A stretch of DNA of 33,727 nt from Novosphingobium sp. (GTDB taxonomy: Bacteria; Pseudomonadota; Alphaproteobacteria; Sphingomonadales; Sphingomonadaceae): assembly GCA_017987575.1 (NCBI GenBank), contig JAGNTK010000015.1:1-33727 (forward strand), written 5' to 3'. This document shows, piece by piece, positions 1-33,727 of the stretch. Each line of letters opens with the position of its first letter. The first letter of the stretch is position 1. A program made the translations under genes and the position numbers. Below the pieces are notes generated by a model. The model saw only the letters and a list, made by a program, of their open reading frames with translations. It was not told the origin of the DNA and ran no database searches.

Positions 1-114
1 GATCATATCAGCGGTGGCATCTTCGAAGCCAGGCAGGTTGCGATAGCTGTCCAGCTTGATCACTTCGTTGATCAAAAACCGGGTGTCGCGAGTCGGCGCC
101 TGATAGATCGGCAT
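1..114 (-). CDS. Acyl-CoA dehydrogenase, N-terminal fragment (runs off window)
   Basis: Only the first 38 codons are in the window. They start at an ATG (112-114 on the reverse strand) preceded by a purine-rich GAAGGA ribosome site. The peptide begins MPIYQAPTRDTRFLINEV, which resembles the start of the large acyl-CoA dehydrogenases of the DmdC/FadE type that oxidise acyl-CoA thioesters with FAD. The catalytic part lies outside the window, so substrate cannot be judged. It lies 30 bp downstream of the MerR regulator on the same strand, so the two are probably co-transcribed. Pairing with a LiuR-like regulator suggests branched-chain or fatty acyl-CoA catabolism (inference). Confidence 0.7.
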   Translation of the reverse strand, partial: MPIYQAPTRDTRFLINEVIKLDSYRNLPGFEDATADMI

Positions 115-144
115 GGTCAGTCCTTCGGAGAGAATCTAGTTGGT

Positions 145-594
145 TCAGCCCTTACGGGCGGTCGAATCGATGTTTTCAACCAGCGTTATGAAACCGCTCA
201 GTTCAGCGATCGCTGCGTCCAGATCGGCGCGCTGCTGGGCCAGACGTTCAACCTTTTCCTTACAGCGCTGCACAGTGACCCGTCGCTGTTCAACCCGGCC
301 ATCGCCAAGGTCGTAAAGGTCAATCATTTCTTTGATTTCGGTCAGGCTGAAGCCGACGTTTTTGGCCCGCAAGATCCAAGCCAGTCGTGCCCGATCACGC
401 TGCGAATAGACCCGGCTTAGCCCGATTCGGGCCGGTTCGATCAGGCCTTCGTCCTCATAGAATCGCAACGCCCGCGCAGTGACCGCGAACTCGCCGGTCA
501 GGTCGGAAATCGTATAGCGATCCCGTTCCAACGCATCAGGAGTTTCGATGTGCGCACCATCATGCGCGGCAGGGCTCTCGCCAAGCTGTTCCAT
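145..594 (-). CDS. MerR-family transcriptional regulator, LiuR-like
   Basis: This 149-residue protein has a MerR winged helix-turn-helix at about residues 27-95 (YTISDLTGEF, RALRFYEDEGLI, RVYSQRDRARL) and a C-terminal coiled coil at about 100-140 that should mediate dimerisation. No cysteine cluster follows the coiled coil, so it is not a metal- or redox-sensing MerR of the classical type. LiuR-type members control branched-chain amino acid and acyl-CoA degradation genes in Proteobacteria. The neighbouring acyl-CoA dehydrogenase and a LiuR-like palindrome just upstream of its start fit that role. Autoregulation of the regulator-dehydrogenase operon is the simplest reading. Assignment to LiuR rather than another acyl-CoA-linked MerR is inference. 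Confidence 0.8.
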   Translation of the reverse strand: MEQLGESPAAHDGAHIETPDALERDRYTISDLTGEFAVTARALRFYEDEGLIEPARIGLSRVYSQRDRARLAWILRAKNVGFSLTEIKEMIDLYDLGDGRVEQRRVTVQRCKEKVERLAQQRADLDAAIAELSGFITLVENIDSTARKG

Positions 595-614
595 AGCGGA
601 CGATTTAGCTTACC

Positions 615-630
615 TTTACGTAAGCGTCAA
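615..630 (-). promoter_or_regulatory. Candidate LiuR-type operator
   Basis: The 16-mer TTTACGTAAGCGTCAA (reverse strand TTGACGCTTACGTAAA) closely matches the LiuR motif as I recall it (TTGACGTTTACGTAAA-like). It lies 21 bp upstream of the merR-like start codon and overlaps the hisI stop codon, a sensible position for autoregulation of the merR/acyl-CoA dehydrogenase operon. Confidence 0.6.
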
Positions 631-1004
631 TCTTGGAGGCGGATCAAACTCTCACCATCCAGCTTACGATAAAAGCAGCTCGTTGCGCCGGTATGACAGG
701 TCGGACCCATCGGGGTGACCACGAGCACAAGTGCATCCTGATCACAATCCACCAGAATCTCTTGCACCTGCAAGAAGTGGCCAGACGATTCGCCCTTCAT
801 CCATAGCCGCCCGCGTGAGCGCGAATGGAAATGAGCCCGGCCAGTTTCGCGGGTCTTGCTGAGCGCTTCGGCATCCATGAAGGCTACCATGAGCACTCCA
901 CGGGTTGCTGCATCTACCGCAATTGCCGTCAGCAGGCCGTTGCTGTCGAACTTGGGAAGGAAAGCGCTGCCCATCTCGCGGTCGGTTTGGTCATGCTCGC
1001 TCAT
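627..1004 (-). CDS. hisI: Phosphoribosyl-AMP cyclohydrolase HisI
   Basis: The product opens the adenine ring of phosphoribosyl-AMP, the third step of histidine biosynthesis, in the cytoplasm. The 125-residue protein has the usual length of a stand-alone HisI without the HisE pyrophosphohydrolase domain. The Mg-binding DxDxD stretch with its embedded zinc cysteine is VDCDQD (D86, C87, D88, D90). The remaining zinc cysteines are C103 and C110 in PTCHTGATSC. I chose the ATG at 1004. A GTG at 1031 would add nine residues that do not look like the family. No other his genes are adjacent, so it is a scattered his gene here. Confidence 0.93.
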   Translation of the reverse strand: MSEHDQTDREMGSAFLPKFDSNGLLTAIAVDAATRGVLMVAFMDAEALSKTRETGRAHFHSRSRGRLWMKGESSGHFLQVQEILVDCDQDALVLVVTPMGPTCHTGATSCFYRKLDGESLIRLQD

Positions 1005-1089
1005 GCTGCCGCTTTGTTGCAAGATAACCACAGATGTCGAGCAAAAATTCGGGCGAAACGGGTTCGCGCTTTCAATTCGGGCCGGTTTG

Positions 1090-1252
1090 GGGAAATGACG
1101 CGATTGCAGAAGGCAGATGGCTCAGGTTCAGGGACCACCCGCTGCATGAGGGATTGGGCGAGGCAGATCGAGGGGGATCTGCCGAACTGCGCAAGCAGAA
1201 GCCCTGCTAGTTTCGTCACGAGACCGCCCGGAGCTTCGGCTCCGGGCGTTTT
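1090..1252 (+). ncRNA. Candidate small RNA ending in an intrinsic terminator
   Basis: The 258-bp gap between hisI and comF has no convincing gene. On the plus strand it holds a perfect 8-bp stem (GGCAGATC/GATCTGCC, about 1163-1184) followed by a strong terminator hairpin at 1225-1252. Both flanking genes are on the minus strand, and the hairpin's T-run is on the plus strand, so it would end a plus-strand transcript that has no annotated gene. The 5' end is a guess, and I recognise no known RNA family. Confidence 0.3.
1225..1252 (+). terminator. Intrinsic terminator, plus-strand orientation
   Basis: A perfect 10-bp stem CGCCCGGAGC/GCTCCGGGCG closed by a TTCG tetraloop is followed by TTTT. Read on the minus strand it lacks a T-tract, so it is not a good terminator for comF. 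Confidence 0.75.
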
Positions 1253-1262
1253 CGTATCGGGA

Positions 1263-2006
1263 TCAAACCAGATCGAGCGCTTCGTCCAGCACTCTGGCGA
1301 AGCACGCGACCAAGACCCGATCTGCTCCCGCACGCTTTAGCGCAGATACGCATGCGTTGGTTGTGGCCCCGCTGGTCAGGACATCATCTACCAGCACCAC
1401 CTTGGCCCCCTTTATCGTCCCAATCCGTTTGGGATTGATTGTGATCGCCCCCGCCAGCGCCCGACCTCTCGCCGCCTTGCCCAAGCCGCCCTGAGTTGGT
1501 GTGCGTTTGCGGCGAACCAAGCCATCAACCAGCAAAATGCTGCCGCGCCCACTGGCTAGCTCACCGCCAAGCAATGCCGCTTGATTGAACCCGCGCTGCC
1601 ACAGACGCCAGCGGTGCAATGGTACCGGTACAACGACCCAGTCCTTTCCGACTTCCTCGGGCAATTGTCCCAGCATCAGCCGCCCCAGCAGCGGCGCGAG
1701 CGCGATCCGATGACCGTGCTTGAGTGCCAGAATCAGCTTGCGCGAAGCATCGTTGTAGAGCGTCCCCGCCGCGATCCCATCGTGACGCGGTGGATCGGCA
1801 AGGCACGGCGCACAGACCGTACCAGCCGAACCCTGTTCACCAAAGGGTCGCTGGCAGCTGAGGCAGCACGGCGTGCCGGGGATTGCCAGTTCGGTCCAGC
1901 AAGGCGTGCAAAGCCCCGTCTGCGCAGCCAGCGCCTCGCCGCACAGCGGACAGCGCGGCGGAAAGATCAGATCGGCGATCGGGACAAGGAGCGGGTGCAA
2001 CTGCAT
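1263..2006 (-). CDS. ComF-family phosphoribosyltransferase-like protein
   Basis: This protein belongs to the ComF/GntX family, linked to DNA uptake in naturally competent bacteria and of unclear role elsewhere. From the ATG at 2006 it has 247 residues. An N-terminal zinc-ribbon region has four CxxC pairs (CPLC 19-22, CTPC 33-36, CLSC 48-51, CAPC 65-68). A type I phosphoribosyltransferase domain follows, with the PRPP loop VVLVDDVLTSGAT at about 203-215. An in-frame upstream start at 2159 would add a low-complexity Arg-rich leader and overlap the divergent methyltransferase, so I reject it. The divergent promoter region shared with the methyltransferase is only about 50 bp. The reaction catalysed is unknown. 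Confidence 0.88.
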   Translation of the reverse strand: MQLHPLLVPIADLIFPPRCPLCGEALAAQTGLCTPCWTELAIPGTPCCLSCQRPFGEQGSAGTVCAPCLADPPRHDGIAAGTLYNDASRKLILALKHGHRIALAPLLGRLMLGQLPEEVGKDWVVVPVPLHRWRLWQRGFNQAALLGGELASGRGSILLVDGLVRRKRTPTQGGLGKAARGRALAGAITINPKRIGTIKGAKVVLVDDVLTSGATTNACVSALKRAGADRVLVACFARVLDEALDLV

Positions 2007-2056
2007 TGCGGCTGGTATCGCTTGCACCGCGCCGCGACGCAAGGCAGGGCTGCGGC

Positions 2057-2806
2057 GTGAGCCAGTCCCCACCCGCCCCGCCGCAGATCTTCGCACCGGC
2101 CCGCCGCCTCGCCACACGCCGGAGGGCGATGAAGCTGTCCGTACGGCCCGATGCAGCACGCTATCTGCTCGAGGACATGGCCGAGGATGTGCTTGAGCGG
2201 CTTTCCTTCCTACGCCACCAGCCTGCGAAAGCGCTGGTAGTGGGTGACTGGACCGGAGGTCTCGCCGCAGCCCTGCGCGCGCAAGGGGTTGCAGTAACCG
2301 AAGTCGAACCTGCCGATGGTTTCGCCGAGGAGGCCCCCTACCCGCAAACCGGGTTTGACCTGATCGCCAGCCTTGGCACGCTCGATACGGTCAACGATCT
2401 GCCCGGAGCGCTGGTTCATATTCGCGGTGCGCTGGCTTCCGGCGGACTGGCCCTAGCGAGCTTTGTCGGCGCCGGATCGCTGCAGAACCTGCGCTCTGCG
2501 ATGCTGGCGGCCGATGGCGACCGCCCTGCCCCACGGCTTCACCCCGCAGTCGATGTCCGTGCGGGTGGACAGCTGCTGCAACGGGTCGGTTGGGCCAATC
2601 CGGTGGTCGATAGTCACACCGTCGATGTCCGCTTTTCCAGCCTCGCCAGCCTGCTTGCTGACCTGCGCGCGCAGGGCCTCAGCAACTGTCTGGTGAACCC
2701 GGGCCCAGCGCTGACCCGCTCTCAACTTTCCATTGCTACACAGCAGTTTGGAACCGGAACCGTTGAACAGTTCGAGATCCTGACGTTAAGCGGCTGGCGG
2801 GCTTAA
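2057..2806 (+). CDS. SAM-dependent methyltransferase, NDUFAF5/BioC-like
   Basis: This 249-residue class I methyltransferase-like protein has a degenerate SAM-binding motif I at ALVVGDWTGGL and an acidic motif near EVEPADG. The ATG at 2129 has a good GGAGGG site. However, the upstream GTG at 2057 adds PQIFAPARRLATRRRA, which matches the 'IF.R...RRRRA' opening of alphaproteobacterial homologues of the mitochondrial complex I assembly factor NDUFAF5, so I prefer GTG. NDUFAF5 hydroxylates an arginine in NDUFS7. Whether bacterial homologues do so is not shown. The gene is divergent from comF and its end overlaps the convergent ppdK end by 4 bp. Confidence 0.75.
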   Translation: MSQSPPAPPQIFAPARRLATRRRAMKLSVRPDAARYLLEDMAEDVLERLSFLRHQPAKALVVGDWTGGLAAALRAQGVAVTEVEPADGFAEEAPYPQTGFDLIASLGTLDTVNDLPGALVHIRGALASGGLALASFVGAGSLQNLRSAMLAADGDRPAPRLHPAVDVRAGGQLLQRVGWANPVVDSHTVDVRFSSLASLLADLRAQGLSNCLVNPGPALTRSQLSIATQQFGTGTVEQFEILTLSGWRA

Positions 2807-5466
2807 CCCAGCGCCGCCTGCGCCGCTGCCAATCGGGCAATCGGAACGCGGTATGGACTGGCGCTGACGTAGTCCAAGCCAACCTTCTCGCAGAACGCAA
2901 TTGAGGCCGGATCGCCGCCATGTTCGCCGCAGATGCCCAGTTTGATATCAGGTCGGGTCGCCCGCCCGCGCTGTGCAGCAAGCTCAACCAACTGCCCGAC
3001 GCCTTCGATATCCAGCGAAACAAATGGATCGCGCGGGAAGATGCCTTGGCTAACATATTCGCCCAGAAACTTGCCCGCATCGTCGCGTGAAACGCCCAGC
3101 GTCGTCTGAGTCAGATCGTTGGTTCCGAAGGAGAAGAACGCGCCTTCCTCGGCGATTTCGCCGGCCATCAGCGCTGCGCGCGGCAATTCGATCATCGTGC
3201 CGACCAGATATTCCAGCGTGCGGTCCTTTTCGGCAAATACCGCCGCTGCGGTCCGGTCGACCAGTGCCTTCAGGATCGCCAGCTCCTTGCGGGTCGCAAC
3301 CAGCGGGATCATCACTTCGGGGACAGGCGCTTGACCGCTAGTCGCCGCGACATCGCAGGCCGCTTCAAAGATGGCGCGGACCTGCATTTCGTAGATTTCG
3401 GGGAAAGTGATCCCCAGACGGCAGCCGCGATGCCCCAACATCGGGTTGAATTCATGCAGTTCGGCAGCGCGGCGCTTGAGTGTCTCGACGCCAATCCCGA
3501 TGGTCTCTGATAGCTCGACGAACTCGGCATCGGCGTGCGGCAGGAACTCGTGGAGCGGCGGATCGAGCAGCCGGATCGTTACCGGCAGGCCGACCATGAC
3601 CTCGAAAATCCCGGCGAAGTCGGCGCGCTGCTCAGGAAGCAGCTTCGCAAGCGCAGTGCGGCGTCCGGCTTCATCTTCGGCCAGGATCATCTGGCGCACG
3701 GCGGCGATCCGACCGGCGTCGAAGAACATGTGCTCGGTGCGGCAGAGCCCGACACCCTCGGCGCCAAACCCGCGCGCAATGCGGCAATCAGCCGGGGTTT
3801 CAGCATTGGTGCGGACTTTCATCCGCCGGTGCCGATCGGCCCAGCCCATCAGCACGCCGAAATCACCAACCAGTTCGGGCTCGATCGTCGGCACGTGTCC
3901 GGCCATGACCTGCCCGGTGGTGCCGTCGAGCGTGATCTGATCGCCTTCCTTGAGTTCACGCGTTCCGATTCGCAACGTGCGGTTCGCGATATCAATCGAC
4001 ACCGCCGAAGCCCCCGAAACGCAAGGCCGCCCCATCCCGCGCGCAACCACGGCGGCGTGTGACGTCATGCCGCCGCGCGCGGTCAGGATGCCCTTGGCGG
4101 CGTGCATGCCGTGGATGTCTTCGGGGCTGGTTTCGACCCGGACGAGGATCACCGCCTCGCCGCGTTCAGCCAGGTTTTGCGCCAGATCGGAATCGAGCAC
4201 GATCGCGCCCGATGCCGCGCCGGGGCTGGCCGGAAGCCCGGTGGTCAGCACATCGCGCGCCGCCTTGGGATCAAGCGTGGGGTGGAGCAACTGATCCAGC
4301 GCCATCGGATCGACCCGCAAGATTGCGGTTTTCTCGTCAATCAGGCCCTCACCGGTCATATCGACCGCCATCTTGAGCGCGGCCTTGGCGGTGCGTTTGC
4401 CCGAACGGGTCTGGAGCATCCACAGCTGCCCGCGCTCCACTGTGAATTCGATGTCCTGCATGTCGCGGTAGTGTTTTTCGAGCAGCTCGAACACCGCAGC
4501 CAGCTCGGCATAGGCCGCTGGCATCGCCTCTTCCATACTCGCCGCTTTGGCGCCAGCGCGCTCCCGCGAAGCCTTGGTCAGATACTGCGGAGTGCGGATC
4601 CCGGCGACCACATCCTCGCCCTGGGCATTTACCAGCCATTCGCCGTAATAGGCCTTCTCACCGGTCGCCGGATCGCGGGTAAAGGCAACGCCGGTGGCCG
4701 ACGTGTCGCCCATGTTGCCGAAGACCATTGCCTGCACATTGACGGCCGTGCCCCAATCGCCTGGAATGTCGTTGAGCCGGCGGTAAACCTTGGCCCGATC
4801 CGAATCCCAGCTATCGAACACTGCGCGGATCGCACCCCACAGCTGCTCGGTCGGGTCCTGCGGAAACGGCGCGCCCAGCTCGTCCTGCACGATCCCGGCA
4901 TATTCCTTGACCAGCGCCTGCCAATCTTCAGCCTGCATCTCAACATCGGCGTAGTAGCCCATGTCTTCCTTGGCGATTTCCAGCGCGTCTTCGAACAGGT
5001 GATGGTCGATGCCGAGCACCACATCGGAATACATCTGGATGAAGCGCCGGTAACTGTCCCAAGCGAACCGGGCATCGCCCGAGCTGTTGGCGAGGCCCTG
5101 CACCGTGGCGTCGTTCAGGCCCAGGTTGAGCACGGTATCCATCATCCCCGGCATCGAAACCCGCGCGCCCGAGCGGACCGAAACCAGCAGCGGATCCGCC
5201 GGATCGCCAAATTTCTTGCCAACGGCCCGTTCGATGTGACCCAACGCCGCCGAGACATCTGCTTTCAGCGCGTCTGAGAACTCTCCGCCCTCGGCCAGAT
5301 AGCGGACGCATTCTTCGGTGGTGATGGTGAAGCCCGGCGGCACCGGCAGGCCAATCCCGGCCATTTCCGCCAAGTTCGCGCCCTTGCCGCCGACAATCGT
5401 TTTGTCGCGGCTGCGGGGATCGTCGTTCGTTGCTCCGCCACCGAATGCGAATACGTATGCAGCCAT
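2803..5466 (-). CDS. ppdK: Pyruvate, phosphate dikinase
   Basis: The enzyme interconverts pyruvate + ATP + Pi and phosphoenolpyruvate + AMP + PPi, linking gluconeogenesis and glycolysis. The 887-residue length is normal. The order is an N-terminal ATP-grasp domain (GGKGANLAEM at about 27-36, VRSGARVSMPGMMD at 97-110), a central swivelling domain with the phospho-histidine H470 in GGMTSHAAVVARGMG, and a C-terminal PEP/pyruvate TIM barrel with a catalytic cysteine near 846 (GICGEHGGDP). No typical PpdK regulator (DUF299) gene is adjacent. The gene lies 54 bp downstream of glyS on the same strand and could be read through from it. Confidence 0.97.
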   Translation of the reverse strand: MAAYVFAFGGGATNDDPRSRDKTIVGGKGANLAEMAGIGLPVPPGFTITTEECVRYLAEGGEFSDALKADVSAALGHIERAVGKKFGDPADPLLVSVRSGARVSMPGMMDTVLNLGLNDATVQGLANSSGDARFAWDSYRRFIQMYSDVVLGIDHHLFEDALEIAKEDMGYYADVEMQAEDWQALVKEYAGIVQDELGAPFPQDPTEQLWGAIRAVFDSWDSDRAKVYRRLNDIPGDWGTAVNVQAMVFGNMGDTSATGVAFTRDPATGEKAYYGEWLVNAQGEDVVAGIRTPQYLTKASRERAGAKAASMEEAMPAAYAELAAVFELLEKHYRDMQDIEFTVERGQLWMLQTRSGKRTAKAALKMAVDMTGEGLIDEKTAILRVDPMALDQLLHPTLDPKAARDVLTTGLPASPGAASGAIVLDSDLAQNLAERGEAVILVRVETSPEDIHGMHAAKGILTARGGMTSHAAVVARGMGRPCVSGASAVSIDIANRTLRIGTRELKEGDQITLDGTTGQVMAGHVPTIEPELVGDFGVLMGWADRHRRMKVRTNAETPADCRIARGFGAEGVGLCRTEHMFFDAGRIAAVRQMILAEDEAGRRTALAKLLPEQRADFAGIFEVMVGLPVTIRLLDPPLHEFLPHADAEFVELSETIGIGVETLKRRAAELHEFNPMLGHRGCRLGITFPEIYEMQVRAIFEAACDVAATSGQAPVPEVMIPLVATRKELAILKALVDRTAAAVFAEKDRTLEYLVGTMIELPRAALMAGEIAEEGAFFSFGTNDLTQTTLGVSRDDAGKFLGEYVSQGIFPRDPFVSLDIEGVGQLVELAAQRGRATRPDIKLGICGEHGGDPASIAFCEKVGLDYVSASPYRVPIARLAAAQAALG

Positions 5467-5520
5467 GGAAATGCGCCGTTTATTGGAACCGACGAATCGT
5501 AAAGCCGGTGTGACGCGGGC

Positions 5521-7818
5521 CTAGCCTTCGATCTTCGAAAAGTCAGCCACTTTGTGCACTGCAGCACGGAACCGGTCGAGCAGGCCAAGCCGCGCAGCGC
5601 GGATGGCCGGATCATCGGCGTTGACCGTGACAGCTTCAAAGAACGCATCAATCGGCGCACGCAGTGTCGCGAGAGCGGCCATGGCGGCGGTAAATTCCTC
5701 AGCCACAATAGCAGCATCGGCCTTCGGCTCAGCAGCGTCGAGCGCGGCGATCAGCGCGGCTTCGGCAGGTTCCGGCGCAAGATTGACCGCGCCGGCCTCA
5801 AACGTTTCCTTCTTGAGGATGTTGGCGGCGCGCTTGTATCCGGCCAGCAGGTTGGTGCCGTCTTCGGTCCCGACAAACGCCTGCAGCGCATGAACCCGGG
5901 CGAGCAGGCGGACCAGATCGTCCTCGCCGCCGAGCGCAAACACCGCGTCGATCAGATCGTGGCGAACACCCGCTTCGCGCTGCTGGACTTTTAGGCGGTC
6001 GGCGAAGAAGTCGAGCAACTGTTCGCTAAACTTGTAGAGGTGCTCGGTGTTCTTCTTGGCTTCGTCAACAACACGTTGATCTGCCCCTTCGCGCGCCGCC
6101 TTGTAGAACGCAACAGCTGCTTCAGTACCCATTCGAATAAAGCGTGAGAGTGATTCAAATGTCCGATTGGCAAGTACCGTTGGATCAAGTTGATGCGCAA
6201 AAGGTTGCTGGAAGCCTGCTTCGACGATCACATTTTCGAGATTGAAGCGAAGTTTGTTGTCCAAAATAGTCCGCACGGCGGCTAATGAAGCACGCCGCAA
6301 TGCAAACGGATCTTTCGAGCCAGTTGGTTTTTCCTCAATCGAGAAAAATCCAGCCAAAGTATCCAGCTTATCCGCCAAACTCACCGCCACCGTCACCGGC
6401 GCGGTTGGCACTTCGTCGCCCTGCCCGACTGGCTTGTAGTGATCGCGGATTGCGTCGGCGACAGCGTCAGGCAGGCCCTCGGCGCGGGCGTAGTAGCCGC
6501 CCATCAGGCCTTGCAGTTCGGGGAACTCTCCGACCATTTCGGTGACCAGATCAGCTTTGCACAGGCGGGCCGCGAGTTCGGCTTGATCTGCCAAGTCCCC
6601 CTCCCGCTTGCGGGAGGGGTTAGGGGAGGGCCTGTCATCGTCAGGAGAGCCAACAGGCCCTCCCCCGACCCCTCCCGCAAGCGGGAGGGGAGAAGACGTG
6701 ACGATGCCCTCTTCAACCAGCCAGCGGGCCAGCTTGGCGACACGCTCGACCTTGTCGGCCACCGTCCCCAGCTTCTCATGGAACGTGATCCGGCCAAGCT
6801 TCTTGGCCTGCTCTTCCAGCGAAACCTTGCGGTCCTGTTCCCAGAAGAACTGCGCGTCGCTTAGCCGAGCGGCCAGCACCTTACGGTTGCCTGCAACAAT
6901 CTCCGCCCCGCCATCGAGCGCGACGATGTTGGCGGTGCAGACGAAGGCATTGGCCAATTTGCCTTTGCCGTCTTCACAGACGAAATACTTCTGGTTGGTC
7001 CGCGCGGTTAGCTGGATCACTTCGGGCGGGACATCGAGGAAAGCCTCGTCGAACCGGCCGAGCAAAGGCACCGGCCATTCGGTCAGCCCGGCGTTCTCAA
7101 TCACCAGCCCTTCATCAGCGACCAGCAGCAGCCCTTCAGCATGGGCCGCAGCGGCGGCGCCATCGCGGATCAGGTCCTGGCGCTGTTCGTGATCGACGAT
7201 GACATGGGCGGCGCGCAGCTTGGCGGCATAGTCATCCGCACCAGCGATTTCGATTTCGCCTTCGGAGTGGAACCGGTGGCCGCGGGTCAGGCGGCCTGAA
7301 GCGATGCCGTCGATTTCAAACGGCACCACTTCGCCATCCAGCAATGCGACGATCGCCGACAGCGGCCGAACCCAGCGCAGGCTTTCCGTGCTGATCGAGG
7401 CCACGCCCCAGCGCTGGCTTTTTGGCCAGGGGAACGCGCGGATAATCGCGGGGATCGCTTCGGCGAGCAGGTCGGCCGTCGCCCGGCCCGGCTTTTCGAT
7501 CACCGCGAACAGCACACCATCGCGTTCCACCAGATCGGTTTCGGACAGGCCGGTCTTGCGCAGGAAGCCTTCCAAGGCTTGCGGCGGAGCGCCAACGCGT
7601 GGGCCTTTCAGTTCTTCGCTGACCGCAGCGGTCGCCGTAGGCAGATCGCGCGCGATCAGCGCCAGACGGCGCGGCGTGGACCAGACGGTAATCTCGCCCA
7701 GCGCAACCCCGGCATCACCCAGCGCCTTGCGGAACAGCTTTTCCAGATCGGCGCGGGCACCGGCCTGCATCCGCGCGGGCACTTCTTCGCAGCGCAGCTC
7801 GAGAAGGAAATCAGACAT
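5521..7818 (-). CDS. glyS: Glycine-tRNA ligase beta subunit, with in-frame repeat insertion
   Basis: This is the beta subunit of the bacterial alpha2beta2 glycyl-tRNA synthetase, which charges tRNA-Gly and contributes tRNA recognition. The start is the ATG at 7818 (MSDFLLELRCEEVPARM, the usual opening). An upstream alternative at 7851 only adds intergenic sequence. The protein has 765 residues, longer than typical members of about 690. Residues about 377-407 are encoded by a 93-bp palindromic repeat, inserted between VERVAKLARWLVEEGIV and the conserved AELAARLCKADLVTEMVGEFPELQG. The reading frame is kept. The C-terminal DALR-like region runs to the end. The repeat segment is probably a surface loop that the enzyme tolerates (inference). 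Confidence 0.95.
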   Translation of the reverse strand: MSDFLLELRCEEVPARMQAGARADLEKLFRKALGDAGVALGEITVWSTPRRLALIARDLPTATAAVSEELKGPRVGAPPQALEGFLRKTGLSETDLVERDGVLFAVIEKPGRATADLLAEAIPAIIRAFPWPKSQRWGVASISTESLRWVRPLSAIVALLDGEVVPFEIDGIASGRLTRGHRFHSEGEIEIAGADDYAAKLRAAHVIVDHEQRQDLIRDGAAAAAHAEGLLLVADEGLVIENAGLTEWPVPLLGRFDEAFLDVPPEVIQLTARTNQKYFVCEDGKGKLANAFVCTANIVALDGGAEIVAGNRKVLAARLSDAQFFWEQDRKVSLEEQAKKLGRITFHEKLGTVADKVERVAKLARWLVEEGIVTSSPLPLAGGVGGGPVGSPDDDRPSPNPSRKREGDLADQAELAARLCKADLVTEMVGEFPELQGLMGGYYARAEGLPDAVADAIRDHYKPVGQGDEVPTAPVTVAVSLADKLDTLAGFFSIEEKPTGSKDPFALRRASLAAVRTILDNKLRFNLENVIVEAGFQQPFAHQLDPTVLANRTFESLSRFIRMGTEAAVAFYKAAREGADQRVVDEAKKNTEHLYKFSEQLLDFFADRLKVQQREAGVRHDLIDAVFALGGEDDLVRLLARVHALQAFVGTEDGTNLLAGYKRAANILKKETFEAGAVNLAPEPAEAALIAALDAAEPKADAAIVAEEFTAAMAALATLRAPIDAFFEAVTVNADDPAIRAARLGLLDRFRAAVHKVADFSKIEG
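6598..6690. repeat. 93-bp palindromic repeat inside glyS
   Basis: Two 38-bp arms (6598-6635 and 6653-6690) are inverted copies of each other with a single 2-base difference (TTAGG against TCGGG), separated by a 17-bp spacer. Each arm itself contains the small palindrome CTCCCGCTTGCGGGAG. The length is 31 codons exactly. Both strands are open: the minus strand gives SPLPLAGGVGGG...RPSPNPSRKREG (used in GlyS) and the plus strand gives a near-identical PLPLAGGVRGG...RPSPDPSRKREG. Short intergenic palindromes of this sequence type are familiar from alphaproteobacterial genomes. Confidence 0.93.
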
Positions 7819-7847
7819 GGGCCGTTTCCCCAACACAAGTAGCACCG

Positions 7848-8004
7848 TCACCCTGAACTTGTTTGAACAAGTTCAGCTTCGCTTCCAGGGTCCATTTGGC
7901 CACACAGACCGAAGTGTCGTTTGGCAAGCCAACCGCGCCGCTGCGGGCGCGCTGCGCCATCGGGGCCAACGGCACGATGGATCCTGAAACAAGTTCAGGA
8001 TGAC
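7848..8004. repeat. Inverted-repeat element between glyS and glyQ
   Basis: The gap between glyQ and glyS is filled by an element with 19-bp inverted ends: CGTCACCCTGAACTTGTTT (7848-7866) and AAACAAGTTCAGGATGACG (7986-8004), one mismatch apart. The left end also carries a second inverted copy, giving AACTTGTTTGAACAAGTT. Translation of one strand gives the peptide RHPELVSGS, a signature I recognise from spurious small ORFs produced by this common alphaproteobacterial repeat. It leaves glyQ and glyS about 216 bp apart and could act as a processing or termination structure between them. Confidence 0.75.
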
Positions 8005-8034
8005 GAAGAGGTTGGGTGAAGGTGTGGGGCGCGC

Positions 8035-8937
8035 TCACAGGCTCCACTCCGGATAGTCGATCGCCCATTGGTCCTTGTTCTTCTCAATCCACGCCTGGCA
8101 CGCGCCCTTGGCGAGATCGCGGACCCGGCCCATGTAGCTGGCGCGTTCCTGCACGGAAATCACGCCGCGGGCCTGCAGCAGGTTGAACAGGTGGCTGGCC
8201 TCGATCGCCTGATCATAGGCAGCGAGCGGCACGTTCGCCTCGATACAGCGCTGCGCCTCAGCCTCAGCGGCCTGAAAGCCCTTGAACAGGCTTTCGGTAT
8301 CGGCAACTTCAAAGTTGTATTTGGAAAATTCCTGCTCGTTCTTCAGGAACACCTGGCCATAGCTGACCCCGGTGCTGTTGAACGCGAGATCATAGACGTT
8401 GTCGACGCCCTGAATGTACATCGCCAGCCGCTCAAGACCATAGGTCAGCTCGCCCGCAACCGGCTTGCAATCGAACCCGCCCATCTGCTGGAAATAGGTG
8501 AACTGGGTGACTTCCATCCCATCGCACCAGACTTCCCAGCCAAGGCCCCAAGCGCCAAGCGTCGGACTTTCCCAGTCATCCTCAACAAAGCGGATGTCAT
8601 GCGCCAGCGGATCAACCCCGATTTCGGCGAGGCTTTGCAGGTACAGCTCCTGCAGGTTGGCCGGGTTCGGCTTCAGGATCACCTGATACTGATAGTAATG
8701 CTGCAGCCGGTTGGGGTTTTCGCCATAGCGGCCATCGGTCGGGCGGCGGCTCGGCTGGACATAGGCCGCACTCCACGGCTCCGGTCCCAGACTGCGCAGG
8801 GTGGTCGCTGGGTGAAACGTCCCCGCACCAACGCGCATGTCATAGGGCTGCAGGATCAGGCAGCCCTGCTTGCTCCAGAAGGCGTGGAGGCGCAGGATCA
8901 TGTCCTGGAAACTGAGAGGGCCGGTGCTGTCGCTCAT
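8035..8937 (-). CDS. glyQ: Glycine-tRNA ligase alpha subunit
   Basis: This is the catalytic alpha subunit of the alpha2beta2 glycyl-tRNA synthetase. It activates glycine with ATP and pairs with the beta subunit encoded downstream. The start is the ATG at 8937 ([21 protein letters not shown]), giving 300 residues, the usual length. An upstream in-frame extension to 9111 would run into the divergent TraB/GumN gene. Family hallmarks are visible: [58 protein letters not shown] and [13 protein letters not shown]. It is upstream of glyS on the same strand, but a repeat element lies between the two. Confidence 0.97.
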
Positions 8938-9025
8938 GCTGCGGCCTTTGGCGGATGGGTCCTGCCCGGTCAATATCCCACAATGTTCATCGACTGGCAG
9001 GAATTTGCCCGTTAGAACCCGCTTC

Positions 9026-9946
9026 ATGCGCAAAATCAAAGCCCTTTTCGCCCCGCTCGCCGCCCTTGCCCTGCTGGGGCCCGCTGCGACTGCCCAGCAA
9101 AGCCATCCCACTCCGCAACCGGTTCAGGCAGCGCCCGCCCCCGTACTCGCCAAACCAGCGCTGTGGAAGGTGTCGGATGCCGATACCACGATCTATCTGT
9201 TCGGCACGATCCACCTGCTGCCCGAAGGGATCGAGTGGTACAACGGTCCGGTTGCGAAGGCGTTTGAGCAATCGCAGCAACTGGTCACCGAAATTCCCGA
9301 AGTGAACGAGGGCGAGACGATCGCGCTGATGATGAAGCACGGCACCCTGCCAGCAGGGCAAAGCCTGCGCGATCAGATGACCCCGGATGAAAAAGCCAAG
9401 TACGATGCCGCGATGACCGGGCTGGGCCTGCCACCCGCCGCCTTTGATCGCTACAAACCCTGGTTTGCGGCAATGGCGCTGGCCATCCTGCCGCTGCAGC
9501 GCAAGGGTTATGCACTGGACAATGGTGTCGAAGCTCAGCTCGACAAACGCAACAAGGCGCTGGGCCGGTCGCGGATCGGGCTCGAAACGTTGGATTTCCA
9601 GCTCGGCATTTTTAACGGCTTTTCGCCCGCTGTTCAAAAGACATATTTGTTCGGCGTGATCGATGCCCTGCCCAACATCACGCAGGAAATCGAAAAGATG
9701 GTCGGATCCTGGACCAAGGGTGACGCCGAAGCGCTGGCGCTGACGCTCAATGCCGAAAGCGATGATCCGGCTCTATACGAAGCGTTGCTGACAGGTCGCA
9801 ACCGGAACTGGGCCGCATGGATTGATCAGCGGCTGGATCAGCCCGGAACGATCTTCATCGCTGTTGGTGCAGGCCATCTAGGCGGCAAGGGATCGGTGCA
9901 GGATTTCCTTGATGGCCGGGGGATCAAGACGGTCCGTGTTCAATAG
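9026..9946 (+). CDS. TraB/GumN family protein, secreted (first of tandem pair)
   Basis: This 306-residue protein belongs to the TraB/GumN (Tiki-like) family, whose animal Tiki members are metalloproteases. Most bacterial members are uncharacterised. A cleavable signal peptide covers about residues 1-23 ([14 protein letters not shown]). The two GxxH motifs expected of the family are present, GTIH at 60-63 and GAGH at 281-284, so the putative metal site appears intact. Start chosen is ATG 9026. It is divergent from glyQ and overlaps the next gene, a paralogue, so the pair is probably co-translated. A periplasmic protease role is inference only. Confidence 0.85.
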
Positions 9947-10799
9947 GCTGATTCTTGCGGCTTTTGCGGTACTGCTGGGTGCGTGCAGCCGCCCGGTGGA
10001 AGTAAACCCGGCGCTGTGGCTGGCCGAGGGGCCGCAGGGGCAAAAGGTGTGGCTGTTTGGCACGATCCACGCCCTTCCCGCGCCGGTCGCCTGGCGATCA
10101 GCCAAGGTCGATGCGGCGCTAAGGCAGACTGATCTGTTGGTGTTGGAAGTGGCCGATATCACCAACGACGCTGGCACCGCAAAAGCCTTTGCAGAGCTGG
10201 CGCAAAGCCCAGGGTTGCCCCCGTTAGCGCAGCGGATCGAGCCGGATTTGCGCGATGAGCTGTCAGCAGAGCTCAAGGACGGCGGGATCGCCCCAGCCCA
10301 GCTTGACCCCTATGAGACCTGGGCCGCCGCACTGATGTTGCAGCAGGCCGATAGCGCGGCCGGTGCCGATGACGCCGCCAATGGGATTGACCGCGCTTTG
10401 GCCAAGGCTTGGACTGGCGCGATCGCGGAGTTCGAAGGCGCGCCGGCCCAGCTCTCGATCTTTGACCGCCTGCCCGAACCGCAGCAACGCGCGCTGCTAT
10501 CGGCCGTGGTCCGCGAGGCGCCGCAGCGCGAGGGGGAGACCTTGGCGCTCCAGACGGCATGGATGCGCGGTGACATGGATTTCATTTCCCGGACCACCTC
10601 GGAAGACTTTCTGAACCACCCTGAACTGCGGGAGGCACTGTTGACCGGCCGCAACCGCGCCTGGCTGGTGCAGCTTGATGCGATGCTGGCCAAGGGCGCG
10701 CGGCCGTTCGTGGCGGTTGGGGCAGCGCACCTCGCCGGGGCAGACGGCCTGCCCGCGATGCTCAATGCGCGCGGCTGGAAGGTCACCCGGCTTCAGTAG
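9912..10799 (+). CDS. TraB/GumN family lipoprotein (second of tandem pair)
   Basis: This is a paralogue of the preceding gene, 295 residues from ATG 9912. The N-terminus has an arginine-rich stretch, a hydrophobic core and a lipobox LLGAC with Cys25, so this copy should be a lipoprotein whereas its neighbour looks soluble and periplasmic. Both GxxH motifs remain (GTIH 50-53, GAAH 270-273), as does an LTGRNRAWL segment shared with the first copy (LTGRNRNWA). A GTG at 9936 ([10 protein letters not shown]) is an alternative start that keeps the lipobox. The gene overlaps the upstream copy by 35 bp. The substrate is unknown. Confidence 0.82.
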   Translation: MAGGSRRSVFNRLILAAFAVLLGACSRPVEVNPALWLAEGPQGQKVWLFGTIHALPAPVAWRSAKVDAALRQTDLLVLEVADITNDAGTAKAFAELAQSPGLPPLAQRIEPDLRDELSAELKDGGIAPAQLDPYETWAAALMLQQADSAAGADDAANGIDRALAKAWTGAIAEFEGAPAQLSIFDRLPEPQQRALLSAVVREAPQREGETLALQTAWMRGDMDFISRTTSEDFLNHPELREALLTGRNRAWLVQLDAMLAKGARPFVAVGAAHLAGADGLPAMLNARGWKVTRLQ

Positions 10800-10941
10800 C
10801 CAATTCCCGGGCGTGATCCGGGACGACGATTGCTTGCAATTCTCCCGCTTTGCCGTTAGGGGCGCGCGCTTCCCGTTATGGTCATCCCTGGAGGCGTGAC
10901 GGTGAAGTTCTGAAATCCAGAGTTTTTGAAAGGCTTGAGTT

Positions 10942-11556
10942 ATGAGCGATCTGCTGACCCTGCCGGCCGAGACGCGCGAACAGGCAGGCAAGGGAGCCTC
11001 CCGTGCACTGCGTCGTGAAGGCCGTGTCCCCGCTGTTGTCTATGGTGGCAATGAAGCCCCCGTGGCGATCCACGTTGAAGAAAAGCTGCTGATCAAGCAG
11101 CTTGGCACCGGCCACTTCTTCAATTCGATCGTCGAAGTCGAAGTGGGCGGCAAGAAAGTTCGCACCCTGCCCAAGGACGTCGCGTTCCATCCGGTCACCG
11201 ATCGCCCGCTCCACGCCGATTTCCTGCGCCTGTCGGCCAATTCGACCGTTCACGTCGAAGTGCCGGTGCTGTTCATCAACGAAGCGGCCTCGCCGGGTCT
11301 GAAGCGCGGCGCGGTGCTCAACATCGTCCGTCACGAGCTGGAACTGATCTGCGAAGCTGACAAGATCCCCGAAGACATCCAGATCGATGTCACCGGGCTT
11401 GATGTCGGCGCCTCGATCCACATCAGCCACGTGACCCTGCCTGCCGGTTCGAAGAGCGCGATCACCGATCGTGACTTCACCATCGCCACCATCGTTGCCC
11501 CTTCGGGCCTGCGCAGCGAAGAAGGCGATAACGCCAAGTCCGAAGCAGAGGGCTGA
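10942..11556 (+). CDS. rplY: 50S ribosomal protein L25 / general stress protein Ctc
   Basis: L25 binds 5S rRNA in the large ribosomal subunit. This is the long Ctc-type form (204 residues). It has an N-terminal L25 domain at about 1-95 ([26 protein letters not shown]) and a C-terminal beta domain at about 100-185. It ends in an acidic, charged tail. The gene starts 142 bp after the TraB/GumN pair and heads the rplY-pth pair, a common bacterial arrangement that couples two translation factors. A terminator hairpin lies between rplY and pth, so pth may have attenuated or independent expression. Confidence 0.96.
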
Positions 11557-11594
11557 TCCTCTATCGGTTGTCGCAGCGTTCTAACTGCTGCATC

Positions 11595-11629
11595 AAAAGC
11601 CGGGCCGTGGAAACGCGGTCCGGCTTTTT
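11595..11629 (+). terminator. Intrinsic terminator after rplY
   Basis: A 13-bp stem AAAAGCCGGGCCG/CGGTCCGGCTTTT with an 8-nt loop and one G-T pair is followed by a T-run. It lies between rplY and pth. Confidence 0.8.
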
Positions 11630-11659
11630 GCTGGTTAGTGACAAGTAGGAGCGATTGCG

Positions 11660-12232
11660 GTGCAAATCTGGGTAGGTCTGGGCAATCCCGGGCCGCAATA
11701 CACTTTTCACCGGCACAATGTCGGCTTCATGGTGGTTGACGCCATGGCCGATATCCATGGCTTTGGCCCGGTTCAGAAGAAGTTCCTCGGCTGGACCCAG
11801 GAAGGTCGGATCGGTGGCGAAAAGATCATTCTGCTCAAGCCTGCGACATTCATGAATGAAAGCGGGCGCTCAGTCGGCGAAGCACTGCGGTTCTACAAGC
11901 TTGGCACCGAAGCGCTGACCGTGTTCCATGACGAGCTCGATCTCGCCCCGTTCAAGGTCAAGGTGAAGCAGGGTGGCGGCACCGCCGGGCACAATGGTCT
12001 CCGTTCGATTGATCAGCACCTCGGTGCCGCTTTCCGCCGGGTCCGGATCGGGATCGGCCATCCGGGGCACAAGGACCGGGTTACCGGCTATGTGCTGGGT
12101 AACTATGCCAAGGCCGAAATGGATCCGCTGGCCGATATGCTCGGCGGAATCTGTGCCGAGGCCGACTGGCTGGCCAAAGGCGATGATGCGCGATTCATGA
12201 GCGAGCTGGCGCTGCGGATGGCCGAAGATTGA
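11660..12232 (+). CDS. pth: Peptidyl-tRNA hydrolase
   Basis: Pth releases peptides from peptidyl-tRNAs that drop off the ribosome. The 190-residue protein begins at a GTG (11660) with a TAGGAG ribosome site. The opening MQIWVGLGNPGPQY fits the family start exactly. Key features are the catalytic histidine H19 in FHRHNVGF (E. coli His20 equivalent), the FMNESG segment with the substrate-binding asparagine, FHDELDL with the conserved aspartate, and GGGTAGHNGLRS. It is downstream of rplY and just 6 bp upstream of the P-loop gene, which it probably shares a transcript with. Confidence 0.97.
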   Translation: MQIWVGLGNPGPQYTFHRHNVGFMVVDAMADIHGFGPVQKKFLGWTQEGRIGGEKIILLKPATFMNESGRSVGEALRFYKLGTEALTVFHDELDLAPFKVKVKQGGGTAGHNGLRSIDQHLGAAFRRVRIGIGHPGHKDRVTGYVLGNYAKAEMDPLADMLGGICAEADWLAKGDDARFMSELALRMAED

Positions 12233-12238
12233 GCCACT

Positions 12239-12748
12239 ATGCAACGCGTTCTGATCATTGGATCGCCAGGCGCGGGTAAATCGACGCTGTCACATGCGGT
12301 TGCAGCGCGCACCAGCTTGCCGCTTTACCACATGGACAAGATACACTGGCTTGCGGGTTGGGTTGAACGGGACCGCGATGAAGGCTTGGCCGAGGTTAAG
12401 CGAGTTCTGGCGCAAGAGCGCTGGATCATTGATGGCAACTATGGATCGAGCCTGCCCTTGCGGATCGAACGGGCTGATACGGTGGTATGGCTCGATTATC
12501 CGACCTGGCGCTGTCTTGGCCGTGCGTTGAAGCGTTGGTGGCGGCACCGTGGTCAGACTCGCCCTGACATGACCGAAGGTTGCCCGGAGCGACTGGACAC
12601 GGAGTTTTTCCTCTACATCCTCATGTTCCGCAGCGGCTGGCATCGCCGCAATGGGCAGATCTTGGCTAACTTTGCAGGACAAGTCATCCGATTTCACCAC
12701 CCCCGCGAAGCCGAACATTGGCTAGAAGGCCTTGGCTCTCAAGCGTAA
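12239..12748 (+). CDS. P-loop kinase-like protein (DNA topology modulation/FlaR type)
   Basis: This 169-residue protein has a Walker A motif GSPGAGKST at residues 8-16 and an adenylate-kinase-like layout (DKIHWLAGW, WIIDGNYG, ADTVVWLDYP). That layout is typical of the small NTPases annotated as topology modulation or FlaR proteins. The family's real substrate is not established, and nucleoside or small-molecule kinase activity is more likely than a direct DNA role (inference). It follows pth by 6 bp, so it is likely translated from the same mRNA. Confidence 0.75.
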   Translation: MQRVLIIGSPGAGKSTLSHAVAARTSLPLYHMDKIHWLAGWVERDRDEGLAEVKRVLAQERWIIDGNYGSSLPLRIERADTVVWLDYPTWRCLGRALKRWWRHRGQTRPDMTEGCPERLDTEFFLYILMFRSGWHRRNGQILANFAGQVIRFHHPREAEHWLEGLGSQA

Positions 12749-12835
12749 CCAATGATGGTGGTAACCTGTCGGTTTACTTGACAAAATTCACCCCCTCCCA
12801 AACTCGTTAACCACTGCATCCCGCAGCGAGTCCCA

Positions 12836-12853
12836 ATTGGCACGGGGATTGCG
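12836..12853 (+). promoter_or_regulatory. Sigma-54 (RpoN) -24/-12 promoter
   Basis: TTGGCACGGGGATTGCG at 12837-12853 matches the RpoN consensus TTGGCACG-N4-TTGC at every fixed base, with GG (12839-12840) and GC (12851-12852) separated by exactly 10 bp. Transcription should begin near 12864, about 33 nt before the PEP-CTERM gene start. RpoN with the PrsK/PrsR pair is known to accompany PEP-CTERM/exosortase genes. Confidence 0.8.
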
Positions 12854-12896
12854 TTGTCTGTCGGCAACCATGGCAATGGCAACAGGGATCGAGTTT

Positions 12897-13262
12897 ATGA
12901 TGAAGCGCACTCTCATTTCGGCAATCGCATTTGGCGCTCTGGCAGCGGCTGTGCCGGCACAGGCTGGCGGTTTTACCTGGGGCGGCAGCACCGGTGGCCA
13001 TAAGCATTACAGTGGCTGTGGTCACAGCGGAACCACCACGTCGAGCACTTCGGGTGGGACGACAACCTCGACCACTTCGGGGGGAACTACCACCACGACT
13101 TCGGGCGGGACCACCACCACGACTTCGGGCGGCAGCACCTCGGGTGGAACCACCACTTCAACCTCGGGGGGGACGGCAGTTCCTGAACCCGGCATGCTTG
13201 GCTTGATGGGTGTAGCGCTGCTTGGGCTGGGTGTGGCCCGTCGGCGTCGCCAAAAGGTCTGA
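12897..13262 (+). CDS. PEP-CTERM sorting domain protein, Ser/Thr/Gly repeat
   Basis: This 121-residue secreted protein has a signal peptide (residues 1-23, ending VPAQA). A His/Cys patch GGHKHYSGCGHSG at about 33-45 comes next. A low-complexity Thr/Ser/Gly region of about 45 residues repeats TTTTTSGG-like units. It ends with a PEP-CTERM tail: VPEP at 95-98, a hydrophobic stretch to 113 and RRRR at 115-118. PEP-CTERM proteins are processed by an exosortase and exported to the surface or the extracellular polysaccharide matrix, and the Ser/Thr spacer is a likely glycosylation site (family knowledge). The start after the sigma-54 promoter is ATG 12897 (or 12900). No exosortase gene lies in the window. 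Confidence 0.87.
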   Translation: MMKRTLISAIAFGALAAAVPAQAGGFTWGGSTGGHKHYSGCGHSGTTTSSTSGGTTTSTTSGGTTTTTSGGTTTTTSGGSTSGGTTTSTSGGTAVPEPGMLGLMGVALLGLGVARRRRQKV

Positions 13263-13296
13263 TCACCACATTCTTCTGAGTTTCAGTTGATTTACA

Positions 13297-13329
13297 GAGG
13301 CCGTCACCGGGTTATCCGGTGGCGGCCTC
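13297..13329. terminator. Hairpin between convergent PEP-CTERM and TPR genes
   Basis: A 14-bp stem GAGGCCGTCACCGG/CCGGTGGCGGCCTC with one G-T-type mismatch and a 5-nt loop overlaps the stop codon of the TPR gene. Neither side has a strong T-tract, so it is a weak or bidirectional terminator candidate. Confidence 0.45.
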
Positions 13330-14832
13330 AACCGTTATCAACCGGACACGAATTTCCAGATTGGCGGGGTCAAGCGCAGCAGCGCGTTGAAGCAAGGTGC
13401 GGGCTTGCGCCAGATCGCGCCCGGATCGGTACCGGGCATAGGCGGCATTGTGCAGCAGCATTGGATCTTCTGGCAATAGAGCACTGGCCCGGTCTGCAAG
13501 GCCTATTGCGGTTGCTGGATCACCGGCCATCATCGTTGCCCAGGCCAGATTTCCCAATGTCTGTGCACTGGTGTCCAGCGCCACCAATTCGCGGTAATGC
13601 GTTGCCGCGGCGGACCAATCGCCCAGCATAGCGGCCTTGTCCGCAGCGACGGTATGACGTTCGTACAAAGCGTATTCGGGTGAGGCGAGCTTTGCTGCCA
13701 AAGCTTCTGCCTCTGGTTCTCCCGCCGCATCACCAATCCGGATCGCGAGCTCCAGAATTGAACGTTCGGGAAAGCGGGTCTCAACCAGCGGTTGAACTGT
13801 GGCGAATGCGCGGTTGGGGTCACCAGTTGCCAGCTGCGCCTCGGCGGTCAGACGGCGGGCCTGGGGATTGTTCGGCTCCTGCGTCAAGACCTGGGTCAGC
13901 ATGGCCCGCGCCTGTTCGGGACGTCCTTGCCGCAGCATGGCTTCGGCATAGAGCAAGCCGTCGGCTGAAGCGGGAACGATCTGTGTCTCCAAAGGTTGGA
14001 GCATCACCAGCACTTTGTCCCACTGACCTGCTGCGGCCGTAACCCGCAGGCTCATCGCGCCAACGTCGCGCAAATCCGGCGCAAGTTCTGCGGCCTTGGC
14101 AACCATCGCCGCTGCCTCTTTGGTTTGGCCGGTCCGTTCAAGCACATCGGCGGCGGCAAGAAGCGGCTCCGGCCGACTGGGGAAGGCTTTGGCCGCCCTT
14201 GCGAAGCCCGCCAGAGCTGGGCTGATTCTGGCCTCAATCGCGGCCAGATCGGCGGCGATCATCATCGCTTCATAGGAATTGGGAGCCAGCTGTGACAGCA
14301 TGGCAGAGAGCCGCCCTGCCCCTTCGGCATCATTGGCGCTCAGCCGCAGTCGCGCATAGGCCGTGATCAGGGGCGCTGAGGGTACTTGGGTCAAGCCCTG
14401 CTCAAACCGCGTAATCGATTCGCGCGTCTGGCCCAATGCTGCCAGCGCTTGGGCACCAAGCCGCATGCCTTCGCTGCTTTGATCGGTTTCGATCATGCCC
14501 CATGCGGCTTGGGGATCGCCCTTGATCAGCTGCACCTCGGCCCGCATCTGATTGACCTCAGCCGCGCTGCCGCCTGCTGCGGCATAGCGATCGATGGCGA
14601 TGCCCGCTCCCTCACCATCATTAAGCCGCAACAAAGTGTGGGCGAACAACTGCAGCATCGCCTTGTCGCTCGGCTGGTCATGCAAGCCCGCGACCAGTTC
14701 GGTTCGTGCCGCGCTGTAGTCGTGCGCCGCCAAATGAGCTTTGGCCGATGCAAGATGCTCATCCGGCGTAGTGGCACAGCCCCCCAGCACGGAGGCCAGC
14801 AGCAGAATGGCAGCAAGGCGTTGTCGGTTCAT
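13312..14832 (-). CDS. TPR-repeat lipoprotein, possibly PrsT-related
   Basis: This 506-residue protein has a lipoprotein signal with lipobox VLGGC (Cys19) and then tetratricopeptide repeats through most of its length. Units such as LRLNDGEGAGIAIDRYAA, RQGRPEQARAMLTQVL and DWSAAATHYRELVAL are recognisable. TPR lipoproteins act as scaffolds in the periplasm, and a TPR protein called PrsT belongs to PEP-CTERM/exosortase loci. This one is convergent with a PEP-CTERM gene but shorter than the roughly 900-residue PrsT, so the link is only suggestive. Start chosen is ATG 14832. ATG 14844 (MVKAMNRQ) is equally possible and would not change the lipobox. Confidence 0.75.
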   Translation of the reverse strand: MNRQRLAAILLLASVLGGCATTPDEHLASAKAHLAAHDYSAARTELVAGLHDQPSDKAMLQLFAHTLLRLNDGEGAGIAIDRYAAAGGSAAEVNQMRAEVQLIKGDPQAAWGMIETDQSSEGMRLGAQALAALGQTRESITRFEQGLTQVPSAPLITAYARLRLSANDAEGAGRLSAMLSQLAPNSYEAMMIAADLAAIEARISPALAGFARAAKAFPSRPEPLLAAADVLERTGQTKEAAAMVAKAAELAPDLRDVGAMSLRVTAAAGQWDKVLVMLQPLETQIVPASADGLLYAEAMLRQGRPEQARAMLTQVLTQEPNNPQARRLTAEAQLATGDPNRAFATVQPLVETRFPERSILELAIRIGDAAGEPEAEALAAKLASPEYALYERHTVAADKAAMLGDWSAAATHYRELVALDTSAQTLGNLAWATMMAGDPATAIGLADRASALLPEDPMLLHNAAYARYRSGRDLAQARTLLQRAAALDPANLEIRVRLITVEAATG

Positions 14833-14953
14833 AGCCTTAACCATAGCGGCCAGGGCTGAAATTTCGATGAAAGCCGGACCGCGTTCAGCAAAACTGGTCA
14901 AACCCGCCCTGCCCCGCTATGGGCCCGCGCTTGAACGCGTGTTGGAGTGCATG

Positions 14954-16054
14954 ATGGGATTTCGTTGCGGTATCGTTGGCCTGCCGAATGTCGGCAAGAG
15001 CACCCTGTTCAATGCGCTGACTGAAACGCAGGCGGCGCAGGCGGCGAACTATCCGTTCTGCACGATCGAACCGAACGTCGGCAATGTCGGCGTGCCCGAT
15101 CCACGGCTCGACCAACTGGCGAAGATCGCCGGCAGCCAGAAGATCATCCCGACGCAGCTCGGCTTTGTCGATATCGCTGGGCTGGTGCGCGGGGCGAGCA
15201 AGGGCGAAGGGCTCGGCAACCAGTTCCTCGGCAACATCCGCGAAGTGGACGCGATTGTTCACGTGCTGCGCTGTTTCGAAAACGACGATATCCAGCACGT
15301 CGACAACAAGATCGATCCGGTGTCTGACGCTGAAACGGTCGAAACCGAGCTGATGCTGTCTGACCTCGAAAGCCTCGAAAAGCGGGTTCCGGCGGCACAG
15401 AAAAAGGCCGCGCAGGGCGACAAGGAAAACAAGCTGCTCGCTTCCGTTCTGGCCCCGGCGCTGGAACTGCTGCGCGAAGGCAAGCCGGCCCGGCTGGCCT
15501 GGCCCAACGACGAGGAAGAGCGCAAGGTGTTCGCTTCGGCGCAGCTGCTCACCGCCAAGCCAGTGCTCTATGTCTGCAATGTCGAGGAAGAAGCGGCCGC
15601 GAACGGCAACGCCTTCTCCGCCAAGGTGTTCGAAAAGGCAAAGGCCGAGGGCGCCAATGCCGTGATCGTTTCCGCCGCGATCGAAAGCGAGCTGACCGGC
15701 ATGGACGACGAGGAACGCATGGTGTTCCTTGAAGAAATGGGCCTCCACGAAACAGGTCTGGCCCGCGTGATCCGCTCGGGCTATGACTTACTCCACCTGA
15801 TCACCTTCTTCACCGTCGGCCCCAAGGAAGCGCGGGCATGGACTGTGCATCAAGGCGCCAAGGCCCCTGAAGCGGCCGGTGAAATCCACTCCGACATGCA
15901 GCGCGGCTTCATCCGGGCCGAGACGATCGCCTATGACGACTTCGTCAGTCTGGGCGGCGAAAACGCTGCCAAGGAAGCCGGCAAGTTGCGGCAAGAAGGC
16001 AAGGAATATGTCATTGCCGATGGTGATGTGCTGCACTTCAAGTTCAATGTCTGA
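14954..16054 (+). CDS. ychF: Redox-regulated ATPase YchF (OLA1 family)
   Basis: YchF is a ribosome-associated P-loop ATPase of the Obg superfamily. The 366-residue protein has G1 GLPNVGKST (9-17), G3 [10 protein letters not shown] and the altered G4 NVEEE that explains the family's ATP rather than GTP preference, followed by a coiled-coil insertion ([13 protein letters not shown]) and a C-terminal TGS domain ending [15 protein letters not shown]. The family start is MGF(R/K)CGIVGLP, so ATG 14954 is chosen over the adjacent ATG 14951. Divergent from the TPR lipoprotein gene, with about 120 bp between starts. Confidence 0.96.
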
Positions 16055-16090
16055 TTGAACCCATGGCTAACCGTGCCTAGATTGCCCCTG

Positions 16091-16399
16091 ATGCTGACCC
16101 GCCTGCTCCTGACCTTGCTTGCAGCTTGCCTGTCGCTCCCGGCGATTGCGGCACCGGTCAGCCATGGCGTTCCGACTGAGCAGCATGCCCAAACCGCTGC
16201 GGGCGATTGCCACAAGCCTGCGCCCCAGCCCGGCGATCATGCGCAAAAGCACGATTGCATCGGCTGTATCGCCCGGTATGACGGTATGGCTGCCATTTGC
16301 GCTGCGACGCTCTCGCCAGAGCCCCTGCCTGAAACGCAATTTGCCGCGCAATACGCCCAGATTCGCGCAGGGCCCGATACGCCCCCTCCCCGATCCTGA
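16091..16399 (+). CDS. Small secreted Cys/His-rich protein, unknown family
   Basis: This 102-residue protein begins at ATG 16091 and has a signal peptide (about residues 1-21, LLLTLLAACLSLPAIA). An internal segment is rich in His and Cys: C40-H41, H50, H54, C56IGC59 and C70. The CxxC plus histidines suggest metal binding, possibly copper or zinc, in the periplasm. I do not recognise a family. It is followed 60 bp later by the His/Met-rich barrel on the same strand, so a joint metal-related role is likely (inference). It starts shortly after ychF but need not be in its operon. Confidence 0.65.
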   Translation: MLTRLLLTLLAACLSLPAIAAPVSHGVPTEQHAQTAAGDCHKPAPQPGDHAQKHDCIGCIARYDGMAAICAATLSPEPLPETQFAAQYAQIRAGPDTPPPRS

Positions 16400-16459
16400 G
16401 GAGCCTCGCTGGCAAATTTGTGTTTGCCAACCTGACACCCTCACATTCGGACAAAATCG

Positions 16460-17860
16460 ATGAAGCGACTTATCATCCCGGCTCTGCTGGGCGCTACCGT
16501 GCTATCCAGCCCAGCCTGGGCACAGGAGCATTCCGGTCATGCCGGGCACAATCAAACGCCCACTCCGGCCGCAGCAGAAACGCAAACACCGTCGCCCGCG
16601 TCGACGCCGGTTGACCATTCAAAGATGGACCATTCCGGCCATCAAGGTCACCCCACTGGTGAGAAGCCAGAAGCGGTGCAGCAGGAAGACGAGGATTTCG
16701 AGAACTCGCAGGCCATGCCCATGCCTCGCATGCCTGCCCCGTCCGCCGAAGGCTCCGGCACCGCACGCCTCCCCGGCAAGGAAGGCGGAATGCACGGCCT
16801 GCACATCATGTCGGGTGACTGGATGCTGATGGCCCACGGCACCGTCTCGCTCCAATACACCGACCATTCCGGCCCGCGCGGCAATGACATGACCTATGTC
16901 ACCTCGATGGCCATGGTCAGCGCGCAGCGTGACACCAGTTGGGGCCGGATCCAGTTCAAGTCGATGCTGAGCCTTGAGCCGTTGATGGCCCCACCCGGCT
17001 ACCCCAACCTGTTTGCGACTGGCGAGACCGCCTACGGTGATCCGATTGTCGACCGCCAGCATCCGCACGATCTGTTCATGGAACTCGCGACGCGGGTCGA
17101 TGTGAATGTCGGTTCGGGCAGTCTGTTCCTCTATGGCGGCCCGGTTGGCGAACCGGCGATTGGGCCCAGCGCCTTCATGCATCGCGGCTCGGCCAAATTT
17201 AACCCTGAACCGCCGATCACCCATCACTGGTTTGATTCCACCCACATCACCTATGGCGTGATAACCGCCGGGTACTCCGCGCCCAAGTGGCAGATCGAAG
17301 CCAGCGCCTTTCGCGGGGCAGAACCCGACGAAGCGCGCTGGAATATCGAAACGCCAAAGCTTGATAGCTGGTCAGTCCGCGCATCGCTGAACCCCTCGCC
17401 GCGCTGGTCGGTTCAGGCGAGCTATGCCGAGATCAAGGAGCCCGAAGCCAGCCATCCGGGCGAGGACGAGCAGCGCTTTACCAGTTCGGTCCACTACGCC
17501 GATGGCAAGTTCTCAGCGATGGGTGCGTTCTCAGCCAAAGAGCGCGATCACGGCGAAACGTTGACGGCTTGGCTGGGCGAAGTGAACTGGGATCTGGATC
17601 GGCACAACACTGTGTTCGGCCGAGTCGAGAATGTCGCCAACAACGAACTGTTTCCCGATCACAGCGATCCACTACACGAGCAGACGTTCCGCGTGACCAA
17701 GTTTCAGGCCGGTTACGCTCGGCGGATACCGATGGGTCCATTTGAGCTCGCGCTGGGTGGTTCGCTTTCCGCCTTCGCGAAACCGTCAGCACTCGACGCG
17801 GTCTATGGTGATAAGCCATGGGGCTATACGCTGTTTGCGCGGATCAATCTGGGGAACTGA
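16460..17860 (+). CDS. His/Met-rich outer-membrane beta-barrel protein, probably metal-related
   Basis: This 466-residue protein has a signal peptide (1-21) and an unordered region up to about residue 110 with HSGHAGH, DHSKMDHSGHQGH and MPMPRMP clusters. These resemble the His/Met metal-binding leaders of CopB/PcoB-type outer-membrane copper proteins. The rest (about 115-466) is beta-strand-rich with alternating aromatic residues and ends in FARINLGN, as barrels do. It does not closely match CopB in the parts I can recall, so function is left open. The 60-bp upstream gap has a 7-bp hairpin (16410-16429, TGGCAAA/TTTGCCA) and no clear ribosome site, which may point to translational control. It follows the Cys/His-rich small gene. 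Confidence 0.72.
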   Translation: MKRLIIPALLGATVLSSPAWAQEHSGHAGHNQTPTPAAAETQTPSPASTPVDHSKMDHSGHQGHPTGEKPEAVQQEDEDFENSQAMPMPRMPAPSAEGSGTARLPGKEGGMHGLHIMSGDWMLMAHGTVSLQYTDHSGPRGNDMTYVTSMAMVSAQRDTSWGRIQFKSMLSLEPLMAPPGYPNLFATGETAYGDPIVDRQHPHDLFMELATRVDVNVGSGSLFLYGGPVGEPAIGPSAFMHRGSAKFNPEPPITHHWFDSTHITYGVITAGYSAPKWQIEASAFRGAEPDEARWNIETPKLDSWSVRASLNPSPRWSVQASYAEIKEPEASHPGEDEQRFTSSVHYADGKFSAMGAFSAKERDHGETLTAWLGEVNWDLDRHNTVFGRVENVANNELFPDHSDPLHEQTFRVTKFQAGYARRIPMGPFELALGGSLSAFAKPSALDAVYGDKPWGYTLFARINLGN

Positions 17861-17863
17861 GGT

Positions 17864-18322
17864 ATGGAAGAAGGGCTGGTCTATTTTGAGGACCTCGTCG
17901 TTGGCTCAAAGGCGTCCTTCGGGCGTTATGAAGTCACCCGCGAGGAAGTGATCGAATTTGCCACCAAATACGATCCCCAGCCCTTCCACCTCTCTGACGA
18001 AGCCGCCGCGCAGACGCATTTCGGGCGGATTTCGGCCAGCGGCTGGCACACCTGTGCGATGGTGATGCGGATGCTGGTCGATAACATTACTGAGCGTAAA
18101 CAGGCCGGCCTCGGCTCGCCGGGGCAGGATGAGCTGCGCTGGCTGAAGCCAGTCTATCCCGGCGATGTGCTAAGGGTGGAGAGCGAGCTGCTCAGCAAAA
18201 AGCAGAGCCAGTCGCGGCCCGAAATGGGCAGTTTCAAATCCGAAGTGCGGGTGTTCAATCAGGATGACGTGGTGGTCTACTCGATGAAATCGATCGGGTT
18301 GATCAGGGTGCGGGGCAGCTGA
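17864..18322 (+). CDS. MaoC-like hot-dog fold hydratase/dehydratase
   Basis: This 152-residue protein has the single hot-dog domain of MaoC-like enoyl-CoA hydratases. The catalytic pair is Asp37 and His42 in YDPQPFHLSDE. The segments RISASGWHTCAMVMRML and LRWLKPVYPGDVLRVESELL fit the family. It would hydrate trans-2-enoyl-CoA or a related thioester. The actual substrate cannot be told from sequence. It starts 3 bp after the barrel gene, so it may be translated from the same message without a functional link. A palindrome follows its stop codon. Confidence 0.85.
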   Translation: MEEGLVYFEDLVVGSKASFGRYEVTREEVIEFATKYDPQPFHLSDEAAAQTHFGRISASGWHTCAMVMRMLVDNITERKQAGLGSPGQDELRWLKPVYPGDVLRVESELLSKKQSQSRPEMGSFKSEVRVFNQDDVVVYSMKSIGLIRVRGS

Positions 18323-18343
18323 TCCTCCCCCAAGGGGGAGGAT
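18322..18343. terminator. 22-bp palindrome between maoC-like gene and mutL
   Basis: ATCCTCCCCC-AA-GGGGGAGGAT is a perfect palindrome spanning the junction of the two converging stop codons. It resembles the short CCTCCCCC-AA-GGGGGAGG repeats common in alphaproteobacteria and may act as a bidirectional terminator, although it lacks a T-tract. Confidence 0.55.
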
Positions 18344-20106
18344 TACTTCCGCCCAAACAGCTTTTCGACATCGCCCAACGCAAGCTTGACCCACGTCGGC
18401 CGCCCATGGTTGCACTGCCCTGACCTTGGCGTCACTTCCATCTCGCGCAGCAGCGCATTCATCTCTGCCACGGACAGCACCCGACCGGCCCGGACCGAGC
18501 CGTGGCAAGCCATGGTCGCGAGCACCAGATCGACCCGCTCACCCAGCAAGAGCGCAGCGCCGTTCTGGGCAAGGTCATCGGCAATATCGCGGACCAGCGC
18601 CTGAACGTTGCCCTGCCCCAGCACCGCCGGAACCGCGCGGACCAGCAGTGCTGTGGGGCCGAACCGTTCGACTACCAGACCAAATTCGCCCAACACTGAT
18701 GCTGCGCCCTCAACCCGGTCACAGTCCGGCTCGTCCAGTTCGACCACTTCGGGTATCAGCAGCGCCTGACTGCGGTTCGCGGCAGCCTGCGCCCCGGCCG
18801 CCTTAAGCCGTTCGAGCACCAAGCGTTCGTGCGCCGCGTGCTGATCGACGATCACCAGCCCGTCCTCGGCCTCGGCAACAATATAGGTCTGCGCGACCTG
18901 ACCGCGCGCCACTCCGAGGGGATAGGAAACTGACGGGGCTTGAACCGCTTCCTCGGCCCGCGCCGCTGGCAGAGCAGCTGGAGCGGCTTCATAGGCGCGC
19001 CAGGCCGGTGCCGCCTCACGCACCGCCCCACCCGCGAACAGCGAACCAAGCGCAGGAGCGATGGGCTCGGCCTGCCAATTACCCATCGCTGGAGCTGCAG
19101 GAGCCTGAGCGCTGCGCTGTCCCGCACCCTCAAGCGCGTGGCGCAGGCCCGACACGATGAACCCGCGAACAAAGGCCGGATCGCGGAACCGCACTTCGGT
19201 CTTGGCCGGGTGGACGTTCACATCGACCTCCTCGGGCGGGACATCGAGGAACAGAGCCAGCACCGCATGGCGATCGCGCGCCAGCATATCGGCATAGGCC
19301 CCGCGCACGGCCCCCACCAGCAACCGATCCTTCACCGGGCGGCCATTGACGAACAGGTACTGGTGATCGGCCACCCCGCGGTTGTAGGTCGGCAGGCCCG
19401 CAACGCCAGTCAGCCGTGCCCCGGCGCGTTCGAGGTCAATCGCCACGCCGTCTTCGGCCAGTTCGCGCGCGACGATCCGGGCAACGCGGACAGCCAGTTC
19501 TTCACCCGGCTGCACTGCCAAGATGCGGCGGCCATCGTGTTCGAGCACGAACCCGACATCGGGCCGGGCCATGGCGAGGCGGCGGACGACATCGAGGCAA
19601 GCGGCGTACTCGCTGCGGGCGCTCCGCAGAAACTTGCGCCGCACGGGAACCTTCCCAAACAGGTCCTCGACCCGAATTCGGGTGCCGGCCGGCAGCGCGG
19701 CTGGGCCTTGCTCGATCACATCCCCATGATCCACGACGCGGCGCCAGCCCTCGTGCGCCGAGCGCGGGCGGCTTTCCAACGTCAGCCGGGCGACACTGGC
19801 AATCGAAGGCAAGGCCTCCCCGCGAAAGCCCAGAGTGGCGACCAGTTCGATCTGCTCGTCCGGCAGCTTGGATGTGGCGTGCCGCTCGAGCGCCAGTTCC
19901 ATTTCGTCCGGGCTCATTCCGCAGCCATCGTCGGTCACTTCGATCCCGGCAAGCCCTCCCTCGGTCAGGCGCACAGCAATGTTCTGCGCCCCGGCATCGA
20001 TCGCATTCTCGACCAGCTCTTTGAGCGCCGATGCGGGCCGCTCAACCACCTCGCCCGCAGCGATGCGGTTGACCAGGCTTTCAGGCAGGCGGCGGATTAT
20101 GGGCAT
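18343..20106 (-). CDS. mutL: DNA mismatch repair protein MutL, endonuclease-type
   Basis: MutL links mismatch recognition by MutS to strand incision. From ATG 20106 (MPIIRRLPESLVNRIAAGEVV) the protein has 587 residues. The N-terminal GHKL ATPase shows ELVENAIDAGA (31-40), DDGCGM and TLGFRGEALPSI. A Pro/Ala-rich linker follows (about 330-400). The C-terminal domain carries the endonuclease motif DQHAAHERLVLE from about 421, with supporting ACHGSVRAG and QCNHGRPT motifs. This marks it as a nicking MutL, as expected in bacteria lacking MutH. Translation from 20136 is an unlikely longer start. Divergent from mreB with about 185 bp between starts. Confidence 0.96.
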   Translation of the reverse strand: MPIIRRLPESLVNRIAAGEVVERPASALKELVENAIDAGAQNIAVRLTEGGLAGIEVTDDGCGMSPDEMELALERHATSKLPDEQIELVATLGFRGEALPSIASVARLTLESRPRSAHEGWRRVVDHGDVIEQGPAALPAGTRIRVEDLFGKVPVRRKFLRSARSEYAACLDVVRRLAMARPDVGFVLEHDGRRILAVQPGEELAVRVARIVARELAEDGVAIDLERAGARLTGVAGLPTYNRGVADHQYLFVNGRPVKDRLLVGAVRGAYADMLARDRHAVLALFLDVPPEEVDVNVHPAKTEVRFRDPAFVRGFIVSGLRHALEGAGQRSAQAPAAPAMGNWQAEPIAPALGSLFAGGAVREAAPAWRAYEAAPAALPAARAEEAVQAPSVSYPLGVARGQVAQTYIVAEAEDGLVIVDQHAAHERLVLERLKAAGAQAAANRSQALLIPEVVELDEPDCDRVEGAASVLGEFGLVVERFGPTALLVRAVPAVLGQGNVQALVRDIADDLAQNGAALLLGERVDLVLATMACHGSVRAGRVLSVAEMNALLREMEVTPRSGQCNHGRPTWVKLALGDVEKLFGRK

Positions 20107-20186
20107 GGCCACGGCCCTATCCCCAATCCTGCACAAATTCGAGACGGGGTGAGCCGCTTATGAGACCAATTGACACAATTTTTTAG

Positions 20187-21338
<1,152 letters not shown>

Positions 21339-21386
21339 GGCGGACAGGGGCGATGATCCGCGCTGCCGCCAACAGGACCTAGACCG

Positions 21387-22271
21387 GTGGTTTCGGCGCC
21401 TGGCAACCGGCGCCCGGGCCATTCGCGGCGGGCGCAGTACGGAACGTTTTTTGGCTATTTGATCGCGCTTGGCGGGGCCGGGATTGGCGCCGCGCTGCTG
21501 TTTGTCACAACCAATGATACGGCTGCATTCGCTGGGCTAAGGGCCGTTGCAGCCGATGGCGTGGCACCGGTGTCGCAAGCTGCTGCGGCGGGCAGAACCG
21601 AGAGCCAGTCTTTGCTGGCTGTGATTGGCGGCTATTTCACGCGCGGCAGCCGGGTTGCCCAGCTTGAAAAGGAAGTCGCCGAAGGCCGGGTAAAGTTGGC
21701 TGAACAGGCCGCACTCAAAGAAGAAAATGCGCGGTTGCGCGCCACATTGGGGTTGACCCAAGGGGATCTCAAACCGGTTGCGGTCGCGCGGCTACTTGGT
21801 TCTACATCTTCTTCAACCCGCCGGTTTGCGACGCTCGGAGCTGGTGCCAGGCAGGGCGTTCAACCCGGTATGGTGGTGCGATCCCCGCTGGGGGTGGTGG
21901 GCCGTGTGCTGGAAGTCGGTAGTTCATCATCGAAGGTTCTGCTCATAACCGACAATGAAAGTTCGATCCCCGTGCGCCGCGCCGAAGACGGGGTGCAGGC
22001 CTATGCCACTGGGCGCGGTGATGGAACCTTGCAGATCAAGCTGGCAGTCAGCGGGTTGAACCCCTTCAAGAAGGGTGACGCAATCGTCACGTCTGGATCG
22101 GGCGGCCTGTTTCGTCCGGGTGAAGCCGTAGCAGTGGTTGTGTCACTGACCGTGGACGGCGCAATCGCCCGCCCGCTCAGTGACCCCGGGATGACCGAAT
22201 TTGTCGTGGTAGAACCGGTCTATGATGAGGTCTTGTCCGCAGAAGCCAACAAGCTTCAGGCCGGTAACTGA
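21387..22271 (+). CDS. mreC: Rod shape-determining protein MreC
   Basis: MreC is a bitopic membrane protein that activates PBP2 in the elongasome. The 294-residue protein starts at GTG 21387, after an AGGACC site. It has one transmembrane helix at about 18-40 and a periplasmic coiled coil at about 85-120 (QLEKEVAEGRVKLAEQAALKEENARLRATL). Two beta-barrel lobes follow, containing GVVGRVLEVGSSSSKVLLITD. It shares one base with the mreD start (TGATG), implying translational coupling. Confidence 0.94.
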   Translation: MVSAPGNRRPGHSRRAQYGTFFGYLIALGGAGIGAALLFVTTNDTAAFAGLRAVAADGVAPVSQAAAAGRTESQSLLAVIGGYFTRGSRVAQLEKEVAEGRVKLAEQAALKEENARLRATLGLTQGDLKPVAVARLLGSTSSSTRRFATLGAGARQGVQPGMVVRSPLGVVGRVLEVGSSSSKVLLITDNESSIPVRRAEDGVQAYATGRGDGTLQIKLAVSGLNPFKKGDAIVTSGSGGLFRPGEAVAVVVSLTVDGAIARPLSDPGMTEFVVVEPVYDEVLSAEANKLQAGN

Positions 22272-22834
22272 TGCCCAGTCCGCTGATCGCGCCAATCACC
22301 GACGTGCTGCGTGACTTTGGTAAGCCACGGATCAACCGCGCGCCCTCGCCTATTCTCGCGGTCAGCTTGCCGTGGCTGCTGGTCATGGTGGGATCGCTTA
22401 GTCCGGCATGGCCGATCATCTCTTCGGCTCCGCTGGTTCCGCCGTTCGGGTTCCTGCTTCTGATCGCCTGGCAACAATTGCGGCCGGGTCTATTTCCGAT
22501 CTGGGCGGGTCTGCCGCTGGGGTTGTTTGATGATCTCTATTCGGGTCAACCGTTCGGATCGGCGGTGATGCTGTGGTCGTTGACCATGCTGGCGCTGGAA
22601 TTTCTGGAAGTACGCTTCCCGTGGCGCGGCGTGGTACTCAACTGGCTTAGTGCCGGCGGCATTATTACTGTCTATCTGGTTCTTGCCTTGATGGTCGCCA
22701 ATGCTGGCGGTGGTTCGGCGGCGATTTCGGTATTGGTCCCGCAAATTCTGTTGTCGATCCTGGCCTATCCGATTGCCGCGCGGTTGGTAGGCGCAATTGA
22801 TCGGTTCCGGCTAATTCCGATCATCACGGTATAA
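22271..22834 (+). CDS. mreD: Rod shape-determining protein MreD
   Basis: MreD is a small polytopic membrane protein of the elongasome. The 187-residue protein has about five hydrophobic helices (for example PWLLVMVGSLSPAWPII, PPFGFLLLIAW, FGSAVMLWSLTMLALEFL). The segment LRPGLFPIWAGLPLGLFDDLYSG holds the charged GLFDD motif typical of the family. It overlaps mreC by one base and is 4 bp from the PBP2 gene. Family similarity is by context and helix pattern more than by sequence. Confidence 0.9.
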   Translation: MPSPLIAPITDVLRDFGKPRINRAPSPILAVSLPWLLVMVGSLSPAWPIISSAPLVPPFGFLLLIAWQQLRPGLFPIWAGLPLGLFDDLYSGQPFGSAVMLWSLTMLALEFLEVRFPWRGVVLNWLSAGGIITVYLVLALMVANAGGGSAAISVLVPQILLSILAYPIAARLVGAIDRFRLIPIITV

Positions 22835-22838
22835 CGCG

Positions 22839-24926
22839 ATGCTTGGCGAAACCACTCACGTCAGTTCAGCAACACTCAAGAACAGCTTCAGCCGTCGTTC
22901 GATCTTTATCGGTGGATTGCAGGTTGGCGTCGGCGTCTTGCTGGCCGGGCGGATGGGCTGGATCGCCCTGATCCAGCGTGACAAATACCAGACCGCAGCG
23001 GAGAGCAACCGCGTCAATCTGACGCTTATCCCGCCCAGGCGCGGCGCGATTGTTGATCGCAACAATGCACCGCTGGCGTCCAACAAGATGGAATACCGGA
23101 TCGACATTATTCCGGAACGCCTGATTGATCCGAAAGGAACTGTGACCCGTCTGGGCACGCTGCTGGGTATGGATGCAATCGCGCTGCGCGATCTGTCCGA
23201 CAAGCTCGAGAAGGTCCACGGCTTTCAACCGCTTGGCGTGGCTTCGGGCATTCCGCCAGAAATCTATGACAAAGTGCTGGTCCGCCTGCCCGAGATGCCG
23301 GGTGTAGTGGCTGCGCAAGGGTTCACCCGCTGGTATCCGACCGGGCCTTCAGTTGGCCACTTGCTGGGTTATGTCGGGCCGGCCTCGGCTGAGGACTATA
23401 AGAAAGAGCGCAACCCGCTGCTGGTGACCCCCGGCTTCAAGATCGGCAAAGATGGGTTCGAAAAGCAGTTTGAGGCGCGTCTGCGCGGGCAGCCGGGGGC
23501 CAAGCGGGTCGAAGTGACCGCGACCGGCAAGATCGTTCGCGATCTGGAAATGCGCGATGACGTGCCGGGCCAGCCGATGAAGCTGGCGATCAACGGTCCG
23601 CTGCAGGATTATGCCGCACGGCGGATCGGGCTGGAAAGCGGCGCGGTGGTGGTGATGGATTGCGACAGCGGCGATCTGCTCGCAATGGCCTCGATGCCCA
23701 GTTACGATCCGAACAGCTTTTCCGATGGGATCGGCCGGATCGAATGGAAGATGCTGTCCGACGATGATCACGTACCGCTGCGCAACAAGGTGCTGCGTGG
23801 GCTGTTCCCACCGGGCTCTACGGTGAAGCCAGCAGTGGCGCTGGCCTTCCTTGAGGCGGGGCTTGATCCTTCGGCCAGCGTCGGTTGCGGCGGCGGGCTG
23901 CGCGTGGGCAACCGCGTGTTCCACTGCTGGAACCGGCGCGGTCACGGCTCGGTTGATATGGCCAAGGCGATCTATCAAAGCTGCGACGTCTATTTCTATC
24001 ACTTCGCCCAGAAGATCGGGATGGAGAAAATCGCGGCGATGTGCAAACGGCTTGGCTTGGGCGAGAGCTTCGACCTGCCGGTTACCGGGCAAAGCTATGG
24101 CACGGTTCCAGATCCGGCCTGGAAGGAAAAGAAGTATGGCAAGCCGTGGGCGATCTTCGACACGGTGAACGCTACGATCGGGCAAGGTTATTTCCAGACC
24201 AATCCGCTGCAGCAGGCAGTGATGGCCGCCCGGATCGCCTCTGGCAAAGCACTGCAGCCGCGATTGCTGTACGATGAAAGGCCGCAGCAGGCGGCCTCGC
24301 TCGGCATTTCTCAGGAGCACCTTGATTTCGTCCATGCTGCGATGAGCGAAGTGGTCAACGGACGCGGTACAGCGGGCAGAGCGCGGCTGCCAATCCCCGA
24401 TGTGCTGATGGCTGGCAAGACCGGAACCGCCCAAGTCGTCGGGCTCAACATCTCAAAGGGCAAAGGCGGTCTTTGGAAGCACCGTGACCATGGTCACTTC
24501 GTAGCCTTTGCGCCGTTCGACAAGCCGAAATATGCCTGCGCTGTGGTGGTTCAGCACGGCGGCGGATCGGGTGCCGCCTATCCAATCGCGCGCGATGTGA
24601 TGACCTTTCTGTTCGACCCTGGAAAAGCGATGGAAGCATTGCACGGGATGGAAAGCGGCTGGGGCGGCACGCCGCAACAACGGATGGCCGCACGTTATCG
24701 CTCGTTTGCGGCGCAGTATGGCGTCAATGCGCCCAAGCCCGCCGATGATGACGAAATCCAACGGCAGGTCCAAAGCACCGATGCCGCGGCGGAAGGACCG
24801 CGTTCGCCGGTAACCGAGGCTGCAGCACCGCCGCCTGAGCCGGATGCAGATGCGGCTCCCACTGCGGCACCAACCGCAGGTCCGGCTCCCGCCCTCACCC
24901 CTTCCACACCAGCCGGTCCGCAATGA
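22839..24926 (+). CDS. mrdA: Penicillin-binding protein 2 (class B, elongation transpeptidase)
   Basis: PBP2 crosslinks peptidoglycan during lateral growth. The 695-residue protein has a transmembrane anchor at about 22-42, a pedestal domain and a transpeptidase domain. The active-site motifs are STVK (S327 nucleophile to K330), SCD (381-383, in place of SxN) and KTGT (527-530). Its C-terminal tail from about 645 is rich in Pro, Ala and Thr, typical of alphaproteobacterial PBP2. It sits directly after mreD and its stop codon overlaps the rodA start by 4 bp (ATGA), so the glycosyltransferase and transpeptidase are coupled. Confidence 0.96.
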   Translation: MLGETTHVSSATLKNSFSRRSIFIGGLQVGVGVLLAGRMGWIALIQRDKYQTAAESNRVNLTLIPPRRGAIVDRNNAPLASNKMEYRIDIIPERLIDPKGTVTRLGTLLGMDAIALRDLSDKLEKVHGFQPLGVASGIPPEIYDKVLVRLPEMPGVVAAQGFTRWYPTGPSVGHLLGYVGPASAEDYKKERNPLLVTPGFKIGKDGFEKQFEARLRGQPGAKRVEVTATGKIVRDLEMRDDVPGQPMKLAINGPLQDYAARRIGLESGAVVVMDCDSGDLLAMASMPSYDPNSFSDGIGRIEWKMLSDDDHVPLRNKVLRGLFPPGSTVKPAVALAFLEAGLDPSASVGCGGGLRVGNRVFHCWNRRGHGSVDMAKAIYQSCDVYFYHFAQKIGMEKIAAMCKRLGLGESFDLPVTGQSYGTVPDPAWKEKKYGKPWAIFDTVNATIGQGYFQTNPLQQAVMAARIASGKALQPRLLYDERPQQAASLGISQEHLDFVHAAMSEVVNGRGTAGRARLPIPDVLMAGKTGTAQVVGLNISKGKGGLWKHRDHGHFVAFAPFDKPKYACAVVVQHGGGSGAAYPIARDVMTFLFDPGKAMEALHGMESGWGGTPQQRMAARYRSFAAQYGVNAPKPADDDEIQRQVQSTDAAAEGPRSPVTEAAAPPPEPDADAAPTAAPTAGPAPALTPSTPAGPQ

Positions 24927-26038
24927 GCCGCCGAATAGTCCCCGAAGCGATTGCGCGGGAACCGTGGGAGGTGTTGCTGCCGCTGTTCGCGCTCAACACG
25001 TTCGGGTCGGTGGTGCTTTATTCTGCGGCGGGAGGGCGGCTCGAACCGTGGGCCTTGCTGCATATGATCCACTTTGGCGTGTTTCTGGTGATGGCCTTTG
25101 TGATCTCGCGCCTCCCACGTGAATTATTCAAAACCGCCACCTACCCCGCCTATGCCGCCTTGGTGTTGCTGCTGGTCGCCGTCGACCTGTTCGGCAGCGT
25201 ACGAGGCGGCAGCCAACGCTGGATCAACCTGGGCTTCATGATGCTCCAGCCATCGGAGCTTATGAAACCTGGGATCGTCTTGGCCCTGGCTGTCTTCTTC
25301 GATAGCCTTCCCCCTGCGATGACCCGCAGCTGGCGCGCCCTGTTACCTGCAGCCGCCTTGGCGGTGGTGCCGGTTCTGTTGGTGCTCATCCAGCCCGATC
25401 TTGGCACCGGGTTGTCAATCGCAGCAGGGGCGGCGGTGGTGGTCTTTCTCGCTGGCCTGCCGATCCGCTGGTTTTTTGGCGCGGGTCTGGCCGGAGCAGC
25501 TTTGGCTCCGGTAGCGTTCTTTACGCTGCTTCATGATTATCAACGCAAACGCGTGTTCGTGTTCCTGGATCCAGAAAGCGATATGCTGGGGGACGGGTAT
25601 CACATCACCCAGTCGAAGATTGCGGTCGGTTCGGGCGGCTTCTGGGGCAAGGGCTTTGGCAATGGCAGCCAAAGCCATCTGGAATACTTGCCTGAAGCCC
25701 ACACCGACTTTGCCTTTGCGACCATGGCAGAGGAATGGGGCATCGCGGGCGGCTTGTTCGTGCTGGCGGTGTTCTTGTGGACTTTTCGCTGGGGATTGCG
25801 GGTGGCCCGCCGCGCGCCGGACCGCTTCTCCAGCCTGCTGGCTGCGGGGATGACCTTCACGATCTTTTTCTACATGGCGATCAACATGCTGATGGTGCTC
25901 GGCCTTGCTCCGGTGGTGGGTATCCCCCTGCCCTGGATCAGCCATGGCGGGTCGGCGCTGATGACCAACATGATCTGCCTGGGTACGATCATGGCCGTCA
26001 ACCGCTGGAGCCGCCGGGGCGGTTCCTTGCAAAGTTGA
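24923..26038 (+). CDS. rodA: Rod shape-determining protein RodA, peptidoglycan glycosyltransferase
   Basis: RodA is the SEDS-family polymerase of lipid II that works with PBP2. The 371-residue protein has about ten membrane helices, with the conserved LQPSELMKPGIVLALA in mid-protein, a periplasmic loop with FLDPESDMLGDGYHITQSKIAVGSGGFWGKGFGNG, and the C-terminal IPLPWISHGGSALMTNM. It is the last gene of the mre block and overlaps mrdA by 4 bp. Confidence 0.96.
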   Translation: MSRRIVPEAIAREPWEVLLPLFALNTFGSVVLYSAAGGRLEPWALLHMIHFGVFLVMAFVISRLPRELFKTATYPAYAALVLLLVAVDLFGSVRGGSQRWINLGFMMLQPSELMKPGIVLALAVFFDSLPPAMTRSWRALLPAAALAVVPVLLVLIQPDLGTGLSIAAGAAVVVFLAGLPIRWFFGAGLAGAALAPVAFFTLLHDYQRKRVFVFLDPESDMLGDGYHITQSKIAVGSGGFWGKGFGNGSQSHLEYLPEAHTDFAFATMAEEWGIAGGLFVLAVFLWTFRWGLRVARRAPDRFSSLLAAGMTFTIFFYMAINMLMVLGLAPVVGIPLPWISHGGSALMTNMICLGTIMAVNRWSRRGGSLQS

Positions 26039-26130
26039 GCGGCGCAAAGCCGTAAGTCCAAGAAACCCCTTCCATCCTTAAAAACAGCCGCTATAGGGAG
26101 CGCTCCCCGACGAATCGGGGTCGGGAAAGT

Positions 26131-26206
<76 letters not shown>

Positions 26207-26586
26207 CCTTCTCCCATGTTTTCAAACACTTGAATCGCTCGGACAGTGGAGCGTATCCAGACATCTGCGTGCTAGGTAGCTCTCTAGGTAGCAGCGCGGC
26301 AATTCGGCGCTGCAGTGCAGTGAACTGTTCATGGCCTGCGCCCTGTCCAACTGGGCTTGAGCGAGTTGTCGGTTCACCTCCCCGCCAGCGGCGCACGCTG
26401 GGATGGCAGCTTAGAACCTCAGGCGGCGCGGTGTCGTGCTAACAGCTAGGCCACCCGAGCTTCGATCCAGAGCGCCCGACGGACAAGAATGACGCCCTTG
26501 GCTGAATGCCCTGCCGGCTCGGATACGCCTCATGGACGGTAAGAACGGTCAGACGGTTAAGCGCCGGATCTGGCTTCGACGCGCAG
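26207..26586. other. Gene-free stretch after tRNA-Lys
   Basis: No supportable gene is visible. It holds a short tandem TAGGTAGC (about 26275-26293), and on the reverse strand a vague tRNA-like D-arm stretch that I did not accept. The sequence ends where degraded transposase codons begin. It is probably integration or insertion-sequence debris. Confidence 0.5.
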
Positions 26587-27207
26587 GCGTTGACGGAGGA
26601 CATCATCGCGTTGGTGAAGCAATATGGTCGCTACGGCTATCGCCGGGTGACCGCATTGCTCTGCCATGCGGGATGGACGGTGAACCACAAGCGGGTTGAG
26701 CGGATATGGCGGCGCGAGGGGCTCAAGGTCCCGCAACGCCAGCCAAAGCGCGGGCGCCTGTGGCTCAATGACGGAACGTGCATCCGCCTGCGACATGAGG
26801 TCGTGCTGGCGGCGTTGGCAGAGCTGTTCGTCACGCGTGGGCCGCCCGCGCACATACGGTCGGATAACGGCGCCGAATTTATCGCCAATGCCGTCCAGAA
26901 ATGGCTCGGCCAGATCGGCGTGAAGACGCTCTACATCGCACCGGGATCGCCATGAGAGAATGGATATAATGAGAGCTTCAATGGGTCGCTGCGCGACGAA
27001 CTGCTCAATGGCGAGATCTTCTACAGCCTCGCCGAGGCAAAGGTGCTGATCGAAGCCTGGCGGCGGCATTACAACACCGTCCGCCCGCACAGCAGCCTTG
27101 GCTACCGACCACCGGCACCAGAAACGGCTTCACCGCCCTATCCAGTCTCCGGTTCCGCTTCGCTCCACCTCCGCTCGGATATGGCGGCGGCGGGCTTAAT
27201 CCACTAA
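26587..27207 (+). pseudogene. IS3-family transposase OrfB remnant
   Basis: The reading frame encodes a recognisable integrase-type OrfB: GRYGYRRVTALLCHAGW, WRREGLKVPQRQPKRGRLWLNDG, HIRSDNGAEFI, ESFNGSLRDELLNGEIFY and RRHYNTVRPHSSLGYRPPAPE. Three defects are visible. The start is lost. An internal deletion joins CIRLR directly to HEVVLAALAELF near 26794, removing about 45 residues with the first catalytic aspartate. The tryptophan of the conserved PGSPWENG is now a TGA stop (26953-26955). The frame is otherwise kept, so decay is recent or selective. The element cannot encode an active transposase. Confidence 0.9.
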
Positions 27208-27240
27208 CAAACCAACCGGTCCACTCGGTGGGGCAGATCA
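26587..27240 (+). mobile_element. Degraded IS3-family (IS407-like) element, plus orientation
   Basis: It contains the orfB remnant and a right terminal inverted repeat ending at 27240 (reverse strand TGATCTGCCCCACCGAGTGG). The TGA...GCCCC opening is typical of IS407-group ends. The left end and orfA are missing. Confidence 0.75.
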
Positions 27241-27298
27241 CTGGCCGAACTGTGCGACGGCTAATCCCATACTGCTTTAAATCAGCATGGCACCTTTG

Positions 27299-27510
27299 GA
27301 TGCGGAACTTGCGGCCATCGTAACTGCGCCCATAGACGAAGTCGTAAGACCACACATCGCGGGATATTCCGGTCGCAGGCGGGTAACCACGCTCGGTGAT
27401 CTGGGGTACCGCACCGCGATTGAACTCATCGCTGAAATTGGGCTTCCCCATGGTCGCCTCCTGTCCTCAAAATTAGGATCGAAGGCGTCCAGAAATCTAG
27501 GGGCTACTCA
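27299..27510 (-). mobile_element. IS3-family fragment, minus orientation (orfA start plus orfB piece)
   Basis: On the minus strand a left inverted repeat at 27489-27510 (TGAGTAGCCCCTAGATTTCTGG) is followed by an OrfA start at 27451. That start encodes MGKPNFSDEFNRGAVPQITERGYP (to about 27380). After a gap the frame continues into DVWSYDFVYGRSYDGRKFRI (27299-27358), a piece of the OrfB catalytic core. This is the class of segment missing from the plus-strand copy. Middle and end of the element are gone, so this is a second degraded IS copy or a rearranged part of the first. Confidence 0.7.
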
Positions 27511-27849
27511 CCCGCCTGACGCATCCTCACCTCCGTCAGCAGCGCTGAATCAAATCAAACCGCCATTGGCGAAGGGCTGTTGTAGTGCCCAGATAGCGCC
27601 CGATGCGTAGGATATTATCTTTGCCCTCCCCCGTTCGGGGGGTGTACGGCGATCAGCGGACAGCTCATTAGGAAGGGGCGACCCGGCCTTCAAGGCGCTA
27701 CAGCAATGGAGTTTCTTGATGGTAACTCTGGCGGTGGGATTCCGTCTCACCGCCATTTCTTCACCTTACGTGTGGCTTATTTCGTGTCGGGAAACCCCAG
27801 TCCAATTATCTTCAAGGGCCACTTCGCATTCCTGATTGGGAGAACTCAA
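27511..27849. other. Gene-free stretch upstream of the secreted-protein operon
   Basis: I see no credible gene here. The stretch holds a GC palindrome at about 27628-27643 (CCTCCCCCGTTCGGGGGG) and a separate hairpin noted below. It presumably contains the promoter of the operon starting at 27850, but I find no convincing -35/-10 pair. Confidence 0.4.
27729..27760 (+). terminator. Terminator-like hairpin upstream of the secreted-protein operon
   Basis: A perfect 8-bp stem TGGCGGTG/CACCGCCA with an 11-nt loop is followed by TTTCT. It lies about 90 bp upstream of the 27850 start and could be the terminator of a lost gene or an attenuator. Confidence 0.4.
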
Positions 27850-28179
27850 ATGCGCATCCTACTGACCGCCGCCACCGTCGCGATCGCGCTCACGGCAACC
27901 CCTGCCCAGGCCCGGTCGGGCTACGCCGCGTGCGTGGCGATCCAGCCGAGCAAGAACCGCCTTTTGTGGACCAATCCGGTTGCCGCGGAAGACTCGTCGA
28001 TGGCGACGCTTGCCGCGAAATTCGCCGCGACGCTGCGCGACAAGAGCTATGCATCCGACCCCGAATTGTCCGAATATTGCAAATTCTTTGTGCAGCAGAA
28101 GGACGCGATGGAGTTCATCATGAGCATTCGTCAGAACCACAACGGCCCGGTAGGCCCAGGGGTGCCCTTCAGTGGCTAG
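27850..28179 (+). CDS. Small secreted protein of unknown function
   Basis: This 109-residue protein starts at ATG 27850, with a GGGAGA ribosome site. A signal peptide covers residues 1-21 (ending TPAQA). The mature part has two cysteines (C28, C77) that could form a disulfide. I recognise no family. It is the first gene of a putative five-gene plus-strand operon and its end overlaps the Sel1-repeat gene by 8 bp, so co-translation is likely. Its export signal and those of the next genes point to a periplasmic or surface complex (inference). Confidence 0.65.
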   Translation: MRILLTAATVAIALTATPAQARSGYAACVAIQPSKNRLLWTNPVAAEDSSMATLAAKFAATLRDKSYASDPELSEYCKFFVQQKDAMEFIMSIRQNHNGPVGPGVPFSG

Positions 28180-29581
28180 CAATCGATTTTTGCATGCGCT
28201 GCTGACAGTCGGCCTACTCGCCGTGTCGCAGGCCACGCAAGCGCAGTGGAGCGCCGCCAACGACGAGGCCAACCGCCAGCGCATGATGGCATCGATGCGG
28301 GCGCAAGACGCCGCCAATGATCGCGCTGCAGCCGACCGGGCCTTCCAGGCCGGGCTGGAGCAGCAGCGTTCGCTGGGCAGCGGCTCGTCCCCCTCGTCTT
28401 CCTCGTCCGGATCGGGTGGCATGGGCACGCCGTTGGACGGGCTGGCGGCTGCGCTTGGCCGCGGCAATCAGTCAAGCGGGGGACCGCAGTCCGTGGTCGA
28501 TCGCCGCACGTACATCATCCATCAGCAGGAAACGTCCAAACAGGTTGTGGCTAGGCTGTTCGCCGAGGCAGAAGGCGGCAATCCCGAAAGTGCGTGGAAC
28601 CTCGGCCGGCTCTATTACACCGGATATGCCGGCGTCCCACGGGACGATGCCCAGGCGCGCCGCTGGTTTGCCACCGCGGGCGAACGCGGCCATGCCGAGG
28701 CGCTGGCCAACCTAGGCTATTTTGCGCACGAGGGGATCGGAGGTCCGCAGGACCCGGCGCTGGCACTTGACGCCACGGCCCGGGCGGCGGCTGCAGGCAG
28801 CACTTACGGCGCAGGGCTGAACGGGATCTATCGGCTGAGCGGCCTGGCCGACGGGCAGCTCGATCCTGTTGCCGTGGCCAACCTGGAGCGAGCAGCCGAT
28901 GCGGGCGAACTGTTTGCTCAGGCAGCTCTCGGTACCATTGTCTACGCACTGGGAGTGGGCACCGCGGAGAACTGGGAACGCGCGGCACACTACGCCCGCC
29001 TCGCCGCTGAACAGGGCCACGGTGCATCGATGACCGAACTGGCGCGGATGATGTTCGTCGGCCGGGGCGTGGCGCAGGACCAGCGGGGGGCCGTTGCCAT
29101 GTTCCGTCGTGCGGCCGAAGCCGGCGATCCGGGAGGCATGTCGTTCCTGGGGCAACTATACATGACCGGCCAAGGAGTGCCCAACGACGTAGCAGCGGGC
29201 CTCGAATTATTTCGCCGCGCGGCCGATCTGGGCCATCCCGGAGCGCAGGGCGTCTATGGCCTCTCCCTGATGCTGGGTCAGGGCGTGGCAAAAAACGTCC
29301 CCGAAGGTCTGCGTTACATCCGCTTGGGAGCCGCGCGGAACGATCCGCAAGCCTTGACCGTGCTGGGCAAGATGACCTTCGTCGGCGAAGGCGGCATTAC
29401 CAGCGATGAGCGGCGAGGGATCGAGCTGCTCCAGGCGGCCGCGGCGCTGGGCGACCAGGACGCCATCGAAACTTTAGCCATGGACGAGGTACAGCAGGCC
29501 ATGCGCCGTCTGGGCATCGCGCAGACGGTTACGCCAGCGTCCGGACCTAAAGTGCGCATGGGCAGCAAGCCCAAGAGGTGA
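28172..29581 (+). CDS. Secreted Sel1-repeat protein
   Basis: This 469-residue protein starts at GTG 28172, overlapping the upstream stop. It has a signal peptide (1-24) and a charged, Ala-rich segment (about 25-65). A Ser/Gly linker follows (about 70-85), and then a series of Sel1-like repeats from about 130 to 440. Units such as AWNLGRLYYTGYAGVPRDDAQARRWF and GMSFLGQLYMTGQGVPNDVAAGLELFRRAA are clear. Sel1 repeats form alpha-solenoids that mediate protein-protein contacts. No catalytic domain is seen. It is the largest intact gene in the putative five-gene operon. Confidence 0.85.
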   Translation: MASNRFLHALLTVGLLAVSQATQAQWSAANDEANRQRMMASMRAQDAANDRAAADRAFQAGLEQQRSLGSGSSPSSSSSGSGGMGTPLDGLAAALGRGNQSSGGPQSVVDRRTYIIHQQETSKQVVARLFAEAEGGNPESAWNLGRLYYTGYAGVPRDDAQARRWFATAGERGHAEALANLGYFAHEGIGGPQDPALALDATARAAAAGSTYGAGLNGIYRLSGLADGQLDPVAVANLERAADAGELFAQAALGTIVYALGVGTAENWERAAHYARLAAEQGHGASMTELARMMFVGRGVAQDQRGAVAMFRRAAEAGDPGGMSFLGQLYMTGQGVPNDVAAGLELFRRAADLGHPGAQGVYGLSLMLGQGVAKNVPEGLRYIRLGAARNDPQALTVLGKMTFVGEGGITSDERRGIELLQAAAALGDQDAIETLAMDEVQQAMRRLGIAQTVTPASGPKVRMGSKPKR

Positions 29582-29651
29582 CGAACCGATTAGTTGACAA
29601 TATGGCTGCGGGGGCATCACCCACCCCAAAAACAGACGCGTGTTTAAGGGG

Positions 29652-30708
29652 ATGACGAACTCAATGGTCTTAGGCGTACCGGGAAGGGTTGTGTTCGCAG
29701 GCCTCTGGCTTGCCCTGACCCCGGTCGGCGTTCTTTCGCAAGAACCCCCACCCGGCCTCGTTTGGTATGTTCTGGACGAACTGAACCATACCGGCTTCGA
29801 TATCGAGGACCCCACCAACCGTCCCATCCCGTTGTCGGAACCGCCTGCCGGGGTGCTCCTGCCAGTTGACGTCAGCCGGGACGGGGTCGTGGACTGGCTG
29901 ATTCGCTGGCCGGAAGACCAACGGCTCTGCGGAACCGGAGGTTGTCGTCTCAGCCTGTACGTCAGCGACGACAATCGCTACTTGCGTGTGTTCGACCGAC
30001 AGGCTTGGGATCCGGACATCCGAACAGTCGGCGACGAGATCCGACTGGAGGCTTCGTTTCACCACCTGAACTGCTTGCCCCCCCCGGGAAGTTTGTCGCC
30101 TCGCCTGGGCCTGGGACCCGACAACCCGCAGCCTTTCCGAGCGCCCGAGTTCCGATGGCGAAGCTGTCGTAAGCGGCTTTGGCGAGGGGACCGTGGATCT
30201 CGGCGAGGTCGATGGAAGACCGAAGTTGCCGGATGATATTCCGGCGGCTGTCTTTGACAGGTATCTCGCCGGGCGTCGCGCCTGTGGCAACCCGGATGAC
30301 GCCGATGCATTCACCGTCTCCTACCCAGCCGTCGCATCGACACCGGATTTGAACGGCGACGGCCAGCGGGACTGGGTTATCGAGGCGCCCAGCTTCTGCG
30401 CGGAGCAGGCGGCTGCCGATTATGGCTACGAAGTCTGGATCTCCGACGAGACGGACGGTGCTTCCCGCGCTTTCGTCGCGGCGCCCGGTCGCTGGCCGGC
30501 ATTTCAGGTAGACCGCACTCCTGCAGGGATGCTCGACGCTCGGCCCTGTCTTACTGGCGAGATCTGCGAAACCGCCCCCCCTCGAATGGAACCGCGCCGC
30601 CCGCGTATTCAGGCCGGACTCATCGGAGAGCTTGTCGTCCCGCCCTTGACGCCTGTGAAACATGGTTATAGCCGCCCTCGGCGGTCCCGGAGCCGCAGCG
30701 TGGAGTGA
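29652..30708 (+). pseudogene. Secreted protein gene with frameshift at a C8 tract
   Basis: Two overlapping reading frames look like one 350-residue gene split by a single extra base. The first frame runs from ATG 29652 (signal MTNSMVLG...GVLSQ) through DVSRDGVVDWLIRW to HHLNC, then enters eight Cs (30078-30085). Removing one C continues it as PREVCRLAWAWDPTTRSLSERP, GFGEGTVDLGEVDG and PDLNGDGQRDWVIEA (30346-30375) to 30708. The two D-x-D-G-x-x-D-W motifs are Ca-binding-like (FG-GAP or dockerin type) and lie on either side of the break, which supports a single gene. Function unknown. The shift could be a pseudogene mutation, a phase-variable tract or a sequencing error. Confidence 0.7.
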
Positions 30709-30711
30709 TTT

Positions 30712-31158
30712 ATGATCCCGGCGGTAGTCCTTGCGACGACCCTCCTGATTTCCCCCGGGCTGCAGTCGGCGCCGCTTGACGAGCGGGTATACGTTCTCAG
30801 CCAGGATGACCGCTGGGGAGCTTATCTCTCGGCGCCAGACCAGACCGCGCCGAACGTCAGAACGGCTTGGTCATGGTCTGTCTGGTTGACGCTGGACATT
30901 TCCCTGCTGATCGACGCCTTTCTCAATGAGTATGATTGCGATAGGTCGCAATTCCGGAGGCTTCGGCAGGAGCGCTTTCGGGAGGGCGACCTATTCGACA
31001 CGCGGGACTCTGAAGCAGGGCTCCGGTCCCCACACTGGCTCGAGATGGAGGGCCTGGTAATGGAAGAGGTCTGTCGAGATACCTACCTCACCCTGTCCCA
31101 GGCGGAAAACTTTCCCGCTGCTGCGGATGAATTGACCTCCGGACGTACTTTATCATGA
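30712..31158 (+). CDS. Small secreted protein, unknown family
   Basis: This 148-residue protein has a signal peptide or anchor at about 1-19. The conserved-looking pattern YVLSQDDRWGAY, AWSWSVW, NEYDCDRSQFRRLRQERF and VCRDTYL includes two cysteines that may pair. The layout loosely resembles surface-adhesin E-type small periplasmic proteins (DC..R.fR and aromatic positions), but this is weak. It starts 3 bp after the frameshifted gene and its stop overlaps the next gene by 4 bp (ATGA). It is therefore operon-linked. Confidence 0.6.
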   Translation: MIPAVVLATTLLISPGLQSAPLDERVYVLSQDDRWGAYLSAPDQTAPNVRTAWSWSVWLTLDISLLIDAFLNEYDCDRSQFRRLRQERFREGDLFDTRDSEAGLRSPHWLEMEGLVMEEVCRDTYLTLSQAENFPAAADELTSGRTLS

Positions 31159-31367
31159 AGTGTTTGCTCGGAATACTGTCCGTCATTATCGGAATGGAAG
31201 GTTTTTGGTCGGCGCTCCGGAACAGGCACCTGCGCGATAAGTCGGGATGGACATACGTCCGAGCGGAAAGACAGCCCCTCTACTTCTGGGTGATGACAGG
31301 GGTGTTTGCCTTGATGGTCGTGACGGGCGGTTTTCTCCTGTACTTGGCCATAACGGAAATCTGGTGA
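31155..31367 (+). CDS. Small two-helix membrane protein
   Basis: This 70-residue protein has two hydrophobic stretches (LLGILSVIIGMEGFW and FWVMTGVFALMVVTGGFLLYLAI) around a basic loop RNRHLRDKSGWTYVRAER. No family is recognised. It begins within the last codons of the preceding gene (ATGA overlap), so it is likely translated with it. It ends the putative five-gene operon. A membrane anchor or partner for the secreted proteins is possible. Confidence 0.55.
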   Translation: MKCLLGILSVIIGMEGFWSALRNRHLRDKSGWTYVRAERQPLYFWVMTGVFALMVVTGGFLLYLAITEIW

Positions 31368-31381
31368 TTGTTTGGGAGGGT

Positions 31382-31682
31382 GCCGTCAGTCAAGTCGAGC
31401 AAATCGTCGCAGGTTGGATAACCTTCATGCGTAGGCAGCGGCATCAGCCAGGCCGATAGCGCGCTGTAACCCGCAGATAAAAACAGGCGCAGTGAATTCC
31501 AACTGTGCCGCCACGCACCTCCCGGCCCGTCTTCGACATGGAGGATCAGGAAATCGGCCTTGGCGCGGTAGAGGTAGTAGCCCAGCAACAGCCCCATCTG
31601 GCCGCCGCCGATAATGACAAATGCCCTGGGTCTCCATGCCCTCATCCTGGAGCCAGCGCTTGAGATCATCTTCTTTAGGCAC
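31382..31682 (-). pseudogene. Flavoprotein monooxygenase fragment (ars-linked type)
   Basis: On the minus strand about 80 residues of an FAD/NAD(P)-binding monooxygenase remain: AFVIIGGGQMGLLLGYYLYRA (Rossmann GxGxxG-like), EDGPGGAWRHSW and SALSAWLMPLPTHEGYP. The dinucleotide-binding part is present but everything after about residue 104 of the frame is missing. A possible N-terminal stretch MPKEDDLKRWLQDEGMETQ (31626-31682) is in another frame, joined by an apparent one-base shift at about 31625. Flavoproteins of this type occur in arsenic operons, and an arsC remnant lies next to it. Confidence 0.7.
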
Positions 31683-31709
31683 GCCGCCAGCATGATCGGG
31701 CGAGCCTAG

Positions 31710-31865
31710 ATCACCCCGCGCGAGCTGCTGTGTGAAAAGGGGACGCCTTTTGCGGAACTCGGGCTCGACAAACTGGCCCTGACGGACGCGCGACTAGTTG
31801 ATGCGATGATGGATCATCCGGTCCTGATCAACCGACCAGCCTCAATCTTCCATGCGGTCTTGTGA
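31710..31865 (+). pseudogene. Arsenate reductase (ArsC-like) C-terminal fragment
   Basis: This plus-strand open stretch of 51 codons has no start. It encodes ITPRELLCEKGTPFAELGLD, then LTDARLVDAMMDHPVLINRP, and ends in a TGA. It matches the glutaredoxin-type ArsC region (LLREKGTPY.ELGLD, HP.LINRP) before the usual C-terminal arginine segment, which is lost. The catalytic N-terminal cysteine is absent. Together with the adjacent flavoprotein fragment it suggests the scar of an arsenic-resistance locus. Confidence 0.8.
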
Positions 31866-31983
31866 CGAGCCGGGCCGTCTTACGCTGCGAATATGCAGGG
31901 GAGTTCATTTTTGATGGCATGGAATTGTGCCATGCGTGTGCAATTGGTTTGACGATATGCCCGACGCGATCGATCGTTGGCAG

Positions 31984-32811
31984 TCAAGCATAAGGTCCGG
32001 CCCGTTGCCAATAGGTCATGACCACCTTTTCGCCCTGAACAACGGGCAGTCCGGCGTGGAGGCTGGCAGGATCTCGTCGGCCCGTATCATCGACGTTGCG
32101 AAAAATCACTGCGGATCCCGGCTGTGGACACACGGTGAGCCCGCAAGCGGGAAAGGCGGTGCCCCCGCCCGCTTCGGGACTTTGCAGATAGACCAGAACC
32201 GTATTCACTCGCTGCCCGCCGCGCGCGGTGTGGCCTGCGCCGCCCGTGCCATCGGGGAAGGAATCGAAATGCGCCCGGTATTCCTGTCCCTTGCGATAAC
32301 GCAGGATCTGCAGGCCCTCTCCATTGGCGATTGGCCAGTCGGTAAGTGCGGCCAGGCGGCGCTCCAGCCGGTCGATCAGCCCGGTTTCGGCGCCGGCCAA
32401 CATCACACCGGCACTCGACCTTTCGGGATGCGGTACATTCTTCCCGCTCAATTCGTCCACCACGGTGGAGGGGTGCAAGCCCCGGTCGTGCGCATAGGCG
32501 AGCAATTCGCTGCACTCCGCAGGTGACAGCACGTTTTCGCACACGGCCACGGCAGGGCTGGCCAGTCGCATGATCACCTTGATGTCGCGTCCGTCACACC
32601 TTGCCGTTCCCATGTCGGGAAAAACGGGAAGGGCGAGGGCCTGCCCTGTCAGGCCGGGTAACACCTGCCTGATTCCCGATGCAAGGGCCGCCCGTGCATC
32701 CGCCTCGTTCCACCCGGCGGCGACCATGCGGCCTTGCATGTCCCCCGGGTCACAGCCTGCGGAAAGGTTGCAGGCGATCCATTCCTGCCAGTTCGGCTCG
32801 ACTCGTTGCAT
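31984..32811 (-). CDS. 2-oxoglutarate/Fe(II) dioxygenase, prolyl 4-hydroxylase type
   Basis: This 275-residue protein has a 2OG-Fe(II) oxygenase domain in its C-terminal half. The metal ligands are H181 and D183 (YRAHFDSF) and H252 (SLHAGLPV), and K262 (QGEKVVMTYW) is the expected 2-oxoglutarate contact. An N-terminal segment (about 1-95), with Trp and cysteines, has no recognised domain. Prolyl 4-hydroxylase-like enzymes hydroxylate protein prolines or small molecules. The target here is unknown. A 68-bp gap separates it from the autotransporter end on the same strand, so the enzyme could modify a surface protein (speculative). Confidence 0.88.
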   Translation of the reverse strand: MQRVEPNWQEWIACNLSAGCDPGDMQGRMVAAGWNEADARAALASGIRQVLPGLTGQALALPVFPDMGTARCDGRDIKVIMRLASPAVAVCENVLSPAECSELLAYAHDRGLHPSTVVDELSGKNVPHPERSSAGVMLAGAETGLIDRLERRLAALTDWPIANGEGLQILRYRKGQEYRAHFDSFPDGTGGAGHTARGGQRVNTVLVYLQSPEAGGGTAFPACGLTVCPQPGSAVIFRNVDDTGRRDPASLHAGLPVVQGEKVVMTYWQRAGPYA

Positions 32812-32879
32812 CTTCTCCCTTTCGGCCGAACTGGTTCCTGCGCGCCGAGCCCTTGGCCCCTCGCGCGAGAACCCCTGGC

Positions 32880-33727
32880 TCAGAACCCGAAATGGAACGA
32901 GGCGCTGACTGAGAACGGGTTGCCTCCCGCGTTGCCCACGGCTTTGTGAGCCGAGAGCGAGAGCACGGCGCTGCGCCCGATCCGCTGGTCGATGTCTGCC
33001 CCCAGGCGGGCATGGTCACGGTCTACCGCATAGAGACCGCCCGCGCCGCCCATGCCGGTGCCGATGATCTGGAACGCGGGGCCAGCATCAAACCGGTCGA
33101 AGCGGTGGATGTACTCCCCGCGCAGGCGCACCGTGGTTGGCTCGGCCAGGGCGAAGCGACCGGTCAGGCCCAGGCGCCCTTCTGAAGCTTCGTCATTGGA
33201 GCGACCGACAGTGACCGGAAAGCCGCCGCCAGTCTCGGTATAGCCATCGACCGTCACCCGGCTCCAAGTGTAACTGATCGTCGGGGTCAGTCCGAAGCGG
33301 CCGCTTCCCACGATGTCAAACCAGTCAAGCCGAGCGCGCAGGGCAAGCCCACGGGCGTCAGTCGATCCGGTGCTGGTGTCGGTGTTCGCGCCGTTGAGGT
33401 AGTTGCGACGCAGGTCGACGTTCCACACACCATAGATCGCCGTCGCACTCATCACAGCACCGCTCTGCCCGAGCCGCAGGTCGGCCTCGGCCACGCCATG
33501 CCAGCCTTCGAGCTTTTGCCTGCCGCCCAGCGACAGGTCGGAATTCGACCGGTCATAGCCGATCCCCGCCCCGAGCCGGAGCGGGCCGGCGTCGACGCAG
33601 GCGCCTGCTTCGGCCAACATCGAATCCCCGTCACTGCGGCCATCGCGGCGATAGTCGAGCACGGTCCACGCACAGCCGCGGCCGGGTTGCACATAATCGG
33701 TGAGGATCCGGTGATGTGCCCCCCACA
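32880..33727 (-). CDS. Autotransporter beta-barrel domain, partial (runs off window)
   Basis: The last 282 codons of a longer gene are visible. They are open to the window edge in frame beyond the first visible start. The sequence is beta-strand-rich with repeating hydrophobic alternation (LRLGAGIGYDRSNSDLSL, GAVMSATAIYGVWNVDLRR, LTPTISYTWSRVTVDGY) and ends FSVSASFHFGF, a classic outer-membrane barrel terminus with a C-terminal Phe. This is the translocator domain of a type V autotransporter. The passenger domain lies outside the window. Two Cys in the upstream part (GCAW, GACVDAG) are unusual for a barrel. Confidence 0.82.
   Translation of the reverse strand, partial: WGAHHRILTDYVQPGRGCAWTVLDYRRDGRSDGDSMLAEAGACVDAGPLRLGAGIGYDRSNSDLSLGGRQKLEGWHGVAEADLRLGQSGAVMSATAIYGVWNVDLRRNYLNGANTDTSTGSTDARGLALRARLDWFDIVGSGRFGLTPTISYTWSRVTVDGYTETGGGFPVTVGRSNDEASEGRLGLTGRFALAEPTTVRLRGEYIHRFDRFDAGPAFQIIGTGMGGAGGLYAVDRDHARLGADIDQRIGRSAVLSLSAHKAVGNAGGNPFSVSASFHFGF

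Follow-up and report, generated by a model that had tools for sequence, protein, structure and literature searches.

A palindromic repeat inserted in frame into glyS of a Novosphingobium genome, and nuclease genes nested between repeat arms in its relatives

GlyS is an essential protein, the beta subunit of glycine--tRNA ligase, and in a Novosphingobium sp. genome its gene harbors a palindrome that is translated with it. What kind of element is this, and how could it come to lie in such a gene? The window, that is, the whole stretch of DNA that was analyzed, comprises 33,727 nucleotides (contig JAGNTK010000015.1 of assembly GCA_017987575.1, positions 1 to 33,727). Its glyS was assigned with the TIGR00211 profile (713.6 bits, cut-off 300), and the closest named GlyS among the matches listed are those of Novosphingobium and other Sphingomonadales. 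A preliminary description, made from the letters alone, had proposed that glyS contains a 93-bp palindrome in frame, and this was borne out: the element is exactly 93 bp long, its arms match in inverted orientation at 36 of 38 positions, and the reading frame is open throughout, encoding the peptide PLPLAGGVGGGPVGSPDDDRPSPNPSRKREG (Table 1). Within each 38-nt arm lies a 22-bp palindrome without mismatch. For the element as a whole the centre-anchored inverted-repeat score is 32, as against 10-12 in eight first-order Markov shuffles, and the insert region (117 nt) has a folding energy of -101 kcal/mol, calculated for the native sequence alone. It had also been claimed that both strands encode near-identical peptides, which is true of frame 0, and that neither strand carries a stop, which applies to four of the six frames, the third frame of each strand having stops.

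Table 1. Positions in the window of the glyS insert, its parts and its neighbors.
Feature	Position	Strand	Basis or remark
93-bp paired palindrome (REP-like dimer), in frame in glyS	6598..6690	-	sequence
Arm 1, 38 nt: 22-bp palindrome CCCCTCCCGCTTGCGGGAGGGG and inward tail TTAGGGGAGGGCCTGT	6598..6635	+	
Spacer, 17 nt	6636..6652	.	unrelated to spacers of other host copies (by eye)
Arm 2, 38 nt, inverted, 36/38 identical to arm 1	6653..6690	-	
GlyS residues ~371-405, disordered loop housing the insert, between helices 353-369 and 401-422	6604..6708	-	model
glyS, glycine--tRNA ligase beta subunit, 765 aa, open across the insert	5521..7818	-	TIGR00211
glyQ, glycine--tRNA ligase alpha subunit; insert-free neighbor control	8035..9111	-	upstream of glyS
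ppdK, pyruvate, phosphate dikinase; insert-free neighbor control	2803..5466	-	
Second repeat pair, glyQ-glyS gap: CGTCACCCTGAACTTGTT... then inverted ...AACAAGTTCAGGATGACG	7846..8005	.	

The second repeat pair occupies much of the gap between glyQ and glyS, and its arm type also flanks GIY-YIG genes at two other loci (L316 and L318).

The palindrome belongs to a multi-copy family, as had been supposed. When the host MAG (G000; 2.49 Mb, 82.6% complete) was searched for the 22-bp core with up to two mismatches, 26 arms were found at 14 places, as 12 pairs and 2 singles, and the reversed-pattern control gave none. Inspected by eye, these arms read CCCCTCCCGC-nn-GCGGGAGGGG, with a tail resembling YYRGGGGWGGG behind it; the tails point inward in 11 of the 12 pairs, and the spacers are unrelated. 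The window family is a palindrome of 20-40 bp that occurs in many copies, mostly as pairs in opposite orientation, and no GTAG or CGTC end tag was seen by eye on its arms in the 12 pairs of the MAG. One of these pairs encloses a DUF559 gene (L050, G000:C57:37758-38189; Pfam match of 119 bits, cut-off 20.6), and its arms are identical to those of the glyS insert at 37/38 and 36/38 positions. The gene context was scanned at part of the places, covering seven open frames across or next to copies at four places other than glyS. Near ruvA and hisS the element lies upstream of the recognized domain, and near pgk it lies, by eye, outside it, so that the glyS copy is the sole one among those tested that sits inside a gene of a recognized family. 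The suggestion that the element survives by being translatable is left unsupported in that form. The doubt raised in the preliminary description, that the repeat might be only intergenic elsewhere and this copy an assembly artefact, is half borne out for the MAG, but an artefact is excluded because many other genomes carry inserts at the same site of glyS, some of them in a single contig (e.g., G111).

The extent of insertion at this site was determined in 210 GlyS sequences of the family Sphingomonadaceae, 130 of them drawn from 197 matching genomes (the 30 best, then mostly in order of score; 129 were parsed) and a further 80 that were the best 80 among the matches listed. After removal of 4 unparsed and 7 duplicate sequences, 199 distinct parsed GlyS were left, in which we measured the length from LARWLVEEGIV to the helix that precedes KADL. 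An in-frame palindromic-repeat insert is present in 98 of the 199, a proportion that is not an unbiased frequency because of the score-led sampling and the unparsed and duplicate rows; 88 have no insert (47-50 residues counted from FHEKLG) and the remaining 13 were classed as other. All 98 insert-bearing genes are open over >600 aa, with 8 to 60 extra residues. By hand labeling, the inserts fall into four unrelated superfamilies, namely CGTC (47 inserts), the pyrimidine-stem repeats YR (27; stems such as CCCTCTCCCC and the window's own CCCCTCCCGC), PPP (15; TCCTCCCCGnnnCGGGGAGGGGGACC, TCCTCCCCG-type) and VEG (9; CCTGAGCyTGTCGAAGG, GAGCTTGTCGAAG-type). Automatic labels had been dropped, as they over-called CGTC and placed even the window's insert there; the CGTC inserts of the relatives do bear the CGTC tag. 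None of the 22 parsed GlyS from outside the family (28 class-level loci, 6 unparsed) has an insert, so that within this sample the empty state is ancestral. In the neighboring genes at the loci of named family members, inserts of 12 or more residues were found in 1 of 76 ppdK rows and 2 of 81 glyQ rows. We have high confidence in the repeat family of the window's insert and in this loop of GlyS as a hotspot, invaded by repeats of the CGTC, YR, PPP and VEG superfamilies.

With these counts the preliminary reading can be placed. Homologues are indeed continuous at the site, the insert being lacking in 56 of the 129 GlyS of the family draw and in all 22 from outside; it is not the case that all of them carry an equivalent segment without the palindrome. 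The interpretation as an inserted element is thus upheld, but that reading had missed the invasion by several unrelated families as well as the nuclease-bearing versions.

Other variation was seen in the same alignments. Repeat inserts were also seen, at a lower rate, in two other loops: one lies at residues 281-283 (window glyS numbering; 8 of 199 rows), and the other, a natively variable loop at residues 674-675, has inserts in a few rows (L023, L028, L059, L204). Residues ~502-600 are highly variable between relatives (identity ~0.5), with native length differences. One unparsed row (L221) has, by eye, two inserts in one GlyS, and at L224 a VEG-like repeat peptide is found at the end of ppdK, in its C-terminal part.

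Concerning the loop itself, an AlphaFold model (pTM 0.49, used solely to show the loop as disordered) gives a pLDDT below 50 for residues 378-401, which lie between the two helices delimited in Table 1. With phmmer the insert falls between residues 378 and 385 of 7yse_C, a solved GlyRS beta subunit, and the part of PMC9908026 available to us places the tRNA-contacting HD loop near residue 476, away from the insert site. The insert would be tolerated because the loop is disordered and the frame is kept open. As for the point of entry, the CGTC tag coincides with the host's ATC-GTC codon pair (Ile-Val) in 17 of the 47 CGTC inserts, and CGTC is present at that position in 28 of the 88 empty alleles; comparison of these alleles hints that a host CGTC at the insert start reflects target choice. 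Directly after the Ile-Val codons, some inserts begin like the 3′ end of a tRNA (L024, L080 and L174 by pattern, L018 by eye), and the start of L080 is identical at 27 of 27 positions to the tRNA-Arg(CCT) of the same genome, a resemblance that hints at template switching. A general link between tRNAs and the repeats was considered and dropped: no repeat lies behind the tRNA-Arg(CCT) of the L080 genome, no exact tRNA donor was found for L024, and neither the 109 nuclease-region loci nor the 80 glyS loci contain a tRNA gene.

How often the loop changed state was estimated on a GlyS tree built with FastTree after removal of the insert columns. The label "no insert" requires 49 changes, at least 31 of them forced by well-supported (starred) branches, and all five labels together require 76. 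The empty states are slightly clustered, 49 changes comparing with a shuffled mean of 62 and 2 of 500 shuffles being as low; on a gene tree, a re-insertion and an exchange of glyS alleles look alike. Among the 39 genera with at least two parsed genomes, 19 mix inserted and empty alleles, 11 have inserts of different superfamilies, and 7 have at least two inserts, all of one superfamily. Of the three genomes of the window's own genus, one has a YR insert, another a CGTC insert and the third no insert. It might be argued that a single ancient insertion in glyS was later overwritten, or that inserted and empty alleles were exchanged between genera by recombination, given that a downstream motif, LADxAE, is common to inserted alleles and that the empty allele type PNCDP (23 rows, several genera) has an identity of 0.94-0.97 at residues 412-486, compared with 0.84-0.92 in the KGADP type. 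Each insert, however, has the arms of a repeat family, which for CGTC and CCCTCTCCCC is usually abundant in the same genome, and the absence of inserts from GlyS outside the family also weighs against this account, which we consider unlikely. On its own, the uniformity of the PNCDP type near the site (residues ~371-486) looks as if it had spread by recombination.

The abundance of repeats in each genome is informative in this respect. CGTC copies have a median of 31 in the 27 genomes with a CGTC insert versus 1.5 in the 56 without insert (p 5.5e-8), and at least 6 hits were found in 24 of these 27, fewer than 6 in the other 3. Genomes with other inserts also exceed the insert-free ones in CGTC copies (p 3.2e-7), and they do not differ clearly from those with CGTC inserts (p 0.09). 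Since the CGTC count separates genomes with and without insert and not the types of insert, it shows repeat load rather than family matching. For CCCTCTCCCC the medians are 5.5 copies in the 12 genomes with that insert and 0 in the 56 without (p 5.9e-5). VEG and PPP copies, counted in 27 chosen genomes, are few or absent under the pattern used in some of those with the corresponding insert (VEG: 0 in G083 and 2 in G156; PPP: 0 in G004, 3 in G192 and 2 in G051). These data also bear on the notion that the insert is kept for a function, its mRNA hairpin or peptide tuning the synthesis or folding of GlyS. A strongly hairpin-forming insert at one position in nearly half of the sampled family GlyS, with the folding energy given above, could be read in this way; against it, 88 of 199 GlyS have neither insert nor substitute hairpin, the inserts are unrelated in sequence and length, and their presence tracks the genomic repeat load. 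We regard a retained function as very unlikely.

We hold, also with high confidence, that nuclease genes are nested between repeat arms in these genomes. DUF559 (Vsr-like) is present in 88 and GIY-YIG in 98 of 99 family genomes. A gene was scored as nested when inverted arms with an ungapped score of at least 16 were found on both sides, within 160 bp (DUF559) or 230 bp (GIY-YIG). In the palindrome-flanked nuclease element that we propose, the gene has an arm on either side, the two arms being inverted copies of each other. This layout was found in L050 and in 39 of 46 DUF559 loci that had been selected without regard to repeats: 26 among the 30 top-scoring hits and 13 among 16 lower-ranking ones (four of the 16 come from the host MAG). 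In L281, one of these loci, a nearby CGTC hit was known beforehand, and 7 of the 46 are below threshold. Once loci met through repeats are added, the count is 44 of 52. For GIY-YIG, 22 of the 30 best hits have inverted arms and 8 are below threshold. None of the controls gave such arms: 0 of 907 long open frames (six-frame and partly overlapping) at either distance limit, 0 of 138 shuffled flanks and, for flanks at a greater distance, 0 of 44 and 0 of 30. As each arm is a palindrome in its own right, flanks in direct orientation pass too in 20 of the 46 DUF559 loci. Outside the family the nesting is weaker, with arms at 15 of 28 class-level DUF559 loci, to which the host's own locus comes in addition. 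Two widely spaced CGTC pairs, chosen for their spacing, each hold a GIY-YIG gene, and independent coordinates place a DUF559 gene between two CCCTCTCCCC hits in G053 and between two PPP hits in G075, and a GIY-YIG gene between VEG hits in G026 and G001.

Two tools were discarded. Cross-locus pairing of DUF559 flanks (maximum score 126) cannot serve as a control, since arms recur from genome to genome, and a regular expression for DUF559, which missed 27 of 51 loci including L273-L274, which hold GIY-YIG instead, gave way to a profile derived from 30 loci. Separately, a DUF559 gene is found directly upstream of glyS in L026 (G075), L029 (G079), G051 and L198, with PPP-type arms in L026, L029 and L198.

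On the nuclease trees, the family of the arms follows the clade of the nuclease. A single change on the DUF559 tree is enough to part the YR (35) from the PPP arms (10), at a support of 96 (shuffled mean 9.3, with none of 500 shuffles reaching so low a value), and a single change on the GIY-YIG tree parts the VEG (17) from the CGTC arms (9), at a support of 99 (shuffled mean 7.5, again none of 500). The arm labels were given by eye and loci without arms left out; included are L273 and L274, chosen for CGTC spacing, and L311 and L315, with arm scores of 14 and 13. This strict match would be left unexplained if the repeats were ordinary REPIN/REP sequences moved by RAYT (Y1, HUH) transposases, with the nested nucleases incidental. 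The inverted-pair layout is certainly that of REP dimers, a Y1_Tnp match was obtained in 17 of 99 genomes, and the 17 of 47 CGTC inserts that start exactly at a host CGTC resemble tetranucleotide-specific insertion, as is known for IS200/IS605. But the remaining 82 genomes lack Y1_Tnp, among them G042 with its 335 CGTC hits; no cognate RAYT was found in the host MAG, 82.6% complete as it is, and the window family shows by eye no GTAG tag. We find RAYT transposition distinctly unlikely.

All things considered, the glyS insert is probably a palindrome-flanked nuclease element in its gene-less form, which a disordered loop of the protein tolerates. The 93-bp dimer, head-to-head and non-autonomous, would belong to a family in which the longer members have a DUF559 (Vsr-like, PD-(D/E)XK) gene between the same arms. 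Such units, together with analogous GIY-YIG units with other arms, are scattered through Sphingomonadaceae genomes. We infer that the cognate nuclease from a nested copy may cut DNA and start the copying of a unit, in cis or in trans, by a homing-like break repair in which the hairpin arms would be the recognized ends. One dimer would have entered glyS in the HD domain, at a loop on the surface that may tolerate any open segment of 20-50 residues; glyS could stay open and active because the dimer is open in four of six frames and 93 bp long, and the inserts would be neutral for GlyS. In a loop so permissive, and under a high repeat load, inserts of unrelated palindrome families would have come, been exchanged and been lost many times over. 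As a whole, this explanation, that is, a gene-less dimer of the DUF559-element family, its entry into a permissive loop and a candidate nuclease-driven spread, seems to us likely. Its single parts carry their own weight: as far as can be judged from sequence, the case for the candidate nuclease as the mobilizer of the repeats is about evenly balanced, and the nested genes could be passengers.

How REP-like repeats without RAYTs multiply is an open question, and a candidate cognate nuclease for each of four superfamilies offers a concrete, testable answer, as well as a candidate role for DUF559, which by its Pfam name is still of unknown function. More broadly, the short palindromic repeats of Alphaproteobacteria, or at any rate the four superfamilies described, may descend as non-autonomous copies from mobile elements of a new class. 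Such an element would consist of paired hairpins with one small nuclease gene (GIY-YIG or DUF559) between them and would spread by break-and-copy without a transposase, its arm family tied to its nuclease clade, and glyS would be a shared landing pad of the class in Sphingomonadaceae; we see this generalization as having equal chances of holding and of failing. In any case, the glyS loop documents how an essential protein was in nature subject to in-frame insertion again and again, and the entry, decay and exit of unrelated elements could be compared at this one site. In the open-access literature searched we found no link of DUF559 or GIY-YIG to palindromic repeats and no related report of a palindromic in-frame insertion in glycyl-tRNA synthetase.

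Among known systems, the nearest are the CGTC and GTAG REPs, likewise short palindromes, mostly head-to-head dimers and intergenic, with some in frame in genes, whereas the window family carries neither tag. In the portion of Di Nocera et al. (2013, PMC3733652) available to us, CGTC REPs are described as head-to-head dimers without a dedicated transposase; E. litoralis and S. alaskensis are reported to have REPs in tRNA synthetases, and recB of two Xanthomonas is given as one case of a shared site. The words "glyS" and "glycyl" are absent from its main text, as are a shared loop and a multi-family hotspot, and the available portion names no nuclease partner; the synthetases of E. litoralis and S. 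alaskensis may be GlyS. The same source equates RPE-4 and RPE-6 with CGTC REPs. With the palindromic elements of Rickettsia, to which the preliminary description had likened the insert, the common trait is tolerance in frame inside protein genes, here in glyS and 97 further GlyS; this much of the comparison stands, as a good analogy and not as membership. RPEs are spread over many genes and here one site takes many families, and host and sequence differ too, the two having been compared by description. Caulobacter VsrA is also a DUF559 protein and, in the part of PMC12907096 available, a genetically demonstrated cause of the DNA damage response; it is described there as a mismatch-repair endonuclease, and repeats and mobility are not discussed in that part. 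The REPIN/RAYT system shares the inverted hairpin pair, the variable spacer and the non-autonomous copies, but its HUH transposase lies outside the pair, whereas here a GIY-YIG or DUF559 gene lies inside it. Finally, homing endonucleases of the GIY-YIG and EDxHD (Vsr-like) types, with their minimal elements, include small stand-alone nucleases and insert into conserved genes, two traits shared with the present units. They differ in that no intron or intein is involved here and that gene-less hairpin dimers far outnumber the units that bear a nuclease.
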